Part shown: piece after piece, positions 1 to 64,000 of the stretch
How positions within the stretch are numbered: the first letter of the stretch is position 1
Layout: every line of letters starts with the position of its first letter
NCBI GenBank assembly: GCA_002070275.1
Contig: MWCY01000005.1
Coordinates: 1 to 64,000 of the forward strand
DNA: 64,000 bases
Direction of reading: 5' to 3'
Source: Candidatus Hydrogenedentes bacterium ADurb.Bin170
GTDB taxonomy: Bacteria > Hydrogenedentota > Hydrogenedentia > Hydrogenedentales > CAITNO01
Notes under the pieces: generated by a model
The model's input: the letters and a program-made list of their open reading frames with translations, nothing else
Database searches by the model: none
What the model was told of the DNA's origin: nothing
Position numbers and translations under genes: made by a program

Positions 1-90
1 GCAGGGATGACAGTGTTAGGAATATGCGATGAGATAGAGAGACATACAATAACCCGGCATTCGGTTAAGCACTTCCGTCTTATACCCCTG

Positions 91-115
91 GGAACGCCAA
101 TCTCCGCATTGGCAC
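91..115. repeat. REP-like palindromic element
   Basis: The arms GCCAAT (96-101) and ATTGGC (108-113) form a perfect inverted repeat around a six-base loop, preceded by GGAAC and followed by AC. From memory, similar GGAACGCCAATCTCC-type palindromes are dispersed in some deltaproteobacterial and planctomycete-like genomes. I see only this one copy in the window, so calling it a repeat family is inference. Confidence 0.4.
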
Positions 116-277
116 ACAAGCGGGTCATGATGTAGACAGTCACTCGGATCCGCCGCGGAAATATATCCTACGGCATATCACCTCCGTTATTTGACCCAGC
201 CGTCTGGTATTTATTCGTATTTATTTCCACCGTCACTGAAATTACTGGTAAGATTTTAGATGGCTTGATTCGCGCTC

Positions 278-307
278 TTGCAGGGTGGAAAACCCTTTTG
301 TCATAAT
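278..307 (+). promoter_or_regulatory. Candidate sigma70 promoter of the GH106-like gene
   Basis: TTGCAG (278-283) is followed after 18 bp by CATAAT (302-307), about 70 bases before the start at 379. A small inverted repeat, GGGT at 283-286 with ACCC at 292-295, lies in the spacer and could be an operator. The match is moderate. Confidence 0.35.
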
Positions 308-378
308 GACTCGGAATCGGTTCTTACTATTACATCCTCCATCTGCACTGCCTTTTCCCCGAGAGAGAAAGATCACTT

Positions 379-3300
379 ATGAAATTCCCACGCTGCCTGC
401 TTGTCTCCAGCCTTTTCACCCTTTGTGCCGCCTTTTTGGCGATGCCGACCCACGCCGATTACAGAGCAGGGCAATGCTACGATACCGCCTGGGACGCCTT
501 TCAGAATCCGGACAACAGCTTCAGGGGGAAGCCGTTCTGGTCCTGGAACGGGAAACTCCGCAAAGAGGAATTGCTGCGGCAGATAGAAGTGCTGGAGGAA
601 ATGGGCTTCGGCGGTTTTTTCATGCACTCACGTACCGGTCTTGCCACGGAATATCTGGGCGAAGAATGGTTTGATCTGATTAATGTTTGCGCCGATGAAG
701 CGGAAAAGAGAAATCTGGAAGCCTGGCTCTACGATGAAGATCGCTGGCCCAGCGGCTCGGCAGGGGGTAAAGCCACTGAAGATCCCCGGTATCAGATGAA
801 ATATCTTCTCATGGAAATAATGGACGCCGCCGAATTCAAATGGGAAGAGCGTTTTATCGCCGCTTTTTCATGCACTCTGGAAGGGATTAATTACAGTGCG
901 CTGAAGCGTCTGGATAAAGAGTCTTCTGCTCCCGGAGAGGGGAGAACAGTGCTTGCCTTTTCTGTCAAACCGATGGACAGCAGTTCCTTCTACAATGGGA
1001 ACACCTATCTGGATACGATGAACGCCGAGGCAACACAGCATTTCATTGAAATCACGCACGATGCCTATAAAAAGCACTGCGGTGACCGCATTGGCACTTC
1101 CATTAAAGGCATTTTCACGGATGAACCGCATCGTGGCATGGTGATGTGTCACAAAGTGGATCAGGGCGGCCTGAGTGCGTCCGAGCGCTGCACGCCCTGG
1201 ACTCCGGCTCTGCCCGCCGCTTTTCAAAAAGAGTACGGCTACGATCTGCTGGATCATTTGCCTACTCTTTTCCTCCGTCCGGAAGGGCAGCGTATTGTCC
1301 GGGTCAAATGGGAATACATGGAACTGATTCAGAAACTATTTCTGGAGAACTTTGCAAAACCCATACAAAAGTGGTGCAGAGAAAACCAGATGATCCTGAC
1401 GGGTCACGCACTTCATGAAGACACGCTGGGCGCTCAGGCGGTACCTTGCGGCTCCATGATGCGTTTTTATGAATATATGGACTACCCTGGAGTAGACGTT
1501 CTGACGGAAGGCAATAAAAATTACTGGATTGTCAAGCAGCTGTCATCCGTTGCCCGGCAGTTGGATAAGAAGTGGCTGCTCTCGGAACTTTACGGGTGTA
1601 CCGGCTGGCAGTTTAACTTTGCTTCTCACAAAGCTGTGGGCGATTGGCAAAGCCTTCTGGGGATCAACCTGCGATGCCACCATTTGTCCTGGTATACCAT
1701 GGAGGGCGAGGCAAAGCGCGATTTTCCTGCCAGTATTTTTTATCAGAGCGCCTGGTACCCCGAATATAAAGAAGTGGAAACATACTTTTCACGCGTGCAG
1801 GCATTCATGTCCCGGGGCGAGCCTGAATGCAATATCCTTGTGCTGAATCCCGTTGAAAGCGCCTGGGCACAGATTTACACAGGCTGGGCAACCTGGCTAT
1901 CTGCCACCGCTCCGGAAGTCGTCGCGCTGGATCAGAAATATCAGCAATTATTGCTATGGTTGCTCTCGGCACAGATGGATTTCGACATAGGAGATGAAGA
2001 TATGCTGGCGCGGCATGGAAAAATTGAAAAAGAAAGCACCCCCCGACTCACGATTGGAAAAGGTAAGTACGGGCTTGTGATTGTTTCGGGAATGGAAACG
2101 ATCCGAGACACTACACTTGCGCTGCTGGAGCAATTTCAGGCAGCGGGGGGATCCATCCTTTTTGCCGACCTGCCACCAGCCTATGTGAATGCTGATGCTT
2201 CGCAGCGCGCCATCGACCTGGCTTCTGCAGCCTTGCGAGCCCCTTTTGAACGGGAACCCATTCTGGAAATCTGCAAAAAGTCGGCAGGGCAAAGCGTCGC
2301 ACTCCACCATGAGTCCGACCCCGATATCTGCACCCGTATTTTCTGCCAAAGCCGCACAGATGAAGATCTCCGATTTATTATGGCGTTGAACACAGACCGG
2401 ACACAGGCGGTTGAGGGCGTGCAAATGTCCGTACCGGGAAAAGGCGTTGTTGAAAAATGGGATGCGATGACAGGCCAACGAACCAGAATCCCAGCCGATT
2501 TCTCCGGAGGAATGCTTCGATTTTCGCTGGACTTTCCAGCAGGAGGAGAAAAGCTCCTCCTTATCAGACCGGATAGAGATCCCGGCGTTCCTCTGGAAAA
2601 GACCTACAAAGAATTGAAACGGACAGCCTTTGAAGGCGCCTGTCCCTATGAGCTGAGTGAACCGAATGTGTGTGTACTGGATCGCGCCTCCTGTAGCATA
2701 GACGGAAAAGCGTTTGGCACCCCCATGGAAATTTTGAAAGTCGACCAGTATGTGCGTGATCATTTCGGTCTGGCACGACGGGGCGGAGAAATGGTGCAGC
2801 CCTGGTTCACCGGGATGAAAGACCGGGTTATTCAAGGCAGGGTCACTTTGCGCTATGACTTTGAGGCAGAGATTATTCCAGAGACCCTTTATCTGGTCCT
2901 GGAACAGCCCGACGTCTTTCAGGTTCTCATTAACGGCACAGAACTTTCTGTGAAAGAAGACGCCGGCTGGTGGGTCGACACCTGTTTGAGAAAAATTACG
3001 CTTCCCGTAAACCTTCTGAAAAAAGGGGAAAATCTAATTGAAGTTACTGTGGATTTTCATGAAGAAATCAATCTCGAAGCCTTATATCTGCTTGGCAACT
3101 TTGGTGTTAAACTGGACAGGATCCGGCGGATTTTAACAGATCTGCCCGACACATTGGCGTTCAGTGATGTTACGGAACAGGGGCTTCCATTCTATTCCGG
3201 TGCCATTGATTATCTGCTTACTCTCGCACAACCTGCTAATGAACCGGTGGGTGACGCCTTTATCAGCCTTCCTTCTTTTGAAGGGGCGTGCGCCAAACTC

Positions 3301-3567
3301 TGCCAGGGAAAAGAAGATGATCTTATTGCCTGGGCGCCCTATGAGGCTCCTCTTGAAACTGAGCAGGGCGGAGACCAGAAAATCAGGCTGCGGGTACTAT
3401 TGACAAGACGCAACACCTTCGGTCCTCTCCATCAGACAACACTGAAAACTGCAGCATACGGTCCCGGAAACTGGGTCACTACAGGAACAGGTTTTACAGA
3501 ACACTACAATCTGTATCCTGCCGGGCTGTTGCAGGCACCTGAACTGATCGTGCGCGAAGCGATATAA
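379..3567 (+). CDS. Exported GH106-like glycoside hydrolase (alpha-L-rhamnosidase family)
   Basis: A 1062-residue protein likely to hydrolyse glycosidic bonds, probably rhamnosides, outside the cytoplasm. Residues 1-26 form a Sec signal peptide with cleavage predicted after THA. The motif PFWSWNGKL at residues 52-60, followed by a segment about bringing the chain to 'GFGGFFMHSR' and 'WLYDEDRWPSG', is characteristic of the GH106 family as I know it. The C-terminal third has beta-rich sequence with an 'LILNGTEL'-like jelly-roll region, usual for these large enzymes. Length fits the family, which commonly runs 900-1200 residues. The downstream exported lactonase-fold gene begins 30 bases after the stop, so the two are probably co-transcribed. 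Substrate specificity is inference; rhamnose-containing plant or algal polysaccharide is the usual target. Confidence 0.8.
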   Translation: MKFPRCLLVSSLFTLCAAFLAMPTHADYRAGQCYDTAWDAFQNPDNSFRGKPFWSWNGKLRKEELLRQIEVLEEMGFGGFFMHSRTGLATEYLGEEWFDLINVCADEAEKRNLEAWLYDEDRWPSGSAGGKATEDPRYQMKYLLMEIMDAAEFKWEERFIAAFSCTLEGINYSALKRLDKESSAPGEGRTVLAFSVKPMDSSSFYNGNTYLDTMNAEATQHFIEITHDAYKKHCGDRIGTSIKGIFTDEPHRGMVMCHKVDQGGLSASERCTPWTPALPAAFQKEYGYDLLDHLPTLFLRPEGQRIVRVKWEYMELIQKLFLENFAKPIQKWCRENQMILTGHALHEDTLGAQAVPCGSMMRFYEYMDYPGVDVLTEGNKNYWIVKQLSSVARQLDKKWLLSELYGCTGWQFNFASHKAVGDWQSLLGINLRCHHLSWYTMEGEAKRDFPASIFYQSAWYPEYKEVETYFSRVQAFMSRGEPECNILVLNPVESAWAQIYTGWATWLSATAPEVVALDQKYQQLLLWLLSAQMDFDIGDEDMLARHGKIEKESTPRLTIGKGKYGLVIVSGMETIRDTTLALLEQFQAAGGSILFADLPPAYVNADASQRAIDLASAALRAPFEREPILEICKKSAGQSVALHHESDPDICTRIFCQSRTDEDLRFIMALNTDRTQAVEGVQMSVPGKGVVEKWDAMTGQRTRIPADFSGGMLRFSLDFPAGGEKLLLIRPDRDPGVPLEKTYKELKRTAFEGACPYELSEPNVCVLDRASCSIDGKAFGTPMEILKVDQYVRDHFGLARRGGEMVQPWFTGMKDRVIQGRVTLRYDFEAEIIPETLYLVLEQPDVFQVLINGTELSVKEDAGWWVDTCLRKITLPVNLLKKGENLIEVTVDFHEEINLEALYLLGNFGVKLDRIRRILTDLPDTLAFSDVTEQGLPFYSGAIDYLLTLAQPANEPVGDAFISLPSFEGACAKLCQGKEDDLIAWAPYEAPLETEQGGDQKIRLRVLLTRRNTFGPLHQTTLKTAAYGPGNWVTTGTGFTEHYNLYPAGLLQAPELIVREAI

Positions 3568-3597
3568 GCAATGGCCTTGCCGGGGAGCAACTGACAG

Positions 3598-4761
3598 ATG
3601 AAACGTACTTCTTTTCCTGTTTTTATGTTTATACTGTGCTTCGGGCTTTTTTTGCCAAATGCACATCCTGAGGAGCAGGAGTGGTCTATCTATATCGGCA
3701 CCTACACACACGGTGAGAGCAGAGGCATCTATCACCTGACGATGAACAGGGAAACCGGAGAGATGGGCCTTCCGTCACTTGCAGCTGAAACAGAGAATCC
3801 CTCCTTTCTGGCATTGCATCCCGACGGAACGGTTCTGTACAGTGTCGGAAATGCCGCTGATGGAGAAAACGGAACAAAAGGGTATATCAATGCCTTTTCC
3901 ATTGACCGCAAAACAGGAAAACTAGACTTCATTAACCGGCAGGAAGTCAGAGGAACAGAGCCTTGCCATGTTGCTGTGTCCCGTGGAGGAAACTATGCAG
4001 TTACCGCCAATTACGGGAATGGCAGTGTGACCTGTTTCCCGCTGGAACCAGACGGAAAAGTGACTGCACTGTGTGATTACAGGATGCACAGCGGATCGGG
4101 CATAAACCCTTCACGCCAGGAAGCGCCCCATGCCCACTCTGTCACTTTCAATGCGCTGGGCAACCGGCTCTATGTCGCCGATCTCGGTATAGACAGAGTG
4201 CTGGTCTATCGTTTTGATGCACAACGTGGTTTAATTGATTCTGAAGAAGAAGCCTCTCTTGCTGTTGATGCCGGATCCGGGCCAAGACACTTTGCTTTCC
4301 ACCCGCAAAAAACGGTGGCATATATCGTTAATGAACTTGCGAACACAGTAACGGTATGTCAATACAATGCTTCCAGCGGAAAACTCAGTTTCCTGCAGAC
4401 AGTCCCTACGTTACCACCTGATTTTAAAGGGGAGAGCACTACTGCGGAGATCAGGGTGCATCCCTCCGGGAGATTTGTGTACGCCTCCAACAGAGGACAC
4501 GACAGCATCGCTGTTTTTTCAGTGGACCCAATCAGCGGAAAACTGGCTCCTTCCGGTTTTGCCTTTACAAAGGGGAAAAACCCGCGCCATTTTTCACTTT
4601 CTCCGGATGGGCGTTTCTGTATTGTGGGGAACGCGCTGAGCGATACCCTTTGCCTATTCACTGTGAATGGTTCCACCGGCGCTCTGGAAGCCACTGAACA
4701 GGAGGTGGCTGTCCCATATCCGGTATGCATTCTCTTCGACGCAAAGGCAAATAAGCAGTGA
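3598..4761 (+). CDS. Exported lactonase-family beta-propeller protein (6-phosphogluconolactonase-like)
   Basis: A 387-residue protein of the YbhE/Pgl seven-bladed propeller family. The opening 'YIGTYTHGESRGIY' and repeated blades ending in phrases such as 'PHAHSV', 'GSGPRHFAFHP' and 'KNPRHFSLSPDGRF' are the family hallmarks. Residues 1-24 form a hydrophobic signal peptide, so the protein should lie outside the cytoplasm. Classical 6-phosphogluconolactonase acts on a cytosolic phosphosugar, so the export argues for another lactone, possibly one made from a released sugar. It sits 30 bases after the GH106-like gene with a GGGGAG ribosome site, suggesting one operon. The fold is secure; the substrate is not. 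Confidence 0.8.
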   Translation: MKRTSFPVFMFILCFGLFLPNAHPEEQEWSIYIGTYTHGESRGIYHLTMNRETGEMGLPSLAAETENPSFLALHPDGTVLYSVGNAADGENGTKGYINAFSIDRKTGKLDFINRQEVRGTEPCHVAVSRGGNYAVTANYGNGSVTCFPLEPDGKVTALCDYRMHSGSGINPSRQEAPHAHSVTFNALGNRLYVADLGIDRVLVYRFDAQRGLIDSEEEASLAVDAGSGPRHFAFHPQKTVAYIVNELANTVTVCQYNASSGKLSFLQTVPTLPPDFKGESTTAEIRVHPSGRFVYASNRGHDSIAVFSVDPISGKLAPSGFAFTKGKNPRHFSLSPDGRFCIVGNALSDTLCLFTVNGSTGALEATEQEVAVPYPVCILFDAKANKQ

Positions 4762-4829
4762 AATTCCCGGGAAAGAGAAAACTGACTTTCAAAGTTGCGC
4801 CTCCATTTCTCCGCTCCCGGAAAAAAATA

Positions 4830-4861
4830 TTGTGCTTCTACCCCTAAAAAGCGCATAATAT
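4830..4861 (+). promoter_or_regulatory. Candidate promoter of typA
   Basis: TTGTGC (4830-4835) with CATAAT (4854-4859) at 18 bp, overlapping an alternative TAATAT at 4856-4861. It lies about 125 bases before the chosen typA start. The upstream gene ends at 4761, so a separate promoter here is reasonable, but the match is modest. Confidence 0.35.
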
Positions 4862-4985
4862 TCACCGTTCCCCCTCAACTTATCGCGAATCCCGGGTGTT
4901 TTCCACCACTTATTCAGGACGCCTCCATCGAAATAGGGCGGGGTTTGCGTTCACAGCCTTTCTCAGGCGCCGGAGTCTTTTATCC

Positions 4986-6881
4986 ATGCATCCCATCAGT
5001 TCTATCAGAAATGTCGCTATAATTGCCCATATCGACCACGGGAAAACTACGCTTATTGACAGCATTTTCCGCGCTGCCCACATGTTTCGTGAAAATGCAC
5101 GGGTTGCACAGCGTTTCATGGACAACAACGAGTTGGAGCGGGAACGAGGCATTACGATCCGTTCAAAGCATTGCACTGTGGAATGGAAAAACTACCTTAT
5201 CAATATCATCGATACGCCCGGACACGCCGACTTTTCCGGAGAAGTAGAGCGTGTGCTTTCCATGGTGGACTCAGTTCTACTTCTTGTGGACGCCAACGAA
5301 GGCCCTATGCCGCAAACAAGATATGTACTGATGCGGGCACTGCGCCTCGGGCTGCGTCCCATCGTGATTATCAATAAAGTCGACCGGCCGAATGCGGAGC
5401 CGCTGCGTGCTCTTGATGCCACCTTTGATCTGTTCCTCACGCTTGGTGCCACAGAAGAACAGTGCGACTTTATTACGCTGTATGGTTCCGGTTTGAATGG
5501 GTGGCTATCCCGGAACCCGGAGGGGTCGCCTGAAGAAGGGATGGAAGCACTTTTTGAGACGATTGTAACCCACGTTCCTCCTCCGAAAGGAAAAGAAGAT
5601 GCCCCCTTCCTGATGCAGGTGAACGCGATCGGATGGAATGAGCACATAGGCCGAACCGGCACCGGAAGAATCCTTCAGGGACGTCTCACTAAAGGTATGG
5701 AGATAACCCGATGGACCACGAAAAGAAAAGAAGTTAAACGTCTGACTCTGGACACCGATACCTTTGAATGGAGTGTAACAGGCAGCAGCCAGGAAAAGGC
5801 TGTGTATCTGTGGGCAACCCAGGGTTTATCCACTGTCTCGATCCATGAAGTCGGCACCGGAGATATTGTGACGCTCGCCGGTCCCAAAGAATTGAATATT
5901 GGCGACACCCTTGCTGCTGTCGAGCTGGAGAATCCTGCACTTCCGCCGCTTGATATCGAAGAGCCGACCGTTTCCATGATGTTTTTAATCAACAGCGGTC
6001 CTTTTTCGGGCAGGGAAGGAAAAGCCGTTACACAGCGCCAGCTCAAAGAGCGTCTGATGCGTGAGATACGTGTCAATGTTTCCCTCAGAGTGGAGGACAC
6101 CGGGCGCATGGATGCCTTGAAAGTCTCCGGCCGCGGCGAACTCCACTTATCCATTCTTATTGAGGAAATGCGAAGAGAAGGCATGGAATTCTGCGTATCT
6201 GCCCCCGAAGTAATCATTCAGACAACAGAAGAAGGCAGCATTCTTGAACCTGTAGAAGAGGTGGTAATAGATGTCATGCGGGAGCATCAGGGGATTGTCA
6301 TAGAAAAAGTATCCGAACGCAAAGGGGAACTGCTATCCATGCAAATCGGCACGGGGGAAATGATCAGGATGGAATTTCGGGTCCCAACCCGCGGGCTCAT
6401 CGGCTACCGGGGAGAATTTCTTACTGACACCCGCGGACTCGGCATCATGGCATCGCGCTTTTCCGGCTATGCACTCTGGTATGGAAATATTCCGGGACGA
6501 AACAGAGGCTCCATGGTCAGTATGGATACAGGGTATGCGACCGGGTACAGCCTTGAAAACCTGCAGCAGCGAGGTACTTTATTCATCTCTCCAATGACAG
6601 AGGTGTATACCGGGATGATTATCGGGGAAAACGCACGGCCCGGCGATCTGCCGTGCAATCCAACCAAACGCAAGCAGTTGACAAATCATCGTTCCGCAAC
6701 AAAGGAACAGACGGTTACCTTTGATGTCCCCCGTACATTAAGTCTGGAGGAAGCATTGGAATGGATCGGCAAAGATGAGCTGGTTGAAATAACCCCTTCG
6801 GCAATCAGACTCCGAAAAACAGTACTCGACTTCGAGGAACGAAAGAAAATTGAACGGCATCTCAGTGCTGTGGAAGGATAG
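4986..6881 (+). CDS. typA: Ribosome-associated translational GTPase TypA/BipA
   Basis: A 631-residue TypA/BipA GTPase that binds the 70S ribosome and supports ribosome assembly and stress adaptation. The G1 loop '[10 protein letters not shown]' sits at about residues 12-21, switch I has '[11 protein letters not shown]', G3 is 'DTPGHADF' and G4 is 'NKVD'. The EF-G-like domains follow, and the family-specific C-terminal part has '[16 protein letters not shown]' and '[12 protein letters not shown]'. The open frame extends upstream to a GTG at 4896. I chose the ATG at 4986 because family members begin a few residues before the '[14 protein letters not shown]' motif, and the upstream extension is arginine-rich and unmatched. 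Single gene, no obvious operon partner. Length is slightly above the usual 600-615. Confidence 0.95.
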
Positions 6882-6940
6882 TCGTAGAAAGCCCTGTCGG
6901 GCGCAGGCACTTTTTATCGACACCATTGGAGAACAGTTTT

Positions 6941-7996
6941 ATGATCAAGTTTTTTTCTGCTCATGCCTCTATGATGATCGCAATGCTTTGCATCCTTGCG
7001 GGAGCGCCGGGAACTGCTGCTGCAAAGGAATGTAACCGGATAACAGGGGAGAGCCTGGTTCTGGTTAAAGAAGAGCCTGCCTCCCTGATATTTAAAAACA
7101 TCCGGCCGGATACTGTAACAGTAAGAAATACTTACCTTCCGGGAAAGGAAAATACCGTCACTTATAAAGAAGGCGTGGACTATCTGCTTGATCCTGAGGC
7201 GGGTACACTGTGCCGCATCGCAGGGTCTTCCATCCCCGATTTTTCGAAAAACATGTTGTACGGGCAGGCGAACTTCAGTCATGCCGACTTTCCGGGCTTT
7301 GGCAATACTGACTTTTTTGTTTATGTAGACTATGAATCAGAAGACAGCTCTTCGCTTTTTATGCCCACGGAGCAGGGGGATCTGTTGCCGCGGACAAAAG
7401 AAAAACTGACGCAGGGGCAGCCGTTAAAACTCATTGCTTTTGGTGACAGTATCACGGCCGGCGGTGATGCCTCTGAGGTAAAACTGCAATTCCCTGAACG
7501 CTATGCAGCCTATCTGAGAGAAAAATATCCCAATGCCGACATCCGTCTGGAGAACGGAGCAACAGGCGGGGACAGCACGGCCGATGGTTTGGTTCGTCTG
7601 GAAGAAAAGGTGCTCAGCCGCACACCTGATCTTGTGCTGGTCGCCTTCGGCATGAATGATCACAATAAAAGAGGGATCAATCCGGAAAACTTTCATGCCA
7701 ACCTGAGCGACATTGTTTCCTCCATACGGGAGAAAACAGGGGCTGATATTATTCTTCTTTCCACCTTCCCGCCCAATCCCTTATGGAGGCACGGATCCCA
7801 CTGTATGGAACAGTATGCCCAGATAACAAAGCAGGTTGCCCGGGAGCAGAACTGCGCCTATGCGGACGTTTACTCCGTCTGGATGAAAGTGCTAGCAAGA
7901 AAAGACTTTTCAAGTCTCCTTGGCAATAATGTAAATCACCCAAGCGATTTCGGACACTGGCTTTATTGCGAAGTTCTAAAAAGCGTTTCTTTTTAA
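6941..7996 (+). CDS. Exported SGNH/GDSL-type esterase
   Basis: A 351-residue secreted hydrolase of the SGNH fold, probably a carbohydrate esterase or lipase. After a signal peptide ending near 'GTAAA' there is a beta-rich N-terminal region of about 130 residues, then the catalytic domain. Block I is 'AFGDSITAGG' with the nucleophile Ser, block II is 'GATGGDST', block III is 'FGMND', and block V is 'PSDFGHW' with the Asp-x-x-His pair. The open frame reaches a TTG at 6926, but GGAG at 6928-6931 is correctly spaced for the ATG at 6941, so I use that start. A strong terminator follows at 8048. The two-part architecture resembles GDSL acetylesterases attached to polysaccharide-degradation systems; the exact substrate is unknown. 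Confidence 0.85.
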   Translation: MIKFFSAHASMMIAMLCILAGAPGTAAAKECNRITGESLVLVKEEPASLIFKNIRPDTVTVRNTYLPGKENTVTYKEGVDYLLDPEAGTLCRIAGSSIPDFSKNMLYGQANFSHADFPGFGNTDFFVYVDYESEDSSSLFMPTEQGDLLPRTKEKLTQGQPLKLIAFGDSITAGGDASEVKLQFPERYAAYLREKYPNADIRLENGATGGDSTADGLVRLEEKVLSRTPDLVLVAFGMNDHNKRGINPENFHANLSDIVSSIREKTGADIILLSTFPPNPLWRHGSHCMEQYAQITKQVAREQNCAYADVYSVWMKVLARKDFSSLLGNNVNHPSDFGHWLYCEVLKSVSF

Positions 7997-8047
7997 ACAC
8001 TTTCCATGTACAGCAACTTGTACTAACGTTGATTATGGTACAATACG

Positions 8048-8079
8048 ACGGCATGCCCTTTTAAAGCATGCCGTTTTTT
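8048..8079 (+). terminator. Rho-independent terminator after the SGNH esterase gene
   Basis: A perfect 9-bp stem, ACGGCATGC at 8048-8056 with GCATGCCGT at 8066-8074, is followed by a run of T to 8079. It lies about 50 bases after the stop at 7996 and just before the ribosome site of the next gene. A TACAAT at 8039-8044 could be a -10 for that next gene. Confidence 0.85.
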
Positions 8080-8096
8080 CTTTGGAAAGAAGCCTG

Positions 8097-8582
8097 ATGA
8101 ATTCATTTCGAAAACGAACCTATACCGGAGTGCAGGAATTTTTTGGAGATCTTTGTTTTCTGCTTGCCCGATTTAAGCAAGTCCGGAAAATAATGAGTGG
8201 CAAAGGCTTGGATTCTGCGTTTCGCGAACGCCTCATGCTTGCTGTTACCCGTGTGAATGACTGCCGCCATTGCATTCGCTTTCATACAAAAGCTGCTCTG
8301 GACGAAGGAATGGCACAGGAAGAAATCAGGCAGTTTCTGGCAGGCGAATATGATCACTGTCCGGAAACACAGATGGAAGCTGTTCTTTTTGCAGAAAGAT
8401 GGGCGCACGCCGGCGGGCAAGCCGAAGCTGAAGATCTGAAAAATCTTATATCTTCTTATGGTGCCGAAACTGCACAAAACATACAAATTGCCCTCCGAAT
8501 CATTCGGGCTGGAAATCTGACAGGAAACAGCATTGATGCTTTGTTATTTAAAATTTCATTGGGACGTTGGGGAAATGGATAG
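8097..8582 (+). CDS. AhpD/carboxymuconolactone decarboxylase-family protein
   Basis: A 161-residue all-helical protein of the AhpD-like alkylhydroperoxidase family. The family signature is visible as 'VNDCRHCIRFHTKAAL', where the C-x-x-C pair and the downstream His form the redox centre, followed by 'GMAQEEI'. Such proteins act as peroxidase or disulfide reductase partners; the actual partner is not nearby. The frame is open to a TTG at 8082, but that codon sits in the purine stretch GGAAAGAAG that serves as ribosome site, so I place the start at the ATG at 8097. A C-terminal extension of about 60 residues contains a further hydrophobic helix pair. It stands alone between the SGNH gene and a membrane-protein gene. 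Confidence 0.75.
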   Translation: MNSFRKRTYTGVQEFFGDLCFLLARFKQVRKIMSGKGLDSAFRERLMLAVTRVNDCRHCIRFHTKAALDEGMAQEEIRQFLAGEYDHCPETQMEAVLFAERWAHAGGQAEAEDLKNLISSYGAETAQNIQIALRIIRAGNLTGNSIDALLFKISLGRWGNG

Positions 8583-8710
8583 CCCTTCCGGACCGACTGC
8601 AAAAAAACGGCACTCTTTTGTCTAGCTCACTGGATATGTGATACAAGTGTAATTGCTGGTCCTGACGGGACAGTAGAGCGAGCAATAAAAAACTGATTGA
8701 TTAAACCACC

Positions 8711-9403
8711 ATGAATGACACAGCTGCTGACAGCACAATCACAGATCCGCCGGCGAAACTGCTGCGCAATATAATTCTGCTCGGGCACTTTTTTTGCCTT
8801 GTTCTGGCAGTTGTCTATGCTCTTACCTGGTTTTTGTATGGCAAACCTTATGATCAGGCCTGGCGAATTATTTTTCTCTCCCTGACTCTGGGGCGTGCTG
8901 CTGCCGTAGGGGCCTGCGCCAAAATGGGCTTTGGTCTTTCCTTCATATTTTATCAGATTGTATTTGTAGACCTAATTTTTATTCTCTATCTGTATCCTTT
9001 GTTCGCCAAAGGATTCAGGCAGATTGTCAGGATACGTTATATTGGCGGCTATCTCCAATCTATCCATGAAGTGGCATTGGGATATAAATCTACAGTTGCG
9101 CCTTATGGTGCCATAGGTCTCACGCTTTTTGTTGCCTGCCCTTTATGGAGCACCGGTCCCCTGATAGGAACACTTGTCGGCTACATTATCGGTCTTCCCG
9201 CCATTATTGTACTGTCCGCTGTGACGCTCGGAAATATCCTCGCAACCGTTTTCTGGATTTGGCTTTATGACTGGCTGGATAACTGGAGCAGCATGCTGTC
9301 GCTTATTCTAGTTATTTTTGTTTTCATTTTATCCACGGCAGGCCTGGTCCTGGCCGGCATCAAAAATTTTAAAAAAGGGCTTTCTGACACAGTTGGTAAA
9401 TAA
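8711..9403 (+). CDS. Polytopic inner-membrane protein of unknown function
   Basis: A 230-residue hydrophobic protein that I do not recognise. Five or six membrane segments can be seen, at roughly residues 20-45, 55-75, 82-102, 132-158, 158-188 and 198-222. A charged loop of about 30 residues, 'KGFRQIVRIRYIGGYLQS', lies between the third and fourth. The pattern 'GPLIGTLVGYIIGLPAIIVLSAVTLGN' in the second half could be a channel or transporter core. It precedes an MFS transporter by 61 bases on the same strand, so a shared transcript is possible. No signal peptide apart from the first membrane helix, no catalytic motif. The ribosome site is poor. Confidence 0.7.
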   Translation: MNDTAADSTITDPPAKLLRNIILLGHFFCLVLAVVYALTWFLYGKPYDQAWRIIFLSLTLGRAAAVGACAKMGFGLSFIFYQIVFVDLIFILYLYPLFAKGFRQIVRIRYIGGYLQSIHEVALGYKSTVAPYGAIGLTLFVACPLWSTGPLIGTLVGYIIGLPAIIVLSAVTLGNILATVFWIWLYDWLDNWSSMLSLILVIFVFILSTAGLVLAGIKNFKKGLSDTVGK

Positions 9404-9464
9404 ACAAGGTTTTATTCTGATACCCCGGCTGATTGCGGGCGTTTAAAAAGGAAGGGAGAAGTAA

Positions 9465-10781
9465 ATGACTAATCTTCAACCGGGTCTCATAAAGAAGCAA
9501 TTTACTTCCGGGCTGACCGGATACCATTATCTCGTTTTAATGGTTGCCTGCCTGGGCTGGGCCTTTGACACCATGGATCAATGGCTCTTTGTTTTTGTCA
9601 AGCAGCATGCGCTGCGCGAGCTGCTCGGTCCACTGATGAGCGACGCCGAAGTGACGCGCCATGTCGGTTATGTGCAATCCTGTATGCTCATTGGATGGGC
9701 GACGGGCGGTCTGATCTTCGGCATGATAGGGGATCGGCTGGGGCGAACCCGAACCATGGCAATAACCATCCTCATGTATGCAGGCTTTACCGGTCTGAGC
9801 GGGCTGGCGCAGAACTGGCAGCAGTTTGCCATTCTTCGCTTTCTGATGGGTCTCGGCGTCGGCGGAGAATTTGCAGCCGGTGCCGCGCTTGTGGCTGAAA
9901 CCTTTCCGGAACACGCCCGGGCTGTAGCCCTTGGTATCGTACAGGCAGCTTCCGCATTCGGCAACATCGCTGCAGCAGGAATTAATTTCGCCATGGCTTC
10001 CATTCTTCCCCCTGATCAGGCCTGGCGCTGGATCTTTGCTATTGGTATTATTCCCGGACTTCTGGTGTTCGTCATTATCATGTTCATTAAAGAGCCGGAT
10101 AAATGGAAAGAGGCGAATGCAAGAGCCAAGCAGCTGAAAGCGGAAGGGATCAAGCAGACGGGGAGCCTTCTTGCTCTATTCACAGAAAGAGGTGTTCGAA
10201 AAAACACCTTGGTGGGCGTCGGCCTTGCTACCATTGGCGTCATTGGTTTCTGGGGCATCAGCACCTGGACCCCGGAACTGCTCCGTAGTATTCTGGATCC
10301 CACCTTGCCCGCCCTAACCAAAGAACGTTATGTCAGCCTGGCGGGAATGGCACAGAACCTCGGCGGCTTCTTCGGTGCTCTATGCTTTGCCGTTGTAGCC
10401 AATCGTTATGGACGTCGGGCGGCATTTGCACTGGCGTTAATCGGTTCTTCCATAATCATCCCGGTCACTTTTCATTACACTACAGCCTTTACATTGGCAC
10501 TTGCTTTTTTCTTTGCCATGGGATTTATCCTGCTTTTCTTCCTGAGCGGATTTGCTATTTATTTCCCGGAGCTTTTCCCGACGCGTCTGCGCGCTACAGG
10601 AACCGGCTTCTGCTACAACGTGGCGCGCTATCTGGCAGCCTTTTTCCCCGCCTTTTTCGGGATTCTGGCAGGGCGCTTCGGCATTGGAAATGCCGCAATG
10701 ATACTCTCCGCTTTCTTTATCCTTGGTCTTTTTATCGTTTATGTTGCGCCCGAAACCAAAGGAAAGCCCTTACCTGAATAA
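9465..10781 (+). CDS. MFS transporter, acid/sugar:H+ symporter type
   Basis: A 438-residue major facilitator permease with twelve predicted membrane helices. Motif A appears in the loop after helix 2 as 'GMIGDRLGRTRTM' and a second partial copy, 'VANRYGRRAAF', lies between helices 8 and 9. The first helix has 'GWAFDTMDQWLF', resembling the aromatic acid/sugar-acid symporter branch, where an Asp in helix 1 is conserved. 'RFLMGLGVGGEFAAGAALVAE' in helix 4 and 'PELFPTRLRATGTGFCYN' before helix 11 support that assignment. The ribosome site GGAAGGGAG precedes the ATG. Substrate is not readable from sequence; small organic acids are typical. A terminator follows at 10811. Confidence 0.85.
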   Translation: MTNLQPGLIKKQFTSGLTGYHYLVLMVACLGWAFDTMDQWLFVFVKQHALRELLGPLMSDAEVTRHVGYVQSCMLIGWATGGLIFGMIGDRLGRTRTMAITILMYAGFTGLSGLAQNWQQFAILRFLMGLGVGGEFAAGAALVAETFPEHARAVALGIVQAASAFGNIAAAGINFAMASILPPDQAWRWIFAIGIIPGLLVFVIIMFIKEPDKWKEANARAKQLKAEGIKQTGSLLALFTERGVRKNTLVGVGLATIGVIGFWGISTWTPELLRSILDPTLPALTKERYVSLAGMAQNLGGFFGALCFAVVANRYGRRAAFALALIGSSIIIPVTFHYTTAFTLALAFFFAMGFILLFFLSGFAIYFPELFPTRLRATGTGFCYNVARYLAAFFPAFFGILAGRFGIGNAAMILSAFFILGLFIVYVAPETKGKPLPE

Positions 10782-10810
10782 TCGAAGCCTGTCTACGTAC
10801 TGAAAGCATT

Positions 10811-10850
10811 AAAGGGCTGCATGGATCACCTGTCCTGCAGCCCTTTTCTT
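10811..10850. terminator. Terminator between convergent genes
   Basis: A perfect 11-bp stem, AAAGGGCTGCA at 10811-10821 with TGCAGCCCTTT at 10836-10846, with a 14-base loop. On the plus strand TTTTCTT follows, so it serves the MFS gene. It may also act on the minus-strand gene that ends at 10874, although the T-run on that side is weaker. Confidence 0.8.
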
Positions 10851-10873
10851 AGTTACCTCTATTCGGATTCCAT

Positions 10874-11779
10874 TCAAGGAGCGACTGTTACTTCGTAGAG
10901 TATCGTACGTCTGGAAGGCAATGAGGTATCATCCGGCGCTGCAACATTAACTTTAACCTGATAAGCACCGGCTTTCAAAAATGTGTGCCTAAAATTTTCT
11001 AATTCCGACAGGAACTCATTGTTCACATACCATTTGTGCTGGGCATACCCCAGCGGTGCTTTAAATGTATTACGTGCATTAATTTTTGTGGAAAACGGCA
11101 CCGTTTCGTCACCACGGGGAAGAACTTCAGAGCGGGCTTCCGCCTGTGCAACCACCTGATTTCCGCAGCGCTCTTCATAGACAACATGCAATGGACCCGG
11201 CTGGTCAAGAGATATCAGCAAGCGACTGTCTTTTGAGACGATCTCATTATTAATCCACCAGCAGGCGCTATATTCAGGAGCACAACCCATATCTATGTCG
11301 AGGCGGGTCCCCTCCAGATAAAAGGATTCCAGTTCCAGAAGGGGGATACGCTTCTCCGTTGAACGCAGCTTCACTCCGGTTGTGCCGGTATCAGCGTAAG
11401 CAGTCGGAGAAGCCGAGGGCAGCGTAATTCGAACAGGGATGCGAAGTTCACCCAGACTCGTCGCTACGACAAGAAGATAACTGCCGTCCTCTGAACGTTC
11501 GGTAGTCTTCACGTATATCCTGCCGTCTTTGAACTCCACTTGAATCATATGCGGGTATGAACTGGAGTCTGAATAAAATTTCCAGTGATCCACCGATAAG
11601 GAGGAAACAGGCTGATTCTCCGCAAAGACCTGAAGTGCGTGGGTGTCACTGTGACCGGAGAAGAAAAGCATTTCAGGTTCAGCTGTGAGCGCCGCAAAAA
11701 CAGCAACAGACCACAATACCGCTGCCGCACCGATGAGCGTAACAGGCAGCCATGATACTTGTCTTGATATGACCGGCAT
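10874..11779 (-). CDS. Exported or membrane-anchored protein with PKD-like C-terminal domain
   Basis: A 301-residue protein I do not recognise as a whole. It has a single N-terminal hydrophobic segment at about residues 10-32 that acts as a signal peptide or anchor. The rest is beta-rich. The last 60 residues, with 'HKWYVNNEFLSE' and 'HTFLKAGAYQVKVNVAAP', look like a PKD/Ig-type domain, and a similar 'ACWWINNEIVSK' stretch earlier suggests a second, weaker copy. Such domains usually mediate binding at the cell surface. It faces the MFS gene and shares its terminator region. Upstream lies the discoidin gene on the same strand, separated by its own terminator, so the two are independent transcripts. 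No catalytic motif is visible. Confidence 0.65.
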   Translation of the reverse strand: MPVISRQVSWLPVTLIGAAAVLWSVAVFAALTAEPEMLFFSGHSDTHALQVFAENQPVSSLSVDHWKFYSDSSSYPHMIQVEFKDGRIYVKTTERSEDGSYLLVVATSLGELRIPVRITLPSASPTAYADTGTTGVKLRSTEKRIPLLELESFYLEGTRLDIDMGCAPEYSACWWINNEIVSKDSRLLISLDQPGPLHVVYEERCGNQVVAQAEARSEVLPRGDETVPFSTKINARNTFKAPLGYAQHKWYVNNEFLSELENFRHTFLKAGAYQVKVNVAAPDDTSLPSRRTILYEVTVAP

Positions 11780-11850
11780 GATTTTTCCCTTCAGACAAAG
11801 ACATTCATTTATATTTATTTAATTCCCCAAAGTGCATTCACGTTCCATGA

Positions 11851-11890
11851 AAAAGCCCGCATTGCCAATAAGACAATGCGGGCAGAAAAA
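11851..11890 (-). terminator. Terminator of the discoidin-domain gene
   Basis: A perfect 10-bp stem, GCCCGCATTG at 11855-11864 with CAATGCGGGC at 11874-11883, has AAAAA on its left side, which reads as a U-run on the minus strand. It lies about 20 bases beyond the stop of the gene at 11904. Confidence 0.85.
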
Positions 11891-11903
11891 ACAGGGAAGG
11901 GGC

Positions 11904-12575
11904 TTATTTGCCGTACACTTCGACTTCCACATAGTGGTTGAAGTCATCAGCGGTATTGCCGCTGGAGTAGAGGCGCACATAGCGTGCGGAAACACCCTTG
12001 GCATCCATCAGACGACCCTGATAGTTTTCCTGATATTCTTTGTCTTCGCCAACGCCAAGACCGGAAGAATTATCGTGGTCGTTGTTATAAATCGTGGTTA
12101 CACCGTCGGAAAACTCTTTATCATTGGAGGCCTGAACGACGATATCAAAATAAACTCGTTTGCCTTCGTGGAAGTGCCATACGACAAGCGCATAGATTTC
12201 TTTTTCTTCTTCAAGATCAATCTGTACCCACTGAAGGTCGCCGGGAATTTCAACCGTGCTGGACCGTGCGTAGTCTTTGTCTCCGTCCGTGATCTGCGTC
12301 AATTTGCCGTGCAGAGGGGCTTCACTGGAAGTAACAGGTTTATCTTTGGAAACAAGGGCAGTGCCTTTCGGAGCCATGAAAGGCGGGCGATCTTTGAAAT
12401 CTTCAGGCTCAAGATTGGGAGACCAGTAGTCAATAGGCGTTCCACCGAAAAAAGGCTCAGGAAGTTCAATTTTAATTTCCACATCATCAGCAACAGCGAC
12501 AGGGGCCGCAGCAAGTCCGAGGCATACGAACCCGGCGAGCAGGGCTGCCGACCACAACATACTCTTCTTGCTCAT
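11904..12575 (-). CDS. Exported discoidin (F5/8 type C) domain protein
   Basis: A 223-residue secreted protein whose C-terminal 150 residues form an F5/8 type C (CBM32-like) domain. Family features are 'ITDGDKDYA', 'LQWVQIDLEEEKEIYALVVWHFHEGKRVYFDIVVQ' read in pieces, and the closing 'ARYVRLYSSGN' with 'YVEVEVYGK'. Residues 1-29 are a signal peptide ending near 'VAVADD'. The middle linker is acidic and proline-rich. No catalytic domain is attached, so it is probably a free carbohydrate- or surface-binding protein. AAAGGAG seven bases before the ATG makes the start firm. An extended -10 promoter lies about 90 bases upstream and a terminator follows, so it is a single-gene transcript. Confidence 0.8.
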   Translation of the reverse strand: MSKKSMLWSAALLAGFVCLGLAAAPVAVADDVEIKIELPEPFFGGTPIDYWSPNLEPEDFKDRPPFMAPKGTALVSKDKPVTSSEAPLHGKLTQITDGDKDYARSSTVEIPGDLQWVQIDLEEEKEIYALVVWHFHEGKRVYFDIVVQASNDKEFSDGVTTIYNNDHDNSSGLGVGEDKEYQENYQGRLMDAKGVSARYVRLYSSGNTADDFNHYVEVEVYGK

Positions 12576-12876
12576 ACTACACTCCTTTTAAAAAAGTTTT
12601 GGGGGTTGAAAAGGTGGTTACTTAGACCAGTCAGACACCGTCCGCATGCCTAACAGGGTTCAGTATACCATACAAGAGACACTTAACTCACTTCTTTATG
12701 CATTTTGTACGGGGAAGAGTGCATTTTTTCACTCCTTTTTCCTGTAACTGATGCACGCGCTGCATCAATGCGTTTATTAGACCGAAGGGATCCAGTTTCA
12801 GTTTCTCAGGCGACCCTCAATCGTTGAAGGGCAGCCACGCCTTTCATCAGATCAGACGATTACGGGAGGGATCTAT
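12576..12876. other. Intergenic region between discoidin and GTPase genes
   Basis: About 300 bases containing the promoter of the discoidin gene (12662-12670) and otherwise no gene. An inverted repeat, GAGTG...CACTC at about 12717-12734, has a T-rich loop and is followed by CTTTTT, but no plus-strand gene ends here. I see no further feature. Confidence 0.5.
12662..12670 (-). promoter_or_regulatory. Extended -10 promoter of the discoidin gene
   Basis: Read on the minus strand the bases are TGG followed by TATACT, an extended -10. The -35 is weak, as expected for such promoters. Transcription would start near 12655, about 80 bases before the ATG at 12575. Confidence 0.45.
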
Positions 12877-15045
12877 TCATTCGTAAATAGATGTCTCCGG
12901 ATCTTCTTCCGCCATAACCTCTGCCCGTTCTCTAATGCTTTGCAGCTTTGCCTCCTTCGGTTTCAAACGCTCAATAATGGTGTCCTGTTCTCTTCGGATT
13001 TCCATTTCTCTGGAGAGAAGGGATTCACATTCCTGTTGAACGGTTTCTATAACGTGCTCCAGTTCCTTGCGCATAGCCTGTTCAAAAGCCTCACCGCGCC
13101 GCTGTGAATAATTAAGAAGCATCGTAAGCACGGACTCTGAGGCAGACTCTTCCTGTGTTTCCTGCATCAGAAGTTTATGAGTTTCCTGTCGGAGTACAGG
13201 CATAATCTTTTTGATCCATCGCTCTTCGCTCCAGGCAAAGCGTGCAACCCACCCTCTGATAGTACCCATGAAACCGCCCACGCCAACACCTATGGCTGCA
13301 CCGACAGCAGGAATAACTGAGGAAATGGATTTTCCCGTAAAAGTATTCAAGCCTGCACCAGCAGAGCCGAAAACATTTTTCTCTTCCGACTGCGCCGCAT
13401 CCCAGGCGACATTCACTAAACGCTCAGGCTCGCTCAATGCGGCACGCAATTCACGGGCGCGGCTAATTTGGCGGGACACTTCTTCGGAAGTACGTTTTTC
13501 ATTCGTTTCGATGACAGCACGAAGTTTTTTTATGACGCCTGTGATGAAAACGTCCACTTCATGCTCCAACTGCGCCGCCAGCGGATGAAAATTCCCCTGG
13601 CGAATTTCCTTGAGCTGTCCTTTTTTACGGAGCCAGTCCAATAAAGGCTGGATAATTTCAGATTCTATCAAAGGTACTGTCAGCTGCGCCCGCAGGTGCG
13701 CATCATAGCCCGGACCGAAGACTTCATCCTGCTGCCCACCGTGAAACTGGATATTGTAACGCACCAGAATTGAATCCACTTCGGTACGAATGGTCGCCAT
13801 CTGGTTGTTCAATAAATCCCGGTTTTCTTTCAGTTCAATGAATTTTTCAGGGTTGCGTGCCAGAGCAAGAGTATTGCTTATAGTGATCAGATAGTCTGAA
13901 GCACGTTCATAAACAAAGCGTGCCGCTCTGGTAAAGACGGCGTTGGATTTATTTTCATTGATCAGATAATCCATAAGCCGCTCTTTCAACAGAGGAAAGC
14001 GGCTTTGCCCCATCAGAAAAGCAGACAGATCCTCTTCCGGCGTATCGCTGTGCTCCAGGCGTTCCAATATGGAAGTGGGCAGCATCAGTTTGTTGTCAGC
14101 TAATGCCTCCTCAAAGGAGAGACGCTTCTGATCCAGTTCCAGTGCACTCAATGCTCTGTATCCGGACAGGAAGAAGATGTCAGAATGATCCGGAATATCA
14201 TTGCGGCGAAATGTCTCCACCAACTGCCCGGCAGGCCCGAAAGTGCCTCTGGGATCAATTTCGTCGTTCTCCAGTTTATCCGCTTTATTCAGTACAAAGA
14301 AGACCCGGCGGTCACGGCAGGTAATAATCCTTTTGATGAAATTCAGATCATGGATATTTCCGACAAAAGCACTGTCCACAAAAGCAATGACCAGATGGCA
14401 ATGCTCGATAATGTCATAGGTAATTTTCTGCCGTGTTTCGGAAATGGAGTGTACGCCGGGCGTGTCTATCAGTACGAGATCATCCTGAAGTGCCTCTTCG
14501 GGGAGGCATAATATGAGCGATTCCGTTTTTTCCCGAAGAGAAGAGAGATGCGGGAAGGCTTCGTCCGCGAGAACAGTAATCAGAGGTTCGAGAGCACGCC
14601 GCATGGAATCCGGATTCTGATCCTGGCACAACACAGAAATCTGAAGCGGATTTCCTTCACTTTCCACGATGACAGGCACAGCTGCAAGCGCTCGCTCCAG
14701 TGCTTCTATTTCGTGGCGGGATGCCGCCGTATCAAGAGAGAGCAGCAACTGCATTCTGTCTCCCCGCTGAATAAAAGTCAGGCGCGACGTGCACTCTTCA
14801 ATATCCATGGGAAGATAAGAGCCGCCCAGGAAGGCATTCAGGGCTGTTGATTTACCCACATTGAAAGCTCCGAGAAAAACAACCCGGTATCTTCCGTCGC
14901 GAACAACGGCGTGCTGGTAGGAAACAGCTTTGCTTTCGTAGGCACGATCGCCGCAGTAATCTTCATCCAGACGTGAAAAATTCTCCAGATATTCCAATGT
15001 TTCCAGAAGCCACATCCGATTCTGTTCGTGAGAATTGGTCATCAT
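12877..15045 (-). CDS. Dynamin-like GTPase, large partner
   Basis: A 722-residue bacterial dynamin-like GTPase. The P-loop GAFNVGKS is at residues 59-66, G3 is 'DTPG' near residue 195, and G4 is 'NKAD' near 255. The following 400 residues are mainly helical with coiled-coil character, as in dynamin stalks. Around residues 575-615 there is a hydrophobic, glycine-rich stretch ('IPAVGAAIGVGVGGFMG') that could be the membrane-inserting paddle. The protein ends in another coiled coil. Its ATG overlaps the stop of the preceding smaller GTPase as ATGA at 15042-15045, so the two are translationally coupled. Bacterial dynamin-like proteins often come in such pairs and remodel membranes; the role here is unknown. 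Confidence 0.8.
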   Translation of the reverse strand: MMTNSHEQNRMWLLETLEYLENFSRLDEDYCGDRAYESKAVSYQHAVVRDGRYRVVFLGAFNVGKSTALNAFLGGSYLPMDIEECTSRLTFIQRGDRMQLLLSLDTAASRHEIEALERALAAVPVIVESEGNPLQISVLCQDQNPDSMRRALEPLITVLADEAFPHLSSLREKTESLILCLPEEALQDDLVLIDTPGVHSISETRQKITYDIIEHCHLVIAFVDSAFVGNIHDLNFIKRIITCRDRRVFFVLNKADKLENDEIDPRGTFGPAGQLVETFRRNDIPDHSDIFFLSGYRALSALELDQKRLSFEEALADNKLMLPTSILERLEHSDTPEEDLSAFLMGQSRFPLLKERLMDYLINENKSNAVFTRAARFVYERASDYLITISNTLALARNPEKFIELKENRDLLNNQMATIRTEVDSILVRYNIQFHGGQQDEVFGPGYDAHLRAQLTVPLIESEIIQPLLDWLRKKGQLKEIRQGNFHPLAAQLEHEVDVFITGVIKKLRAVIETNEKRTSEEVSRQISRARELRAALSEPERLVNVAWDAAQSEEKNVFGSAGAGLNTFTGKSISSVIPAVGAAIGVGVGGFMGTIRGWVARFAWSEERWIKKIMPVLRQETHKLLMQETQEESASESVLTMLLNYSQRRGEAFEQAMRKELEHVIETVQQECESLLSREMEIRREQDTIIERLKPKEAKLQSIRERAEVMAEEDPETSIYE

Positions 15046-15959
15046 GCCTCCTGCTCCTGCTGGTTGTTGCTGATAAGGGCGGTAAGTAAAGGATGAACAA
15101 TGCGGTCAAGGGGGCAGGTACCCTCCGGAGTCTGGCATTTCGCTTCAAATTCATACAGAGCTACACGCAATGCGTCAAAACCTGCATCGCAAATATCACG
15201 TACTTCTCTTTTGACCCGGTGGCGATATTCGTCATCCTGATTGCGGCGCGCAAACTCAAGTTTTGCCGACACAATATAAAAGGGCGGGGCTTTTACATGG
15301 CTATGGCTTTCTATGCGTTGCGCCGCTTTGTCTCTGATTCGGAGTATATCTCCATGATTTAATTGATCTGCCATATTCGCTACCACAAGAAAGCGTCCGG
15401 AAAACCGCTCCGCATAGTCTGTTATCAACGCCAGTGTATGACGGGCAGGCCAGTACTCCACAGTAGTCACAAGAACAATCAGGGACTTGTCAGCCGCCTT
15501 TCCTGCCGGTAGCAGCGTATCTTCCGCAACCTCAGTTGAGGTGCCCGGCGTGTCAATCAGCGTTAACCGTGTAAATGGAAACTGAGGTGCCAGAACGGAC
15601 AGCGCAGAAAAGGGGCATTTTGTTCTGCCATGACGCCGGATGCTGAGAAATTGTGTATGCGACTGTTCAGTAAAAGTTTTTTCCTCGGGATTGTAGGCAC
15701 TGTACGCAATCGTTTCTTCTCCTGAACGAGTCAGGAAAACAGGGGGGGTCCGGCTTTCTTCCCGGCTTGTAAAAAGAAGATTTCGTCGCATCAGGGCATT
15801 CAGCACCGAAGATTTCCCCACATTGAAATCGCCAACAAAAAGTGCCGCCGCTTCCGGTGTCGCTTGCGCCGTTTGGGAAAAAGAGTTGTTCATAGCTGAT
15901 TTTTCTTCCTCATCATGCATAGTTGTGACACCCTGACCAAATCTGGTTTCAGTGTCCAT
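15042..15959 (-). CDS. Dynamin/Era-like GTPase, small partner
   Basis: A 305-residue GTPase with P-loop GDFNVGKS at residues 43-50, a Thr/Pro-containing switch ('SREESRTPPVFL'), G3 'DTPGTSTE' and a G4-like 'NMAD' near residue 195. The P-loop context is close to that of the larger GTPase downstream (GAFNVGKS), pointing to a paired, perhaps heteromeric, dynamin-like system. It lacks the long stalk of its partner. The start lies two bases after the trpD stop (TGA-GT-ATG), so it is coupled to trpD upstream and to the larger GTPase downstream. Downstream in-frame ATGs at residues 14 and 23 are alternative starts. G4 has Met in place of the usual Lys, which could alter nucleotide preference. Confidence 0.75.
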   Translation of the reverse strand: MDTETRFGQGVTTMHDEEEKSAMNNSFSQTAQATPEAAALFVGDFNVGKSSVLNALMRRNLLFTSREESRTPPVFLTRSGEETIAYSAYNPEEKTFTEQSHTQFLSIRRHGRTKCPFSALSVLAPQFPFTRLTLIDTPGTSTEVAEDTLLPAGKAADKSLIVLVTTVEYWPARHTLALITDYAERFSGRFLVVANMADQLNHGDILRIRDKAAQRIESHSHVKAPPFYIVSAKLEFARRNQDDEYRHRVKREVRDICDAGFDALRVALYEFEAKCQTPEGTCPLDRIVHPLLTALISNNQQEQEA

Positions 15960-15961
15960 AC

Positions 15962-16993
15962 TCAGCAGTCCTTCCGGTTGGTAAATGCCACCAGGGCATT
16001 GAGTTTTTCCAGAGCAGCACCGCTATCAATGGAATAGCGTGCCCGTTCCACTCCTTCTTTTAACGTATCTACAAGCCCGCCTGCCACCAATGCCGGGGCA
16101 GCATTCAGCAATACCACGTTGCGGCAGGGCCCTTCCATTCCTTCCAGAACGTTTCGCGTAATTTCAGCGTTGACCTGTGCATCGCCGCCCAGAATCTCTG
16201 CCATTGCCGCAAGAGGAATACCCACTTCTTCAGGGTTCACCAGATATTCACGGATATCATTATTTTTGGCTTCACAAACGTAACTGGGGCCACTGATCGT
16301 TAATTCATCCAGCCCGTCGCGACCCGCAACGACAAAGGCATGGCGTGTTCCCAAAGAGAGAAGCGCCCGTGCCATCGTCGGCGCAAGCTGGCTGTTGAAG
16401 ACCCCGACAACCTGCCGGTCAGCATTGGCGGGATTGGTTAATGGCCCCAGAATATTAAAGATGGTACGGATTTTTAACTCGCCACGGACGGGTGCCACAT
16501 GCCGCGCCGCCAGATGAAGAGATTTGGCAAAAAGGAACCCGATCCCCAGTTTATCGATGCTTTTGCCTGCCTGTTCCGCTTCCAGCTCAATATTAACTCC
16601 GAGCGCCTCCAGCACATCGGCACTGCCGCAGCGACTTGATGCCGCACGGTTTCCATGCTTGGCAACGGCGACTCCGGCACCGGCAACCACCAGTGCCGCT
16701 GTGGTGGAAATATTAAAGGTGCCTATGCCATCTCCGCCGGTGCCACAGGTGTCGACCAGGGGCGAACGGGAGGTCTGCACAGGAGTAGCAAATTGACGCA
16801 TCACCTGGGCAAAACCGGTAATTTCTTCTGCAGTTTCGCCTTTCATGCGCAACCCGATCAGAAGTGCCGCCGCCTGCGCTGGCGTTGTTTCACCGGACAT
16901 CAGTTTATCCATCGCCTCTGCGCTTTGCTCACGGGTCAGATGTGCGCCGCAGCATAAAAGCGAAATTAGATCATGTATACTATACATGGGCAT
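15962..16993 (-). CDS. trpD: Anthranilate phosphoribosyltransferase
   Basis: A 343-residue TrpD, which joins anthranilate to PRPP in tryptophan synthesis. The PRPP-binding loop is 'DTCGTGGDGIGTFNIST', the anthranilate site contains 'KHGNRAASSRCGSADVLEALG', and 'NILGPLTNPA' and 'DGLDELT' are present. Length matches the family. No other trp gene is in the window; instead it is followed, two bases after its stop, by a dynamin-like GTPase. The initiator is ambiguous between two ATG codons six bases apart; I use the upstream one, which has GGAG 11 bases before it. A near-consensus promoter lies at 17048-17076. Identification is secure. Confidence 0.95.
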   Translation of the reverse strand: MPMYSIHDLISLLCCGAHLTREQSAEAMDKLMSGETTPAQAAALLIGLRMKGETAEEITGFAQVMRQFATPVQTSRSPLVDTCGTGGDGIGTFNISTTAALVVAGAGVAVAKHGNRAASSRCGSADVLEALGVNIELEAEQAGKSIDKLGIGFLFAKSLHLAARHVAPVRGELKIRTIFNILGPLTNPANADRQVVGVFNSQLAPTMARALLSLGTRHAFVVAGRDGLDELTISGPSYVCEAKNNDIREYLVNPEEVGIPLAAMAEILGGDAQVNAEITRNVLEGMEGPCRNVVLLNAAPALVAGGLVDTLKEGVERARYSIDSGAALEKLNALVAFTNRKDC

Positions 16994-17047
16994 GAGCAGA
17001 TCGACTCCTTATTTTCTTTATAGTAACCCCGACCCTGACTGAAGCCT

Positions 17048-17076
17048 ATAATACTGTTTTTATGAGACCATGTCAA
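17048..17076 (-). promoter_or_regulatory. Promoter of the trpD-GTPase operon
   Basis: On the minus strand TTGACA (17076-17071) is followed after exactly 17 bp by TATTAT (17053-17048). This is the best sigma70-type match in the window. Transcription would start near 17041, about 50 bases before trpD. Confidence 0.7.
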
Positions 17077-17079
17077 AGC

Positions 17080-17520
17080 CTGTCACCTCACAAAGTCTTT
17101 GCCTTTTCCCTGTCACTTGTCGGTTTTTATTCCCCTGTTTCACCGACAAATATGAAAAGTTTTTCAGTAGTCCCTATATATTGGGGAAAAATGAGTTTTC
17201 AAGCACTTTTCAGCCTGTGGATAACTTATCCCCGTACCTGCATGTTTCAGGAGTCATCGTTTGAAAAAGAAAACAGTCAATAAACCTTAGTCACCACTAC
17301 ACTCCATATCTTATTGATACACAAATGTTTAATACTTATTTTGGGGGAGCGCTTCCAGTGTTTATTTTTATTCCTCAATAGAATCATGCGCTTTTCTGCT
17401 GTGGAAAACCTGTGGATAACTTGTGTTTTTATGCTTTACAACATATAGTCAACCTGAATTAATTTTTAAAAAATGACCCTGTAACAGCGTCTTTGTTCGA
17501 TTTAGCAACGTTTTTTTGAT
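17080..17520. other. Candidate replication origin or DnaA-regulated region
   Basis: This divergent intergenic region contains two perfect DnaA boxes, TGTGGATAA at 17216-17224 and 17411-17419, read as TTATCCACA on the other strand. A near match TGTGGAAAA (17400-17408) is directly beside the second, and a weaker TTATCCCCG (17226-17234) beside the first. AT-rich stretches lie at about 17281-17340, 17361-17390 and 17450-17475, suitable for strand opening. No dnaA, dnaN, gidA or rpmH is present in the window. Established knowledge is that clustered DnaA boxes with an AT-rich unwinding element mark oriC; that this is oriC is inference. It could also be a DnaA-controlled promoter region. Confidence 0.45.
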
Positions 17521-17586
17521 ATGCTTTTGTTTATAGTAATTATGTCAGCTAAAAAAGTAACAAGAAGAGAACAGCGAGGAGATAGT

Positions 17587-18783
17587 ATGAGCAGCATTTC
17601 ACGCAGAAACTTTTTGTGGTCTTCTCTTGCGACCGCCGGGCTTGCCGGGCTCCATCTGTCCCGGACGGCCGCCGAAACTACCATTCAGGGCTTTGATGAA
17701 ACGGGGACAACTCTTCAGGCAGGTGCCATATGGCAGCCTGTTTCCGACCGGAAAATCAAGGTGGGTATTGTAGGATATGGCGTATGTCGGTTCGGTGCCG
17801 CTTTTGGCTTTCAGGATCATCCCAATGTGGAAATCGTTGCTGTCAGCGACCTGCTTCCGGATCGCTGCGCCGCCCTGGCGAAGGCTTGCCGCTGTGAGAA
17901 AAGCTATCCTTCTTTGGAAGACCTGATTAAAGACGACGAAATCGAAGCAGTCTTTATTGCCACCGATGCGCCTGCTCATGCGTGGCACAGTATTACTGCC
18001 ATGCGCCATGGCAAACATGTGGCGTGTGCTGTCCCTGCTGTTTTTGGTTCTCTGGAAGATGCCGACCAGCTTTATGAGACCGTAAAATCAACAGGCATGA
18101 CCTATATGATGTTTGAAACCACGGCTTTCCGCAACGATGCCTACGCCATGCGTACATTGTACAATGCGGGAGCATTCGGCAACATGCTGTATACGGAAGG
18201 CGAGTATTACCACTACATGGATACGCCCATCGATTCTTTCCGTGGGTGGCGCATCGGTCTGCCGCCGCAATGGTACCCGACCCATTCAAACGGATACCAT
18301 ACCTGCATTACCGGTGGCGGCTTTACAGAAGTTTCGTGCCTGGGCATGCGCAGTCGGATTGATTGTTTCGATCCGAAGAACAACCGGTACCAGAATCCCT
18401 TCGCTACAGAAATTGCACTTTTCAGAACAAGCGAAGGCGGTTCTGCTCGCATGGCTGTCAGTTGGGATACGCCGGGACTCGAAGGGGAAGTGGGGCGGGT
18501 ACGCGGGGAAAAGGGGAGTATGACCGACCTGAACTATCAGGGACTCGCTGACATCTCGTCTGTCTCTCTTGAAAAAACGCCGCTTCCGCCTGGAATGGAA
18601 GCAGGCGGTCATGGCGGCTCACACGGTTATCTCTGCAATGAGTTTATTATGGCTCTTCTGGAGGGGCGGACACCCCTCGTACATATTGCGGAAGCGCTGA
18701 ATATGACTGTGGCGGGCATTGTAGCCCATACAAGTGCACTCAAAGATGGCGAGCTGCTTAAAATACCGCAATACACACTCTGA
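17587..18783 (+). CDS. Tat-exported Gfo/Idh/MocA-family oxidoreductase
   Basis: A 398-residue NAD(P)-dependent oxidoreductase acting on a sugar or cyclitol. The N-terminus 'SISRRNFLWSS' is a twin-arginine signal followed by a hydrophobic stretch, so the protein is exported folded with its cofactor. The Rossmann motif is 'VGIVGYGVCRFGAAFGF' and the C-terminal domain includes 'GEYYHYMD' and 'TGGGFTEVSC'. The usual 'E-K-P' catalytic motif of the family reads 'ACAVPAV' here, so the conserved Lys is not obvious and activity may differ. The open frame begins at 17521, but GAGGAG just before the ATG at 17587 and the Tat motif fix the start. It faces an exported isomerase gene, with a strong shared terminator. 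Confidence 0.8.
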   Translation: MSSISRRNFLWSSLATAGLAGLHLSRTAAETTIQGFDETGTTLQAGAIWQPVSDRKIKVGIVGYGVCRFGAAFGFQDHPNVEIVAVSDLLPDRCAALAKACRCEKSYPSLEDLIKDDEIEAVFIATDAPAHAWHSITAMRHGKHVACAVPAVFGSLEDADQLYETVKSTGMTYMMFETTAFRNDAYAMRTLYNAGAFGNMLYTEGEYYHYMDTPIDSFRGWRIGLPPQWYPTHSNGYHTCITGGGFTEVSCLGMRSRIDCFDPKNNRYQNPFATEIALFRTSEGGSARMAVSWDTPGLEGEVGRVRGEKGSMTDLNYQGLADISSVSLEKTPLPPGMEAGGHGGSHGYLCNEFIMALLEGRTPLVHIAEALNMTVAGIVAHTSALKDGELLKIPQYTL

Positions 18784-18806
18784 TCGCAGCCAAGACTGAA
18801 ACAAAA

Positions 18807-18857
18807 GGACAGCCTCCGGAGATCTTTAAATATCCCGGAGGCTGTCCGATTTTTTTT
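18807..18857. terminator. Strong bidirectional terminator
   Basis: A perfect 13-bp stem, GGACAGCCTCCGG at 18807-18819 with CCGGAGGCTGTCC at 18835-18847. A T8 run follows on the plus strand, and on the minus strand the stem is followed by TTTTGTTT. It separates the convergent oxidoreductase and isomerase genes. Confidence 0.9.
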
Positions 18858-18876
18858 ATGTCGGTCAGCTAAAGGA

Positions 18877-19752
18877 TCAGAGCGAGAGGCTCTTTTTCAG
18901 AAAATCAAAACTCTCCTGCGCACACTCAAAAATATCTTTTTCTGCATTGTCCTGCTCGTAAATATACCACTCAACGCCGGCTTCTTTCCCTGCTTCAAAA
19001 ATCGCCTGCCAATTCAGCGCACCTTGCCCCAAAGGCACAAACTGAGCGCGCCGCCCGAGTTTTCTGGTTTCCAGACAGTCTTTGGCGTGAATCATAGGAC
19101 ATCTGTTTTTGAACTTTTTTATATAGTCCGCCGGATCGGCACCGCCGAGAAAAACCCAGGCAAGATCGAGCTCAGCGCATAAATCACTTGTCGCTTCCAT
19201 AAGGATGTCTATTTTGGCGCGCGGGTCATTATCAAATTTTTCAAATTCCCAATCATGGTTGTGGTAGGAAAGCCGCATTCCCGTTTCTTTCAACCGGGCG
19301 GCGACTGCGTCCAGCCGTGCCGCCCCGCGCAGCCAGGCTTCCAGATCTTTACGGCAATCAGACATCATACCGCCGGGCGCCAAATCAGAGTTGCCCACTG
19401 TCCTCCAGAAGGCAACCTGACCGTCAAAATCAGTCTCAAAAGCCTCGATCCCGATGTGGCAGGAAACCGCTGTCAATCCGGCATTATCCAGTGCCGCACG
19501 AATTTCTGACGCCGGAAGATCAGGCATGCCGCTCCACTGTATGTATTCCCAGCCCATATCCCGAACCTTTTTAAGAGTGCCCGGAAGATCTTTTTTGGCC
19601 GGTTCACGCAGCGTGTACATCTGCAAAGCGATCCCCTTGAATGCGCTTACCTCATGTGCAAAAGTACCCGACATTTTTGCAGATGCCGCCAGTGCGCCAA
19701 AAACAGCAAGCGCCTCGCGACGGGTCATCTTCCACCCGGATTCATGTTTCAT
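18877..19752 (-). CDS. Tat-exported sugar phosphate isomerase/epimerase-like TIM-barrel protein
   Basis: A 291-residue AP endonuclease family 2/xylose isomerase-like TIM barrel. The N-terminus 'KMTRREALAVFGALAAS' is a plausible Tat signal. Barrel features include 'ALQMYTLRE', 'SYHNHDWEFEK', 'ELDLAWVFLGG', 'MIHAKDC' and 'WYIYEQDNAE', which carry the expected His, Glu and Asp metal ligands. Members act as isomerases, epimerases or, in recently studied cases, lyases for 3-keto-glycosides. AGAAAGGA lies before the ATG. It is convergent with an exported Gfo/Idh/MocA oxidoreductase; the same pair of folds occurs again at 43562-45750 without export signals. Substrate unknown. Confidence 0.8.
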   Translation of the reverse strand: MKHESGWKMTRREALAVFGALAASAKMSGTFAHEVSAFKGIALQMYTLREPAKKDLPGTLKKVRDMGWEYIQWSGMPDLPASEIRAALDNAGLTAVSCHIGIEAFETDFDGQVAFWRTVGNSDLAPGGMMSDCRKDLEAWLRGAARLDAVAARLKETGMRLSYHNHDWEFEKFDNDPRAKIDILMEATSDLCAELDLAWVFLGGADPADYIKKFKNRCPMIHAKDCLETRKLGRRAQFVPLGQGALNWQAIFEAGKEAGVEWYIYEQDNAEKDIFECAQESFDFLKKSLSL

Positions 19753-19858
19753 GATGACTGTCCTTTCTAAACGATTGAGTGCCTGATCAGTTTCATCTTT
19801 TTTACCTGTTCATTATACAACACATCCTGCCATTTAATCCTGCCGGGCTTCAGTCAAA

Positions 19859-19888
19859 TTGCCGGGCAGCAAAGGGATGCTGTATACT
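19859..19888 (+). promoter_or_regulatory. Promoter of hslV
   Basis: TTGCCG (19859-19864) and TATACT (19883-19888) are 18 bp apart. Transcription would start near 19895, about 60 bases before the hslV start at 19958. Confidence 0.5.
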
Positions 19889-19957
19889 GCGTACTAATAC
19901 ACCAGACGGTAACGCAGGAATTTTCTTCAATGACTCTCAGGTAAGTCGGAGCCAGCT

Positions 19958-20494
19958 ATGATTCAGGAATTTCACGGAACAACTATTTTAAGCGTACGAA
20001 AAAACGGGCTTGTAGCCATGGGCGGAGACGGACAGGTCACCATCGGCGACACTGTCATGAAAGGCAATGCTGTTAAAGTACGCCGTCTGGCAGAGGGCGA
20101 AGTGCTCGCCGGGTTTGCCGGTGCCGTTGCAGATGCCTTCGCTCTGTTCGAGCGTTTTGAAGGAAAACTGAAGGAATACAACAAAAACCTCCTCCGTTCC
20201 GCCGTAGAACTTGGAAAAGAGTGGCGCACAGATAAGTACCTGCGACAGCTGAATGCTCTTTTAGCCGTCAGCAATGCGGACATATCACTGCTGATTTCGG
20301 GCGGCGGCGAAATTATTGAACCCGAAGACGGCATTCTGGCTATTGGTTCCGGAGGCTCTTATGCCCTGGCAGCTGCGCGGGCATTGTCATCGCACACAGA
20401 TATGGATGCCCGGGAAATCGTGGAGCGTTCGCTGGAAATCGCCGCCGACATCTGTATTTACACCAATCGCCATATCACCATTGAGTTACTCTAG
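19958..20494 (+). CDS. hslV: ATP-dependent protease peptidase subunit HslV
   Basis: A 178-residue HslV, the proteasome-like peptidase that forms a dodecamer capped by the HslU ATPase. A seven-residue propeptide, MIQEFHG, precedes the catalytic Thr of 'TTILSVRK', so autoprocessing should expose Thr8. '[14 protein letters not shown]' and '[17 protein letters not shown]' are family motifs, as is '[15 protein letters not shown]'. HslU, normally next to it, is not in this window. The 3' end overlaps the convergent glycoside hydrolase gene by nine bases. Identification is firm. Confidence 0.95.
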
Positions 20495-22843
20495 ATAATC
20501 GTCATGCCCATCCGGCTGTTGCCAGACTTTTTCAGCAGGATCACCCTTTTTCAAAAGCCACACTTCGGCAATTCTGGACTGTTGTCGCCAGTTTATATGC
20601 TCTTCTTCAATGGCAGTCCAGTCAATAATCAGGGTACCGCCGGTTGTAATGGCATTGGGTATGGGAAATTCTTTTACTCCGCCCAATTCTGTGCTGTAGG
20701 CAGAAGGCACCAGCGCAAAACCGTTCGCACGGGGAAATGCTTCACCGGCACCGATAATGCGGAGTACATATTCCGCATCCCTTTCAAGACCTTCGTACAT
20801 CATGGAAAAGGGGATGCTTAAGGTGCTCTGGTGGGTCAGGCGCTGCCTGCTGAATCCCTGATCCCACCACCAAGCCTCCGGATTGCCGCAGCGCTCCATT
20901 TCAGGATCGGTATTCATTGCCTCAGCCCGTTTCACATGAGGTGACTTTCCCACCTGTCCCACAGCGTCATAGAAAGAACCCGATCCGGGACTTTCCCAAA
21001 GCGCAATTTCCGCCAGCCTGTCCAGTTTTTCCTCTTCTGAAGACAGGGCTTTAATTTCCGCAAATTGATCCTCCAGCCACCATCTGTTGTTTAAAGGATA
21101 ATCGATAAAATCCAGACTGCAGCCCCGCTCATATCCTCTGGATTTATATTTGGGCACGCTTGACTGGAGACCGATTGAATGGAAGAGCTGATCATAGAGG
21201 GCAACTACTTTTTCTCTGAGTACTGAAATGCCAGCGGGCACTTCGGCAGCATTCACAATATTCAATGCCTGATCCATGGCTGCATCCGCTCCTGATTTCG
21301 ACGCTTTGAGCAGGACAGCATTAGCCTCTTTTTCCAGTGCACGCTCATGAAGAAGCCGTTCACGGACCAGCGCATCATAATAAGCACGAACAAGCAGGGA
21401 CTGCCACCGCCAGTCGTCCTGCAGTCGGGGATATCTTTTTTCAAGATCCTGCCAAAGGGTCAATGTCGCTGCAACACCGCCGTTGCTTTCCAGATCTCCC
21501 GCCCAATTCCGTTCCAGTGCGGCTATGCCATCCGCAATCAGGGTTTCTTCTCCAACCGGGAAGAAGAAAGATGCGTATTCAGTAAGGATATCCTGAACTT
21601 TCGCTTCAGGATCCCATCCGCGACGAGACCACACAATTTTATTCACATCATCATTAATTCCGTCGGAATAAGTAATAAAACCAACGGTCATAGGCGCATA
21701 GTAGTTGTGCACAAATCCGTAAAAATGGGGCATCGGGTTGATGGCTTCCCGGCCTAAAGTCAGCGCAAATGCATGATCCCACCAGGGAATGGGGTACTGG
21801 CAGCGGACAGTATGTGTGATGTCGGGATAATGCCTTACCGGATACGCTTTATTCAGGCGTTTGCGTGTTTGCGGCACATCAGGGCTTCCCGGTCCTGATA
21901 CAAGACCGCCAAACCATTTGGGCTGTTCCCTGTCTATCCAGCGTTGTATATCTTCGCACTGTTCCGCTGTAAACCATTGGAGGGAGAGCCAGATTTTCGC
22001 TTCAGGATGCGTGCGGGAAAGCGGCTTTACCAGATCCTCAAGAAAAGGAAGCACCAGCTCAGGGGGATTGGCGCCGGGATCACCTCCGGGAAAGAAAACC
22101 CCGGTTAATTCCGGGCAGTCATTGAAAAGTTCCTTATACTCTGCAAGATGAGCCTTCCGTTTCTCCAGGTCTGCCAGATCAAAAACGGCAGGTGTCCAAA
22201 TCCAGTAATCAAGCCCGTAATCAGCACAAATTTCACTCATTCGCCGATTCATTGTACGGCGGTCAAGGGGCATATGAGGGCTTGGAATCTCATCCTGAAA
22301 AGGAATATTTTCGATGCTGTTGGTTCCGAATAAAGCCAGTTCACGAATATACTGCTCATATTGCCTGTCGTCCCAACTGTCATAACTGTTGGCATTGTAC
22401 CGGTATCCCAGCTGATGTCCCCGCATAGGATAAGCAGGTGTGGCAAGAGTAACAGCACCGCCGCAGTATTGAACAATATTTTTCCCGTAGTGACTGTGAC
22501 TCAGGACATGCCCTACACCAAAAATCATAGCTCTGCCGTCATGCCCGGAAATAATCAGCTCTTCCGGAGACAGCGTTATCTTATAACTTTCCGCTGGCAA
22601 AGAAGGGTTATGTTTCAGACAAATCTTTCGTACTTTTTCATCTCCTGAAGACAAATCGGTGCTGTCGCTGCCCGTTCGTTTTTCAATCTCTTCCGACAGT
22701 ACCCGCAAAGCTGTTTTCATAACAGGCGTTGTTTTTGCTGCCTGCAAAAAATGGTCTGCTCTTGACGAGCTCAGATAGACTGTGTCCGCTGCTGCAAAGA
22801 AACTCACGACACACAGGAAAAAACAGCTAATAAAAACACGCAC
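20486..22843 (-). CDS. Exported large glycoside hydrolase, alpha-glucuronidase/GH20-like fold
   Basis: A 785-residue exported enzyme I can place only by fold. Residues 1-19 are a signal peptide. Residues 20-130 look like the alpha/beta domain that precedes the barrel in GH20, GH67 and GH115 enzymes ('[20 protein letters not shown]'). The barrel starts at '[12 protein letters not shown]', includes '[10 protein letters not shown]' and '[11 protein letters not shown]', and ends near '[11 protein letters not shown]'. A helical domain and a final beta domain follow. The GTG start is supported by AGGAGG eight bases upstream. Substrates in these families are uronic acid or amino sugar linkages. The catalytic residues cannot be fixed by eye. 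It is a stand-alone gene ending inside the end of hslV. Confidence 0.65.
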
Positions 22844-22921
22844 TTTTTGAACCTCCTGAAATTTTATTTAAAAAAGATGCCAGTAATATCTACGCTATTT
22901 ACTTGTTATTTTCGCCAGAAT

Positions 22922-23821
22922 CTATAAATAGATTGTTGCCTGACGATCCCGTGTAGTGCCTGCCGTGTAGCTGTGTCCCGGGCGCAGCGATCGCTCGGCA
23001 AAAGAACTGTCGCTGAGCGCCTGCGTCTTTATTTCCCACCGATTCCTGTACACGTCGACAATGCGGAACTCAACAGGATATTCCGGCAGCGCAGAAGTCG
23101 TCACATGATAGATCCCCTGAAACCGCTGGATGCTGTTAGTGTGGATATGCCCGGAAAGAACCATTTTCATTTTCGGGAATGCCGCCAATTCACGGGAAAT
23201 CTTTTTTCCATTGTCCAGATTTCCGCCAAATTTATAACCGGGACGGCGAAAACGATCGGGAACAGGTAAAAAGGGATAATGCGAAACTGCACACGCTGTT
23301 TTTTCTGCTGTTCTTTCCAATTCCTTTATCAGCCAGAGAAATTGCTCTTCGGGAAGTGCCCAGCGCATATTATTCAGATTTGTCTGCTGCCTTTTTGCCG
23401 CATTTTTATCCGCCTCCGGAGAAAGAGAGCCATCGTTATGAACCCACCAGGGATCCAATGCAAAAAAACGTATGTTTTTGTGGGCAAAGGAATAATAGGT
23501 CTTGCTATCCGGAAGCCGGTGCGCATAAGCGTCTGTAAACCATTTTCTGGATTCCAGGCTGTAACAATCGTGATTTCCGCCGAGGGGATAGTAGGGGAAC
23601 CCAAGTGATTCAATCGCATCACGGGCTTGCAGGACGGCCTCTTCCGTATTATGGCTGACGATATCGCCGCTGACAATTAAAAATTCCGGTTGAAGTCGCT
23701 GCAAATCCCTTTTCAGACACGCCATCACCTCCGGCATCATGGAACATAGGAAACGATTATTCCACACGCCGTCTCTCTCACTGGCAAGGTGCGGATCTGT
23801 AATATGGACAAAACGCCACAT
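22922..23821 (-). CDS. Calcineurin-like metallophosphoesterase
   Basis: A 299-residue metal-dependent phosphoesterase. The five family motifs are visible: 'ITDPHLA' at the N-terminus, 'VSGDIV', 'GGNHDCY', a central 'AVSHYPF', and 'VLSGHIHTN'. These supply two-metal ligands. There is no signal peptide, so it should be cytoplasmic, in contrast to the exported 5'-nucleotidase-like protein at 47603. The second half before the last motif contains a variable insert with aromatic residues. Members cleave diverse phosphodiesters or monoesters, including cAMP and lipid A intermediates; the substrate is unknown. It stands alone on the minus strand, with AGGAG about 12 bases from the ATG. Confidence 0.8.
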   Translation of the reverse strand: MWRFVHITDPHLASERDGVWNNRFLCSMMPEVMACLKRDLQRLQPEFLIVSGDIVSHNTEEAVLQARDAIESLGFPYYPLGGNHDCYSLESRKWFTDAYAHRLPDSKTYYSFAHKNIRFFALDPWWVHNDGSLSPEADKNAAKRQQTNLNNMRWALPEEQFLWLIKELERTAEKTACAVSHYPFLPVPDRFRRPGYKFGGNLDNGKKISRELAAFPKMKMVLSGHIHTNSIQRFQGIYHVTTSALPEYPVEFRIVDVYRNRWEIKTQALSDSSFAERSLRPGHSYTAGTTRDRQATIYL

Positions 23822-23978
23822 GCGCTAAAATTTCTCCTGCTCTTGCAAAAAAATGTCAACAGACGGAGTTAAACCCACATTTTACCTGATAAGGTCTTTT
23901 ATTCGTTAATGCGTCCTTTACTCAGGAAAAACAACTAAAAGAAGAGCGCTTTGCGATTTTACATCCAAGCTTGACCGC

Positions 23979-25388
23979 TTAATCTTCGGGACGTTCTCCG
24001 GCAGGTGCCATTTTGACCAGACGCGGGAAAAAACGCGCCTTAATGGATGCCAGATCTCTTTGAGCCGCCATTACTTCATCGATATTTTTATACGCCATGG
24101 GGGATTCATCAAGCCCCGCTGAAAGAAGTGTTATCCTGTCCTTTTTCAGCAGATCATTCAACTGGTGCCAGGAAAACAGTTTTTTTGCCTGTGTACGGCT
24201 CATGTTGCGGCCCGCCCCGTGGGCTGCACTGCAAAGACTTAATGGATTCCCGAGCCCATGTACAACATAGGCAGGGGCTGCCATGGATCCCGGGATAATA
24301 CCTGCCTGGCCCTCCCATGCCGGAGTAGCACCTTTACGGTGAACAATTAGCTGCCGTCCCTCATGCATTTCTTTCCAGGCAAAATTATGATGGTTTTCAA
24401 CTTTCAGCAGCACCTGTGCACCCAGCCGCTCAGTTATGTGGTCATGAATCAATTCGTGGTTGGCTGCAGCATACCGCCCCATGAGTTCCATGGCATCCCA
24501 GTATTCGCGCCCCTCGGTCTGTTTAAGATCCAGCCAGGCAAGGCGTGACAATTCTCCGGGCAGACCCGGGCAGGAGGACTGCGCCCGTGCGCTATAATAT
24601 TTGCAGACTTCTGCGCCCGTACCCCGGCTGCCACTATGGCTCAGTAAAGCCAGATAACTTCCGAGGTTCACGCCAAGACAATCCTCGAAAACATCCAGAA
24701 TCCCAAACTCAACAAAATGATTGCCGCTGCCGCTCGTTCCTAATTGCTCCCAGGCGGTGTCTTTCATTTTCCGGGTTACAGGGGAAACAGACCAATTCTC
24801 ATCAAGAACCTTATGCAGGCGCTTTTTTTTAAAAGAAGCGCCGATACCGAAACGTGTTTCCTGTTCTATCGCCTCTTTAAGCCGGGTATCATTGCCATCG
24901 TCAAGAAGGGAAGGGGGCAGATCCAAAACGGAAAGGCGCATCCTGCAGGCAATATCCACTCCTACGGCATAAGGGATTACAGCGTTGTCCGTAGCAAGCA
25001 CACCGCCAATCGGAAGGCCGTAGCCAACATGCGCATCGGGCATAAGCGCCCCTTTAACGGATATGGGCAACGAGCACGCATCTTTCATCTGCCTTATGGC
25101 GGCAGGATCAATACCGGTGCCCCATTGTGCAAAAGACAGTTCTTTCCCCGGAGCACAGACAGTCTCATATCGAACGGTGCCTGCCCCTTTCCCCAATAAA
25201 GCGAGAGCCAGGGGCGCAAAGAGAGGATCTCTCATTCTTTTTTGCGGGTGAAGCACAGTCTGACGAAGCGTTTTTTCTATTTTTTTAGCTGTCCAGCCTT
25301 CACGCTGTGCTCCCTGAATCGCATCCCTTGCCGCTTTGCACACTGATTCACCTGTAAAACCGAATTTAGTCAGTAATTTCTGAATCAT
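23979..25388 (-). CDS. rtcB: RNA-splicing ligase RtcB
   Basis: A 469-residue RtcB, a Mn/GTP-dependent ligase that joins 2',3'-cyclic phosphate or 3'-phosphate ends to 5'-OH ends in RNA repair. Key motifs are 'MPDAHVGYGLPIGG', 'AVGVDIACRM' with the metal-binding Cys, 'GSGNHFVEFG', 'SHSGSRGTG', 'VENHHNFAW', the guanylylated-His segment 'AAHGAGRNMSR', and 'HRKGATPA'. Length agrees with the family. Its ATG overlaps the stop of an upstream Nudix gene (ATGA at 25385-25388), so the two are translationally coupled. No RtcA or archease is nearby. The combination with a Nudix hydrolase suggests a nucleotide housekeeping link, which is inference. Confidence 0.93.
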   Translation of the reverse strand: MIQKLLTKFGFTGESVCKAARDAIQGAQREGWTAKKIEKTLRQTVLHPQKRMRDPLFAPLALALLGKGAGTVRYETVCAPGKELSFAQWGTGIDPAAIRQMKDACSLPISVKGALMPDAHVGYGLPIGGVLATDNAVIPYAVGVDIACRMRLSVLDLPPSLLDDGNDTRLKEAIEQETRFGIGASFKKKRLHKVLDENWSVSPVTRKMKDTAWEQLGTSGSGNHFVEFGILDVFEDCLGVNLGSYLALLSHSGSRGTGAEVCKYYSARAQSSCPGLPGELSRLAWLDLKQTEGREYWDAMELMGRYAAANHELIHDHITERLGAQVLLKVENHHNFAWKEMHEGRQLIVHRKGATPAWEGQAGIIPGSMAAPAYVVHGLGNPLSLCSAAHGAGRNMSRTQAKKLFSWHQLNDLLKKDRITLLSAGLDESPMAYKNIDEVMAAQRDLASIKARFFPRLVKMAPAGERPED

Positions 25389-25909
25389 GGATACAGGGTA
25401 TCATAAAGCGCCAGAAGAGAGCGATGGGCATCAAAGGGAATATCCGGACGTTCATCCCGGCTAAAAAAACAAAGCTCACTCACGTCGGAACTGGGGGATA
25501 GATCTCCGGACCATGCGGTAATGACATACCCGAGCACCAACACAGACCCTTTGTCGGTACTGCGGCTGCTGTGTGCGCCCAGCAGTACCGGCCCTGAGCC
25601 TTCAAGGCCGGTCTCTTCAAGCATTTCCCGCACAGCGCACTGCTCGCCATTTTCAAGCAGTTCCATAAAACCTCCGGGTAATGCCCATTTTCCCAGACAC
25701 GGCTCAACATTTCGCCGCCCGAAGAGCAGCCGGTTTTTCTCATCCCGTATAAAAAGACAGCATGCAGGGACAGGGTTTCTGTAAAAAAAACGATTGCAGG
25801 GCGGGCAATAAGGTCGGACGCTTTCGCCGTCGTGCTCATCAACAAGGGGAGTGCCGCAGGTGGCGCAGTAATGCCACTCAAAAGGCACCAGCGGTAAACC
25901 GTTCGGCAT
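25385..25909 (-). CDS. Nudix hydrolase with N-terminal zinc ribbon
   Basis: A 174-residue Nudix hydrolase. The N-terminus has two Cys pairs, 'CATCGTP' and 'CPPC', forming a zinc ribbon as in NudC-like and YjhB-like enzymes. The Nudix box is complete, GX5EX7REUXEEXGU, and reads 'GFMELLE' then 'REMLEETGLEG'. Such enzymes cleave nucleoside diphosphate derivatives such as ADP-ribose, NADH or capped RNA. It overlaps rtcB by four bases and comes first in the pair. A ribosome site AGAAGG precedes the ATG. Substrate is unknown, but decapping-type activity would suit a partner of an RNA ligase; that is inference. Confidence 0.85.
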   Translation of the reverse strand: MPNGLPLVPFEWHYCATCGTPLVDEHDGESVRPYCPPCNRFFYRNPVPACCLFIRDEKNRLLFGRRNVEPCLGKWALPGGFMELLENGEQCAVREMLEETGLEGSGPVLLGAHSSRSTDKGSVLVLGYVITAWSGDLSPSSDVSELCFFSRDERPDIPFDAHRSLLALYDTLYP

Positions 25910-26054
25910 TATAAAAAACCTTCTTTAGATTTAAGTCAGGTACTTACACCAACTTTTTGCCTGATATGAAAAGATAACAAACAAAAAACCGGTTTTGTGC
26001 CCTCCTCACGGAGAAGAGAGACGGATGAGTCAGACTGTTTTTTCGCCACAGCAA

Positions 26055-27395
26055 TCAGCGCAGCAGTCGCGCAATGAGGAAAGCCATCTCCAGCGCCTGC
26101 GCACCATTTAAACGCGGATCGCAGGCAGTCTCATAGTGCGCTTCCAAATCATGCTGTGTCACATTACCGCCGAGGCATTCCGTAACCTCTTCACCGGTCT
26201 GCTCAAAATGTACACCGCCCAGACAGGAATCCAAAGAAGCATGCACGGCAAAACTTTCTTCCAGTTCACTGAAAATATTATGAACATGCCGGGTCTTTCT
26301 GCCGTCAGCCAAGCTTTCTGTATTACCATGCATAGGGTCGCAACACCAAAGAACCGGCAAGTGTGCTTTTCGAATCGCATTGATAAGAGGGGGGAGCAGT
26401 GCTTTTACTTTTCCGGCACCGAAGCGGGTGATTACGGTAATGCGGCCCGGAACATGAGCGGGATTCAGACATTGAAGTAAAGACACGAGTTCTTCTGTGT
26501 CGGAAGCGGCGCCTACTTTAATCCCCACGGGATTGGAGATTCCCCGAAGGTATTCCACATGTGCACCCTTCAACTGGGACGTACGATACCCCAGCCACAA
26601 ATAATGTGCGCCCAGATTATAGAAATGCTCTTCGTTCTCCTGACGGGTCAGGGCGGCATCATAGGGCAGCAGCAGGGCTTCATGAGAGGTGTAAAAAGCA
26701 ATGCGCTTCAGCCTGTCGGCGGCATCTCCGCCCAGCATATCCATAAAACGCACCGCATCAGCGATCGCATCCAGAATACGGCGATAATCTTGATTATCGG
26801 CACACTGATGCAGGAAATGGGCTCCCCATTTTTCAGGATGATGCAAATCAGCAAAGCCGCCTTCAATCAGGGCACGCAGATAGTTCAGGCTCGCAGCAGC
26901 ATGGTGATACCCCTCAATCATCCGGCAGGGATCCGCTTTCCGCGCTTTTTCATCCGGTGAAAAATCATTAATCAGATCCCCGCGATATACCGGCAGTGAA
27001 CGCCCGTCGATGATCTCCTCGTCTGCACTTCGCGGTTTTGCATATTGCCCGGCAAGCCGTCCGATCCGGATGACAGGCCGCCGGGTAGCATAGGTCAGCA
27101 CCAGACTCATTTGCAGCAATACCTCGAGTTTTCTGCGCAAAGCCTCTGCGGAGCAGTCTGAGAACCGCTCCGCGCAATCCCCGCCATGGAGCAGAAAACG
27201 CTTGCCGGCTGCGGCTTCAGCCAGCTCATTTAAAAGCCGATCTATTTCTCCCCGTGACACAAGAGGAGGCTTTGCGTGCAGAATTTCAAGCACCTCCGCC
27301 ACCTGCGTTTTATCGCCATAAGAAGGCTGCTGGAGTGCTGGTTTCTCCTGCCATGAATACGGATGCCATTTCTTTTTCGAAGACTCTATATGCAT
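26055..27395 (-). CDS. Class II DAHP synthase (3-deoxy-7-phosphoheptulonate synthase)
   Basis: A 446-residue type II DAHP synthase, condensing PEP and erythrose 4-phosphate as the first step of the shikimate pathway. Family features include 'LLHGGDCAERF', 'VIRIGRLAGQYAKPRS', 'YRGDLIND', 'LWLGYRTSQL', 'GISNPVGIKVG' and 'WCCDPMHGNT'. Length is typical. A candidate promoter lies at 27423-27451. The gene is single. It connects to trpD at 15962 only by pathway, not by operon. Its initiator ATG at 27395 has a poor ribosome site. Confidence 0.93.
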   Translation of the reverse strand: MHIESSKKKWHPYSWQEKPALQQPSYGDKTQVAEVLEILHAKPPLVSRGEIDRLLNELAEAAAGKRFLLHGGDCAERFSDCSAEALRRKLEVLLQMSLVLTYATRRPVIRIGRLAGQYAKPRSADEEIIDGRSLPVYRGDLINDFSPDEKARKADPCRMIEGYHHAAASLNYLRALIEGGFADLHHPEKWGAHFLHQCADNQDYRRILDAIADAVRFMDMLGGDAADRLKRIAFYTSHEALLLPYDAALTRQENEEHFYNLGAHYLWLGYRTSQLKGAHVEYLRGISNPVGIKVGAASDTEELVSLLQCLNPAHVPGRITVITRFGAGKVKALLPPLINAIRKAHLPVLWCCDPMHGNTESLADGRKTRHVHNIFSELEESFAVHASLDSCLGGVHFEQTGEEVTECLGGNVTQHDLEAHYETACDPRLNGAQALEMAFLIARLLR

Positions 27396-27422
27396 TGATA
27401 TGGACTTTCATTGATTAAAAAG

Positions 27423-27451
27423 GTAATACGGAACCGGTCTCATTAAATCAA
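27423..27451 (-). promoter_or_regulatory. Candidate promoter of the DAHP synthase gene, with AACCGGT sites
   Basis: On the minus strand TTGATT (27451-27446) and TATTAC (27428-27423) are 17 bp apart, about 30 bases before the start at 27395. AACCGGT occurs in the spacer (27432-27438) and again as AACCGGTT at 27471-27478, which could be regulator sites. Confidence 0.45.
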
Positions 27452-27606
27452 AAAAGTAAAGTCTAAACCAAACCGGTTATTTGTATTTCTAAGAACCTTA
27501 AATACGTACATGTGAATCCGTCAACGGTCTTCTGATAAGATTTCAGGAACCCGCTACGCACGGAATGTTTTTTGAAGACCCAACCAAATGAAAAAGAGGT
27601 AGGAAT

Positions 27607-30600
27607 ATGAACCCAGCCAAATGTTCTTTGAAAGGTTCCGCTGCATTATTTCTGCTCATTTTGAGCATTTTTCATGGCTGCCCAACCCCCGCCTCTGCTG
27701 CCGTCAACATTGCCCGGATCAAACCCGGGGTTCATTTAACGGATGATGTGCTTTTACCTGATCAGATCTGTTGTATGCGCGTTTCTGTCACTGGAGAAGC
27801 TTCACTTTCTGACATGATCCTGACCCCGCCGCCCGGAGTTTATTATTTTCATGCCGGCGATCATGTCATCTTGTCCGTTTTTGACAGCTTGCACCATACT
27901 GTGCCTATTTTCTGGGATGGGGCAGGGAAAGAGGCAACCTGTTTTAAAGTACTTACTCTTCAGGAGCATTTGGAAATCGAATTATCTTTTGATCCTGAGT
28001 TGCCTGTTTTCAAAGAAACGCCTCCCGATAGCAGGGAACAGTGGTTCGATGTCCCTACAGACTCCACCATCTACGCTTTTGTGGGTGGAGGAAATCTTTA
28101 CGGGTGGTTTACGGGATATCGTCATAAAGATCATGGCGCAGGCATTACAGGGCTTGTACACACTCATTACCCGTGGATGCCTGTTTTTGACCGCACAAAT
28201 CTGAATTTTGAACACATTTTTTCCTCCGGTGCAGAGAATATAGAGCGCGTTTTTTTTACGCCCCGTACTGATCCTATGCGTTTTTGTATTGAAGCCCCGA
28301 ACAAGATTCGTGTTCGGTGGGACAAAGAATCGTCCGCCTGGGGTGTGGACTGTGAAATGATCTATTGTTTTTCCGGAGAAGATGCCATCGATATTTCTTT
28401 TTCTTTCACACCGGAAGACTATCATGCCTCACTGGATTACCTCGGCTTTATGTGGGCATCCTATATGCATAATGTCAAAGAAAGAGGTATCTCTTTTTTT
28501 TCAAAAACGCCATCGGGTATGAAATGGATCTTGTTTGCGCCGGAAAATGACGCCTATAAGAAGAATGGCAATGTCGTTCCAGTCGAAGGCTTGGAAAGCA
28601 AATCTCCTGAAAACGCTGAACCATCACTGCTGCTTAAATGTACTGATACACTCACTGCCCTGGTTCCTTTTTACTATGGCACATTTTATCCGGACACGAA
28701 TCTCCCCGAATCTTTTGGCACGATGCAGTATGTTATGTTGTTTCAAAAAAGCGAAGGACTGCGCTATGCTGTTTATAATTGGGGACCGGTGAAGCATTGC
28801 AGCACCTGGGATTGGCAATATCTGGTCAAATCGCCTCAGGCGGGACAACGCTACGACTATCTGATGCGATGCCTTATCACACCGGTGATTACAGAAGATG
28901 AAATTGACCTGGAAAGAAAAGTGTGGTTGAAAAGCCTTTCCGGAGATTCTTCTGAAGAAAAGCCTTTGTTTTTATTTCCTGACCTTCCTCTTTACTGGTC
29001 ACCTGCGTCTGTTTTTTTAGGCTTGGCTTTTATGGGGCAGCAAATAGAACCCTGGGCCCCAGATCACGCCTTGACGTGGTACAGATATCTACTGCAAGAA
29101 TCAGAAAACAAACAGCCCGCTTCTATGGACATCGATCGCTATTATGTTCGTTCGAGCAATAACGACGGGTTAATTCACGAATGGGAAACATGGATAGAGT
29201 ATGATAATTCCGATCCGGTTTTCTGGCAGCATTTGGCAATGGCATACAACACAAAAGGGAATTTTGAGAAGGCAGATCACTGTTTTTCTGAAGCATTGCT
29301 CCGAAAAAAAGACGATCCGCACATTCTTTTACATTATGGAATAAATAATATCTATATAAAAAAAATCGAATATGGCTTCAACCAAATTAAAGAAGCGCTT
29401 AAACTCGAACCCCTACTGGAATCAGCGATTCCAACCTATCTCAATCAATGCGGTGAATGGCTTTTCGAGCAAAATGACCTGATAACTGCCATTCAGTTCT
29501 ACAAAGAATCCGCAAGGCTGTTTCCGGAACACTACTGGTATATCGTTCATCTGGCAGAGTGCTACGAGGCAATGGGGGATGACAGGCTGGCAGCAGAACT
29601 CTTTGTAAATATGCTTCTTAAATTTCCGGAGTCGCCCTACAGTGCATTTAAGTTGGATAGGATTCTAAAAGATAAAAACGACCTAAAAGAGCGAATAAAT
29701 ATTTGGCAGGAAATTTACAGACAGCACAAAAACAGTTTCATTCCAGCGCTTTATCTGGGCAAGGCACTTTATCATAAGCAGGCATATCAGGAGGCACTGC
29801 TCATAGTAGAGCAGGCATTGGAAGTTATGCCTGATGCGCCGGAGGCACTGCTTTATGCAGGGCTGTGCTGCCTTTTATTGAACAATTATGATCAGGGATA
29901 CCAGAAGATAAAAGAGGCATTGAAGAACGATCCCGTCCTCTCAACCGAAGCGGGAACAGAACTTGCCGCTGCAGGGGATGCGCTTTACAAGCAGAACGAC
30001 TTCGGCAGGGCGCTACAGCTCTTTCAGCTGGCAGAAGAATTCGAATCAACCAATCTCTGGCATCAGGTGCGGCAGGGGGAGTGTCTGGAGGCACAACATA
30101 AATTTTCTGATGCCGCCGCCCTGTATACGGCTGTGCTGCTGAAAGCCCCGGAGTCGCCCTACTGTGCATTTAAGTTGGATAGGATTCTAAAAGATAAAAA
30201 CGACCTAAAAGAGCGAATAAATATTTGGCAGGAAATTTACAGACAGCACAAAAACAGTTTCATTCCAGCGCTTTATCTGGGCAAGGCACTTTATCATAAG
30301 CAGGCATATCAGGAGGCACTGCTCATAGTAGAGCAGGCATTGGAAGTTATGCCTGATGCGCCGGAGGCACTGCTTTATGCAGGGCTGTGCTGCCTTTTAT
30401 TGAACAATTATGATCAGGGATACCAGAAGATAAAAGAGGCATTGAAGAACGATCCCGTCCTCTCAACCGAAGCGGGAACAGAACTTGCCGCTGCAGGGGA
30501 TGCGCTTTACAAGCAGAACGACTTCGGCAGGGCGCTACAGCTCTTTCAGCTGGCAGAAGAATTCGAATCAACCAATCTCTGGCATCAGGTGCGGCAGGGG

Positions 30601-31647
30601 GAGTGTCTGGAGGCACAACATAAATTTTCTGATGCTGCCGCCCTGTATACGGCTGTGCTGCTGAAAGCCCCGGAGTCGCCCTACAGTGCATTTAAGTTGG
30701 ATAGCATGCTGCAGGACCACGAAGACAATAAGGTGCGGATAAAAAGCTGGCAGCACATTTATGAGCATACAGGCAAAGCCTCATTGCCTGCTTTTTATCT
30801 CGGAATGTCTCTCTTCATTGACTGTCACTATGATCAGGCGTATGCGTTATTGTCTGCAGCAGACAGTGCATCGGAAGAAAACAGCAGAGCGGTGCTTTAT
30901 AAAGGGTTATCTCAGGTCATATTGGGAGAAGTGCATGAGGGCACGGAAAACATCGAAGCCGCATTAAAACAAGACAACACACTGTCGCATGAAGCCGGAG
31001 AACGCCTGTCAGTGCTGGGGCACCATGCCTTTAATGAAGGGAAATATAAAGAGGCTGTCCGCTGGTATCAACAGGCTTATTTATATGAACCTGACGCGCT
31101 CTGGCACCTTTATCATGAGGCAAAAAGTTTGGTCAAATGCAATGCACGGTCTGACGCACTCACAATTTATAAAACAATCCTTGAAAAAGCGCCCGAATCT
31201 CCCGAATCGGCACAGGAAATGGACACCTTACTCATAGAAATGGAAGAGCCTGCAAAAAGAGTTGAGCTCTGGAGAATATTGCATGGAAAAGCGGAGAAGG
31301 CACTGGTGCCCATCCTTTATTATGCAGCTGCTCTTTGTGACACCGGCGAGGAAGAGCAGGCAATAGAGCTCATCACAGACTTCTTTCACTTTAGAGATAC
31401 GAGCGGATTTTCAACCGACACTCTGCCTGATAACGACGGGAGCAACCCTCTCCCGGAAGAAAACGCCGTGCTGGACAAGGGAAAAACTCTTGTCATCGAG
31501 CAACTTTTGCACTTCTCACATCTCGCCAAAAGAACCGGACATAACGAACTGGCTTTCTTTTTGCAACACAAGGCAGATCAAGGCCGTACAGGGCAGGGTG
31601 ATTCGACACTATCCCTGCTTGAATGGCTCAACCAGTTAAGGGAATAG
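27607..31647 (+). CDS. Exported TPR-repeat protein with unknown N-terminal domain
   Basis: A 1346-residue exported protein. A signal peptide ends near 'TPASAA' at about residue 32. Residues 33-480 form a mostly beta, aromatic-rich region I do not recognise. From about residue 500 to the end there are at least 15 TPR-like helical repeats with typical 'A.YN.KGNFEKA', 'AL...P' patterns. Within these, a block of 174 residues is present twice in nearly identical form (see the repeat entry). GAGGTAGGA precedes the ATG. TPR arrays usually scaffold protein complexes; an exported one could organise periplasmic or outer-membrane assemblies. It ends three bases before the convergent MFS gene. Function is unknown. 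Confidence 0.75.
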   Translation: MNPAKCSLKGSAALFLLILSIFHGCPTPASAAVNIARIKPGVHLTDDVLLPDQICCMRVSVTGEASLSDMILTPPPGVYYFHAGDHVILSVFDSLHHTVPIFWDGAGKEATCFKVLTLQEHLEIELSFDPELPVFKETPPDSREQWFDVPTDSTIYAFVGGGNLYGWFTGYRHKDHGAGITGLVHTHYPWMPVFDRTNLNFEHIFSSGAENIERVFFTPRTDPMRFCIEAPNKIRVRWDKESSAWGVDCEMIYCFSGEDAIDISFSFTPEDYHASLDYLGFMWASYMHNVKERGISFFSKTPSGMKWILFAPENDAYKKNGNVVPVEGLESKSPENAEPSLLLKCTDTLTALVPFYYGTFYPDTNLPESFGTMQYVMLFQKSEGLRYAVYNWGPVKHCSTWDWQYLVKSPQAGQRYDYLMRCLITPVITEDEIDLERKVWLKSLSGDSSEEKPLFLFPDLPLYWSPASVFLGLAFMGQQIEPWAPDHALTWYRYLLQESENKQPASMDIDRYYVRSSNNDGLIHEWETWIEYDNSDPVFWQHLAMAYNTKGNFEKADHCFSEALLRKKDDPHILLHYGINNIYIKKIEYGFNQIKEALKLEPLLESAIPTYLNQCGEWLFEQNDLITAIQFYKESARLFPEHYWYIVHLAECYEAMGDDRLAAELFVNMLLKFPESPYSAFKLDRILKDKNDLKERINIWQEIYRQHKNSFIPALYLGKALYHKQAYQEALLIVEQALEVMPDAPEALLYAGLCCLLLNNYDQGYQKIKEALKNDPVLSTEAGTELAAAGDALYKQNDFGRALQLFQLAEEFESTNLWHQVRQGECLEAQHKFSDAAALYTAVLLKAPESPYCAFKLDRILKDKNDLKERINIWQEIYRQHKNSFIPALYLGKALYHKQAYQEALLIVEQALEVMPDAPEALLYAGLCCLLLNNYDQGYQKIKEALKNDPVLSTEAGTELAAAGDALYKQNDFGRALQLFQLAEEFESTNLWHQVRQGECLEAQHKFSDAAALYTAVLLKAPESPYSAFKLDSMLQDHEDNKVRIKSWQHIYEHTGKASLPAFYLGMSLFIDCHYDQAYALLSAADSASEENSRAVLYKGLSQVILGEVHEGTENIEAALKQDNTLSHEAGERLSVLGHHAFNEGKYKEAVRWYQQAYLYEPDALWHLYHEAKSLVKCNARSDALTIYKTILEKAPESPESAQEMDTLLIEMEEPAKRVELWRILHGKAEKALVPILYYAAALCDTGEEEQAIELITDFFHFRDTSGFSTDTLPDNDGSNPLPEENAVLDKGKTLVIEQLLHFSHLAKRTGHNELAFFLQHKADQGRTGQGDSTLSLLEWLNQLRE
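29626..30669. repeat. Perfect-frame 522-bp tandem duplication inside the TPR gene
   Basis: Bases 29626-30147 and 30148-30669 are two head-to-tail copies of 522 bp, exactly 174 codons. I find only two differences: A29641 versus T30163, giving Ser versus Cys, and C30114 versus T30636, which is silent. The first 36 bases or so of a third unit follow and then diverge. This marks a recent unequal exchange. Confidence 0.95.
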
Positions 31648-31650
31648 CAT

Positions 31651-33015
31651 TCAAATTTCTGTCTCTTCTTTCCGGTTGCTTTTATCAAGCCCCATAGTAA
31701 TCCAGAAGATTTTACCCAGCATGGGCAAAGAAACGGTGTAGACCAGTGCATGAAGCCAGCTGCGATCTCCTGCCTTGCCATGAATAAAGAGGAGACAGAG
31801 CAGAGAAGCCATAAAACTGGAAAGTCCGGATAAAATAAAGCACAGGCGAAATCCGAGCAAACCGAAATGCTCAATCAGAAATCCGGCGACAAGCGGCGTG
31901 ATTCCCAGTGCCAGCGCGGTGCAGATCGTCCAAAGAGAGGTGTATCCGATTCTCGATTCATCCGGAACCAGATTCAACATGGCGCGGTTGGCTGCCACAT
32001 TAAAGGGCGCATTAAAGACTCCTGCAAGAACAACTGCTGCCAATGCTGCGGCTGTGCCGCCCTTCATGCCGGGCAAGAGAAACAAAAGTATCAGAGGAGC
32101 AAAGCTGTGAGCGAACATGGTTTTCGCCATCGCGAGTCCGCTGCCGTTTTTGTCAGTAAACCGCCCCCAGGGTCCTATGGTGAGAAAAATACCAAGCCCG
32201 CTGCACGCTGTCAGCGTCATGTTCAAACTATCCGTCAGTCCAATGACATCGCGTAAATAGAGGACATAGGAAGCGCTGAACCAGACAAGCCCGGAAAAAG
32301 CAAAGGTGGATATGAGAAGAAAACGTCTGAACACCGGATCACAGGCTGCTTTTTTATAAGCACTCATCCCTGTAAGCGCATTAATTTCTACAGTTCCTTC
32401 ACCCCCGGGGATGCGTCCCATTGTGATGAGACTGACAATACCCATGGCTATCCCGATTCCATAAATCAATAAAAATCGGGGAATATCCGGATTTCCTGCC
32501 AGTAGCCGGGCCTGCAAAAAAAGCACAGCCACATTGATGAGCTGTGTCATGGCTGTCTCGGTGCTGAAATAGGTAGACCGTTTTTCGGTCGGCACAATTT
32601 CGTGAAGCCAGGGAAGCCATCCACCGGCACCCAGGGCGCGCATGACACAAAAACCGAGTATGGACACAAGCAATACAGCCCAGGATAGCCATTTGACCTG
32701 AGAAGCCAAAGCCAAGGGCATTAAAAATACCAGACACGTGATAATGTTTCTGAGAAACCAGGAGGTCATCATGACCCGTTTGGGTCCGATGCGTATCAGC
32801 ATTGGCAGCGTAAAAAGCAGAAGCAGACTGGTGAAGGGCATGAAAGAGAGCAGCAGCCCAATCAGGCTTTCCGGCATCTGAATCTTTCTGCCGAATAAGA
32901 TCATTACGGGTCCGATGATGTTCTGCCACGAAACAACATTAATGGCAACAAACATCAAAAATCGCTGCTGTTCCTTTTCCAGCCTTTTAAAATCTGTAAG
33001 AAGCGGCACTTGCAT
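31651..33015 (-). CDS. MFS transporter
   Basis: A 454-residue permease with about twelve predicted membrane helices. The loop between helices 2 and 3 has 'RIGPKRVMMTSWFLR', a degenerate version of motif A, and a second 'WGRFTDKNGSGLAM' follows helix 8. 'GWLPWLHEIVPTEKRSTYFSTETA' is an amphipathic loop typical of the branch of MFS proteins found near sugar-utilisation genes in PVC-type bacteria. The substrate is unknown. It ends three bases from the end of the convergent TPR gene. The next gene upstream on the same strand, a HAD phosphatase, is 80 bases away, so a shared transcript is possible. Confidence 0.8.
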   Translation of the reverse strand: MQVPLLTDFKRLEKEQQRFLMFVAINVVSWQNIIGPVMILFGRKIQMPESLIGLLLSFMPFTSLLLLFTLPMLIRIGPKRVMMTSWFLRNIITCLVFLMPLALASQVKWLSWAVLLVSILGFCVMRALGAGGWLPWLHEIVPTEKRSTYFSTETAMTQLINVAVLFLQARLLAGNPDIPRFLLIYGIGIAMGIVSLITMGRIPGGEGTVEINALTGMSAYKKAACDPVFRRFLLISTFAFSGLVWFSASYVLYLRDVIGLTDSLNMTLTACSGLGIFLTIGPWGRFTDKNGSGLAMAKTMFAHSFAPLILLFLLPGMKGGTAAALAAVVLAGVFNAPFNVAANRAMLNLVPDESRIGYTSLWTICTALALGITPLVAGFLIEHFGLLGFRLCFILSGLSSFMASLLCLLFIHGKAGDRSWLHALVYTVSLPMLGKIFWITMGLDKSNRKEETEI

Positions 33016-33094
33016 AAAGAAAGGGATACTTTTCTATCGGGCGGTCACATGACCCGGTTAGAGAAAACTTAACAATTGTTGCGATGAAGTGAGT

Positions 33095-33859
33095 TCAGAC
33101 TTTAATGTCCGCAACACTTTCAAGAACCTGAGTCGGCATAAAAGGAAAAGCGCTCAGCTCCTCGCGGCGTGTGACTCCGCTTAAAACCAGAATCGTCTCC
33201 ATACCCGCCTGCATGCCTGCGATAATGTCGGTATCCATGCGGTCGCCCACCATAACGGTATTCTGAGAATGGACGCCCAGATAGTTCATGGCGGAGCGCA
33301 TCATAAACGGGGCAGGCTTTCCCACAAAAAAAGGAGCACGCCCGGTCGCTTTTTCAATTAAAGCAGCCATGGCGCCGCATGCGGGAACAATACCGCTTTC
33401 GGTGGGACCGGAAGCATCCGGATTGGTTGCTATAAATCGTGAGCCCTCGGCAACAAGGCGCACGGCTTTTGTAATCTGCTCAAGATTGTACGCCATTGTT
33501 TCTCCAAGAACAACATAATCCGGATGATGGTCGGTTATAATATAGCCAATACCGTGCAGAGCACTAGTCAGTCCGCTCTCGCCGATGACAAACGCCGTTC
33601 CGTAAGGACGTTGTCCGTGAAGAAACTGCGCAGTTGCCATCGCTGAGGTGAAAATATTTTCAACCGGTATGTCCAGCCCGCTCGCACGAAGGCGATAAGC
33701 AAGATCAGCAGGAGAAAACATGGGATTATTGGTAAGAACCAGGAATTTTGCTTCTTTTTCTTTGAGACGATTGACAAAAGCCTGTGCGCCGGGCACAGGC
33801 AAACGACCTTTTACCAGCACGCCGTCCATATCTATCAGATAGTTTTTAGGTGAATCCAT
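33095..33859 (-). CDS. HAD-IIA phosphatase, NagD-like
   Basis: A 254-residue HAD superfamily phosphatase of subfamily IIA. Motif I is 'LIDMDGVL' with Asp10 and Asp12, motif II is 'LTNN', motif III contains 'VGKPAPFMM' and motif IV is '[13 protein letters not shown]'. NagD and 4-nitrophenylphosphatase-type enzymes hydrolyse nucleotide or sugar phosphates. GGGAG lies six bases before the ATG. A threonine aldolase gene lies just upstream on the same strand (66 bases away), and the MFS gene lies downstream, giving a loose set of three minus-strand genes. Substrate unknown. Confidence 0.85.
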
Positions 33860-33924
33860 GGTTTTCTCCCGGAAAATAATTGCATTGCTACTGAGTGGAA
33901 GGGACTGCGATCAGAAAGCCTGAG

Positions 33925-34947
33925 TCATGCCGGCACGAGGATTTTTTTAAAGACCTCAATAGCACGGCTCAGCAGTGCATCTGAAATATCCCTGTGAAAT
34001 ACGACACGGATGCGGTCATCCCTGTAAGCCAGAGCCCGCACGCCTGCCTCTTCCAGTTGTTTCACTTTCAGCGCTGCGTTCGCTGTCTGGATATAAAGGA
34101 TATTGGTAGGGGAGGGCAGGGCAAATACAACCCCTTCATTTTCAAGAGCACGCCTGCATTCGCGCGCACGCCGATGATCTTCTGCGAGGTCGGACAAATG
34201 ATGTTCCAACGCGTATAACCCTGCGGCTGCCAATACACCTGCCTGACGCATACCACCGCCCAGCATCTTGCGAAAGCGAAGGGCTTTCTTTATGACTTCG
34301 GTGCTGCCGGTCAGAAGTGAGCCTGCCGGTGCCCCCAGTCCTTTTGACAGGCAGAAGGAAAGAGTATCACAGCACCTGCCATAATAACGGGCCTGAATAT
34401 TCGTTTCTATACAGGCATGAAAAATCCGGGCGCCGTCACAATGAAGGCGCATGCTGCTTTCCTGACACACACGGAAAACAGCCTCCAGTTCATGATAATC
34501 CCAGCAGGCGCCTCCGCCCCGATTGGTGGTGTTTTCCACAGAGACCATAGTAGTTTTTGATAAATGCGGATCGTCTTCGGAAACAATTTGTTCTTGCACC
34601 TGCTCCGCAGAAAACTTTCCCAGCGGGTCGGGGATAGTACGTACAAGCAGCCCGCCAATCATGGCGAGGTTCGCATTTTCATAATGAAAAGGATGTGCTG
34701 ATTCGCTGAGAATCACTGTATCGCTTGGACGGGTTTGCGCCAGAAATGCCACAAGATTCGCCATAGTACCGGAAGGCAGAAAAAGGGCAGATTCTTTTCC
34801 GATCAGTTCTGCCGCTTTGCTTTCCAGCGCCCGCACTGTCGGATCTTCGCCATAAACATCATCGCCCACCTCCGCATCAGCCATTACTTTTCGCATTGCC
34901 GGAGAAGGGCACGTAAATGTGTCACTGCGAAGTTCTATCATGTCCAT
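33925..34947 (-). CDS. Low-specificity threonine aldolase
   Basis: A 340-residue PLP-dependent aldolase of the beta-eliminating lyase family, which splits threonine or allo-threonine into glycine and acetaldehyde. It begins with 'IELRSDTFTCPSPAMR', the standard LTA start, then has 'DDVYGEDPTV', 'LFLPSGTMANLVA', 'VENTTNRGGG' and 'LHCDGARIFHA'. The PLP lysine is in 'SFCLSKGLGAPAGSLL', and 'RKMLGGGMRQAGVLAAAGLYAL' follows. The match to the family is continuous along its length. It sits head-to-tail with the lipoprotein gene at 34963, 15 bases away, on the same strand. Alternative ATGs at residues 1 and 3 are close together. Confidence 0.92.
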   Translation of the reverse strand: MDMIELRSDTFTCPSPAMRKVMADAEVGDDVYGEDPTVRALESKAAELIGKESALFLPSGTMANLVAFLAQTRPSDTVILSESAHPFHYENANLAMIGGLLVRTIPDPLGKFSAEQVQEQIVSEDDPHLSKTTMVSVENTTNRGGGACWDYHELEAVFRVCQESSMRLHCDGARIFHACIETNIQARYYGRCCDTLSFCLSKGLGAPAGSLLTGSTEVIKKALRFRKMLGGGMRQAGVLAAAGLYALEHHLSDLAEDHRRARECRRALENEGVVFALPSPTNILYIQTANAALKVKQLEEAGVRALAYRDDRIRVVFHRDISDALLSRAIEVFKKILVPA

Positions 34948-34962
34948 ACAGATCGCATCTCA

Positions 34963-35517
34963 TTATTTTACAGCGATTTTACCGTCAGCCGTTTCATACT
35001 TCTGACCGGCACTCATGGATTGGACACGTGCCTGAAAAAAGCTTTCCTGAACAGCGCCCAATGATTTTCGCTGCCAGTTTGAAGCCTTGCAGAGCCCTTC
35101 ATACAAAGTCCAGCGGTTGGCATTTTCACTCATAACCAGTAAAGCGTTCTGGTCGCGCTGTTTTTTACTTGTCTGCAATTTGTAGTCCCGGGTTCGTAAT
35201 ATGCAGATAGTCCCCTGAGCCTGTTCATAGGCATGGCCTGAATTCAACAGAGCCTGAATGAGCTCGGACCTTGCGGCACGGGTATGTATTGCCTGCAGAA
35301 TTTCTTCATTCGATGAAGCCACGCCGTCATATCCATCAAAAGTTGACGTGCGGTTTCCTTCCAGAACTGACTGCTCAACTGCCAGGGTAAAAGCATTCAG
35401 TGATGCTTCGGGCACATTAGTGTAGTCGGCACGCATGGTACTGAAGGGGTTTGTAAGCCTGGCACAGGCTGTAAGACTTACAAGAAGAGCCAACAACAGA
35501 TAACCGGATTTTCTCAT
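34963..35517 (-). CDS. YdbL/DUF1318-like lipoprotein
   Basis: A 184-residue predicted lipoprotein. Lipobox 'SLTAC' places the modified Cys at residue 18, giving probable membrane anchoring outside the cytoplasm. The C-terminal region, 'SENANRWTLYEGL' through 'ADGKIAVK', resembles the DUF1318 pattern ('ENADR..LY' and 'DGkW..K') of YdbL proteins, but the central part is divergent, so this is a tentative assignment. YdbL-type proteins commonly accompany YnbE/YdbH; none of those is visible. GGAAGGA lies seven bases before the ATG. The threonine aldolase gene starts 15 bases downstream of its stop, so it may be co-transcribed with it. Confidence 0.6.
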   Translation of the reverse strand: MRKSGYLLLALLVSLTACARLTNPFSTMRADYTNVPEASLNAFTLAVEQSVLEGNRTSTFDGYDGVASSNEEILQAIHTRAARSELIQALLNSGHAYEQAQGTICILRTRDYKLQTSKKQRDQNALLVMSENANRWTLYEGLCKASNWQRKSLGAVQESFFQARVQSMSAGQKYETADGKIAVK

Positions 35518-35959
35518 GGGATAATCCTTCCGCAGGTGAGTGCGCCTCGGGCGCCGTTAAAAAACACACAGAAATGTCAGAGATTCTCAAGCAGAATTCG
35601 CGCTGGCGATGGGAAGCATGCAACACACAGCTCAGTATAAGCAAAATCAGCCATAGAGTTATTTTTTCGAAACAAAGATGAAAGACGTCGCTGGCATGGT
35701 TCCCGGCGGTATAAATCTGTCTCTTTCATGATGTTACCTGCGAAAAACAGATTTCCTTCCCGCCTGACCGCATTATCTCCGTATAACAAGCGAATTGTCA
35801 AATCTATGCCATTTCGTTTCATAAAACAGCCATCGATCGCAACACTGTGACGATCTGCCTTTCCCTGCCCAAATTTTGTATTATAGAGAGCGGGTCTTAT
35901 TCAGGCCGGTAGGGTCAAATAGTGCTCTAACATGTTGTGATATAGGGAACCCTGTGCCC
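35518..35959. other. Divergent intergenic region
   Basis: About 440 bases between the lipoprotein gene and the hybrid kinase gene. A weak AT-rich element TATTAT at 35879-35884 could be a -10 box for the kinase gene. An open stretch on the minus strand (35577-35822, 81 residues) has no ribosome site and no recognised protein, so I do not call it a gene. Nothing else is evident. Confidence 0.4.
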
Positions 35960-38365
35960 ATGACTTCTGAAACGCACATTGAAATAGCTCGTATTGCTCT
36001 CTTTTCCGGCGACAGAAAAGAGAGCAAATTACTGTCCGACGAACTCACCACACTGCGCCCTGCCTGGCAGATCATTACCCGGCCACAATTAAAAGACTTT
36101 GACTGGACACATATTCAGAGTGAAATCGACTGCCTTCTTGTTAAAGCAGACTCTGAAAAAAAAGCCCTGTCTCTCCTGGAAGCGATAACAGGTCATAAAA
36201 AAGCTGAATTGCCTCCTGTGATCGTCGTCACGTCCCTCTCAAAAAAACAAAAAGTCCGCGAGGCAGTAAACTCTTTCAATCTATCCCGCCTCTATGTGCT
36301 TCTGGACGATAGCGATACCATCATTTCCGCGTTGGAATCCATCATGCGCGCCTACCGGGTTGAACAGAAGCTTCGTCAAGTCAACACCCTGCTCTCGAAT
36401 CTTATTGAAGAACGCTCAAAGACACTCCACGAATTCAGTGAAAGGATTCGTTTTTTAACTGAGTTCAGCAGCGATGCCGTTTTCGAAATAGAAAAAGACC
36501 GAACTACCGGAATCAGCACTTTTATCAGTGCAAACAGAACGGCGTGCAGCTGGCTGGGGTATAGCCAGGAAGAGCTGTTGCAACTGCCCTTTAGCCATTT
36601 TCTGGAACCGGCTGCCATTACAAACATTACACAACTCCTGAATACAATCTCTCAGCCGCAGGAATTTTCTTTAGAACTGTCCCTTAAAAACCGGAACCAG
36701 GAACGGCTTTTTCTTAATATAGTGATCCGTGCTTTTGAGAGTGACAGAGGGCTGCGCATGATCGCTATTGCGCACAAAATACTGTCGCCTGAATTCAGCC
36801 TATCGGAGCACGCCTCCGAAAGTGACTACGAGCAGGTAGTGTCGCACATCGGCCAGCTTATGTATATCGGCAATGTCGATACCCAGCAGATGAAGTGGAG
36901 CGGCGCTGCTTCTCAGATCACCGGATACACAATCAAGCACCTGAACAAGGGCAGCATGCGCGAGTGGCGCAAGCGAATAGTATCAGAAGATTACCCGCGC
37001 ACCATTGCAGCAATAAACAAAGCCATTCTCCGCATTTCCTCATACGAAGTGGAATACGGTTTCTTGCACAAAAACGGCGAGATACGTTATCTTGAAGACA
37101 GGGGAGTCGTGCTGCCGGATCATCGGGGTGCTCCTCATCGGATCATGGGTACCATCAAGGATATTACAGAGAAGAAGATGGAGGAAGAAGCACGGCAGCA
37201 TCTGGAAAAAGAATTACAGCACACACAGCGGCTGGAAAGCCTCGGGGTTCTTGCCGGAGGTATTGCCCATGATTTTAATAATATTCTCGCAGGAATTATC
37301 GGGCTGACAGATCTTGCACTTCGCGAAATCCCGTCCGACTCTTTCGCTTTCGAAGATTTGAATGAGGTGCTTCATGCAGCGCACAGGGCCAAAGAACTGG
37401 TGCAGCAAATTCTTGCTTTCAGTCGGCAGGGTGACCACGAGCGCAGTCTGATCTTCCCTCATATTATCGCCCGGGAGGTTATTCGTCTTTTACGTGCGTC
37501 CTTGCCGCCGGCCATAGAAATTATCGACAGTATCGATATCCAATCGGGTGCAGTAATGGCAAATGCCTCTCAACTGCATCAGGTAATTACCAACTTCAGT
37601 ACAAATGCGGCGCAGTCTATCAAAGGTGGATCCGGAAAAGTTGAAATTCAGGTCTGCGATGTTGAGGTAGAGAATTCTTTTTCCGCTAAAAACCCGAACA
37701 TCCCGCCCGGTTCCTATGTGAGGATCGCTGTCAGCGATACCGGACACGGGATGACTCCTTCCATCCTTGCCCGGGTCTTTGATCCTTTTTTTACAACAAA
37801 AGGTCCGGGAGAAGGTACGGGCATGGGGCTTGCCGTCGCCCACGGTATTATTACAGATCATGGCGGGGTAATCCTCGCTCAAAGCCGTCTGAAAAAAGGA
37901 TCCACTTTTGAGGCCTATCTTCCGAAAATAACCGACCCTCAAATAACAGAATCACTTGTCCAAAGCGGATCAGCAGACGGCAGAAATAATACGCATATCC
38001 TTTTCGTGGATGATGATGAGACAGTGCTGCGCTTTGCCTCTTCCGCTTTACCACGGCTGGGCTTTAAGATTACATTATGCAAAAATGCGGAAGAAGCATT
38101 ACATGCATTTGCGGAAAATACCGATACGTTTGATCTCGTGATTACTGATCAGAGAATGCCTGGAATGTCCGGGACAGAATTGGCTGCCGCTATCAGAAAA
38201 TCATCCCCTCGAATGCCTGTAATTCTGTTTACCGGTTTCAGCAAAACACTGACAGAAAAAGACCAGAAAATCACCGGCATTCAGACCGTGCTCAGGAAGC
38301 CTATTATTGTGCGTGACCTGCTGACAGCTATCCGTAAAACGCTGAAAAGCCCGACCGACCTTTAA
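35960..38365 (+). CDS. Hybrid sensor histidine kinase with PAS domains and C-terminal receiver
   Basis: An 801-residue cytoplasmic hybrid kinase. The first 130 residues resemble a degenerate receiver-like domain ('IALFSGDRKESKLL') followed by a coiled coil. Two PAS domains follow: the first around 'ANRTACSWLGYSQEEL', the second ending in 'GTIKDITEKK'. The phosphoacceptor region is 'GVLAGGIAHDFNN', the N-box is 'NFSTNAAQSI', and the ATP-binding lids are 'DTGHGM' and 'GEGTGMGLAVAHGI'. The C-terminal receiver has 'FVDDDE', the phosphorylated Asp in 'LVITDQRMPGMSG' and a Lys near 'VLRKPI'. No membrane segment is seen. I set the start at the ATG at 35960, preceded by AGGGA, although a GTG at 35954 is possible. 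No regulator gene is adjacent; murG follows. Confidence 0.88.
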   Translation: MTSETHIEIARIALFSGDRKESKLLSDELTTLRPAWQIITRPQLKDFDWTHIQSEIDCLLVKADSEKKALSLLEAITGHKKAELPPVIVVTSLSKKQKVREAVNSFNLSRLYVLLDDSDTIISALESIMRAYRVEQKLRQVNTLLSNLIEERSKTLHEFSERIRFLTEFSSDAVFEIEKDRTTGISTFISANRTACSWLGYSQEELLQLPFSHFLEPAAITNITQLLNTISQPQEFSLELSLKNRNQERLFLNIVIRAFESDRGLRMIAIAHKILSPEFSLSEHASESDYEQVVSHIGQLMYIGNVDTQQMKWSGAASQITGYTIKHLNKGSMREWRKRIVSEDYPRTIAAINKAILRISSYEVEYGFLHKNGEIRYLEDRGVVLPDHRGAPHRIMGTIKDITEKKMEEEARQHLEKELQHTQRLESLGVLAGGIAHDFNNILAGIIGLTDLALREIPSDSFAFEDLNEVLHAAHRAKELVQQILAFSRQGDHERSLIFPHIIAREVIRLLRASLPPAIEIIDSIDIQSGAVMANASQLHQVITNFSTNAAQSIKGGSGKVEIQVCDVEVENSFSAKNPNIPPGSYVRIAVSDTGHGMTPSILARVFDPFFTTKGPGEGTGMGLAVAHGIITDHGGVILAQSRLKKGSTFEAYLPKITDPQITESLVQSGSADGRNNTHILFVDDDETVLRFASSALPRLGFKITLCKNAEEALHAFAENTDTFDLVITDQRMPGMSGTELAAAIRKSSPRMPVILFTGFSKTLTEKDQKITGIQTVLRKPIIVRDLLTAIRKTLKSPTDL

Positions 38366-38398
38366 TAATACACACTCCAACAGTAAAGGGAACTTTTT

Positions 38399-39502
38399 GT
38401 GAAAATAATGATTACCGGAGGCGGCACAGGAGGGCATACCTCTCCCGCTTTGGCAGTGATAGAAGAACTTCGCAACCGCGATCCACGCCTCCTTTTGCAG
38501 TGGGTGGGAAAAAAAGGGAGCATCGAAGAACGTATTGCCAAACGGGAAGGAATTCCTTTTCGATCCATACCTATGGAAGGCTGGACCAGAAAGATTTCCT
38601 TGCGTTTAATTTGGGTAGGCCTTAAATTTCTTTATTCCGTGTTAAAAGCCTGGACTCAAATACGTGTTTTTCGGCCTGATGCTGTTTTCGGAGTTGGAGG
38701 GTATGTCAGCCTTCCGGTCTTGCTGGTTGCGCCTCGCATCGGCATTCCAGCATTTTCGCACGAACAGAATAAAAGGCTTGGTCTGGCAAATCGTCTTTCA
38801 GCGAAAAAACTTACAACACTATTTTTGAGCTATGAGGACACACTGGGCGTGCCTCCTGAAACACCCACAAAAGTAACAGGAAATCCGGTGCGAAGCGCTT
38901 TTTACAATCCATCCGGAAAAGAGGAATGCCGTGAGGCGCTGGGTCTGGATAAAGAAGTGCCTGTTATTCTAGTGGTAGGTGGCAGCCAGGGCGCCCAGAC
39001 ATTGAATCGGGCAATGCAGGAAGCAGTGTTTAATTTCAGTGCCAATGATGCGCAGTTCATCTGGTCAACGGGTCCCGGGGATCTGGCGGACTGCCAGGCA
39101 CTGGCAGAAAAAGCACCGTGTACTGTTCAGGTTTATCCCTACATTGAAAATATGGCTCAGACCTGTGGTGCCGCCGATCTTCTGATTTCCAGAGCAGGTG
39201 CTTCCACCACGGCAGAAATCGCTATTATGGGCAAAGCGTCCATTCTGGTTCCTTATCCCTATGCAACGGATAACCACCAGGAACACAACGCACGTGCTTT
39301 TGAAGCAGCAGGCGCCGCACAGGTGCTCCTTGACAAAAATTGCACTGGCGAGAGCCTGACACAGCAAATCAAAGCAATTATTCAGAATCCCTCAGTGCTG
39401 GCTTCCATGGGAAAAGCCGCGGCAGACCTCGCCAGACCTGCTGCAGCCGATGACATTGTAGAGACTATTCTCGAAAAAGCCTGCACGCCTGCAGACTATT
39501 AG
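38399..39502 (+). CDS. murG: UDP-GlcNAc:lipid I N-acetylglucosaminyltransferase MurG
   Basis: A 367-residue MurG that adds GlcNAc to lipid I in peptidoglycan synthesis at the inner membrane face. Glycine-rich loop 1 is 'TGGGTGGHTSPALAV' at residues 6-20, loop 2 is 'FGVGGYVSLPVLL', and loop 3 is 'VVGGSQGAQTLN'. The donor-site region is 'LLISRAGASTTAEIAIMGKASILVP' with 'ATDNHQEHNA'. The start is a GTG with AAGGG upstream. No other mur gene is near, so murG stands alone, directly after the hybrid kinase gene. Its stop overlaps the end of the convergent nitroreductase gene. Confidence 0.93.
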   Translation: MKIMITGGGTGGHTSPALAVIEELRNRDPRLLLQWVGKKGSIEERIAKREGIPFRSIPMEGWTRKISLRLIWVGLKFLYSVLKAWTQIRVFRPDAVFGVGGYVSLPVLLVAPRIGIPAFSHEQNKRLGLANRLSAKKLTTLFLSYEDTLGVPPETPTKVTGNPVRSAFYNPSGKEECREALGLDKEVPVILVVGGSQGAQTLNRAMQEAVFNFSANDAQFIWSTGPGDLADCQALAEKAPCTVQVYPYIENMAQTCGAADLLISRAGASTTAEIAIMGKASILVPYPYATDNHQEHNARAFEAAGAAQVLLDKNCTGESLTQQIKAIIQNPSVLASMGKAAADLARPAAADDIVETILEKACTPADY

Positions 39503-40104
39503 GCGAAGCGATCTCTGACCAGTATTTCCTCAAGCGGGAGGTGGCCGCCTCTGGGATTGGCGGGTGCAATGGTTTTGCCTACGGCAATCATAAGAGCAAT
39601 CACATGATCGTGTGGAAGGTTGATCAGGCGGCCGACCGCTTCAAAATCAAAACCGACCATGGGGCAGCTGCCCAGTCCCATTGACTTTGCTGTCAGCATA
39701 AGGGTCTGTGCCGCCATACCACATGAACGCATGGCTTCGTCACGCTGCACCTGATCTTTTCCCCGATAATAGGCATCAATAGCAGGGAGGATAATATCCT
39801 GGTACTCGGAACTGCTGTTGCGCCAATAACGGTGAGGCTCTTTTTCCCAGGCCTTCACATCGGCACACAGGATAATGAGCAGGGAAGAATCAGTCACCTG
39901 CACCTGATCCCAGGCGACTTTTCGCAATTCCTGACGTAATTGCGGATCGGAGACAAGAACGAAACGCCAGTGCTGGATATTAAAGGCAGTAGGGGAGAGG
40001 CGAACCGATGAAAAGAGATCCTGAATCATTTCTTCAGACATTTGAAAGTCTTTATCAAATTTCTTAAAAGCGCGGCGCTCTTCAATTGCTTGTTTTATAT
40101 GCAT
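39499..40104 (-). CDS. Nitroreductase-family FMN protein
   Basis: A 201-residue FMN-dependent oxidoreductase of the nitroreductase fold. 'AIEERRAFKKFD' and 'SPTAFNIQHWRFVLVSD' are the N-terminal FMN-binding features, and 'LMLTAKSMGLGSCPMVGFD' and 'ALMIAVGKT' form the C-terminal part. The open frame extends to 40182, but that part is charged and unlike the family, and ORF residue 27 is an ATG that opens with 'MHIKQAIEERR', the normal family start; I use 40104. It reduces quinones, flavins or nitro compounds. Its 3' end overlaps the murG stop by four bases. Substrate unknown. Confidence 0.85.
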   Translation of the reverse strand: MHIKQAIEERRAFKKFDKDFQMSEEMIQDLFSSVRLSPTAFNIQHWRFVLVSDPQLRQELRKVAWDQVQVTDSSLLIILCADVKAWEKEPHRYWRNSSSEYQDIILPAIDAYYRGKDQVQRDEAMRSCGMAAQTLMLTAKSMGLGSCPMVGFDFEAVGRLINLPHDHVIALMIAVGKTIAPANPRGGHLPLEEILVRDRFA

Positions 40105-40181
40105 GTCTATAATTCCTTTTGTAGACTGCCCAACACGGCACAAGCCGCTTTTCTTCCCGGCACCGATATATACGGTCTTCA

Positions 40182-41048
40182 CTATTCACTTCGTGAAGAT
40201 TGGGACTGTTTCTTTTGAATGTGCGTGCGTAGCTGCTCTACCCGTGATTGTGCCTGCTGATGACTGGGATCCAAAGCCAGAACCGCTTCCATGAACTGCA
40301 GTGCTTTGGTGTAGTTCCGCTGGCGAATAAGGCGGATACCTAGATTATAACGCGCAGCACATACCTTTTTCTTAAGGCGGCTGTTTTCCTGATCATTTTT
40401 AAATAGATCACGATAGATCCGGAAAGCATCCCCATATTTCCCTGATCGGAATAAATAATCACCCTGACATTCCAGATCACTCATTTCAGGCTTGAAATGC
40501 GTCGCTTTGTATTTCTGGTAGGCATTTTCCTGCTCGCGGGCATAAAGATCAGCATCCTGAATTGAGACAACCGCACTACGCTCAACCAGCACCATAAGAT
40601 TATTGCTCTTCTGATCTTCGGGCACCAGAAAAAAGCGCACTTCTTCATTCCACCGTGCATGCATGGGGCGGCCTACAATCACTTCGCCATCGCTGAATTC
40701 TACTGCCAGCGCTTTTGCCGGTGGAATATCCTGTGGAAATTCAATGGCAGGGTCAAAACGCCCATCAAAACTTTTAACATAGAAAAGGGCTTTTACGTTT
40801 TTGAAGGCAATAGGAAGGGTCTTGTTTAAAGAAATGCCCTCCGCAGTCACCAACTCCAGATGAAAGATTTCTGCCTGCCTGTTCAGGGCAAAAGTTGAAC
40901 CGTAATATACGTCCCCCGATTTCATTCGGACAACAACTTTTTGCCTTTCTTTTTTGTAGATGGAAGGCGTCGGAATGGACTCGGCGGATTTTTCCTTGGA
41001 TCGGGACGAAAAACGATCAAGCATCTCCATATACTCCATCGTTGTCAC
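40182..41048 (-). CDS. TPR-repeat protein with N-terminal DUF-type beta domain
   Basis: A 288-residue cytoplasmic protein. The first 170 residues contain two copies of a beta-rich motif ('VVVRMKSGDVYYG' and 'LAVEFSDGEVIVGRP') that looks like a small sheet domain seen in bacterial TPR proteins. The last 90 residues are two or three TPR-like helical pairs ('YLFRSGKYGDAFRIY', 'LIRQRNYTKALQFMEAVLALDP'). The function is unknown; TPRs suggest a scaffold or c-di-GMP/cellular-signalling adaptor. The GTG start is supported by AAGGA about 12 bases upstream and by a promoter at 41078-41106 that leaves a very short leader. Confidence 0.6.
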   Translation of the reverse strand: MTTMEYMEMLDRFSSRSKEKSAESIPTPSIYKKERQKVVVRMKSGDVYYGSTFALNRQAEIFHLELVTAEGISLNKTLPIAFKNVKALFYVKSFDGRFDPAIEFPQDIPPAKALAVEFSDGEVIVGRPMHARWNEEVRFFLVPEDQKSNNLMVLVERSAVVSIQDADLYAREQENAYQKYKATHFKPEMSDLECQGDYLFRSGKYGDAFRIYRDLFKNDQENSRLKKKVCAARYNLGIRLIRQRNYTKALQFMEAVLALDPSHQQAQSRVEQLRTHIQKKQSQSSRSE

Positions 41049-41077
41049 ACTAAACCCGAAGATCCTTTGCAGCTACC

Positions 41078-41106
41078 AGTATAGAGCATCCGGAAAGAAA
41101 AGGCAA
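41078..41106 (-). promoter_or_regulatory. Promoter of the TPR/DUF gene
   Basis: On the minus strand TTGCCT (41106-41101) and TATACT (41083-41078) are 17 bp apart. Transcription should start near 41071, about 23 bases before the GTG at 41048. Confidence 0.65.
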
Positions 41107-41156
41107 CAAATCTCGTTTTTCTCAAGAAAACGCAAAATTGGGCGTGATATTTCTTT

Positions 41157-41185
41157 TTGAGACGGCAAGCCAAAACGGATATACT
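41157..41185 (+). promoter_or_regulatory. Promoter of the HNH endonuclease gene
   Basis: TTGAGA (41157-41162) and TATACT (41180-41185) are exactly 17 bp apart, forming a sigma70-type promoter. It lies back to back with the divergent promoter at 41078-41106. The leader would be about 30 bases long and carries GGAGG at 41209-41213. Confidence 0.7.
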
Positions 41186-41220
41186 GAAGGGGTTAGGACA
41201 CGGCGCATGGAGGCTTTACC

Positions 41221-41826
41221 GTGCAGAATGCCTATGTTCTGGTTTTAAATAAATCCTGGGTTGCGATTCAGGTTACCTCAGCCAGGCGTGCATTGCGTCT
41301 CCTGGTGCAGGGAAGAGCCTGCGTTGTGCATCCTACCGATTACATGCTGTACGACATGCCCTCCTGGCTGGAATTATCCATGCATGCAGACGGCATTCCT
41401 CCGGATCGTTACGTCTACACCACTGCTCAGCGCATTCGCCTTCCGGAAGTTGTAGTTTTAAACGTTTTCAACGGATTCCATGTTCAGGAAGTGCGATTGT
41501 CCCGAAGAAATCTTTTTGCCCGTGACAAAGACACATGCCAGTATTGTGGCAGAACAGGCAATCGCTCCTGCATGACCATTGATCATGTAATTCCCAAGTC
41601 CAGAGGCGGTGAAGACAGTTGGAGTAATCTGGTTGTGGCATGCCCTGCCTGCAATCTGAAAAAGCGGGACCGCACTCCTGATGAGGCGCGCATGCCACTC
41701 CTCAAAAAACCTGTAGCACCCCGATGGCTCCCCCGTTTCACCAGACCGCTTTTGCGTGAAGAGCTCATTTCCTGGCAACGTTTTGTTGATCTTGCTTATT
41801 GGGGTTCAGACTACTATTTTTCCTGA
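41221..41826 (+). CDS. HNH endonuclease family protein
   Basis: A 201-residue protein of the HNH family. The zinc/metal finger is 'CQYCGRTG', followed by 'DHVIPKSRGGEDSWSNLVVACPACNLKK' given here only as a landmark near residues 115-145. The N-terminal 80 residues, with 'VLNKSWVAIQVTSARRALRLL', are the extension usual for a cellular HNH family found in many bacteria rather than for phage homing enzymes. The GTG start has GGAGG at correct spacing. No mobile-element features lie beside it. Function is unknown; a role in DNA repair or nucleic-acid processing is plausible. The XerC/D gene follows 39 bases downstream. Confidence 0.82.
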   Translation: MQNAYVLVLNKSWVAIQVTSARRALRLLVQGRACVVHPTDYMLYDMPSWLELSMHADGIPPDRYVYTTAQRIRLPEVVVLNVFNGFHVQEVRLSRRNLFARDKDTCQYCGRTGNRSCMTIDHVIPKSRGGEDSWSNLVVACPACNLKKRDRTPDEARMPLLKKPVAPRWLPRFTRPLLREELISWQRFVDLAYWGSDYYFS

Positions 41827-41865
41827 AACAACCTTTGCTGCACTGGCACACAATTTATTAAATCC

Positions 41866-42789
41866 ATGGACTTTATCAGATATTTACATTACCTTCGCAT
41901 AGAACGCAATTTCTCCGTACACACCCTGCGCGCTTATGCCAATGATATCGCCACTTTTTGTGATTTTATTGAACATGGTGTTGCCGCACTGCACCGAAAA
42001 TCCGACGATATCCGACCGCCTGCATCACTGAGTGTGCTGCAGCGGGCAGATCGAAATACTGTCCGGGCATTTCTGGCGCACATCCAGACTTCAGGTGCAA
42101 CCGCACGGACGGCGGCACGAAAACTCGCAGCCTTGCGCTCTGTGTATTTGTACTATCAGAAAACCGGGCAAATCACAACGAATCCTACAGAGGGGCTTCG
42201 CTCACCGAAACGTGCTCAAAACCTGCCTGAAGTTTTGTCCATCCCGGAAATCACGGCTTTGCTGGAATCAGTTGATACTGCCACAGCACTAGGATCCCGG
42301 GATCGAGCCGTACTGGAAGTGCTCTACTCATGCGGCTTACGTGCGGCAGAGCTGGCAGGACTGACATTTGAGGATATTTTCTGGCATGATGAGACTATGC
42401 GAATCTTCGGGAAGCGGAAAAAAGAACGTCTCGTGCCTGTTGGAGGGCCTGCACTGAGAGCACTCAAATCTTATCTGGGACGGCGTGGTGAGCTCTGCAG
42501 CCAGGCGCAGCCCATTGTCTTTGTGAATCATCGCGGCGGCGCTTTAACCACACGGAGCATCCAGCGCATTGTTGAAGCACACGTTCAAAAAAGCCTGCCC
42601 GAACGCGTCGGCGTTTCGCCCCACACCCTTCGCCATAGTTTCGCAACCCATATGCTCAATGCCGGTGCCGACCTGAGGGTAGTACAGGAAATTCTGGGGC
42701 ACGAGAGCCTGTCCAGCACACAGATCTATACGCACGTAAGCATTGACCGTCTAAAAGAAGTGTACCGAAACGCACACCCGCATGCTTAG
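41866..42789 (+). CDS. Tyrosine recombinase XerC/XerD
   Basis: A 307-residue tyrosine recombinase of the Xer type, which resolves chromosome dimers at dif sites. The core-binding domain opens with '[20 protein letters not shown]', and the catalytic domain has the Arg of '[14 protein letters not shown]', the Lys in the beta-hairpin '[12 protein letters not shown]', '[12 protein letters not shown]' with the H-x-x-R pair, '[15 protein letters not shown]' with the second His and the Tyr nucleophile. Length and motif order agree with XerC/XerD rather than phage integrases. It follows the HNH gene closely. Whether it is XerC or XerD cannot be decided from sequence alone. No dif sequence was recognised in the window. 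Confidence 0.92.
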
Positions 42790-42810
42790 TAATCGTACTT
42801 GCCTCTTGGC

Positions 42811-43224
42811 TTATTCACCCATGGCTTTAATGATGAGCCGTTTAGGACGTCTCCCGTCAAATTCTGCGTAATAAATCTGCTGCCAGGGCCCGAGGTCGAG
42901 TCGCCCTTTTGTTACCGGAACGATGACCTCGTGATGTACAAGCAGGCTTTTCAGATGCGCATCGCCGTTGGTTTCGCCTGTCCGATGATGCCTGTAACCT
43001 TCTTTGAAAGGTGCAAGCGATTCAAGCCACTCGTCTATATCAGCAATCAGCCCGGACTCTGCGTCATTCACATACACGCCGGCGGTAATATGCATGGCGG
43101 ATACAAGAATCATCCCTTCCTGAATACCGCTGCGGTGCAGTGCCTGCTCCACTTTATCGGTGATATTAATGTACTCTCTTTTTTTGGTAGTCTGAAAAAC
43201 AAGATACTCTGTCTCAAATTTCAT
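42811..43224 (-). CDS. YjbQ/UPF0047 family protein
   Basis: A 137-residue protein of the widely conserved YjbQ family. The signature '[19 protein letters not shown]' near residues 41-60 and the C-terminal '[25 protein letters not shown]' agree with the family over its length. Members have been reported as a thiamine-phosphate-related enzyme; the physiological role is debated. AAAGGG precedes the ATG. It lies head-to-head with the Gfo/Idh gene at 43562. The end is 21 bases from the Xer gene on the opposite strand. Confidence 0.88.
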
Positions 43225-43291
43225 TCTGCGCCCTTTCCCGCAAAGATAGCCTGTAGGCTGCTGCAGCTGATGTGTACTTTCGAAACAATTC

Positions 43292-43300
43292 AGTGTACCA
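43292..43300 (-). promoter_or_regulatory. Extended -10 of the yjbQ gene
   Basis: Read on the minus strand the bases are TGG followed by TACACT, an extended -10 element. The start would be near 43285, about 60 bases before the ATG at 43224. The -35 is weak. Confidence 0.35.
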
Positions 43301-43420
43301 TACTCACGTTGTCGGATCAGCCCTGCCCGGAAAAGTGATTTCGGTTTCCATTGCTTTACCGCTTTTTTGACTGGAAGGAAGGCATCAGACTATGCAACAG
43401 GAATTCCCGCAGAAGCCAAG

Positions 43421-43449
43421 TTGATTTAATTCAGATAAAACGGTACTCT
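43421..43449 (+). promoter_or_regulatory. Candidate promoter of the Gfo/Idh operon
   Basis: TTGATT (43421-43426) and TACTCT (43444-43449) are 17 bp apart, about 110 bases before the start. This is a plausible but not a strong promoter. Confidence 0.4.
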
Positions 43450-43561
43450 TTTATAGATGTCTGTTTTTTCAGTTTTGGACAGTACATCCTTTTACTGTGA
43501 CCGGCATTCTGTGTGATACCGGCGTGGAAGCACTATTACAACTCCAACGGAGGGAAAGGCT

Positions 43562-44725
43562 ATGGCCAAAAAAACAGTGAATGTGGCAATGATCGGTGCC
43601 AGTTTCATGGGAAAAGCGCACAGCAACGCCTGGCGCAAAGTAGACATGTTCTTTGATGCACCCGTAAAGCCCGTCATGAAAGTCATGTGCGGAAAATTCG
43701 AGGAAGAGCTGGCGACAGCCGATCGCTGGGGATGGCAGGAAACTTCTTTGGACTGGAAAGAAGTAGTGAATCGCCCGGATATCGATATCATAGATATCTG
43801 CACACCAAATTTCCTACACCCGATTATTGCCATAGAGGCAGCCAAGGCAGGCAAGCACATTGTCTGTGAAAAACCTCTTGCAAATACGCTAGCCGAAGCC
43901 AAGGATATGTTAAAAGCGGCGGACAAAGCCGGGATCAAGCATATGTGCGGTTTTTCATACCGTTTTGCCCCGGCAGTGCAGACCATGAAAAAAATGATTT
44001 CCTCCGGCGCACTGGGTGAAATTTTCCACTTCCGCGCCGCCTATCTTCAGGACTGGATTGTGGATCCTGATTTCCCCATGGTCTGGCGGATGAAGAAAAA
44101 ACATACCGGTTCCGGTGCTCTCGGCGATATTGGCGCCCACATAACCGACCTGTGCCATTTCCTGGTCGGACCCGTCGGCGAAGTGACAAGTGCTCTGGAA
44201 ACTTTTATCAAAAAACGTGTGGTGGCAGATTCCGACGTTGGTGCCTGGGATGCCAAAGGCAACAAAAAGACCAAACAGTACGACACAGTCGATGTGGACG
44301 ATGCCGCTGTCTTTATCGGACGGATCAAAGGGCAGAACACACTGGCAAGTTTTGAAGCTACCCGCTTTGCTCCGGGACGCCGCAACTTCAACTCCATTGA
44401 AATTTACGGCAGTAAAGGCTCTCTCATCTGGAATCAGGAAGACATGAACGAATTCCAGTATTTCAACCGCGCCGATCCCGATACGCTTCAGGGATTCCGC
44501 AAAGTACTCGCCTGCGACAGCGGGCATCCTTATGTCAATTCCTGGTGGCCTCCGGGACACATTATCGGATATGAACATCTTTTTGTTCATGAAATCTACG
44601 AGTTCCTTTGCGGTCTCAAGAAGAAAAAGATCAACTACCCGACCTTCGAAGATGCGGTAAACTGCCAGGCTGTTCTGGAAGCGGTGGAAAAAGCGGCGTC
44701 TACACGCAAATGGGAAAAAGTTTGA
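43562..44725 (+). CDS. Gfo/Idh/MocA-family oxidoreductase, cytoplasmic
   Basis: A 387-residue NAD(P)-dependent sugar or cyclitol dehydrogenase. The Rossmann fold begins with 'VNVAMIGASFMGKAHSNAWR', the catalytic motif is 'KHIVCEKPLAN' with the conserved E-K-P, 'CGFSYRFAPAV' and 'GALGDIGAHITDLCHFLVG' follow with His and Asp residues of the active site. No export signal is present, unlike the homologue at 17587. A sugar isomerase gene begins 62 bases downstream on the same strand, so both probably form one operon. GGAGGG precedes the ATG. Substrate unknown. Confidence 0.9.
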   Translation: MAKKTVNVAMIGASFMGKAHSNAWRKVDMFFDAPVKPVMKVMCGKFEEELATADRWGWQETSLDWKEVVNRPDIDIIDICTPNFLHPIIAIEAAKAGKHIVCEKPLANTLAEAKDMLKAADKAGIKHMCGFSYRFAPAVQTMKKMISSGALGEIFHFRAAYLQDWIVDPDFPMVWRMKKKHTGSGALGDIGAHITDLCHFLVGPVGEVTSALETFIKKRVVADSDVGAWDAKGNKKTKQYDTVDVDDAAVFIGRIKGQNTLASFEATRFAPGRRNFNSIEIYGSKGSLIWNQEDMNEFQYFNRADPDTLQGFRKVLACDSGHPYVNSWWPPGHIIGYEHLFVHEIYEFLCGLKKKKINYPTFEDAVNCQAVLEAVEKAASTRKWEKV

Positions 44726-44787
44726 AAACCAACCCCGGACTGCACCTATCTGAAACGGTGCTTCAAAAGTTATAAAGGAGATGCTTT

Positions 44788-45750
44788 ATGAAACTTGGAG
44801 TTTTAACTGCCCTTTTCAGCGACAAACCCCTTAAAGAAGTCCTGGATCTGATTCGTCCGCTGGAGCTGCAGACAGTGGAACTTGGCACGGGGAACTACCC
44901 CGGCGAGCCGCATTGCCCCCTGCAGGAACTGCTCGAATCCAAGCCGAAAAGAGATGAGCTGCTTGCCACGTTGAAGGGAGAAGGTCTGGAAATCAGTGCG
45001 CTGAGCTGCCATGGAAATCCGATTCACCCCGACGAAGCATTTGCAAAAGCAAACCATGCTGTTACCATGAACACCATTAAACTGGCGAATCTGCTGGGCG
45101 TCGGTGTCGTCAACGGCTTCTCAGGCTGCCCGGGATCCGGTCCCGGCGATAAAAAGCCTAACTGGGTAACCTGTGCCTGGCCGCCCGATTATCTTGAAAT
45201 TCTGGACTGGCAGTGGAACGAAGTAGTGCTGCCGTACTGGTCAAAGATGAACACAGAACTCGGAAATGCAGGCGTTAAATTTGCCTTTGAAATGCATCCG
45301 GGCTTTGTCGTTTACAACACGGATACCATGCTGCGTGTACGTCGGGAATGCGGTGATAACATCGGTGCGAACTTCGATCCCAGCCATCTTTTCTGGCAGG
45401 GCATGGAGCCGGTCGAGTGCGTGAAAGCCCTCAAAGGCTGCATCTATCACGTTCACGCCAAAGACTCTATCGTTCATCAGACCAACGCCGCCGTCAATGG
45501 CGTCAATGACTACAAATCCTACGGTGATGAAATTAACCGCTCCTGGATCTTCCGCACCTGCGGTTACGGTCACGACCTGAAATGGTGGAATGATTTCTTT
45601 TCCACGCTGCGCATGGTCGGCTACGACGGCGCAATCAGCATTGAGCACGAAGACAGCCTCATGTCCAACTGGGAAGGGCTGACCAAAGCAGTTTCTTTCC
45701 TGAAGAAGAGCATCATTTTTGAAGCGCCCACAGCCATGACCTGGGCGTAA
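44788..45750 (+). CDS. Sugar phosphate isomerase/epimerase-like TIM-barrel protein
   Basis: A 320-residue TIM-barrel protein of the AP endonuclease 2/xylose isomerase-like fold. 'LSCHGNPIHP', 'FEMHPGFVVYN', 'NFDPSHLFWQG', 'HVHAKDS' and 'SIEHEDSLM' supply the His, Glu and Asp metal ligands in the expected order. It is paired with the upstream Gfo/Idh/MocA gene and has AAAGGAG before the ATG. A terminator lies about 25 bases after the stop, so this is the last gene of the pair. The pair may oxidise and rearrange one carbohydrate; the exact substrate is unknown. No signal peptide. Confidence 0.88.
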   Translation: MKLGVLTALFSDKPLKEVLDLIRPLELQTVELGTGNYPGEPHCPLQELLESKPKRDELLATLKGEGLEISALSCHGNPIHPDEAFAKANHAVTMNTIKLANLLGVGVVNGFSGCPGSGPGDKKPNWVTCAWPPDYLEILDWQWNEVVLPYWSKMNTELGNAGVKFAFEMHPGFVVYNTDTMLRVRRECGDNIGANFDPSHLFWQGMEPVECVKALKGCIYHVHAKDSIVHQTNAAVNGVNDYKSYGDEINRSWIFRTCGYGHDLKWWNDFFSTLRMVGYDGAISIEHEDSLMSNWEGLTKAVSFLKKSIIFEAPTAMTWA

Positions 45751-45774
45751 TTTTATTCCCTCGTTTTCTAGTTG

Positions 45775-45808
45775 CGGCCGGGTGTCAGTGACGCCCGGCC
45801 GTCTTTTA
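45775..45808 (+). terminator. Terminator of the Gfo/Idh-isomerase operon
   Basis: CGGCCGGGTGTCA at 45775-45787 pairs with TGACGCCCGGCCG at 45789-45801, with one G-T pair and only one unpaired base between the arms. The base pairs nearest the loop would open, leaving about 11. TCTTTT follows. It lies before a small gene that starts at 45830. Confidence 0.7.
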
Positions 45809-45829
45809 ACAGGGAGCTTTTCAAAACGC

Positions 45830-46231
45830 ATGAAAATATATCTTCTGGCGATACCGCTTATCGCCGCAGTCAGTACGTTGTTCTATCTTATTTTTCGTGA
45901 GATGGCGCGTGCCTGGCTTCACCATCGCCTGAGGATGCTGCTGTTGGAATGGGCAGAAAAGAAACCTGGCTTTTCCATGTCCTCTGAGGAGCTTAGGGAA
46001 CTGCTCGAAGAAATGCCTGCTCCGTCTATCCAGACCCCTAAAACTGATCTCACTGTCACAGGTCTTTATCTTGCCTTCATCGGTCTTTTTTTTGTAATCG
46101 CTTATGCTTTAATCGGAAAAAGCCAGTGGGCGGTAGGTGCCTATTTCGGAGGCGTTGCCTGTGTGGTTCTTGGCTTTATCTTAACTACGATAGGCATTAT
46201 TCTCCGCTTTCTGCGCAAGCCTCCTTTATAA
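45830..46231 (+). CDS. Small membrane protein of unknown function
   Basis: A 133-residue membrane protein that I do not recognise. Three hydrophobic segments lie at about residues 1-22, 72-94 and 100-125; between the first and second is a charged helical region with 'WAEKKPGFSMSSEELRELLEEM'. I set the start at the ATG at 45830, because the open frame to a GTG at 45782 runs through the terminator stem. GGGAG is upstream. The next gene, an FprA-type reductase, starts 39 bases after the stop. Its function is unknown. Confidence 0.55.
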   Translation: MKIYLLAIPLIAAVSTLFYLIFREMARAWLHHRLRMLLLEWAEKKPGFSMSSEELRELLEEMPAPSIQTPKTDLTVTGLYLAFIGLFFVIAYALIGKSQWAVGAYFGGVACVVLGFILTTIGIILRFLRKPPL

Positions 46232-46270
46232 GATTTTCTGTTTCTTTCTCTCTTTTTTGCATTGTTTTAT

Positions 46271-47602
46271 ATGATGGATACCTCTGTACATAGACATCGT
46301 TATTCCGGAGATGCCTGTAAGGAACCACTTCGGGTCGCCGTGATCGGCAGCGGACCGGCAGGCTTTTTCTGCACCGATTATCTGTTGCGCCTGGCGCAGC
46401 CTTGTGTCGTGCATATGTATGAAAGATGGCCTGTTCCTTATGGCTCCGCACGCCATGCCATCGCACCTGACCGGCAGCGTATTCGTGCTGTAACTGCCGC
46501 TTTCGACCGCATCGCTTCCCGTCAGGGCTTCCATTTTTTCGGGAATGTAACAGTAGGAAAAGACATTTCTCTTCAATTACTTCAGCATCATTATCATGCG
46601 GTTATTCTGGCGACAGGAGCAGACGACGGCTTATTGCTGAATATCCCCGGTGAAGAGACGCCCGGTTTCTTTCATATAACAAAGTTCGCCGGCTGGTACA
46701 ACGGAAGGCCGGATTGCGCCTTTCTGCGCCCCGACCTGACTCACACGGCTGCCGCGGTGATCGGTGCCGGCAATGCTGCGCTGGATGCCGTCCGGATTCT
46801 GTCGCTTCCTTCCGACTGGCTTCCAAAAACAGATATACCCGAGCCTATGCAGCAGGCACTTGCCTCAAGTGCTATCAGAGAAATTCATCTCATCATTCGT
46901 CGGGGCCCTCTGGATGTTCGTTTTTCTCTTTCCGAATTTGCAGCGCTTTTTGACATTCCCGGTGTGAGTTACCATCTTCATCCGGAAAACTGCCTGGAAA
47001 ACATACAGGCGGTTTCCCCCGAAGAGGAACAGTTGCTTTCTCTGTATAAATCCGCACATACAACGCCGAAGACTGCCAGGCATATTCACTTCCATTTTTA
47101 TTCAACCCCGAAAGAAATACAGGGCAAGGAAGCCGTCTCGGCACTGGTTGTGAAGAGCGGGGAAGAGGACACCGCAATTCCCTGTTATTTGATTATCAGC
47201 GCTATCGGACAGGGAGCTACGGAAATTGACGGCATTGCGCTGAATGCGCAAAAAAGTATGATCCCCCATAAGGCCGGGCGGGTAACACAACAGGGTATTA
47301 TTGTGCCCGGTCTTTACACCGCCGGATGGGCAAAGCGGAGCGGCACAGGCATGGTGGGGAAAAACAAGCCCGATTGCCGTGAAACTGTTCAGGCTATCAT
47401 GGACGACAGGGACTCTCTTCAATGCAAAATTGAGGCTGTGCCCGATCTCCCTAAAGATGCAGTCACGCTGGATGGATGGCACCGTATAGATGCCGCTGAG
47501 CGTGGTCGGGCGGAAAACACAACAAAAACAAGAGAATGCTTCCTGACTGTGGAAGAAATGCTCCAGGCTGCCGGTATCAAAAACAAATTGCCCTCTCTCT
47601 GA
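46271..47602 (+). CDS. FprA/adrenodoxin reductase-type ferredoxin-NADP+ oxidoreductase
   Basis: A 443-residue FAD/NAD(P)-dependent oxidoreductase related to mycobacterial FprA and mitochondrial adrenodoxin reductase, which moves electrons between NADPH and ferredoxin. The FAD motif is 'VAVIGSGPAGFFCTDYLL' near residue 22, 'PVPYGSARHAIAPD' follows, the NADP motif is 'AAVIGAGNAALDAVRIL', and 'GWAKRSGTGMVGKNKPD' near the end is a family landmark. The length is typical. The frame is open to a TTG at 46262, but I take the ATG at 46271. Its stop codon abuts the stop of the convergent 5'-nucleotidase-like gene. A ferredoxin partner is not seen. Confidence 0.9.
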   Translation: MMDTSVHRHRYSGDACKEPLRVAVIGSGPAGFFCTDYLLRLAQPCVVHMYERWPVPYGSARHAIAPDRQRIRAVTAAFDRIASRQGFHFFGNVTVGKDISLQLLQHHYHAVILATGADDGLLLNIPGEETPGFFHITKFAGWYNGRPDCAFLRPDLTHTAAAVIGAGNAALDAVRILSLPSDWLPKTDIPEPMQQALASSAIREIHLIIRRGPLDVRFSLSEFAALFDIPGVSYHLHPENCLENIQAVSPEEEQLLSLYKSAHTTPKTARHIHFHFYSTPKEIQGKEAVSALVVKSGEEDTAIPCYLIISAIGQGATEIDGIALNAQKSMIPHKAGRVTQQGIIVPGLYTAGWAKRSGTGMVGKNKPDCRETVQAIMDDRDSLQCKIEAVPDLPKDAVTLDGWHRIDAAERGRAENTTKTRECFLTVEEMLQAAGIKNKLPSL

Positions 47603-49042
47603 TTAATTGAGCGTTGCCAGAAGTGCCTCAACAGAGCCACCGCTTTTTTTAACTTCCCGCAAGTAGTCAGTCATAGCGTCTGCCACAGAGTAGTCAGCAA
47701 TCGGCGGTGTTTTAGGAAGTGTTGCCAGCGGGGAATCTGGTTCGGCGCATTCACCCATAAGGTTTTCCCACTGGTACAGTGGGATGGCAACCTGATAGTT
47801 TTTCGCCATCTCGAGATCGCTGACCAGATTCCATTTGCCTGCTTCGTCAGCTTTTTCCATTTTACCTGAAAAGCCATACCACGCCGTCTTGCCCTGACGT
47901 GCATTGCTCAAACAATTCAGATAGACCCGGATCTGTTCTCCGCTTAATTCGGTTAGCACCACCTGATCGCCTCGCTGACCTGCCGACTGAAAAATGGAAT
48001 TCGCCGTTATAGCACCTTCCCGCTGGTTGCTCCGCATGACAAAGGTATGGCAAAAGGCAATATCTGCCCCGGCTTTCCATTGCAGTGCGGCCGACGCAAT
48101 TCGCACCAGGTCGGGAATCTGGATCACCTGACCCGTTTCGCCTACAATCTCACCCGCCCCGGGAAAAATGCGTTCTTCTTCCGCGTCCAGCCAGGCAATC
48201 ATCTCCTGATCGGGCGTCACAGTTTCAGGATCCATGGAGACAAGCCTGCTTTCTGCTGTGATTGCCTTTTTCTGAGCGGGATCAACCGTTAAATCAAGCA
48301 CTCCCACATATTGGGCATATTGACCGGCCTGCACAATCAATGCGCCCGTTTCCGGCACCAGAGCAGCTTCATGGAGCGCCTCATGGGTATGCCCGGAAAC
48401 AAACACATCAATAGTCGGCGCCTTTTCAGACAGAAGAATGCATTCCTTTCTGCCGATGTGCACAACTGCCACCGTAAGATCGACCTGATTTTCCAGCCGT
48501 TCCGCTTCCAGCCGCAATTGCTCACCGCACTTGTCTATGGATTTGAACGCCCCGCCTGCGAGGGTAGTAAGACCGATCAGAGCAACTTTCAACCCATTGC
48601 ATTCAACGATTGTGGAAGGCGCAAAGCGCGGACTCCCAGTGTCATCCAGACTGTTAAGGCACAAAATCGGCATTCCCGCAATTTCGCTGCATTCCCGCAA
48701 ATGATCATATCCGTGAAAATTATCGTGATTACCCATGGCGCCCGCTGTATAGCCGATTTTCTTCATGGCTTCGTAAAGAATCCGATGCTCCGTTTTTTCA
48801 GCAATCAGATCCCCTTTTCGCATGACATCGCCACCGTCAAGAAGAAGCAGATCGCCTCTTTGCGCACGCATCTCTTTAACGAATGCGGATACATAAGGGA
48901 GCCCGCCCTGACCGAGTGGGTCTGCTTTCACGTGCCCGTGAATATCATTGGTATGCAAAATGAGGAGCGAGTGCGTATCGGCGAAAGCAAAAGAAACACA
49001 AAGACAGATAAAAAGAGCGAACACTTTGGGTATCGTGCGCAT
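47603..49042 (-). CDS. Exported 5'-nucleotidase/UshA-type metallophosphatase
   Basis: A 479-residue exported phosphatase. After a signal peptide (residues 1-21) come the metallophosphatase motifs 'HTNDIHGHV', 'LDGGDVM', 'MGNHDN', 'VVHIGRKE' and 'SGHTHEALH'. A second domain of the UshA type, from about residue 300, has 'CHTFVMRSNQREGAI' and 'VLTELSGEQIRVYL', which bind the nucleotide base. It should hydrolyse nucleotides or related phosphoesters outside the cytoplasm. AAGGAG is eight bases before the ATG. Its 3' end abuts the FprA gene. The pyrE gene lies just upstream on the same strand (21 bases away), so it may belong to the pyrF-pyrE transcript. Confidence 0.9.
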   Translation of the reverse strand: MRTIPKVFALFICLCVSFAFADTHSLLILHTNDIHGHVKADPLGQGGLPYVSAFVKEMRAQRGDLLLLDGGDVMRKGDLIAEKTEHRILYEAMKKIGYTAGAMGNHDNFHGYDHLRECSEIAGMPILCLNSLDDTGSPRFAPSTIVECNGLKVALIGLTTLAGGAFKSIDKCGEQLRLEAERLENQVDLTVAVVHIGRKECILLSEKAPTIDVFVSGHTHEALHEAALVPETGALIVQAGQYAQYVGVLDLTVDPAQKKAITAESRLVSMDPETVTPDQEMIAWLDAEEERIFPGAGEIVGETGQVIQIPDLVRIASAALQWKAGADIAFCHTFVMRSNQREGAITANSIFQSAGQRGDQVVLTELSGEQIRVYLNCLSNARQGKTAWYGFSGKMEKADEAGKWNLVSDLEMAKNYQVAIPLYQWENLMGECAEPDSPLATLPKTPPIADYSVADAMTDYLREVKKSGGSVEALLATLN

Positions 49043-49063
49043 GAATTAGATCTCCTTAAATAC

Positions 49064-49639
49064 TCACAGCATTATGTCGTCGGGATCCATGGGCTCGGTT
49101 GTGCGCAGGTCCTCAGGAAGCGCATCTGCAGGCCAGCTTTCCATGGGCAAAACAGCAAGCGGATGAAAGGGACAATCAAAACTTGCCAAGCCGCTGCTGC
49201 GGTCGATAAGAACAGCCACTCCGGCAATTTCAGCACCGCGGCGGCGCAAATGATCAATTGTCTTCTTTACTGAACCACCGGTCGTCACAATATCTTCCAC
49301 GACCAGCACCCGTTCGCCTTCTTTGATTTTAAACCCTCTTTTCATCGCCATACCGCCAGCGCCGTCTTTTTCGCTATAGGCGGCACGGCACTTTAAATGC
49401 CGCGCCGTCTCGTAGGCAATGACAATGCCGCCTGTTGCAGGCCCGACGACCAGATCAATGTCTTTATCCTGAAACGCCGCTGCAAGAGCCTGTCCGAAAG
49501 CCTCTCCATATTCAGGATACTGAAAAACACGGGCTGCCTGAAGAAACTGCCGCCCGTGCCGTCCGCTTGCATAAATGAAATGCCCCTCTAAAAGAGCACC
49601 GGATTCTTTAAAAATACGAATGATTTCTTGCGGGTTCAT
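49064..49639 (-). CDS. pyrE: Orotate phosphoribosyltransferase
   Basis: A 191-residue PyrE that converts orotate and PRPP to orotidine 5'-phosphate in pyrimidine synthesis. The PRPP loop is 'RVLVVEDIVTTGGSVKKTI' near residues 112-130, and 'VVGPATGGIVIAYETARHL' is the adjacent active-site region. 'YASGRHGRQFLQ' gives the N-terminal orotate-binding part. It starts within the stop of pyrF (ATGA at 49636-49639), indicating coupling. The exported nucleotidase gene follows. Identification is secure. Confidence 0.95.
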   Translation of the reverse strand: MNPQEIIRIFKESGALLEGHFIYASGRHGRQFLQAARVFQYPEYGEAFGQALAAAFQDKDIDLVVGPATGGIVIAYETARHLKCRAAYSEKDGAGGMAMKRGFKIKEGERVLVVEDIVTTGGSVKKTIDHLRRRGAEIAGVAVLIDRSSGLASFDCPFHPLAVLPMESWPADALPEDLRTTEPMDPDDIML

Positions 49640-50322
49640 GAATTCAGTTCCTCTAAAATTAGTGATACAGCTTCAGAAGGATAAGGATGTTTCAGGATGG
49701 GCCGGCCGACGACCACCATGGAAGCACCTGCCTGCGCCGCTGCTCGGGGCGTCATCACACGCGCCTGATCGTCGCGTGATGCCCATTCGGGGCGGACTCC
49801 AGGCGTCACGATCAATGGCTCTGCACCCAAAACTTCTCTTGTTATGCCCAGTTCCAGAGGGGAGCAGACAATCCCATGGGCACCCGCTTTCACAGCCTGT
49901 GAAGCAAGGCGACGCACGGCTTCTTCCGGTGTCTCCGAAAAACCCACTTCTTCACAAAGAACACTGGCATTTATACTGGTCAGCACTGTTACGGCCAGGA
50001 TTCGTGTCGCCGTACCTTCAACTGCTGTACGTGCTGCTTCGATCATGGCACAACCGCCCGAAGCATGGACAGTGATTAATCCTGCGCCCAGGTCGGCAGC
50101 TGCCCGTGCGGCGTGACCGACCGTATTCGGAATATCATGATATTTCAGATCAAGAAATACATTTTTCCCGAGCTGCTGAACTTCTTTGACTATATCCGGT
50201 CCAAGCCGGGTAAAGAGTTGTGCGCCAATTTTAAACCATTTGCAGTCACCGCAGGCATGCACAGCAGAAAGTGCTTCAGCGCGGCTGTCCATATCAAGAA
50301 CCACAATCAGTTCTGTTGCCAT
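49636..50322 (-). CDS. pyrF: Orotidine 5'-phosphate decarboxylase
   Basis: A 228-residue PyrF that forms UMP by decarboxylating OMP. 'IVVLDMDSRAEALS' begins the barrel, 'VFLDLKYHDIPNTVGHA' is the catalytic D-K-x-x-D segment, and 'IVTPGVRPEWASRDDQARVMTPRAAAQAGASMVVVGRPI' includes the phosphate-binding end; I mention only the start and end. It is coupled to pyrE by a 4-base overlap. GAGGAAA lies before the ATG. It is the first gene of this transcript, following the terminator at 50375-50400. Confidence 0.95.
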   Translation of the reverse strand: MATELIVVLDMDSRAEALSAVHACGDCKWFKIGAQLFTRLGPDIVKEVQQLGKNVFLDLKYHDIPNTVGHAARAAADLGAGLITVHASGGCAMIEAARTAVEGTATRILAVTVLTSINASVLCEEVGFSETPEEAVRRLASQAVKAGAHGIVCSPLELGITREVLGAEPLIVTPGVRPEWASRDDQARVMTPRAAAQAGASMVVVGRPILKHPYPSEAVSLILEELNS

Positions 50323-50370
50323 TTATTTTTCCTCACAGAATTAGATATTCTTTTAAAACTCTGGAAAATA

Positions 50371-50405
50371 TCAAACTCCGGGACGATCCCATCCCGGAGT
50401 TCATA
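50371..50405 (-). terminator. Terminator between the transketolase operon and pyrF
   Basis: A perfect 9-bp stem, ACTCCGGGA at 50375-50383 with TCCCGGAGT at 50392-50400. On the minus strand the stem is followed by TTGATATTTTCC, a weak U-tract. It lies about 70 bases after the end of the SCP2-like gene and 50 bases before pyrF. Confidence 0.6.
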
Positions 50406-50467
50406 TAGACGAATCATATCAAGGGCAGGGCAGGGGAGTGCAATTTTTATTTGAACCTGGTTTTATA

Positions 50468-51259
50468 TCACGAAAGCAGGTTCGCCACCTTCATCATGAA
50501 ATCGCCCAGCTTTCCTCCATATTCAGGAGAACCGTCACTCAAAACAAGGCCCTGCCCAATAGCGCTTACTGTGTCTATCGTATTTGCCAGAACAGGAAGC
50601 GCAGCATCGACGCTTTTAAAGCTCATGTGCACAAAAGGTTTGCGCCCTGTATGAACGCCACGACCCGCTTTGGTCTTGCCTGCTTTCACCTTCAGATAAC
50701 AGACGATATCTGTACCATCCACACTCCATTGATAAATACGTTCAGGTTGTTTCGCTGTCCAAGCCTGCATGTCCGTATCACCGGCTTTGTTCATCTGGCT
50801 GAGCGCAGTGGAAACCATGTACAAAGTCATCTTTACCTTAAGATGCGCCTGTTCCGCATTTTTGGGCTTTGCTGCAGGCATCAGCAATTTGAGTCCGAAT
50901 AGCACTTTAAAAACGCGTATCACAAGCCCCGGCTTTTTCATCAGAGCAGGAAGCAGCGCGCCCAGACGCGGCAGAACAGGCTTGCCCCTGAACATATCAT
51001 TCATGGCTTTTAATGAGGAAAACGAAAAGAGCACATCCGGATTTTCCGTAAATCCCTGGGTGACTTCAAATTTCCCGCGATCAAAAAGAAGCCAGGCTCC
51101 GGTCTTGCCGTCCGGATCGTCCGCCTCAAACTGCACCGTTCCTGTAACATCGGCAAACCGGTTTTTCATCCGTTCATCATCTTCAAGCATCACCCGGATT
51201 ACGGGAAGAACCGCATTTAAAACAAGTCGGCCGGTCAGCTGTTCTCGAGTAAGTGTCAT
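50468..51259 (-). CDS. SCP2-like protein A, last gene of the aminotransferase-transketolase operon
   Basis: A 263-residue cytoplasmic protein with features of the sterol carrier protein 2 fold. 'TGTVQFEADDPDGKTGAWLLFDRGKFEVTQGF' (described in parts), 'PDVLFSFSSLKAMNDMFRGKPVLPRLG' and a second half with 'HMSFKSVDAALPVLANTIDTVSAIGQGL' follow the two-half SCP2 pattern. SCP2 proteins bind lipids or hydrophobic ligands and shuttle them to enzymes. It is three bases from the transketolase C subunit gene and is the last gene of a five-gene minus-strand unit. Its paralogue at 54405 is the first gene. The ligand is unknown and the SCP2 call is by eye. Confidence 0.6.
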   Translation of the reverse strand: MTLTREQLTGRLVLNAVLPVIRVMLEDDERMKNRFADVTGTVQFEADDPDGKTGAWLLFDRGKFEVTQGFTENPDVLFSFSSLKAMNDMFRGKPVLPRLGALLPALMKKPGLVIRVFKVLFGLKLLMPAAKPKNAEQAHLKVKMTLYMVSTALSQMNKAGDTDMQAWTAKQPERIYQWSVDGTDIVCYLKVKAGKTKAGRGVHTGRKPFVHMSFKSVDAALPVLANTIDTVSAIGQGLVLSDGSPEYGGKLGDFMMKVANLLS

Positions 51260-51262
51260 GAA

Positions 51263-52279
51263 TTACACCTCATCTTCCCAGTCTTCATCTTCTTCAAAAT
51301 CACGCTGCATCAGTTCACCGACTGTTTCAATAATACCGTCCGTATCAATTTTATACATATGCATCAGATCTTCAGGATTGCCGTGGGGGCAGAAGGTATC
51401 AGGCACACCCAGTTTGTTAAAAGCGCAGCCTTTTCCGCTGGCAGCAATCACGTCCGCCACAGCGCTTCCCAACCCTCCAATCACACTGTGATCTTCCACG
51501 GTGAGCAAGCGCCTGGTCTCTACTAGCGCTTTAAGAACAGCATCCTGATCTATCGGTTTCAGGGTGTGCATATTCAATACTCTTACACTGAGTCCGCTGT
51601 TTTTATTCATGATATCAGCCGCCTGAACAGCGTGAAATACAGTATTTCCGGTAGCGATAATAGTGATATCCGTTCCGGATCGCAATTCATGCGCTTTCCC
51701 GATTTCAAAACCGTACTCTTCTGATTCGTAGATGCGTGGTTCAAAACCACGACCGATTCGAATATACACCGGTCCCTGAATGTCCATGCATTTTTTTACT
51801 GCAAGTGCTGTTTCTATCGTATCCGCCGGAGCAACCACGGTCAGGTTCGGGAAGGCGCGGATAATGGATAAATCCTCGTTGGCATGATGCGTGGAGCCTC
51901 CCGAGCCGAAAGACATGCCGCCATGGGTAGCTATAATTTTTACATTCAGGTTCTGGTAACAGATGTCCGTGCGCACAAATTCACAGGCACGCATGGATGC
52001 GAAAGCGGACATGGTGGACACAAAAGGAATAAGCCCGGCTTTGGCAAGCCCGGCCGCTGCTCCGAACATATTTTGTTCGGCAATTCCGAAATTAAAAAAA
52101 CGGTCGGGATAGGCATCACCGAATGTACCGATTTTGGTGGATTTGGCAAGATCCGCCGACAGACCGACGATCTTCGGATGCTGCCTGCCCAGATCTGTAA
52201 GCACCAGCCCGTAGATTTCCCGCTGCGTCATTTTATCCGCATCATAGATTGTCCAAGTCAGAGTGCTGGCTGTTTCCAT
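51263..52279 (-). CDS. Transketolase C-terminal (pyrimidine-binding/transketolase_C) subunit
   Basis: A 338-residue subunit with the transketolase pyrimidine-binding domain and the C-terminal domain. 'TQREIYGLVLTDLGRQHP', 'FNFGIAEQNMFGAAAGLAKAG', 'GMSFGSGGSTHHANEDLSIIRAFPNL' and the final 'LTVEDHSVIGGLGSAVADVIA' are family features. It works with the N-terminal subunit encoded four bases upstream to form a complete transketolase, which transfers two-carbon ketol units using thiamine diphosphate. Split transketolases are common in anaerobes and archaea. It lies inside an operon with an aminotransferase and SCP2-like genes, which suggests a dedicated role besides the pentose phosphate pathway. 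Confidence 0.9.
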   Translation of the reverse strand: METASTLTWTIYDADKMTQREIYGLVLTDLGRQHPKIVGLSADLAKSTKIGTFGDAYPDRFFNFGIAEQNMFGAAAGLAKAGLIPFVSTMSAFASMRACEFVRTDICYQNLNVKIIATHGGMSFGSGGSTHHANEDLSIIRAFPNLTVVAPADTIETALAVKKCMDIQGPVYIRIGRGFEPRIYESEEYGFEIGKAHELRSGTDITIIATGNTVFHAVQAADIMNKNSGLSVRVLNMHTLKPIDQDAVLKALVETRRLLTVEDHSVIGGLGSAVADVIAASGKGCAFNKLGVPDTFCPHGNPEDLMHMYKIDTDGIIETVGELMQRDFEEDEDWEDEV

Positions 52280-52283
52280 ACTT

Positions 52284-53117
52284 TTATCCTTTGTTTTCTA
52301 TCGACGCTTTGGCTTTGGCGATCTGTTCTGCATTTAATCCGCCATAGTGCCACTCCGGTTTCCCTTCCATAAATTCCACGCCTTTGCCTTTGATCGTATC
52401 GCAGACCAGCATGACAGGGGAACCCTTGTGCGCAATGGCAAATTCAAACGCTTCCGCCAGTGCCGGCAAATCATGACCATTCACTTCCCGGGTTTCAAAA
52501 CCGAAAGCACGCCATTTATCCGGAAGCGGCTCCAGGCTCATTACTTCTTCGGTAGGCCCGTCAATCATCAGGTGATTTCTATCCTGAATAACAATCAGGT
52601 TATCCAGTTTGTAATGGGCGGCTGCCATGGCGGCTTCCCAGATGGAACCTTCGTTGCTCTCTCCGTCGCCGATCATGCAGAAGACACGCCACTCTTTCTT
52701 CAGCACGCGAGCGCCCAAAGCCATACCAACAGCCTGTGACAAACCATGCCCCATGGAGCCGGTGGAAGCATCGCAGCCGGGCACTTTATTGCTGTCCAGA
52801 TGCATGCCCAGCATTGATCCTGTTTCGTTGAACTCGTGCAGCGCTGCTTTATCAAAATATCCGCGCTCGGCAAGGACAACAGCATGCCCTACGCCGCCAT
52901 GCCCTTTGCTCAGCACAAAACGATCCCGATCTTCCCAGGCAGGGTTGGCAGGATCTATGCGAAGATACTTCCAGTACAACAGCGTTAGAATATCCACCAT
53001 ACTTAAGGACCCGCCAATATGCGCACCACCGGACCATCCGGTCACATCGGCAATCTGGCAGCGAATCGATGCTGCACGCTCTTTCAGCGTGGCTAATTCC
53101 TGTTCCGTCAAGGACAT
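52284..53117 (-). CDS. Transketolase N-terminal (TPP-binding) subunit
   Basis: A 277-residue subunit holding the thiamine-diphosphate-binding domain. 'GGAHIGGSLSMVDILTLLYW', 'LSKGHGGVGHAVVLA', 'GSMGHGLSQAVGMALG' and the TPP motif 'MIGDGESNEGSIWEAAM...QDRN' are clear. It needs the C subunit to be active. The open frame starts at 53123, where an ATG overlaps the ribosome site AAGGA; the ATG at 53117 is seven bases from AAGGA and is the likelier start. The aminotransferase gene lies 15 to 21 bases upstream on the same strand. The pairing with a class III aminotransferase is unusual. Confidence 0.9.
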   Translation of the reverse strand: MSLTEQELATLKERAASIRCQIADVTGWSGGAHIGGSLSMVDILTLLYWKYLRIDPANPAWEDRDRFVLSKGHGGVGHAVVLAERGYFDKAALHEFNETGSMLGMHLDSNKVPGCDASTGSMGHGLSQAVGMALGARVLKKEWRVFCMIGDGESNEGSIWEAAMAAAHYKLDNLIVIQDRNHLMIDGPTEEVMSLEPLPDKWRAFGFETREVNGHDLPALAEAFEFAIAHKGSPVMLVCDTIKGKGVEFMEGKPEWHYGGLNAEQIAKAKASIENKG

Positions 53118-53138
53118 AATCATTTCCTTTTCGTTAAT

Positions 53139-54383
53139 TTAATGACCAAACTCGCTTTTTATCACTTTAAAGGCATCGTCAGCTATTTGAAGTGTTTTTT
53201 CTATATCCCCGTCCGTGTGCGCGGTGGATAAAAACCAGTTGTGATGCGAGGTAAAGAATGCTCCCCGACGGGTACATTCTCCACACCAGGCCTGCTGCAG
53301 CATCAGTGTGTCATCATCCGCGAGACGAAGATAAGGCATGGCGGGTTCGCCGGATACGACCAGAGTGTAGCCATGGCCGGCTGCCACATCACGAAGCCCG
53401 GAGGTAAGCTTTTCGCCAAGCACCCGCATCCGCTCCGGTCCCTTTTCTGCCTTGAGGGTAGTAAGGCAGGCTATAGCGGCGGCAAAAGACCCGGCACAAT
53501 ACCAGAAACTGCCCGTATGGAACACTTTTGCGGCATCAAGACGGAGCGCATCTGTGCCCACCAGTGCGGACAACGCATAGCCGTTGGCGATAGCTTTGGA
53601 AAAAGCAATCATATCTGGCTTAAAACCATAGTGCTCATTGGAGCCGCCCAAATGCAGCCTGAAGCCGGCGCGAACGTCATCAACAATGACAACGCTGCCG
53701 TTTTTGTGCAGCTTATCTATCGCAGCCTGCCAATAGCCTTCGGCAGGCAGGACGTTGTCTTCAAAAATGGGATGATGATAGGGGCTTGCCATAAAAGCAG
53801 CAACCTGAGATCCATGCTCGGCGAGCACCTGGTCCAGAGCATTCAGATCATTCCAGGGAATGCGGATTACATGCTGGTGGTCATCGGCAATGGTGCCATG
53901 GTGCCCGGGCGCCTGCATCCAGGGACTTGTACCGTGATAGCCTCCCTTAATGGCAATGACTTTATCACGGCCTGTAGCTGCTCTTGCCACCATAACAGCC
54001 AGGTTGGTGACATCAGCTCCATTTCGGGCAAAAAAAGCCCACTCGGCGACGGGAACAAGATCGCAGAGAAGTTCAGCAAGTTCCACCATCCGCGGAGACG
54101 CAACGCTGTTTGCATCAGAAAGACTGTGCTGCTCCTGAAAGGCGGCTTCCACGGCAGGGTGATTGTAGCCTAGAACCATGGGACCGTAGGCACACATATA
54201 GTCAATAAATTCGTTGCCGTCCACATCCCAGAAACGGGCGGCATCAGCCTTATTGGAAAAAAAAGGGTAGGCTTCCACAGGAGCATAGGGAGCAGGGCTG
54301 AAATGACCGTAAACGCCGCATGGGATTACTTTTACAGCTCTATCAAACCACTTATTTGATTCTTCGTAACGGTAAATGTTCAC
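53139..54383 (-). CDS. Class III aminotransferase, glutamate-1-semialdehyde aminomutase-like
   Basis: A 414-residue PLP enzyme of the GSA aminomutase branch of class III aminotransferases. 'DVDGNEFIDYMCAYGPMVLGYNHP', 'FFARNGADVTNLAVMVARAATGRDKV', 'KGGYHGT', 'VIVDDVRAGFR' and the PLP lysine in 'AFSKAIANGYALSALVG' are family features. True HemL has 'GxYHG' and a different C-terminus, and here the enzyme is in an operon with a transketolase, so a role in an amino sugar or amino keto compound is more likely than in haem synthesis. The GTG start has AGGAG eight bases upstream. The SCP2-like gene ends 21 bases upstream. Substrate unknown. Confidence 0.85.
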   Translation of the reverse strand: MNIYRYEESNKWFDRAVKVIPCGVYGHFSPAPYAPVEAYPFFSNKADAARFWDVDGNEFIDYMCAYGPMVLGYNHPAVEAAFQEQHSLSDANSVASPRMVELAELLCDLVPVAEWAFFARNGADVTNLAVMVARAATGRDKVIAIKGGYHGTSPWMQAPGHHGTIADDHQHVIRIPWNDLNALDQVLAEHGSQVAAFMASPYHHPIFEDNVLPAEGYWQAAIDKLHKNGSVVIVDDVRAGFRLHLGGSNEHYGFKPDMIAFSKAIANGYALSALVGTDALRLDAAKVFHTGSFWYCAGSFAAAIACLTTLKAEKGPERMRVLGEKLTSGLRDVAAGHGYTLVVSGEPAMPYLRLADDDTLMLQQAWCGECTRRGAFFTSHHNWFLSTAHTDGDIEKTLQIADDAFKVIKSEFGH

Positions 54384-54404
54384 TGTCTTGTCTCCTGGAG
54401 CGAA

Positions 54405-55166
54405 CTACTGCAAATATTTTGGAATTTGATCAAGAATGACGTTGGTATGATCGATCAGAGGAATTTTGCCCCTTAATTGAATATCGCCTTTGGCAACGGC
54501 GCCGAAACTGTCCAGCGTGCCGTCAACAAGTAACTGGGCAATTTCGGGGTTTCGAAAAGTAAGGAGGGCTTCCGGACGGGCAGCTTTGCCTGTAAACGCT
54601 TTTGCTCCGCCCTTACCGTCATAAATCACATAAGCATAAGGCCCTTCGGGCAATACCGACAACTGCAGAGTGCCGGCAGACAGTTGCGGGGCAATGCGCC
54701 GGGAAACAGGATCCAACTGAAGCAATTCCGGTATGGCAAATACCGCTGTACTTAGTGCCAGGGATAAATTGATCATTTTATGGCGGTCATCCTGAACTAC
54801 ATCGCTGGGGGGCTTCAGGAAATATTCAAGCCTGCTGGTAAGCTTCGAAAATTCAGTTTTTAAAAAGCCCAGCCTGGTAAAGCCGGAGAGAGGCAGGGGA
54901 GAGGCGTTATTCTCCATCATATTGTTCAAATGAGCAGCAGAGCAGAAAAAGAGGCTAACCGTTCCTTTTTCTATTGTATCGGCTAAAAAAGTGCAACGTC
55001 CGTTATGAAAATTTAAAAGGATATTGGTATCGCGCCAAATAGATAAACGGATGGAAATTTCCCAGTCTTTGATCAGCTCCCGACTCAGGTCGTCTATTTC
55101 CGGAAGCAGCTCCACGTTTCTTAATACTGCTTTAAGATTGAGTCGCGCTTTCAGCTGATCAATCAT
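54405..55166 (-). CDS. SCP2-like protein B, first gene of the aminotransferase-transketolase operon
   Basis: A 253-residue cytoplasmic protein with SCP2-like features, notably in the second half: 'YAYVIYDGKGGAKAFTGKA', 'PEALLTFRNPEIAQLLVDGTLDSFGAVAKGDIQLRG' (in pieces). The first half has 'SLFFCSAAHLNNMMENN', matching the position of 'FSFSSLKAMNDMF' in protein A, so the two are distant paralogues. The open frame continues to 55247, but a promoter overlaps that part (55219-55247), and AGGAAGGAG is seven bases before the ATG at 55166, which is the start used. It is the first gene of the five-gene operon. The ligand is unknown. Confidence 0.6.
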   Translation of the reverse strand: MIDQLKARLNLKAVLRNVELLPEIDDLSRELIKDWEISIRLSIWRDTNILLNFHNGRCTFLADTIEKGTVSLFFCSAAHLNNMMENNASPLPLSGFTRLGFLKTEFSKLTSRLEYFLKPPSDVVQDDRHKMINLSLALSTAVFAIPELLQLDPVSRRIAPQLSAGTLQLSVLPEGPYAYVIYDGKGGAKAFTGKAARPEALLTFRNPEIAQLLVDGTLDSFGAVAKGDIQLRGKIPLIDHTNVILDQIPKYLQ

Positions 55167-55218
55167 TCTCATACTCCTTCCTGAAAACCATCTATCTTTG
55201 TGTCGGTTGAGAGATTCA

Positions 55219-55247
55219 AGAGTACCATAATCACATACAAAGTGCAA
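55219..55247 (-). promoter_or_regulatory. Promoter of the SCP2-aminotransferase-transketolase operon
   Basis: On the minus strand TTGCAC (55247-55242) and TACTCT (55224-55219) are exactly 17 bp apart, and TGG precedes the -10, giving an extended -10. Transcription would start near 55212, about 45 bases before the ATG at 55166. It is divergent from the xylulokinase promoter. Confidence 0.65.
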
Positions 55248-55313
55248 CTTATGAACGCCGTTTGGTGCGGTGCTGCTTCTTCTTTACACGGGCAGCTATT
55301 TCCCTTAGCGACT

Positions 55314-55342
55314 TTGGGAAGTACCCTTTCTGCTGATATACT
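55314..55342 (+). promoter_or_regulatory. Promoter of xylB
   Basis: TTGGGA (55314-55319) and TATACT (55337-55342) are 17 bp apart, with an extended -10 (TGA before TATACT). Transcription would start near 55349, giving a 55-base leader to the start at 55404 and ruling out the earlier in-frame starts. Confidence 0.65.
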
Positions 55343-55403
55343 ACGGAACAGAATCCCACTATTCTTTAAGAGGCTTTTTTCCGGGCAGGAAAGGAAAATT
55401 GAA

Positions 55404-56936
55404 ATGGCGGAATTGCTCATCGGACTGGACGTTGGCACAAGTGGTGTCAAGGCATTGCTTATGGACACCTGCGGAAATGTCGTTGCATCTGCTTTGCGTG
55501 AATACCCGCTTTCCACACCAAAGCCCAACTGGGCGGAGCAGAATCCATCGGACTGGGCGGAAGCATCGCTTAGCGCTCTTCAGGAGCTGGCTGCGTGCGT
55601 TCCTTCAGGTTCAGAAGTAAAAGCCATTGGGCTAACCGGTCAAATGCACGGAAGTGTATTTCTGGATAAACATAACGAAGTGCTGCGGCCTGCTTTGCTC
55701 TGGTGCGATCAGCGCACAGCCGCTCAATGCCAGGAAATTACCGACCGGGCCGGAGGAGAGGCGGCACTTGTAAATATGGTATCCAATCCGGCGTTGACAG
55801 GGTTTACAGCCCCGAAAATTCTTTGGCTCCGTGACCATGAGCCGCATCATTTCGAGAAGCTTTGCAAAGTTCTTCTTCCGAAAGACTATATCCGTTGGGT
55901 ACTCACAGGTGAGTTTGCTACCGACGTTTCCGACGCTTCGGGGACGCTCCTTTTTGATGTACGAAACCGCTGCTGGCATAAAGAATTACTCTCTTTACTG
56001 GAACTCGATTCATCTCTTCTTCCTGAGTCTTTTGAGGGTCCTGAAGTGACGGGGACTTTATCGTCACAGGCAGCACAGCGCACAGGGCTTTCAAAGGGTA
56101 TTCCGGTGGTTGCCGGCGGGGGAGACCAGGCTGCCGGCGGGGTTGGCTGCGGCATTGTCAAAGCCGGGACACTTTCTTCTGCATTAGGTACCAGCGGTGT
56201 GGTTTTTGCTTTTTCTGAAGAAATATGTGTTGATCCTCAAGGCCGTATCCACACCTTCTGCCACGCAGTGCCGGGCAAATGGCATGTTATGGGCGTTATG
56301 TTAAGCGCGGGCGGTGCCCTCCAATGGTTCAGAAATCAGCTGTGTCATGAGGAAATTCAAAAAGCCCGGGAATTGGATATCGACCCCTATACCCTTATCA
56401 CTGAAGCAGCTGCAACTATATCCCCGGGCGCCGAAGGCTTATTATTTCTCCCGTACCTTTCCGGGGAGCGCACCCCTCATAAAGACCCATATGCTAAAGG
56501 TACTTTTGCAGGGCTATCGCTGCGCCATACAAAGGCGCATATGGCACGGGCAATTCTGGAAGGGGTCGCCTACGGAATGCGGGAAAGTTTGGATATCATG
56601 CGCGAAATTGGCGTTCCGCTCTCAGTCTCTCGCATTTCTGGTGGAGGCGCTCGCAGCGCTCTATGGCGGCAGATTCTGGCGGACACGGGTCGTGTAGCAA
56701 TCGCTCGCCTGGAGGTGGATCAGGGGCCGTCCTACGGTGCTGCCATTCTTGCCGGGGTAGGGGCGAGGCTTTTCACGTCTGTGGAAGAAGCGTGTGATCT
56801 CTGTATTCATGAGAAAGACATACAGATGCCGGATCCCTCCGTAGCAGATTTTTATGACACCTACGTGGCAGAATACCGCGCAGTCTATCTGGCATTGAAA
56901 AGTCACTTCAAGCGGATGGCAGCGCTGGTTGGCTAG
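55404..56936 (+). CDS. xylB: Xylulokinase
   Basis: A 510-residue xylulokinase of the FGGY family, phosphorylating D-xylulose to xylulose 5-phosphate, a transketolase donor. 'LIGLDVGTSGVKALLMD' is the first ATP-binding motif, 'GLTGQMHGSVFLD' the family-specific substrate loop, 'VVAGGGDQAAGGVGCGIV' the second nucleotide site and 'RISGGGARSALWRQILAD' the third. Length fits XylB. The open frame reaches 55200, but the promoter at 55314-55342 and GGAAAG upstream of the ATG fix 55404. It is divergent from the transketolase operon, with promoters about 67 bases apart, so a shared regulator is possible. The sugar could also be another ketose. Confidence 0.9.
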   Translation: MAELLIGLDVGTSGVKALLMDTCGNVVASALREYPLSTPKPNWAEQNPSDWAEASLSALQELAACVPSGSEVKAIGLTGQMHGSVFLDKHNEVLRPALLWCDQRTAAQCQEITDRAGGEAALVNMVSNPALTGFTAPKILWLRDHEPHHFEKLCKVLLPKDYIRWVLTGEFATDVSDASGTLLFDVRNRCWHKELLSLLELDSSLLPESFEGPEVTGTLSSQAAQRTGLSKGIPVVAGGGDQAAGGVGCGIVKAGTLSSALGTSGVVFAFSEEICVDPQGRIHTFCHAVPGKWHVMGVMLSAGGALQWFRNQLCHEEIQKARELDIDPYTLITEAAATISPGAEGLLFLPYLSGERTPHKDPYAKGTFAGLSLRHTKAHMARAILEGVAYGMRESLDIMREIGVPLSVSRISGGGARSALWRQILADTGRVAIARLEVDQGPSYGAAILAGVGARLFTSVEEACDLCIHEKDIQMPDPSVADFYDTYVAEYRAVYLALKSHFKRMAALVG

Positions 56937-57736
56937 TATTACGTTGCCTTCGAAGCTTCTGTTCCGAGACCGCTTCCGTCAGAAACGCTAAACGGGCCTT
57001 GCTGCATGGAAGGGTTCCCATTGCCGCAAGACCAGCGATAGCGGCAGAGGGCATTTCATAGGCATTTTATCTGAGCCCGTATTTTCGCTTCTGCGCGCTT
57101 TTTGTCCGGTTCCTCTTACTTTCCTATGGTTTAAAGCGCGCGCGCATAGTGTCTGATAATATATATTATGTTCGTTTTTCGACGATCAAAAAAATAGCCC
57201 GCATGAGGAATACCTCCAAACTCCTTATAAAAAAGACCTGCCTTATATGTTTACTATAGATATGACTTATTTTCGTACACGCTTCATTATGATACACACA
57301 AATACTGATTTAAAATAACGCGCCATTTCAATAAGATGCCTTGCTTTTTAAATGCATTTACAGACCTAATATTTCATATCATATCAGCACGATATCAAAC
57401 TGTTATTACAAGGATTTTATGAGTTAATCTATCTATAGAAATATTTGTCTCCTCTGATTTTTTCAGGTATCCAAAATGCGCGTATCATATTAGATCAGTC
57501 TGAAATTAATAGGAAATCATGACAAAAAAAATATTGTCCGAAGCAGAAAATAAAATAATACTCTTATGTGTATTATAACAGAGCAGATTGACTTTGCGTT
57601 ATACTTGTGCTCGACAATGAAACAACGAGACACCCCTCCCCTAATGAAGGATCACAAGACTATTCGCTCTGTTCCCGGGCTATGACATGGTTACAGCACC
57701 TGAGCTGATCAGAGAAGCAAACTTCGGACTGCTTCC
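56937..57736. other. AT-rich gap of 800 bp between convergent genes
   Basis: This is the longest non-coding stretch in the window, although flanking genes converge and need little space. The first 230 bases have ordinary composition; from about 57150 to 57620 it is very AT-rich. Only short reading frames occur, such as a 19-codon frame with AGGA upstream around 57520. The last 80 bases read as a 3'-end fragment with 'APELIREANFGLLP' before a stop, but no gene continues upstream. I see no strong terminator or tRNA. Confidence 0.5.
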
Positions 57737-58741
57737 TTAATTACCCCACCGGGCGTTGTGCGCCTGACGGGCAAGCCATTTGGTTTGCTCTGCAAGCGTC
57801 GCCAGCCATTGGACCGGTGTCGCTCCCGCCACCTTTCCGTCTGCAGCCGGATGCTGGAAAGCCACAGTTGTAATATGCTTAATACCTGCCGCATAAAAGA
57901 GCGCCACCCGTTCCCCCCAGGAAAGGCTTCTGTGTTGCTCATACGCAGCCAAATAAATATCGGTTCTGTTTTCCAATTTTTGTGCATCCACGGAGGCTCG
58001 CAAACATAGGTTTGAGAGGCCGTAGGACAGATCTTCCAGATAACAGCCGTCCCCTGCATATTCTAAATCAATAATGCCCTGTATCTCCTCATTTACAAAG
58101 AGAAGATTGCCACCGTGCCAGTCCCCATGGATAATGCCCGTCTCAAAAGTATCCCGTTTTTCTTGTGCCAGCTCTTCTGTGGCTTCCCCCAAAAAGGCGA
58201 CAATGGTGTCACAGAAACCATGCATCTGGGCATCGTTTCTTTCCTGCAGAACTCTCTGATAAAAATCCTGAAATATGGCACGCGGCACTTCGCTGAAACG
58301 CCACTTACGGGCATCTCTTGGCGGTGACGGCAGTCCCCGGCATACACTGTGGAATTTTCCCAAACAACTGCCAGCCACTTTGAGCGTTTGCACAGTTAAA
58401 GGCATGGGCCCGCCCGATAAAAAGGACTGCAGTTCAACTGCCCAGTTATCTTTGGCAATAAAGCTTTTGCCTGCGTGGGTTCGTAAAATCTGCGCCACGG
58501 GTAAATCATGGCTGTACAAAAAGTTTGAAAGATTGTGCTGAAAATAAAGGGAGTCCAGAGTTACGGCATCATTCGTATAGGTTTTCGCCAGGTACTTCCC
58601 TTTTTCCGACTCCACAACAATTTTCTTATGCCGCCGCTGGTGCGTATTTTCCAAATAGCGCAAGGGACGCATCGCGCCTAAATGATAGGCGGCAGGAATC
58701 TCCGTGCCTAGAATGGTCAGTAAATCATCTCGTTGATCCAC
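57737..58741 (-). CDS. CotS/APH-like phosphotransferase
   Basis: A 334-residue kinase of the aminoglycoside phosphotransferase/CotS-like fold. The catalytic loop is 'IIHGDWHGGNLLF' with the Asp and Asn, and the metal-binding motif is 'GIIDLEYAGDG' with the Asp. The N-terminal nucleotide-binding part is present but weak ('HKKIVVESEKGKYLAK'). The GTG start at 58741 has only a weak ribosome site. Members phosphorylate antibiotics, choline, sugars or spore-coat components; the substrate is unknown. It is a single gene between a large gap and a 450-base region. Confidence 0.75.
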   Translation of the reverse strand: MDQRDDLLTILGTEIPAAYHLGAMRPLRYLENTHQRRHKKIVVESEKGKYLAKTYTNDAVTLDSLYFQHNLSNFLYSHDLPVAQILRTHAGKSFIAKDNWAVELQSFLSGGPMPLTVQTLKVAGSCLGKFHSVCRGLPSPPRDARKWRFSEVPRAIFQDFYQRVLQERNDAQMHGFCDTIVAFLGEATEELAQEKRDTFETGIIHGDWHGGNLLFVNEEIQGIIDLEYAGDGCYLEDLSYGLSNLCLRASVDAQKLENRTDIYLAAYEQHRSLSWGERVALFYAAGIKHITTVAFQHPAADGKVAGATPVQWLATLAEQTKWLARQAHNARWGN

Positions 58742-58778
58742 GCCTGAACATCTGCCTTATTTCATTACATAATTATCT

Positions 58779-59081
58779 TTAGACGGCTGGTACGCTTTGT
58801 GACTTTCGCTGCCGGTCTGTCGTAAAAAGAGTCGCATCTCCGACAAAGCGCAGCAAATCTTGTATATAGCGTATATGAATAAGCGACATTTCAGCAACTT
58901 TCCAGCACTTTGGACGAAGGAGGCTTTTAATTACATCGGGCACACGCAAAAAAGCCTGTGTAAAGAAGATAGCCTCCTGTATATCCGATTTTTTTCCTGG
59001 CGATACCAGGAAGACAGCACTTTCCTCCTCTTTATTCTGTCGCCAATTTTCTAAGACGTGCCAGTAATTTATCGTCTGCAA
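58779..59081 (-). CDS. Possible small protein of unknown function
   Basis: An open frame of 100 codons in the 450-base space between the kinase and glycosyltransferase genes. Its composition is protein-like, with alternating charged and hydrophobic residues ('FLRVPDVIKSLLRPKCW', 'IRYIQDLLRFVGDATLF'), but it begins with TTG and has no ribosome site. I see no similarity that I recognise. The rest of the 58742-59194 gap holds only the leader of the next gene. I keep it as a low-confidence call. Confidence 0.25.
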   Translation of the reverse strand: MQTINYWHVLENWRQNKEEESAVFLVSPGKKSDIQEAIFFTQAFLRVPDVIKSLLRPKCWKVAEMSLIHIRYIQDLLRFVGDATLFTTDRQRKSQSVPAV

Positions 59082-59194
59082 TGATTTTCTGCTATATTAG
59101 AGGCATTCATACGTTGGCACAAAGTCTACCTGAAGCCTTTTAGCTGCCGCCTTTTAAAACTATCGCCTGATTGTACTCAGACGGAGAGAAGTAA

Positions 59195-59962
59195 TTGAGC
59201 TCCCTTACCGTTTTGACGCTGGTTCCCGGCGAATGTGAGCGTCTGCCCAAAGCACTGGAGAGTGTATCCTGGGCGGATGTACTTTTTTGTGTAATCGATT
59301 CCCGTGCACCTCAGGAAACCATCGATCTTGTCAGAAAATATACCGACACAGCACCGGTTCATGAATATGTAAACGCCGCTGCCCAGCGCAATTGGGCTCT
59401 CCCGCAAATTACAACCGAGTGGACTCTTGTGCTTGATGCCGATGAGTGGGTATCTGACGCACTGGCGGAACGCATTCAGGCGATCATAAAAAAACCGGAC
59501 AGTGCCGATGGATACAACATTCTGCGCCACTCCTATTTTCTCGGCAAATTAATCCGTTACTGTGGTTGGCATCGTGACTACAACCTCAGGCTTTTTCGGA
59601 CAGCTAAAGGGCATTATCTGGACAAACGGGTTCATTCCAAAGTTATCGTTGAGGGCCGTGTCGAAAAGATACGCGACGTCATGTATCACAATACTTACCG
59701 AAGTTTTGAGGAGTATTTTTCCACTTTTCAACGCTTTACGACGTGGGGCGCTCAGGATGCCTATGAACGGGGAAAGCGTGCAGGGCTAAGGGACATAATT
59801 CTTCGGCCCGTTCACCGTTTTTTAAAGATGTACTTTTGGAACCGGGGCTTTCTCGACGGATATCACGGCGCTGTTCTCTGCGGTCTTTCAGCCTTCTCTG
59901 TCTTCACCAAATATGCTAAACTATGGAAAATCCAGACGGACGCTCAAAAGCCGGAAAACTGA
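59195..59962 (+). CDS. Glycosyltransferase family 2
   Basis: A 255-residue family 2 glycosyltransferase. The N-terminus 'LTVLTLVPGECERLPKALESVSWAD' is the nucleotide-sugar-binding beta strand and helix, 'LVLDADEWVSD' is the DxD motif, and 'RHSYFLGKLIRYCGWHRDYNLRLFR' resembles WaaE/KdtX-type transferases. The TTG start is supported by GGAGAG seven bases upstream. The last 60 residues are hydrophobic and may associate with the membrane. The MerR-type regulator gene starts 19 bases after the stop. The sugar donor is unknown; LPS or glycan core is typical for such proteins. Confidence 0.85.
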   Translation: MSSLTVLTLVPGECERLPKALESVSWADVLFCVIDSRAPQETIDLVRKYTDTAPVHEYVNAAAQRNWALPQITTEWTLVLDADEWVSDALAERIQAIIKKPDSADGYNILRHSYFLGKLIRYCGWHRDYNLRLFRTAKGHYLDKRVHSKVIVEGRVEKIRDVMYHNTYRSFEEYFSTFQRFTTWGAQDAYERGKRAGLRDIILRPVHRFLKMYFWNRGFLDGYHGAVLCGLSAFSVFTKYAKLWKIQTDAQKPEN

Positions 59963-59981
59963 TTCCAGGGCACTTCGCACC

Positions 59982-60389
59982 ATGACACAGACTCTCTCTC
60001 CTATGCATGACGATCTCCCGGACAAGGTCTACAGCGTCAGCGAAACGGCGCAACTGGTAGGAATCTCCCCTCATTTGCTGCGTCAGTGGGAGAAACGATT
60101 TCCCACAGAAGTAAAACCCCGTAGAAACAGCGCAAACCATCGCATGTACTCACGCGAGGATATAATCAGTCTGATGCGAATTAAAACACTCCTTTATCAC
60201 AATGGAATGACAGCTAAAGGGGCGCGTCAGCAATTACGTCAAGAAAGATTTACGGACGGACAACCCCGTGATATCAGTGGCATGGCAAGAATAATCGATG
60301 CCATTGCCGATGAATCCAGAGCCATTCTCAACCTGTTTGACCCGAAAGTGGACGAACTGATTCCGGATCAGGACGATGCTTTCCACTAA
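59982..60389 (+). CDS. MerR-family transcriptional regulator
   Basis: A 135-residue DNA-binding protein of the MerR family. The helix-turn-helix and wing are 'YSVSETAQLVGISPHLLRQWEKRFP', 'SANHRMYSREDIISLMRIKTLLYHNGMTAKGARQQLRQ' (described in part). The C-terminal part is short and lacks an obvious Cys-based effector site. I start at the ATG at 59982, because the open frame from 59913 reads through the end of the glycosyltransferase gene. Its targets are unknown; the flanking promoter regions are candidates. Confidence 0.8.
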   Translation: MTQTLSPMHDDLPDKVYSVSETAQLVGISPHLLRQWEKRFPTEVKPRRNSANHRMYSREDIISLMRIKTLLYHNGMTAKGARQQLRQERFTDGQPRDISGMARIIDAIADESRAILNLFDPKVDELIPDQDDAFH

Positions 60390-60535
60390 CGCGTCAATTG
60401 TCTGTCAGAGCACCGACCGGGGCTGACCATATAAACGTAAAGCGATACTGCAACAATAAGTGAAAGAAAACTACCGATCTGCAGAAATAAGGCGCCACAA
60501 GCCTTGACATAACACTAAAGAAGGATATCTAAACT

Positions 60536-61990
60536 ATGGGCGGTTTTTTTGCCGTAACCTCCGAAAAAGACTGCATTTTTGATCTTTTTTACGGAACGGA
60601 TTACCATTCGCATCTGGGTACCTGTCGTGGCGGCTTGGCGGTGCTTGACGGAACCGACTTCCGCAGGCACATCCATGACATTTCCAATGCCCCCTTCCGC
60701 ACCAAATTCGAAAAAGACATCCTGGCCATGCGAGGCAATTCCGGTATCGGTGTCATCAGTGATATGGAGCCCCAGCCCCTCATTATCTCATCGCATCTGG
60801 GCCGCTATGCCATTGCAACGGTATCCAGGGTCTCCAATCTGGATTTTCTGGTACAGGATGCTTTCAACCGCCGGGTTGCCCATTTTTCAGAAACAGGCAG
60901 CATTGGCATCAATCCTACAGAATTGATCGCAACGCTAATCAACGAAAAGACTTCCTTTGAAGCAGGCATCAGCTATGCGCAGGAACGGATCGAAGGTTCC
61001 TGTTCAATTCTGCTGCTCACTGAAAAAGGCATTTATGTAGCGCGGGACCGTTTCGGACGCACACCGATCATCACAGCGAGCAAAGAAGGCGCTGTGGCCG
61101 CCACGCTGGAGAATGCCGTTTTTCCAAATCTGGATTATACAGGACAGTATTATCTCGGCCCTGGCGAAATTCTCCGACTGACGCCGGAAGGTATTGAGCA
61201 ACTCCGCAAGCCCGATGCCTACAAGCAAGTGTGCGCTTTTTTGTGGGTCTATTACGGCTTTCCCGCCTCCTCCTACGAGAACATTAACGTTGAATCCTGC
61301 CGCTACCGCTGTGGAGCACGCCTTGCCGAAAAAGACACTGTTGAGGCGGATCTCGTGGCGGGTATTCCTGAGTCCGGTACCGGATATGCCATAGGCTATG
61401 CCAACGCTAAAACAGTGCCGTACGGCAGACCTTTCACCAAATATACAACTACCTGGCCCAGAAGTTTCATGTCGCCGGGCCAGACCAAACGTAAACTTGT
61501 TGCACGCATGAAATTAATTCCTGTGCCTGATTTGGTGCAGGCAAAACGCCTTCTTTTCTGTGATGATTCCATTGTCCGCGGCGTACAGCTCGCCGACACA
61601 ATAAAGCGGCTCTATGAGGCAGGAGCCCGTGAAGTGCATATGCGCCCTGCCTGCCCTCCCCTGCTTTTCGCCTGTAAATATCTTAATTTTTCCCGTTCCA
61701 AATCCGAAATGGATCTGATCGCCCGCCGCACCGTAAGAGAACTGGAAGGAGGCGTAAACGGCTCCCTTGAGGAATACACGAATCCGGACTCAGAAAAATA
61801 CAAGGCAATGGTTGACCGGATCAGGCAACGATTGTGCCTGACTACTTTGAAATACCAGCGTCTGGATGATCTGATCGCCGCTATTGGGTTGCCCAGAGAA
61901 GATCTTTGCACCTATTGCTGGGACGGTTGTGAAGGTCAATGCGGCAGGCAAATGACCTTTGCCAATGGAATCCAGGAAACCAAAGACTGA
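60536..61990 (+). CDS. PurF-like amidophosphoribosyltransferase lacking the N-terminal cysteine
   Basis: A 484-residue protein with the two domains of PurF: an N-terminal nucleophile glutaminase-like domain and a PRPP-binding type I phosphoribosyltransferase domain. It starts 'MGGFFAVTSEKDC', whereas PurF starts with a Met followed by the catalytic Cys, so the nucleophile is replaced by Gly. 'YHSHLGTCRGG', 'GNSGIGVI', and 'ERIEGSCSILLLT' in the first domain, and 'LLFCDDSIVRGVQLADTI' as the PRPP loop, show the relationship. The ATG is correctly spaced after AAGAAGGAT. From memory, a paralogous group with this start exists in some clostridia and Bacteroidetes, of undefined function. C-terminal Cys residues ('CTYCWDGCEGQCG') may bind a metal or cluster. 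Confidence 0.8.
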   Translation: MGGFFAVTSEKDCIFDLFYGTDYHSHLGTCRGGLAVLDGTDFRRHIHDISNAPFRTKFEKDILAMRGNSGIGVISDMEPQPLIISSHLGRYAIATVSRVSNLDFLVQDAFNRRVAHFSETGSIGINPTELIATLINEKTSFEAGISYAQERIEGSCSILLLTEKGIYVARDRFGRTPIITASKEGAVAATLENAVFPNLDYTGQYYLGPGEILRLTPEGIEQLRKPDAYKQVCAFLWVYYGFPASSYENINVESCRYRCGARLAEKDTVEADLVAGIPESGTGYAIGYANAKTVPYGRPFTKYTTTWPRSFMSPGQTKRKLVARMKLIPVPDLVQAKRLLFCDDSIVRGVQLADTIKRLYEAGAREVHMRPACPPLLFACKYLNFSRSKSEMDLIARRTVRELEGGVNGSLEEYTNPDSEKYKAMVDRIRQRLCLTTLKYQRLDDLIAAIGLPREDLCTYCWDGCEGQCGRQMTFANGIQETKD

Positions 61991-62018
61991 GTCCCCTAGA
62001 AAACCAACAGGAACTGCC

Positions 62019-63377
62019 ATGCCTGAAAAGCACGAACACAAACCTCTGCGCTCCACCTTGCCGGGAATTGTCCTCTTTCGGTTGATTTTTTCTTTCCACC
62101 TTGCCTTTTTGCCCGTTTTTGCCGCCGGACCTGAGCGTTGGGATTCCTTTCGCGGGCCTTATGGAAATGGCATTGTGGCGCCGCCCGGTGAAAACACCGG
62201 CGTTCCGCTAACCTGGAGCGAAAATGAAAATATTGCCTGGAAGACAGAAATTCCCTATCAGGGCTGGTCAACGCCAGTTATCGGTGGTGGAAGAATCTGG
62301 CTGACAACTGCAACTGTTGACGGGCATGATTTCTATGTCCTCAGCATCGATCAGGAGAACGGACAGATTCTTCTGAATAAGCATCTCTTTCATTCGGACA
62401 ATCCGGAAGAGCTGGGCAATGAAGTGAACTCCTATGCTTCACCGACAGCCGCTCTGGAAGAAGGACGCGTATATGTGCATTTCGGCAGTTACGGCACAGC
62501 CTGCCTGGACACGGCTACCTATGAAGTTCTGTGGACACGAACCGATCTCCCCTGCCGCCATTTCAGAGGACCAGGTTCATCGGTTATTCTTTTTGAAGAC
62601 CTTCTTCTGCTTACCTTCGATGGTGCCGATGTGCAGTATCTGGCTGCACTGAATAAAAACACCGGAGAAACTGTATGGAAAACAGACCGTTCCACGGAAT
62701 GGCCGGATATTGACGAAAATGGGGAAGTGCTCCGGGAAGGTGACTTTCGAAAGGCTTTCACCACCCCTTTTCTTGTGAGAGAAAAAGACCGCACCCTTCT
62801 TTTCAGCCAGGGATCTTATGCAACATTTGCCTATGATGCGCGTACAGGCAAAGAATTATGGAAAAAGACGCACAGTGCCTATTCCCCTGCCCCCTGCCCT
62901 GTATCGGGAAACGGATTCGTTTATATACCCATAGGCAGAGGCGCTCAGGAGTTATGGGCAATGAAATTGAGTGGCACATCATCAATTGTCGAAAAAGAAG
63001 CCTCCTGGATAATTGCCGGAAAAAAAGTACCGGCGGAACCATCCCCTCTCCTCATAAATGGTCTTCTCTATCTTTTAAGCAATGACGGGATCGTCACCTG
63101 TCTGGACGGTAACTCCGGAGAAGAGTACTGGAGCGAAAGGATCGGCGGCAACTATATGGCATCTCCTATTTATGCAGACGGGCGAATTTACTGCGCAGGC
63201 ACGCGCAGCAAAACCACCGTGCTGCGGGAAGGCAAACAGTTTGAAAAACTGGCGGTCAATGAGCTGGACGAAGGCATGCTTGCCTCTCCGGTCGTTGCGG
63301 GATCTGCCATTTATTTACGCACAAAGACGCACCTCTACCGTGTTGAATTGAAAAAAGAGCCTGGTGAAAACAACTAG
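62019..63377 (+). CDS. Exported PQQ-like beta-propeller protein
   Basis: A 452-residue protein with repeated PQQ-like blades. After a signal peptide, 'WDSFRGPYGNGIV' begins the first blade; later 'LDTATYEVLW', 'AALNKNTGETVWK', 'YDARTGKELWK' and 'LDGNSGEEYW' are the blades' closing motifs. Such proteins in PVC-like bacteria are common, with roles in outer membrane assembly or as a sugar/alcohol oxidase-like scaffold; no PQQ ligands can be assigned. The frame is open to 61959, but the ATG at 62019 is nearer to AGGAA and to the signal peptide. Its stop overlaps the convergent kinase gene by four bases. It follows the PurF-like gene by 28 bases. Confidence 0.8.
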   Translation: MPEKHEHKPLRSTLPGIVLFRLIFSFHLAFLPVFAAGPERWDSFRGPYGNGIVAPPGENTGVPLTWSENENIAWKTEIPYQGWSTPVIGGGRIWLTTATVDGHDFYVLSIDQENGQILLNKHLFHSDNPEELGNEVNSYASPTAALEEGRVYVHFGSYGTACLDTATYEVLWTRTDLPCRHFRGPGSSVILFEDLLLLTFDGADVQYLAALNKNTGETVWKTDRSTEWPDIDENGEVLREGDFRKAFTTPFLVREKDRTLLFSQGSYATFAYDARTGKELWKKTHSAYSPAPCPVSGNGFVYIPIGRGAQELWAMKLSGTSSIVEKEASWIIAGKKVPAEPSPLLINGLLYLLSNDGIVTCLDGNSGEEYWSERIGGNYMASPIYADGRIYCAGTRSKTTVLREGKQFEKLAVNELDEGMLASPVVAGSAIYLRTKTHLYRVELKKEPGENN

Positions 63378-64000
63378 CAGCCTCTTAAACTCTTGTCCAG
63401 GATGGAACGAATCTGCTTTTCCCGTGCCTGAATGCTCTCCACGAGCTTAAACTGCACCCGTGCCCGATTGAGATTCTGCCCGTCATAACGAGTGTTGAAG
63501 TACACATTACCGGCTATATAATCGGCAAAAAAGCGCAGCCCCAGTTCAAAACTGATAAGGCGGATGCTGTCATATAAATAATAGATGTCTGCCTCTGTCA
63601 AAAAAGAGCGGGCATTCACCATGTACCCCTTGACGATGGCTTCGCACCAGTCTGTGTCAAAGACAACCTGCCCCAGATCGCGCACTTCTTCACCAGCCGG
63701 ATTGCAGCACGAACGCAAACAATCTCCAAAGTCATAATGGATCAATCCGGGTTTCACTGTATCCAGATCAATAATGCATGTTCCTTTCCCCGTAGCATCA
63801 TCGATCATAATATTTGAAATTTTCGGATCGCCGTGTACGGGACGCACCTTCAATTCGCCCGCGTCTCTGGCATCCTCCAAAATAGAACACCAGTCACGCC
63901 GTGCCTCAACAAAACGCATGCAGCGCTGTGCCTCAGGGGAGATCTTCACCCGTTCCTGCCCTTCCGGACTTGCAAGAGCCTCATCATATTTCTTCAGATA
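63374..64000 (-). CDS. APH/NahK-like phosphotransferase, 5' end outside the window
   Basis: A partial gene of 208 codons that continues beyond the right edge, since the frame is open to base 64000. The visible part has the catalytic loop 'RPVHGDPKISNIMID' and the metal-binding 'CIIDLDTVKPGLIHYDFGD', which match aminoglycoside phosphotransferase-fold kinases of the N-acetylhexosamine kinase (NahK) type. A helical tail with 'DSIRLISFELGLRFFADYI' follows. The true start is not visible; a GTG at 63949 is internal to the frame. It converges on the PQQ-propeller gene, overlapping its stop. Substrate could be an amino sugar. Confidence 0.75.
   Translation of the reverse strand, partial: YLKKYDEALASPEGQERVKISPEAQRCMRFVEARRDWCSILEDARDAGELKVRPVHGDPKISNIMIDDATGKGTCIIDLDTVKPGLIHYDFGDCLRSCCNPAGEEVRDLGQVVFDTDWCEAIVKGYMVNARSFLTEADIYYLYDSIRLISFELGLRFFADYIAGNVYFNTRYDGQNLNRARVQFKLVESIQAREKQIRSILDKSLRGC

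Follow-up and report, generated by a model that had tools for sequence, protein, structure and literature searches.

A conserved five-gene operon of tandem-SCP2 proteins, a FumI-like aminotransferase and a split transketolase that may act on sphingoid-type long-chain bases

The analysed stretch of DNA (the first 64,000 nucleotides of contig MWCY01000005.1 of Candidatus Hydrogenedentes bacterium ADurb.Bin170, referred to here as the window) carries a compact five-gene operon. There is good support for a dedicated pathway that combines C2-ketol transfer with amino transfer on a hydrophobic molecule, because the gene order is conserved, two of the products are predicted to have SCP2 folds, the acceptor pocket of the transketolase is apolar and the aminotransferase resembles FumI. 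The molecule is likely to be a 2-amino-3-hydroxy (sphingoid-type) long-chain base. We tentatively prefer, at somewhat less than even confidence, a cytosolic, non-phosphorylative and mainly degradative pathway for such bases. The features of the locus are as follows.

54405..55172, minus strand: SCP2b (P0001), 255 aa, two predicted tandem SCP2 folds (AF2, Foldseek, homology to SCP2a)
53139..54383, minus strand: class III aminotransferase (AT) of the FumI (aminopentol aminotransferase) type, 414 aa (PF00202, PDB match)
52284..53123, minus strand: transketolase N-terminal subunit (TKN), ThDP-binding, 279 aa (PF00456)
51263..52279, minus strand: transketolase C-terminal subunit (TKC), Pyr and C domains, 338 aa (PF02779 and PF02780)
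50468..51259, minus strand: SCP2a (P0005), 263 aa, two predicted tandem SCP2 folds (PF02036, AF2, Foldseek)
50372..50403, minus strand: terminator-like hairpin of 14 pairs, 3' of the last gene (hairpin scan)

The five reading frames occupy 55172-50468 in the order given by the first-pass annotation, separated by 21, 15, 4 and 3 bp. Translation of SCP2b most likely starts at the ATG at 55172 or 55166 rather than at 55247, since the family alignment begins there. A promoter had been proposed at 55219-55247 but a consensus scan gave no match, leaving it unsupported. The hairpin proposed as a terminator is real in that 14 pairs can form (50403-50372), but it has a weak U-tract, and shuffling gave a z-score of only -1.5.

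A random gene order in other genomes would have spoken against a functional unit. Among the fetched loci 51 held the complete set, and in all of them the five genes lie in the same order as in the window, share a strand and are separated by gaps whose medians range from 4 to 43 bp; the clustering of the five families is therefore far above chance. The carriers come from many phyla, among them Hydrogenedentota (the phylum of the window), Spirochaetota, Desulfobacterota, Bacteroidota, Myxococcota and Bacillota. The five proteins have correlated pairwise distances (r 0.66-0.84), and 20 relatives without the operon-type aminotransferase lack the operon-type transketolase too.

The aminotransferase (Aminotran_3, PF00202, 2.5e-35; catalytic lysine within FSKAIANGY) had been labelled as resembling glutamate-1-semialdehyde (GSA) aminomutase. 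Its sequence places it instead with FumI, the class III aminopentol aminotransferase of Sphingopyxis that takes part in fumonisin degradation. FumI (6hbs) is the best PDB match (E=6e-91, 40% identity), followed by GSA-AM (6e-46, 31%), and 96 of 132 conserved columns agree with FumI as against 68 with GSA. Motifs such as IDYMCAYGP, DDVRAGFR, TGSFW and HN.FLS.AHT are common to FumI and the operon enzyme. A HemL function was rejected on a score of 201 bits against the curated cut-off of 527 (TIGR00713). FumI is known for mycotoxin detoxification, and we know of no transketolase or SCP2 partner of it. Hydrolysed fumonisin, an analogue of sphinganine, loses its C2 amino group to FumI-type enzymes, one of which has been demonstrated to work with pyruvate (PMC9858248). 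The 40% identity of the operon enzyme to FumI is far below that among named fumonisin transaminases, about 62-74% (PMC9858248).

The transketolase is encoded as two subunits, TKN matching Transketolase_N (PF00456, 1.3e-45) and TKC matching Transket_pyr (PF02779) and Transketolase_C (PF02780). For both, the best PDB match is the split-gene transketolase of Carboxydothermus hydrogenoformans (6YAJ/6YAK; 6yak), which has the same linker-free two-subunit architecture and all catalytic residues. Equivalents of H26, H66, H100, D155, E160 and N185 in TKN and of E411, H473, S385, H461 and R520 in TKC occur in 59 of 59 family members, and the WH motif at H261 in 58. The operon enzyme thus retains the residues of the ThDP/metal site and the catalytic His and Glu residues.

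The acceptor pocket, in contrast, has become apolar. The equivalent of Asp469 is Ala in 55 members and Gly in the other four but never Asp, so the residue that contacts the alpha-hydroxyl in sugar acceptors is missing. Arg91 is replaced by Asn in 58 of 59, Gly99 by Met and Leu466 by Phe in all 59, and Pro101 by Leu in nearly all operon-type members, so that the pocket positions Met99, Leu101, Met/Leu440 and Phe466 are apolar. The C. hydrogenoformans enzyme, on the other hand, has the equivalents of Asp469, Arg91, Gly99 and Pro101, and Asp469 is retained in TktA and in 19 DXS-type homologues as well (tblastn alignment). A salt bridge between Asp469 and Arg91 is documented for transketolase, and the engineering of the E. 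coli enzyme toward non-polar aldehydes involved a change of Asp469 (PMC5073344); the operon family has lost both partners of the bridge. At the phosphate site S385, H461 and R520 are kept in every member, and a sugar phosphate may therefore be the other substrate; R358 is kept in 16 of 59, the window included, and is elsewhere mostly Ala. An ordinary pentose-phosphate transketolase was rejected on the pocket residues, and a DXS-like or pyruvate dehydrogenase-like function on HMM rank together with the residue controls. Split transketolases do exist in other organisms (PMC7661550), and the locus might be thought to hold a housekeeping enzyme of this kind beside an unrelated aminotransferase. 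We regard this as scarcely credible: the order is kept at 51 of 51 loci across phyla, the pocket changes are concerted, and thiamine enzymes with Transketolase_C domains are encoded elsewhere in the same genome.

The SCP2 assignment of the flanking proteins was upheld by structure prediction. SCP2b has no Pfam match, but its AlphaFold2 model (pLDDT 95.9) shows two alpha/beta domains for which Foldseek gave a probability of 1.00 to SCP2 structures including 3bn8, 1ikt and UbiJ. SCP2a matches SCP2 (PF02036) at 2.4e-6, and Foldseek matched its model (pLDDT 94.4) at probability 1.00 both with SCP2 and with the SCP2 domain of alkylsulfatases. The two proteins are homologous (hhalign 6e-28), and from these models each is predicted to consist of tandem SCP2 folds. 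Like UbiJ and other SCP2 lipid carriers they probably present a hydrophobic substrate to soluble enzymes, although in the operon each protein has two such units in tandem and there is a pair of paralogues.

In the degradative pathway that we prefer, the FumI-like enzyme would use pyruvate to deaminate a 2-amino-1,3-diol such as sphinganine at C2, with a 1,3-dihydroxy-2-ketone and alanine as the products. The split transketolase, with its apolar acceptor pocket, would then cleave the C2-C3 bond, release the chain as a fatty aldehyde and hold the two-carbon ketol on thiamine diphosphate. A sugar phosphate, for example glyceraldehyde-3-phosphate, would take up the ketol and become xylulose-5-phosphate. 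At those loci with the genes, alanine dehydrogenase would regenerate pyruvate from alanine and aldehyde dehydrogenase (ALDH) would oxidise the fatty aldehyde. The tandem-SCP2 pair may keep the long chain soluble and hand it to the enzymes.

Breakdown seems more likely than building because alanine dehydrogenase and a class-3, fatty-type ALDH are the recurrent neighbours, and they are the only clearly recurrent neighbour enzymes at the loci. The former lies immediately upstream in L058, L069 and L073 (33-45 bp, same strand) and nearby in L056, L063 and L075; the apparent alanine dehydrogenases of L054 and L055 (about 29% identity) resemble transhydrogenase subunits and were left out of the count. 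The latter adjoins the operon in L065, L093, L095 and L102 and closely resembles human fatty aldehyde dehydrogenase (4qgk, 7e-121), the type of enzyme that oxidises the fatty aldehyde released by sphingosine-1-phosphate lyase. A TetR gene is also adjacent to the operon. Against the degradative reading, both genes are absent next to the operon at most loci, that of the window included, and alanine dehydrogenase could be used in either direction. With one acyl-CoA dehydrogenase match in the genome of the window and none in two Bacillota genomes, full fatty acid oxidation is not general among carriers. Ceramidase is not among the recurrent neighbours, and the Ceramidase_alk matches in the genome of the window, mostly weak and N-terminal, were not used as evidence. 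Stereochemistry is a further difficulty. Canonical transketolase products are 3S alcohols whereas natural sphinganine is 3R, and H26, a residue with a role in stereocontrol, has not changed; the reading would require a threo base, inverted stereochemistry or a different substrate. The known FumI substrate, moreover, has no C1 hydroxyl.

Alternatively, transamination and ketol transfer could act in the same way on a different hydrophobic amine or ketol, for instance a 1-deoxy base, a capnine-type sulfono base, an amino-hopanoid or an isoprenoid amine. FumI acts on a 1-deoxy-type base, SCP2 folds accept many different lipids, euxinic waters contain abundant 1-deoxy sphingolipids (PMC11334938), and the operon carrier Carboxylicivirga encodes a relative of cysteate-C-fatty acyltransferase. 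However, invariant H100, which contacts the donor C1 hydroxyl, favours a C1-hydroxylated substrate, and genes for hopanoids or isoprenoids are not recurrent neighbours of the operon; we consider such a substrate improbable.

The two reactions of the preferred route are reversible, and the operon could instead make sphingoid-type bases de novo from fatty aldehyde and sugar phosphate without serine palmitoyltransferase. Transketolase would extend a fatty aldehyde by the ketol of xylulose-5-phosphate, after which the aminotransferase, with alanine, would aminate the ketodiol to a 2-amino-1,3-diol; a transketolase-transaminase cascade makes such diols in vitro. A xylulokinase-family gene, whose product would be the transketolase donor, neighbours the operon in the window, L033 and L034. 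The alpha-oxoamine synthase model, which finds matches in 13 of 14 control genomes, found none in the genome of the window and none above about 25 bits in this and six other operon genomes, which therefore have no serine palmitoyltransferase. Novel sphingolipids abundant in anoxic water are tied to Desulfobacterota and Bacteroidota (PMC11334938). Nonetheless, at least one operon genome (G071, Spirochaetota) encodes a protein scoring 506 bits against a serine palmitoyltransferase model, under its cut-off of 640. A similar match in Carboxylicivirga was set aside as nearer to cysteate-C-fatty acyltransferase. The overlap between operon and serine palmitoyltransferase-like genes across genomes is mixed and so does not settle the direction. 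Synthesis is further disfavoured by the lack of a recurrent aldehyde-forming reductase or N-acyltransferase at the loci, by a neighbouring ALDH that would consume rather than supply the aldehyde, and by amination with alanine, which is usually uphill. On balance we think it rather unlikely.

The first-pass annotation had suggested an amino-sugar or amino-keto group built on a hydrophobic acceptor. Its idea of a dedicated amino- and ketol-transfer pathway on a hydrophobic molecule has good support, but its amino-sugar component does not. Lipid-binding proteins do stand beside amino- and ketol-transfer enzymes, and sugar genes lie close by in the window. These are unconserved at most other loci, however, no glycosyltransferase or nucleotide-sugar enzyme recurs, and the polar contact that would serve a sugar-like acceptor is gone from the transketolase, all of which makes head-group assembly very improbable.

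The proposed degradative route shares with the sphingosine-1-phosphate lyase pathway the cleavage of a sphingoid base between C2 and C3 to a fatty aldehyde (PMC6148460). That pathway depends on a phosphorylation step and a PLP lyase, with phosphoethanolamine as a product, whereas the operon would use transamination and thiamine chemistry; the two have no homologous enzyme, and no lipid kinase or lyase was found among the five genes or their recurring neighbours. Pseudomonas sphBCD also serves bacterial sphingoid-base metabolism but comprises a periplasmic oxidoreductase, a cytochrome c and a PLP aldolase (PMC11893366), none like the operon enzymes. In the open-access literature searched we found neither a description of such a pathway nor a relevant paper on the gene combination. 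A 2018 review describes serine palmitoyltransferase and sphingosine-1-phosphate lyase as the two ends of sphingolipid metabolism in every organism studied (PMC6148460). A route by transamination and retro-transketolase cleavage, if true, would bypass one or both ends and be a natural counterpart to the engineered transketolase-transaminase cascade. Synthesis, if that is the direction, would be an exception to the rule that an alpha-oxoamine synthase stands at the start of known sphingolipid pathways, and might yield threo stereochemistry. The operon might also provide a genetic means of following what becomes of sphingoid bases in anoxic sediments and waters, which are rich in sphingolipids, and ready-made enzymes for 2-amino-1,3-diol chemistry. 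The pathway is directly testable, since cultured carriers exist: Desulfatibacillum alkenivorans, Desulfosarcina widdelii, Desulfoluna and Draconibacterium aestuarii.

On the minus strand of the window five genes follow one another in the order claimed by the first-pass annotation, as confirmed by open reading frames and, for all except the first protein, by Pfam:

55172-54405, minus strand, SCP2-like protein SCP2b, without Pfam support
54383-53139, minus strand, class III aminotransferase AT, Pfam
53123-52284, minus strand, transketolase N-terminal subunit TKN, Pfam
52279-51263, minus strand, transketolase C-terminal subunit TKC, Pfam
51259-50468, minus strand, SCP2-like protein SCP2a, Pfam
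50403-50372, minus strand, hairpin

The intergenic gaps from SCP2b to SCP2a are 21, 15, 4 and 3 bp. The hairpin formerly regarded as a terminator is real but has a weak U-tract, and the promoter proposed at 55219-55247 was absent from a consensus scan. The family starts near 55172, which makes a TTG start of SCP2b at 55247 unlikely. The host genome is represented by 3.5 Mb of assembled sequence at 96% completeness; the closest loci come from Candidatus Hydrogenedens and Candidatus Hydrogenedentota MAGs. Downstream of the operon lie pyrF- and pyrE-like genes on the same strand (49064-50322), and related genes were found downstream in loci L033, L035, L037 and L087 as well.

A search with AT as query yielded 80 loci. 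According to genome names, some of which may be wrong for MAGs, they belong to Hydrogenedentota, Verrucomicrobia, Nitrospiraceae, Myxococcota, Spirochaetota, Desulfobacterota, Bacteroidota, Chlorobiota, Bacillota and a few Actinobacteria. All five genes were complete in 51 of the 80, invariably as SCP2b-AT-TKN-TKC-SCP2a on a single strand (51/51), with median gaps of 38, 43, 16 and 4 bp; many of the remaining loci were interrupted by contig ends. A transketolase of the operon type was absent from 20 of 20 relatives without this AT, the best matches there being DXS-like or other thiamine enzymes (≤155 bits). The conserved order, together with this joint presence and absence, thus speaks against a random arrangement, which had been named as fatal to the idea of a dedicated system. 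Pairwise distances of the five proteins were correlated (r 0.66-0.84), which is what joint inheritance of the cassette would produce. In the Actinobacteria Frankia, Gordonia and Glaciihabitans (L103, L104, L108) only the SCP2b-AT pair was present within reach of the locus; in the first two, a weak membrane-dipeptidase (M19) match was obtained for a protein encoded near the pair. In Desulfococcus sp. 4484_241 (L058:9242-9652) the start of TKN leads straight into the end of SCP2a, which would be explained by loss of the operon's middle part or by a misassembly.

Structure prediction supported the SCP2 fold of both terminal proteins. AlphaFold2 models of SCP2b (pLDDT 95.9, 65 sequences) and SCP2a (pLDDT 94.4, 54 sequences) each contain one alpha/beta unit twice, and the proteins are homologous to each other over their full length (hhalign 6e-28). 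In Foldseek searches both reached probability 1.00 against solved SCP2 proteins, among them UbiJ and human SCP2-like, and both also matched SCP2-containing alkylsulfatases; SCP2b also matched mosquito SCP2 with a bound C16 fatty acid. Judging from the fold, they may carry lipids.

The best solved relative of AT was the 'aminopentol aminotransferase' FumI (6hbs, E = 6e-91; 40% identity), followed by GSA aminomutase (6e-46; 31%). Among 132 columns conserved in the operon AT family, 96 were common to FumI and 68 to GSA. Hydrolysed fumonisin, which is structurally similar to sphinganine, loses its C2 amino group through FumI-type enzymes, one of which has been demonstrated with pyruvate (PMC9858248).

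Both transketolase subunits were nearest, among solved structures, to the split transketolase of Carboxydothermus hydrogenoformans. In 59 operon members (E. coli numbering) the thiamine, metal and catalytic residues H26, H66, H100, D155, E160, N185, E411 and H473 were kept throughout, the variable position I187 being the sole exception among those tested. The invariance of H100 points to a donor with a C1 hydroxyl, which the substrate of FumI lacks; this is a weak point of the pathway proposed below. Of the phosphate-site residues, S385, H461 and R520 were likewise kept in 59/59, but R358 only in 16/59 (including the window protein); a sugar phosphate may be the second substrate. By its residues the acceptor pocket differs from the canonical one: Gly99 is replaced by Met (59/59), Pro101 by Leu (53/59), Tyr440 by Met or Leu (57/59) and Leu466 by Phe (59/59). 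Asp469 is the residue in contact with a sugar acceptor's alpha-hydroxyl; 55 members have Ala in its place and 4 have Gly. The Asp is retained in the C. hydrogenoformans enzyme, in E. coli TktA and in 19 homologues of DXS type, drawn from the window's genome and from relatives. In E. coli it forms a salt bridge with Arg91 (PMC5073344), a position at which 58/59 operon members have Asn. Engineering of E. coli transketolase towards non-polar aliphatic and aromatic aldehydes included an Asp469 change; the operon family carries a comparable natural change, at both partners of the salt bridge. TKC ends in a conserved acidic tail (51263-51320; fE.d..WeDEv) that might dock another subunit.

Only two enzyme families were clearly recurrent near the cassette across taxa. 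Alanine dehydrogenase lies immediately upstream on the same strand (33-45 bp) in L058, L069 and L073, and nearby in L056, L063 and L075; a class-3 aldehyde dehydrogenase resembling human fatty aldehyde dehydrogenase (4qgk, 7e-121) adjoins the operon in L065, L093, L095 and L102. A VOC/glyoxalase-family protein follows SCP2a by 4-198 bp in L090, L091, L094 and L097. In the window the neighbour is a xylulokinase-family gene, as it is in two closely related loci. Regulators were of the TetR (17 loci) and cAMP-receptor-like (6 loci) types. No recurrent N-acyltransferase, acyl reductase or glycosyltransferase was found among the neighbours.

In the proposed pathway AT, using the alanine/pyruvate couple, would convert a 2-amino-1,3-diol into a 1,3-dihydroxy-2-ketone or the reverse; the head group of such a ketone is precisely the one cleaved by transketolase. 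C2-C3 scission would leave the ketol unit on thiamine and free R-CHO, a sugar phosphate being the other substrate; alanine dehydrogenase would recycle alanine and aldehyde dehydrogenase remove the aldehyde. Sphinganine would fit this chemistry: with pyruvate it would give a ketodiol and alanine, and the ketodiol with glyceraldehyde-3-phosphate would give hexadecanal and xylulose-5-phosphate. We tentatively favour breakdown as the direction because of the aldehyde dehydrogenase, the degradative role of FumI, TetR control and downhill deamination, which is usual where alanine is the product. Synthesis seems rather improbable. It would accord with the lack of a meaningful alpha-oxoamine synthase score in seven operon genomes, the window's among them, and with acyl-CoA dehydrogenase counts in four of these seven: one match each in the window's genome and the closely related G060, none in the Bacillota genomes G076 and G077. 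However, at least one operon genome, the Spirochaetota genome G071, encodes a protein resembling serine palmitoyltransferase (506 bits; cut-off 640). Canonical transketolase stereochemistry is 3S. The mismatch of such a product with natural sphinganine, which is 2S,3R (PMC6148460), is a weak point of the sphingoid-base reading; it might be explained by a threo base as actual substrate or by an inverted selectivity of the family.

Known breakdown of sphingoid bases employs a kinase and sphingosine-1-phosphate lyase (PMC6148460). Pseudomonas sphBCD relies on a periplasmic oxidoreductase together with cytochrome c and yields a product not yet identified (PMC11893366), and a polyketide-synthase route to sphinganines still includes an alpha-oxoamine synthase (PMC12134224); none of these gene sets is that of the operon. 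All the enzymes come from known families, but nothing relevant to the combination, and no counterpart of the whole pathway in either direction, was found in the open-access literature, to which we restrict the claim of novelty. The window's genome, itself without a meaningful alpha-oxoamine synthase score, gave ten matches to a neutral ceramidase model (L114-L121 and two other places), most of them weak and partial. Operon-bearing Carboxylicivirga (Bacteroidota) possesses a close relative of cysteate-C-fatty acyltransferase, a sulfonolipid-base enzyme (L127).
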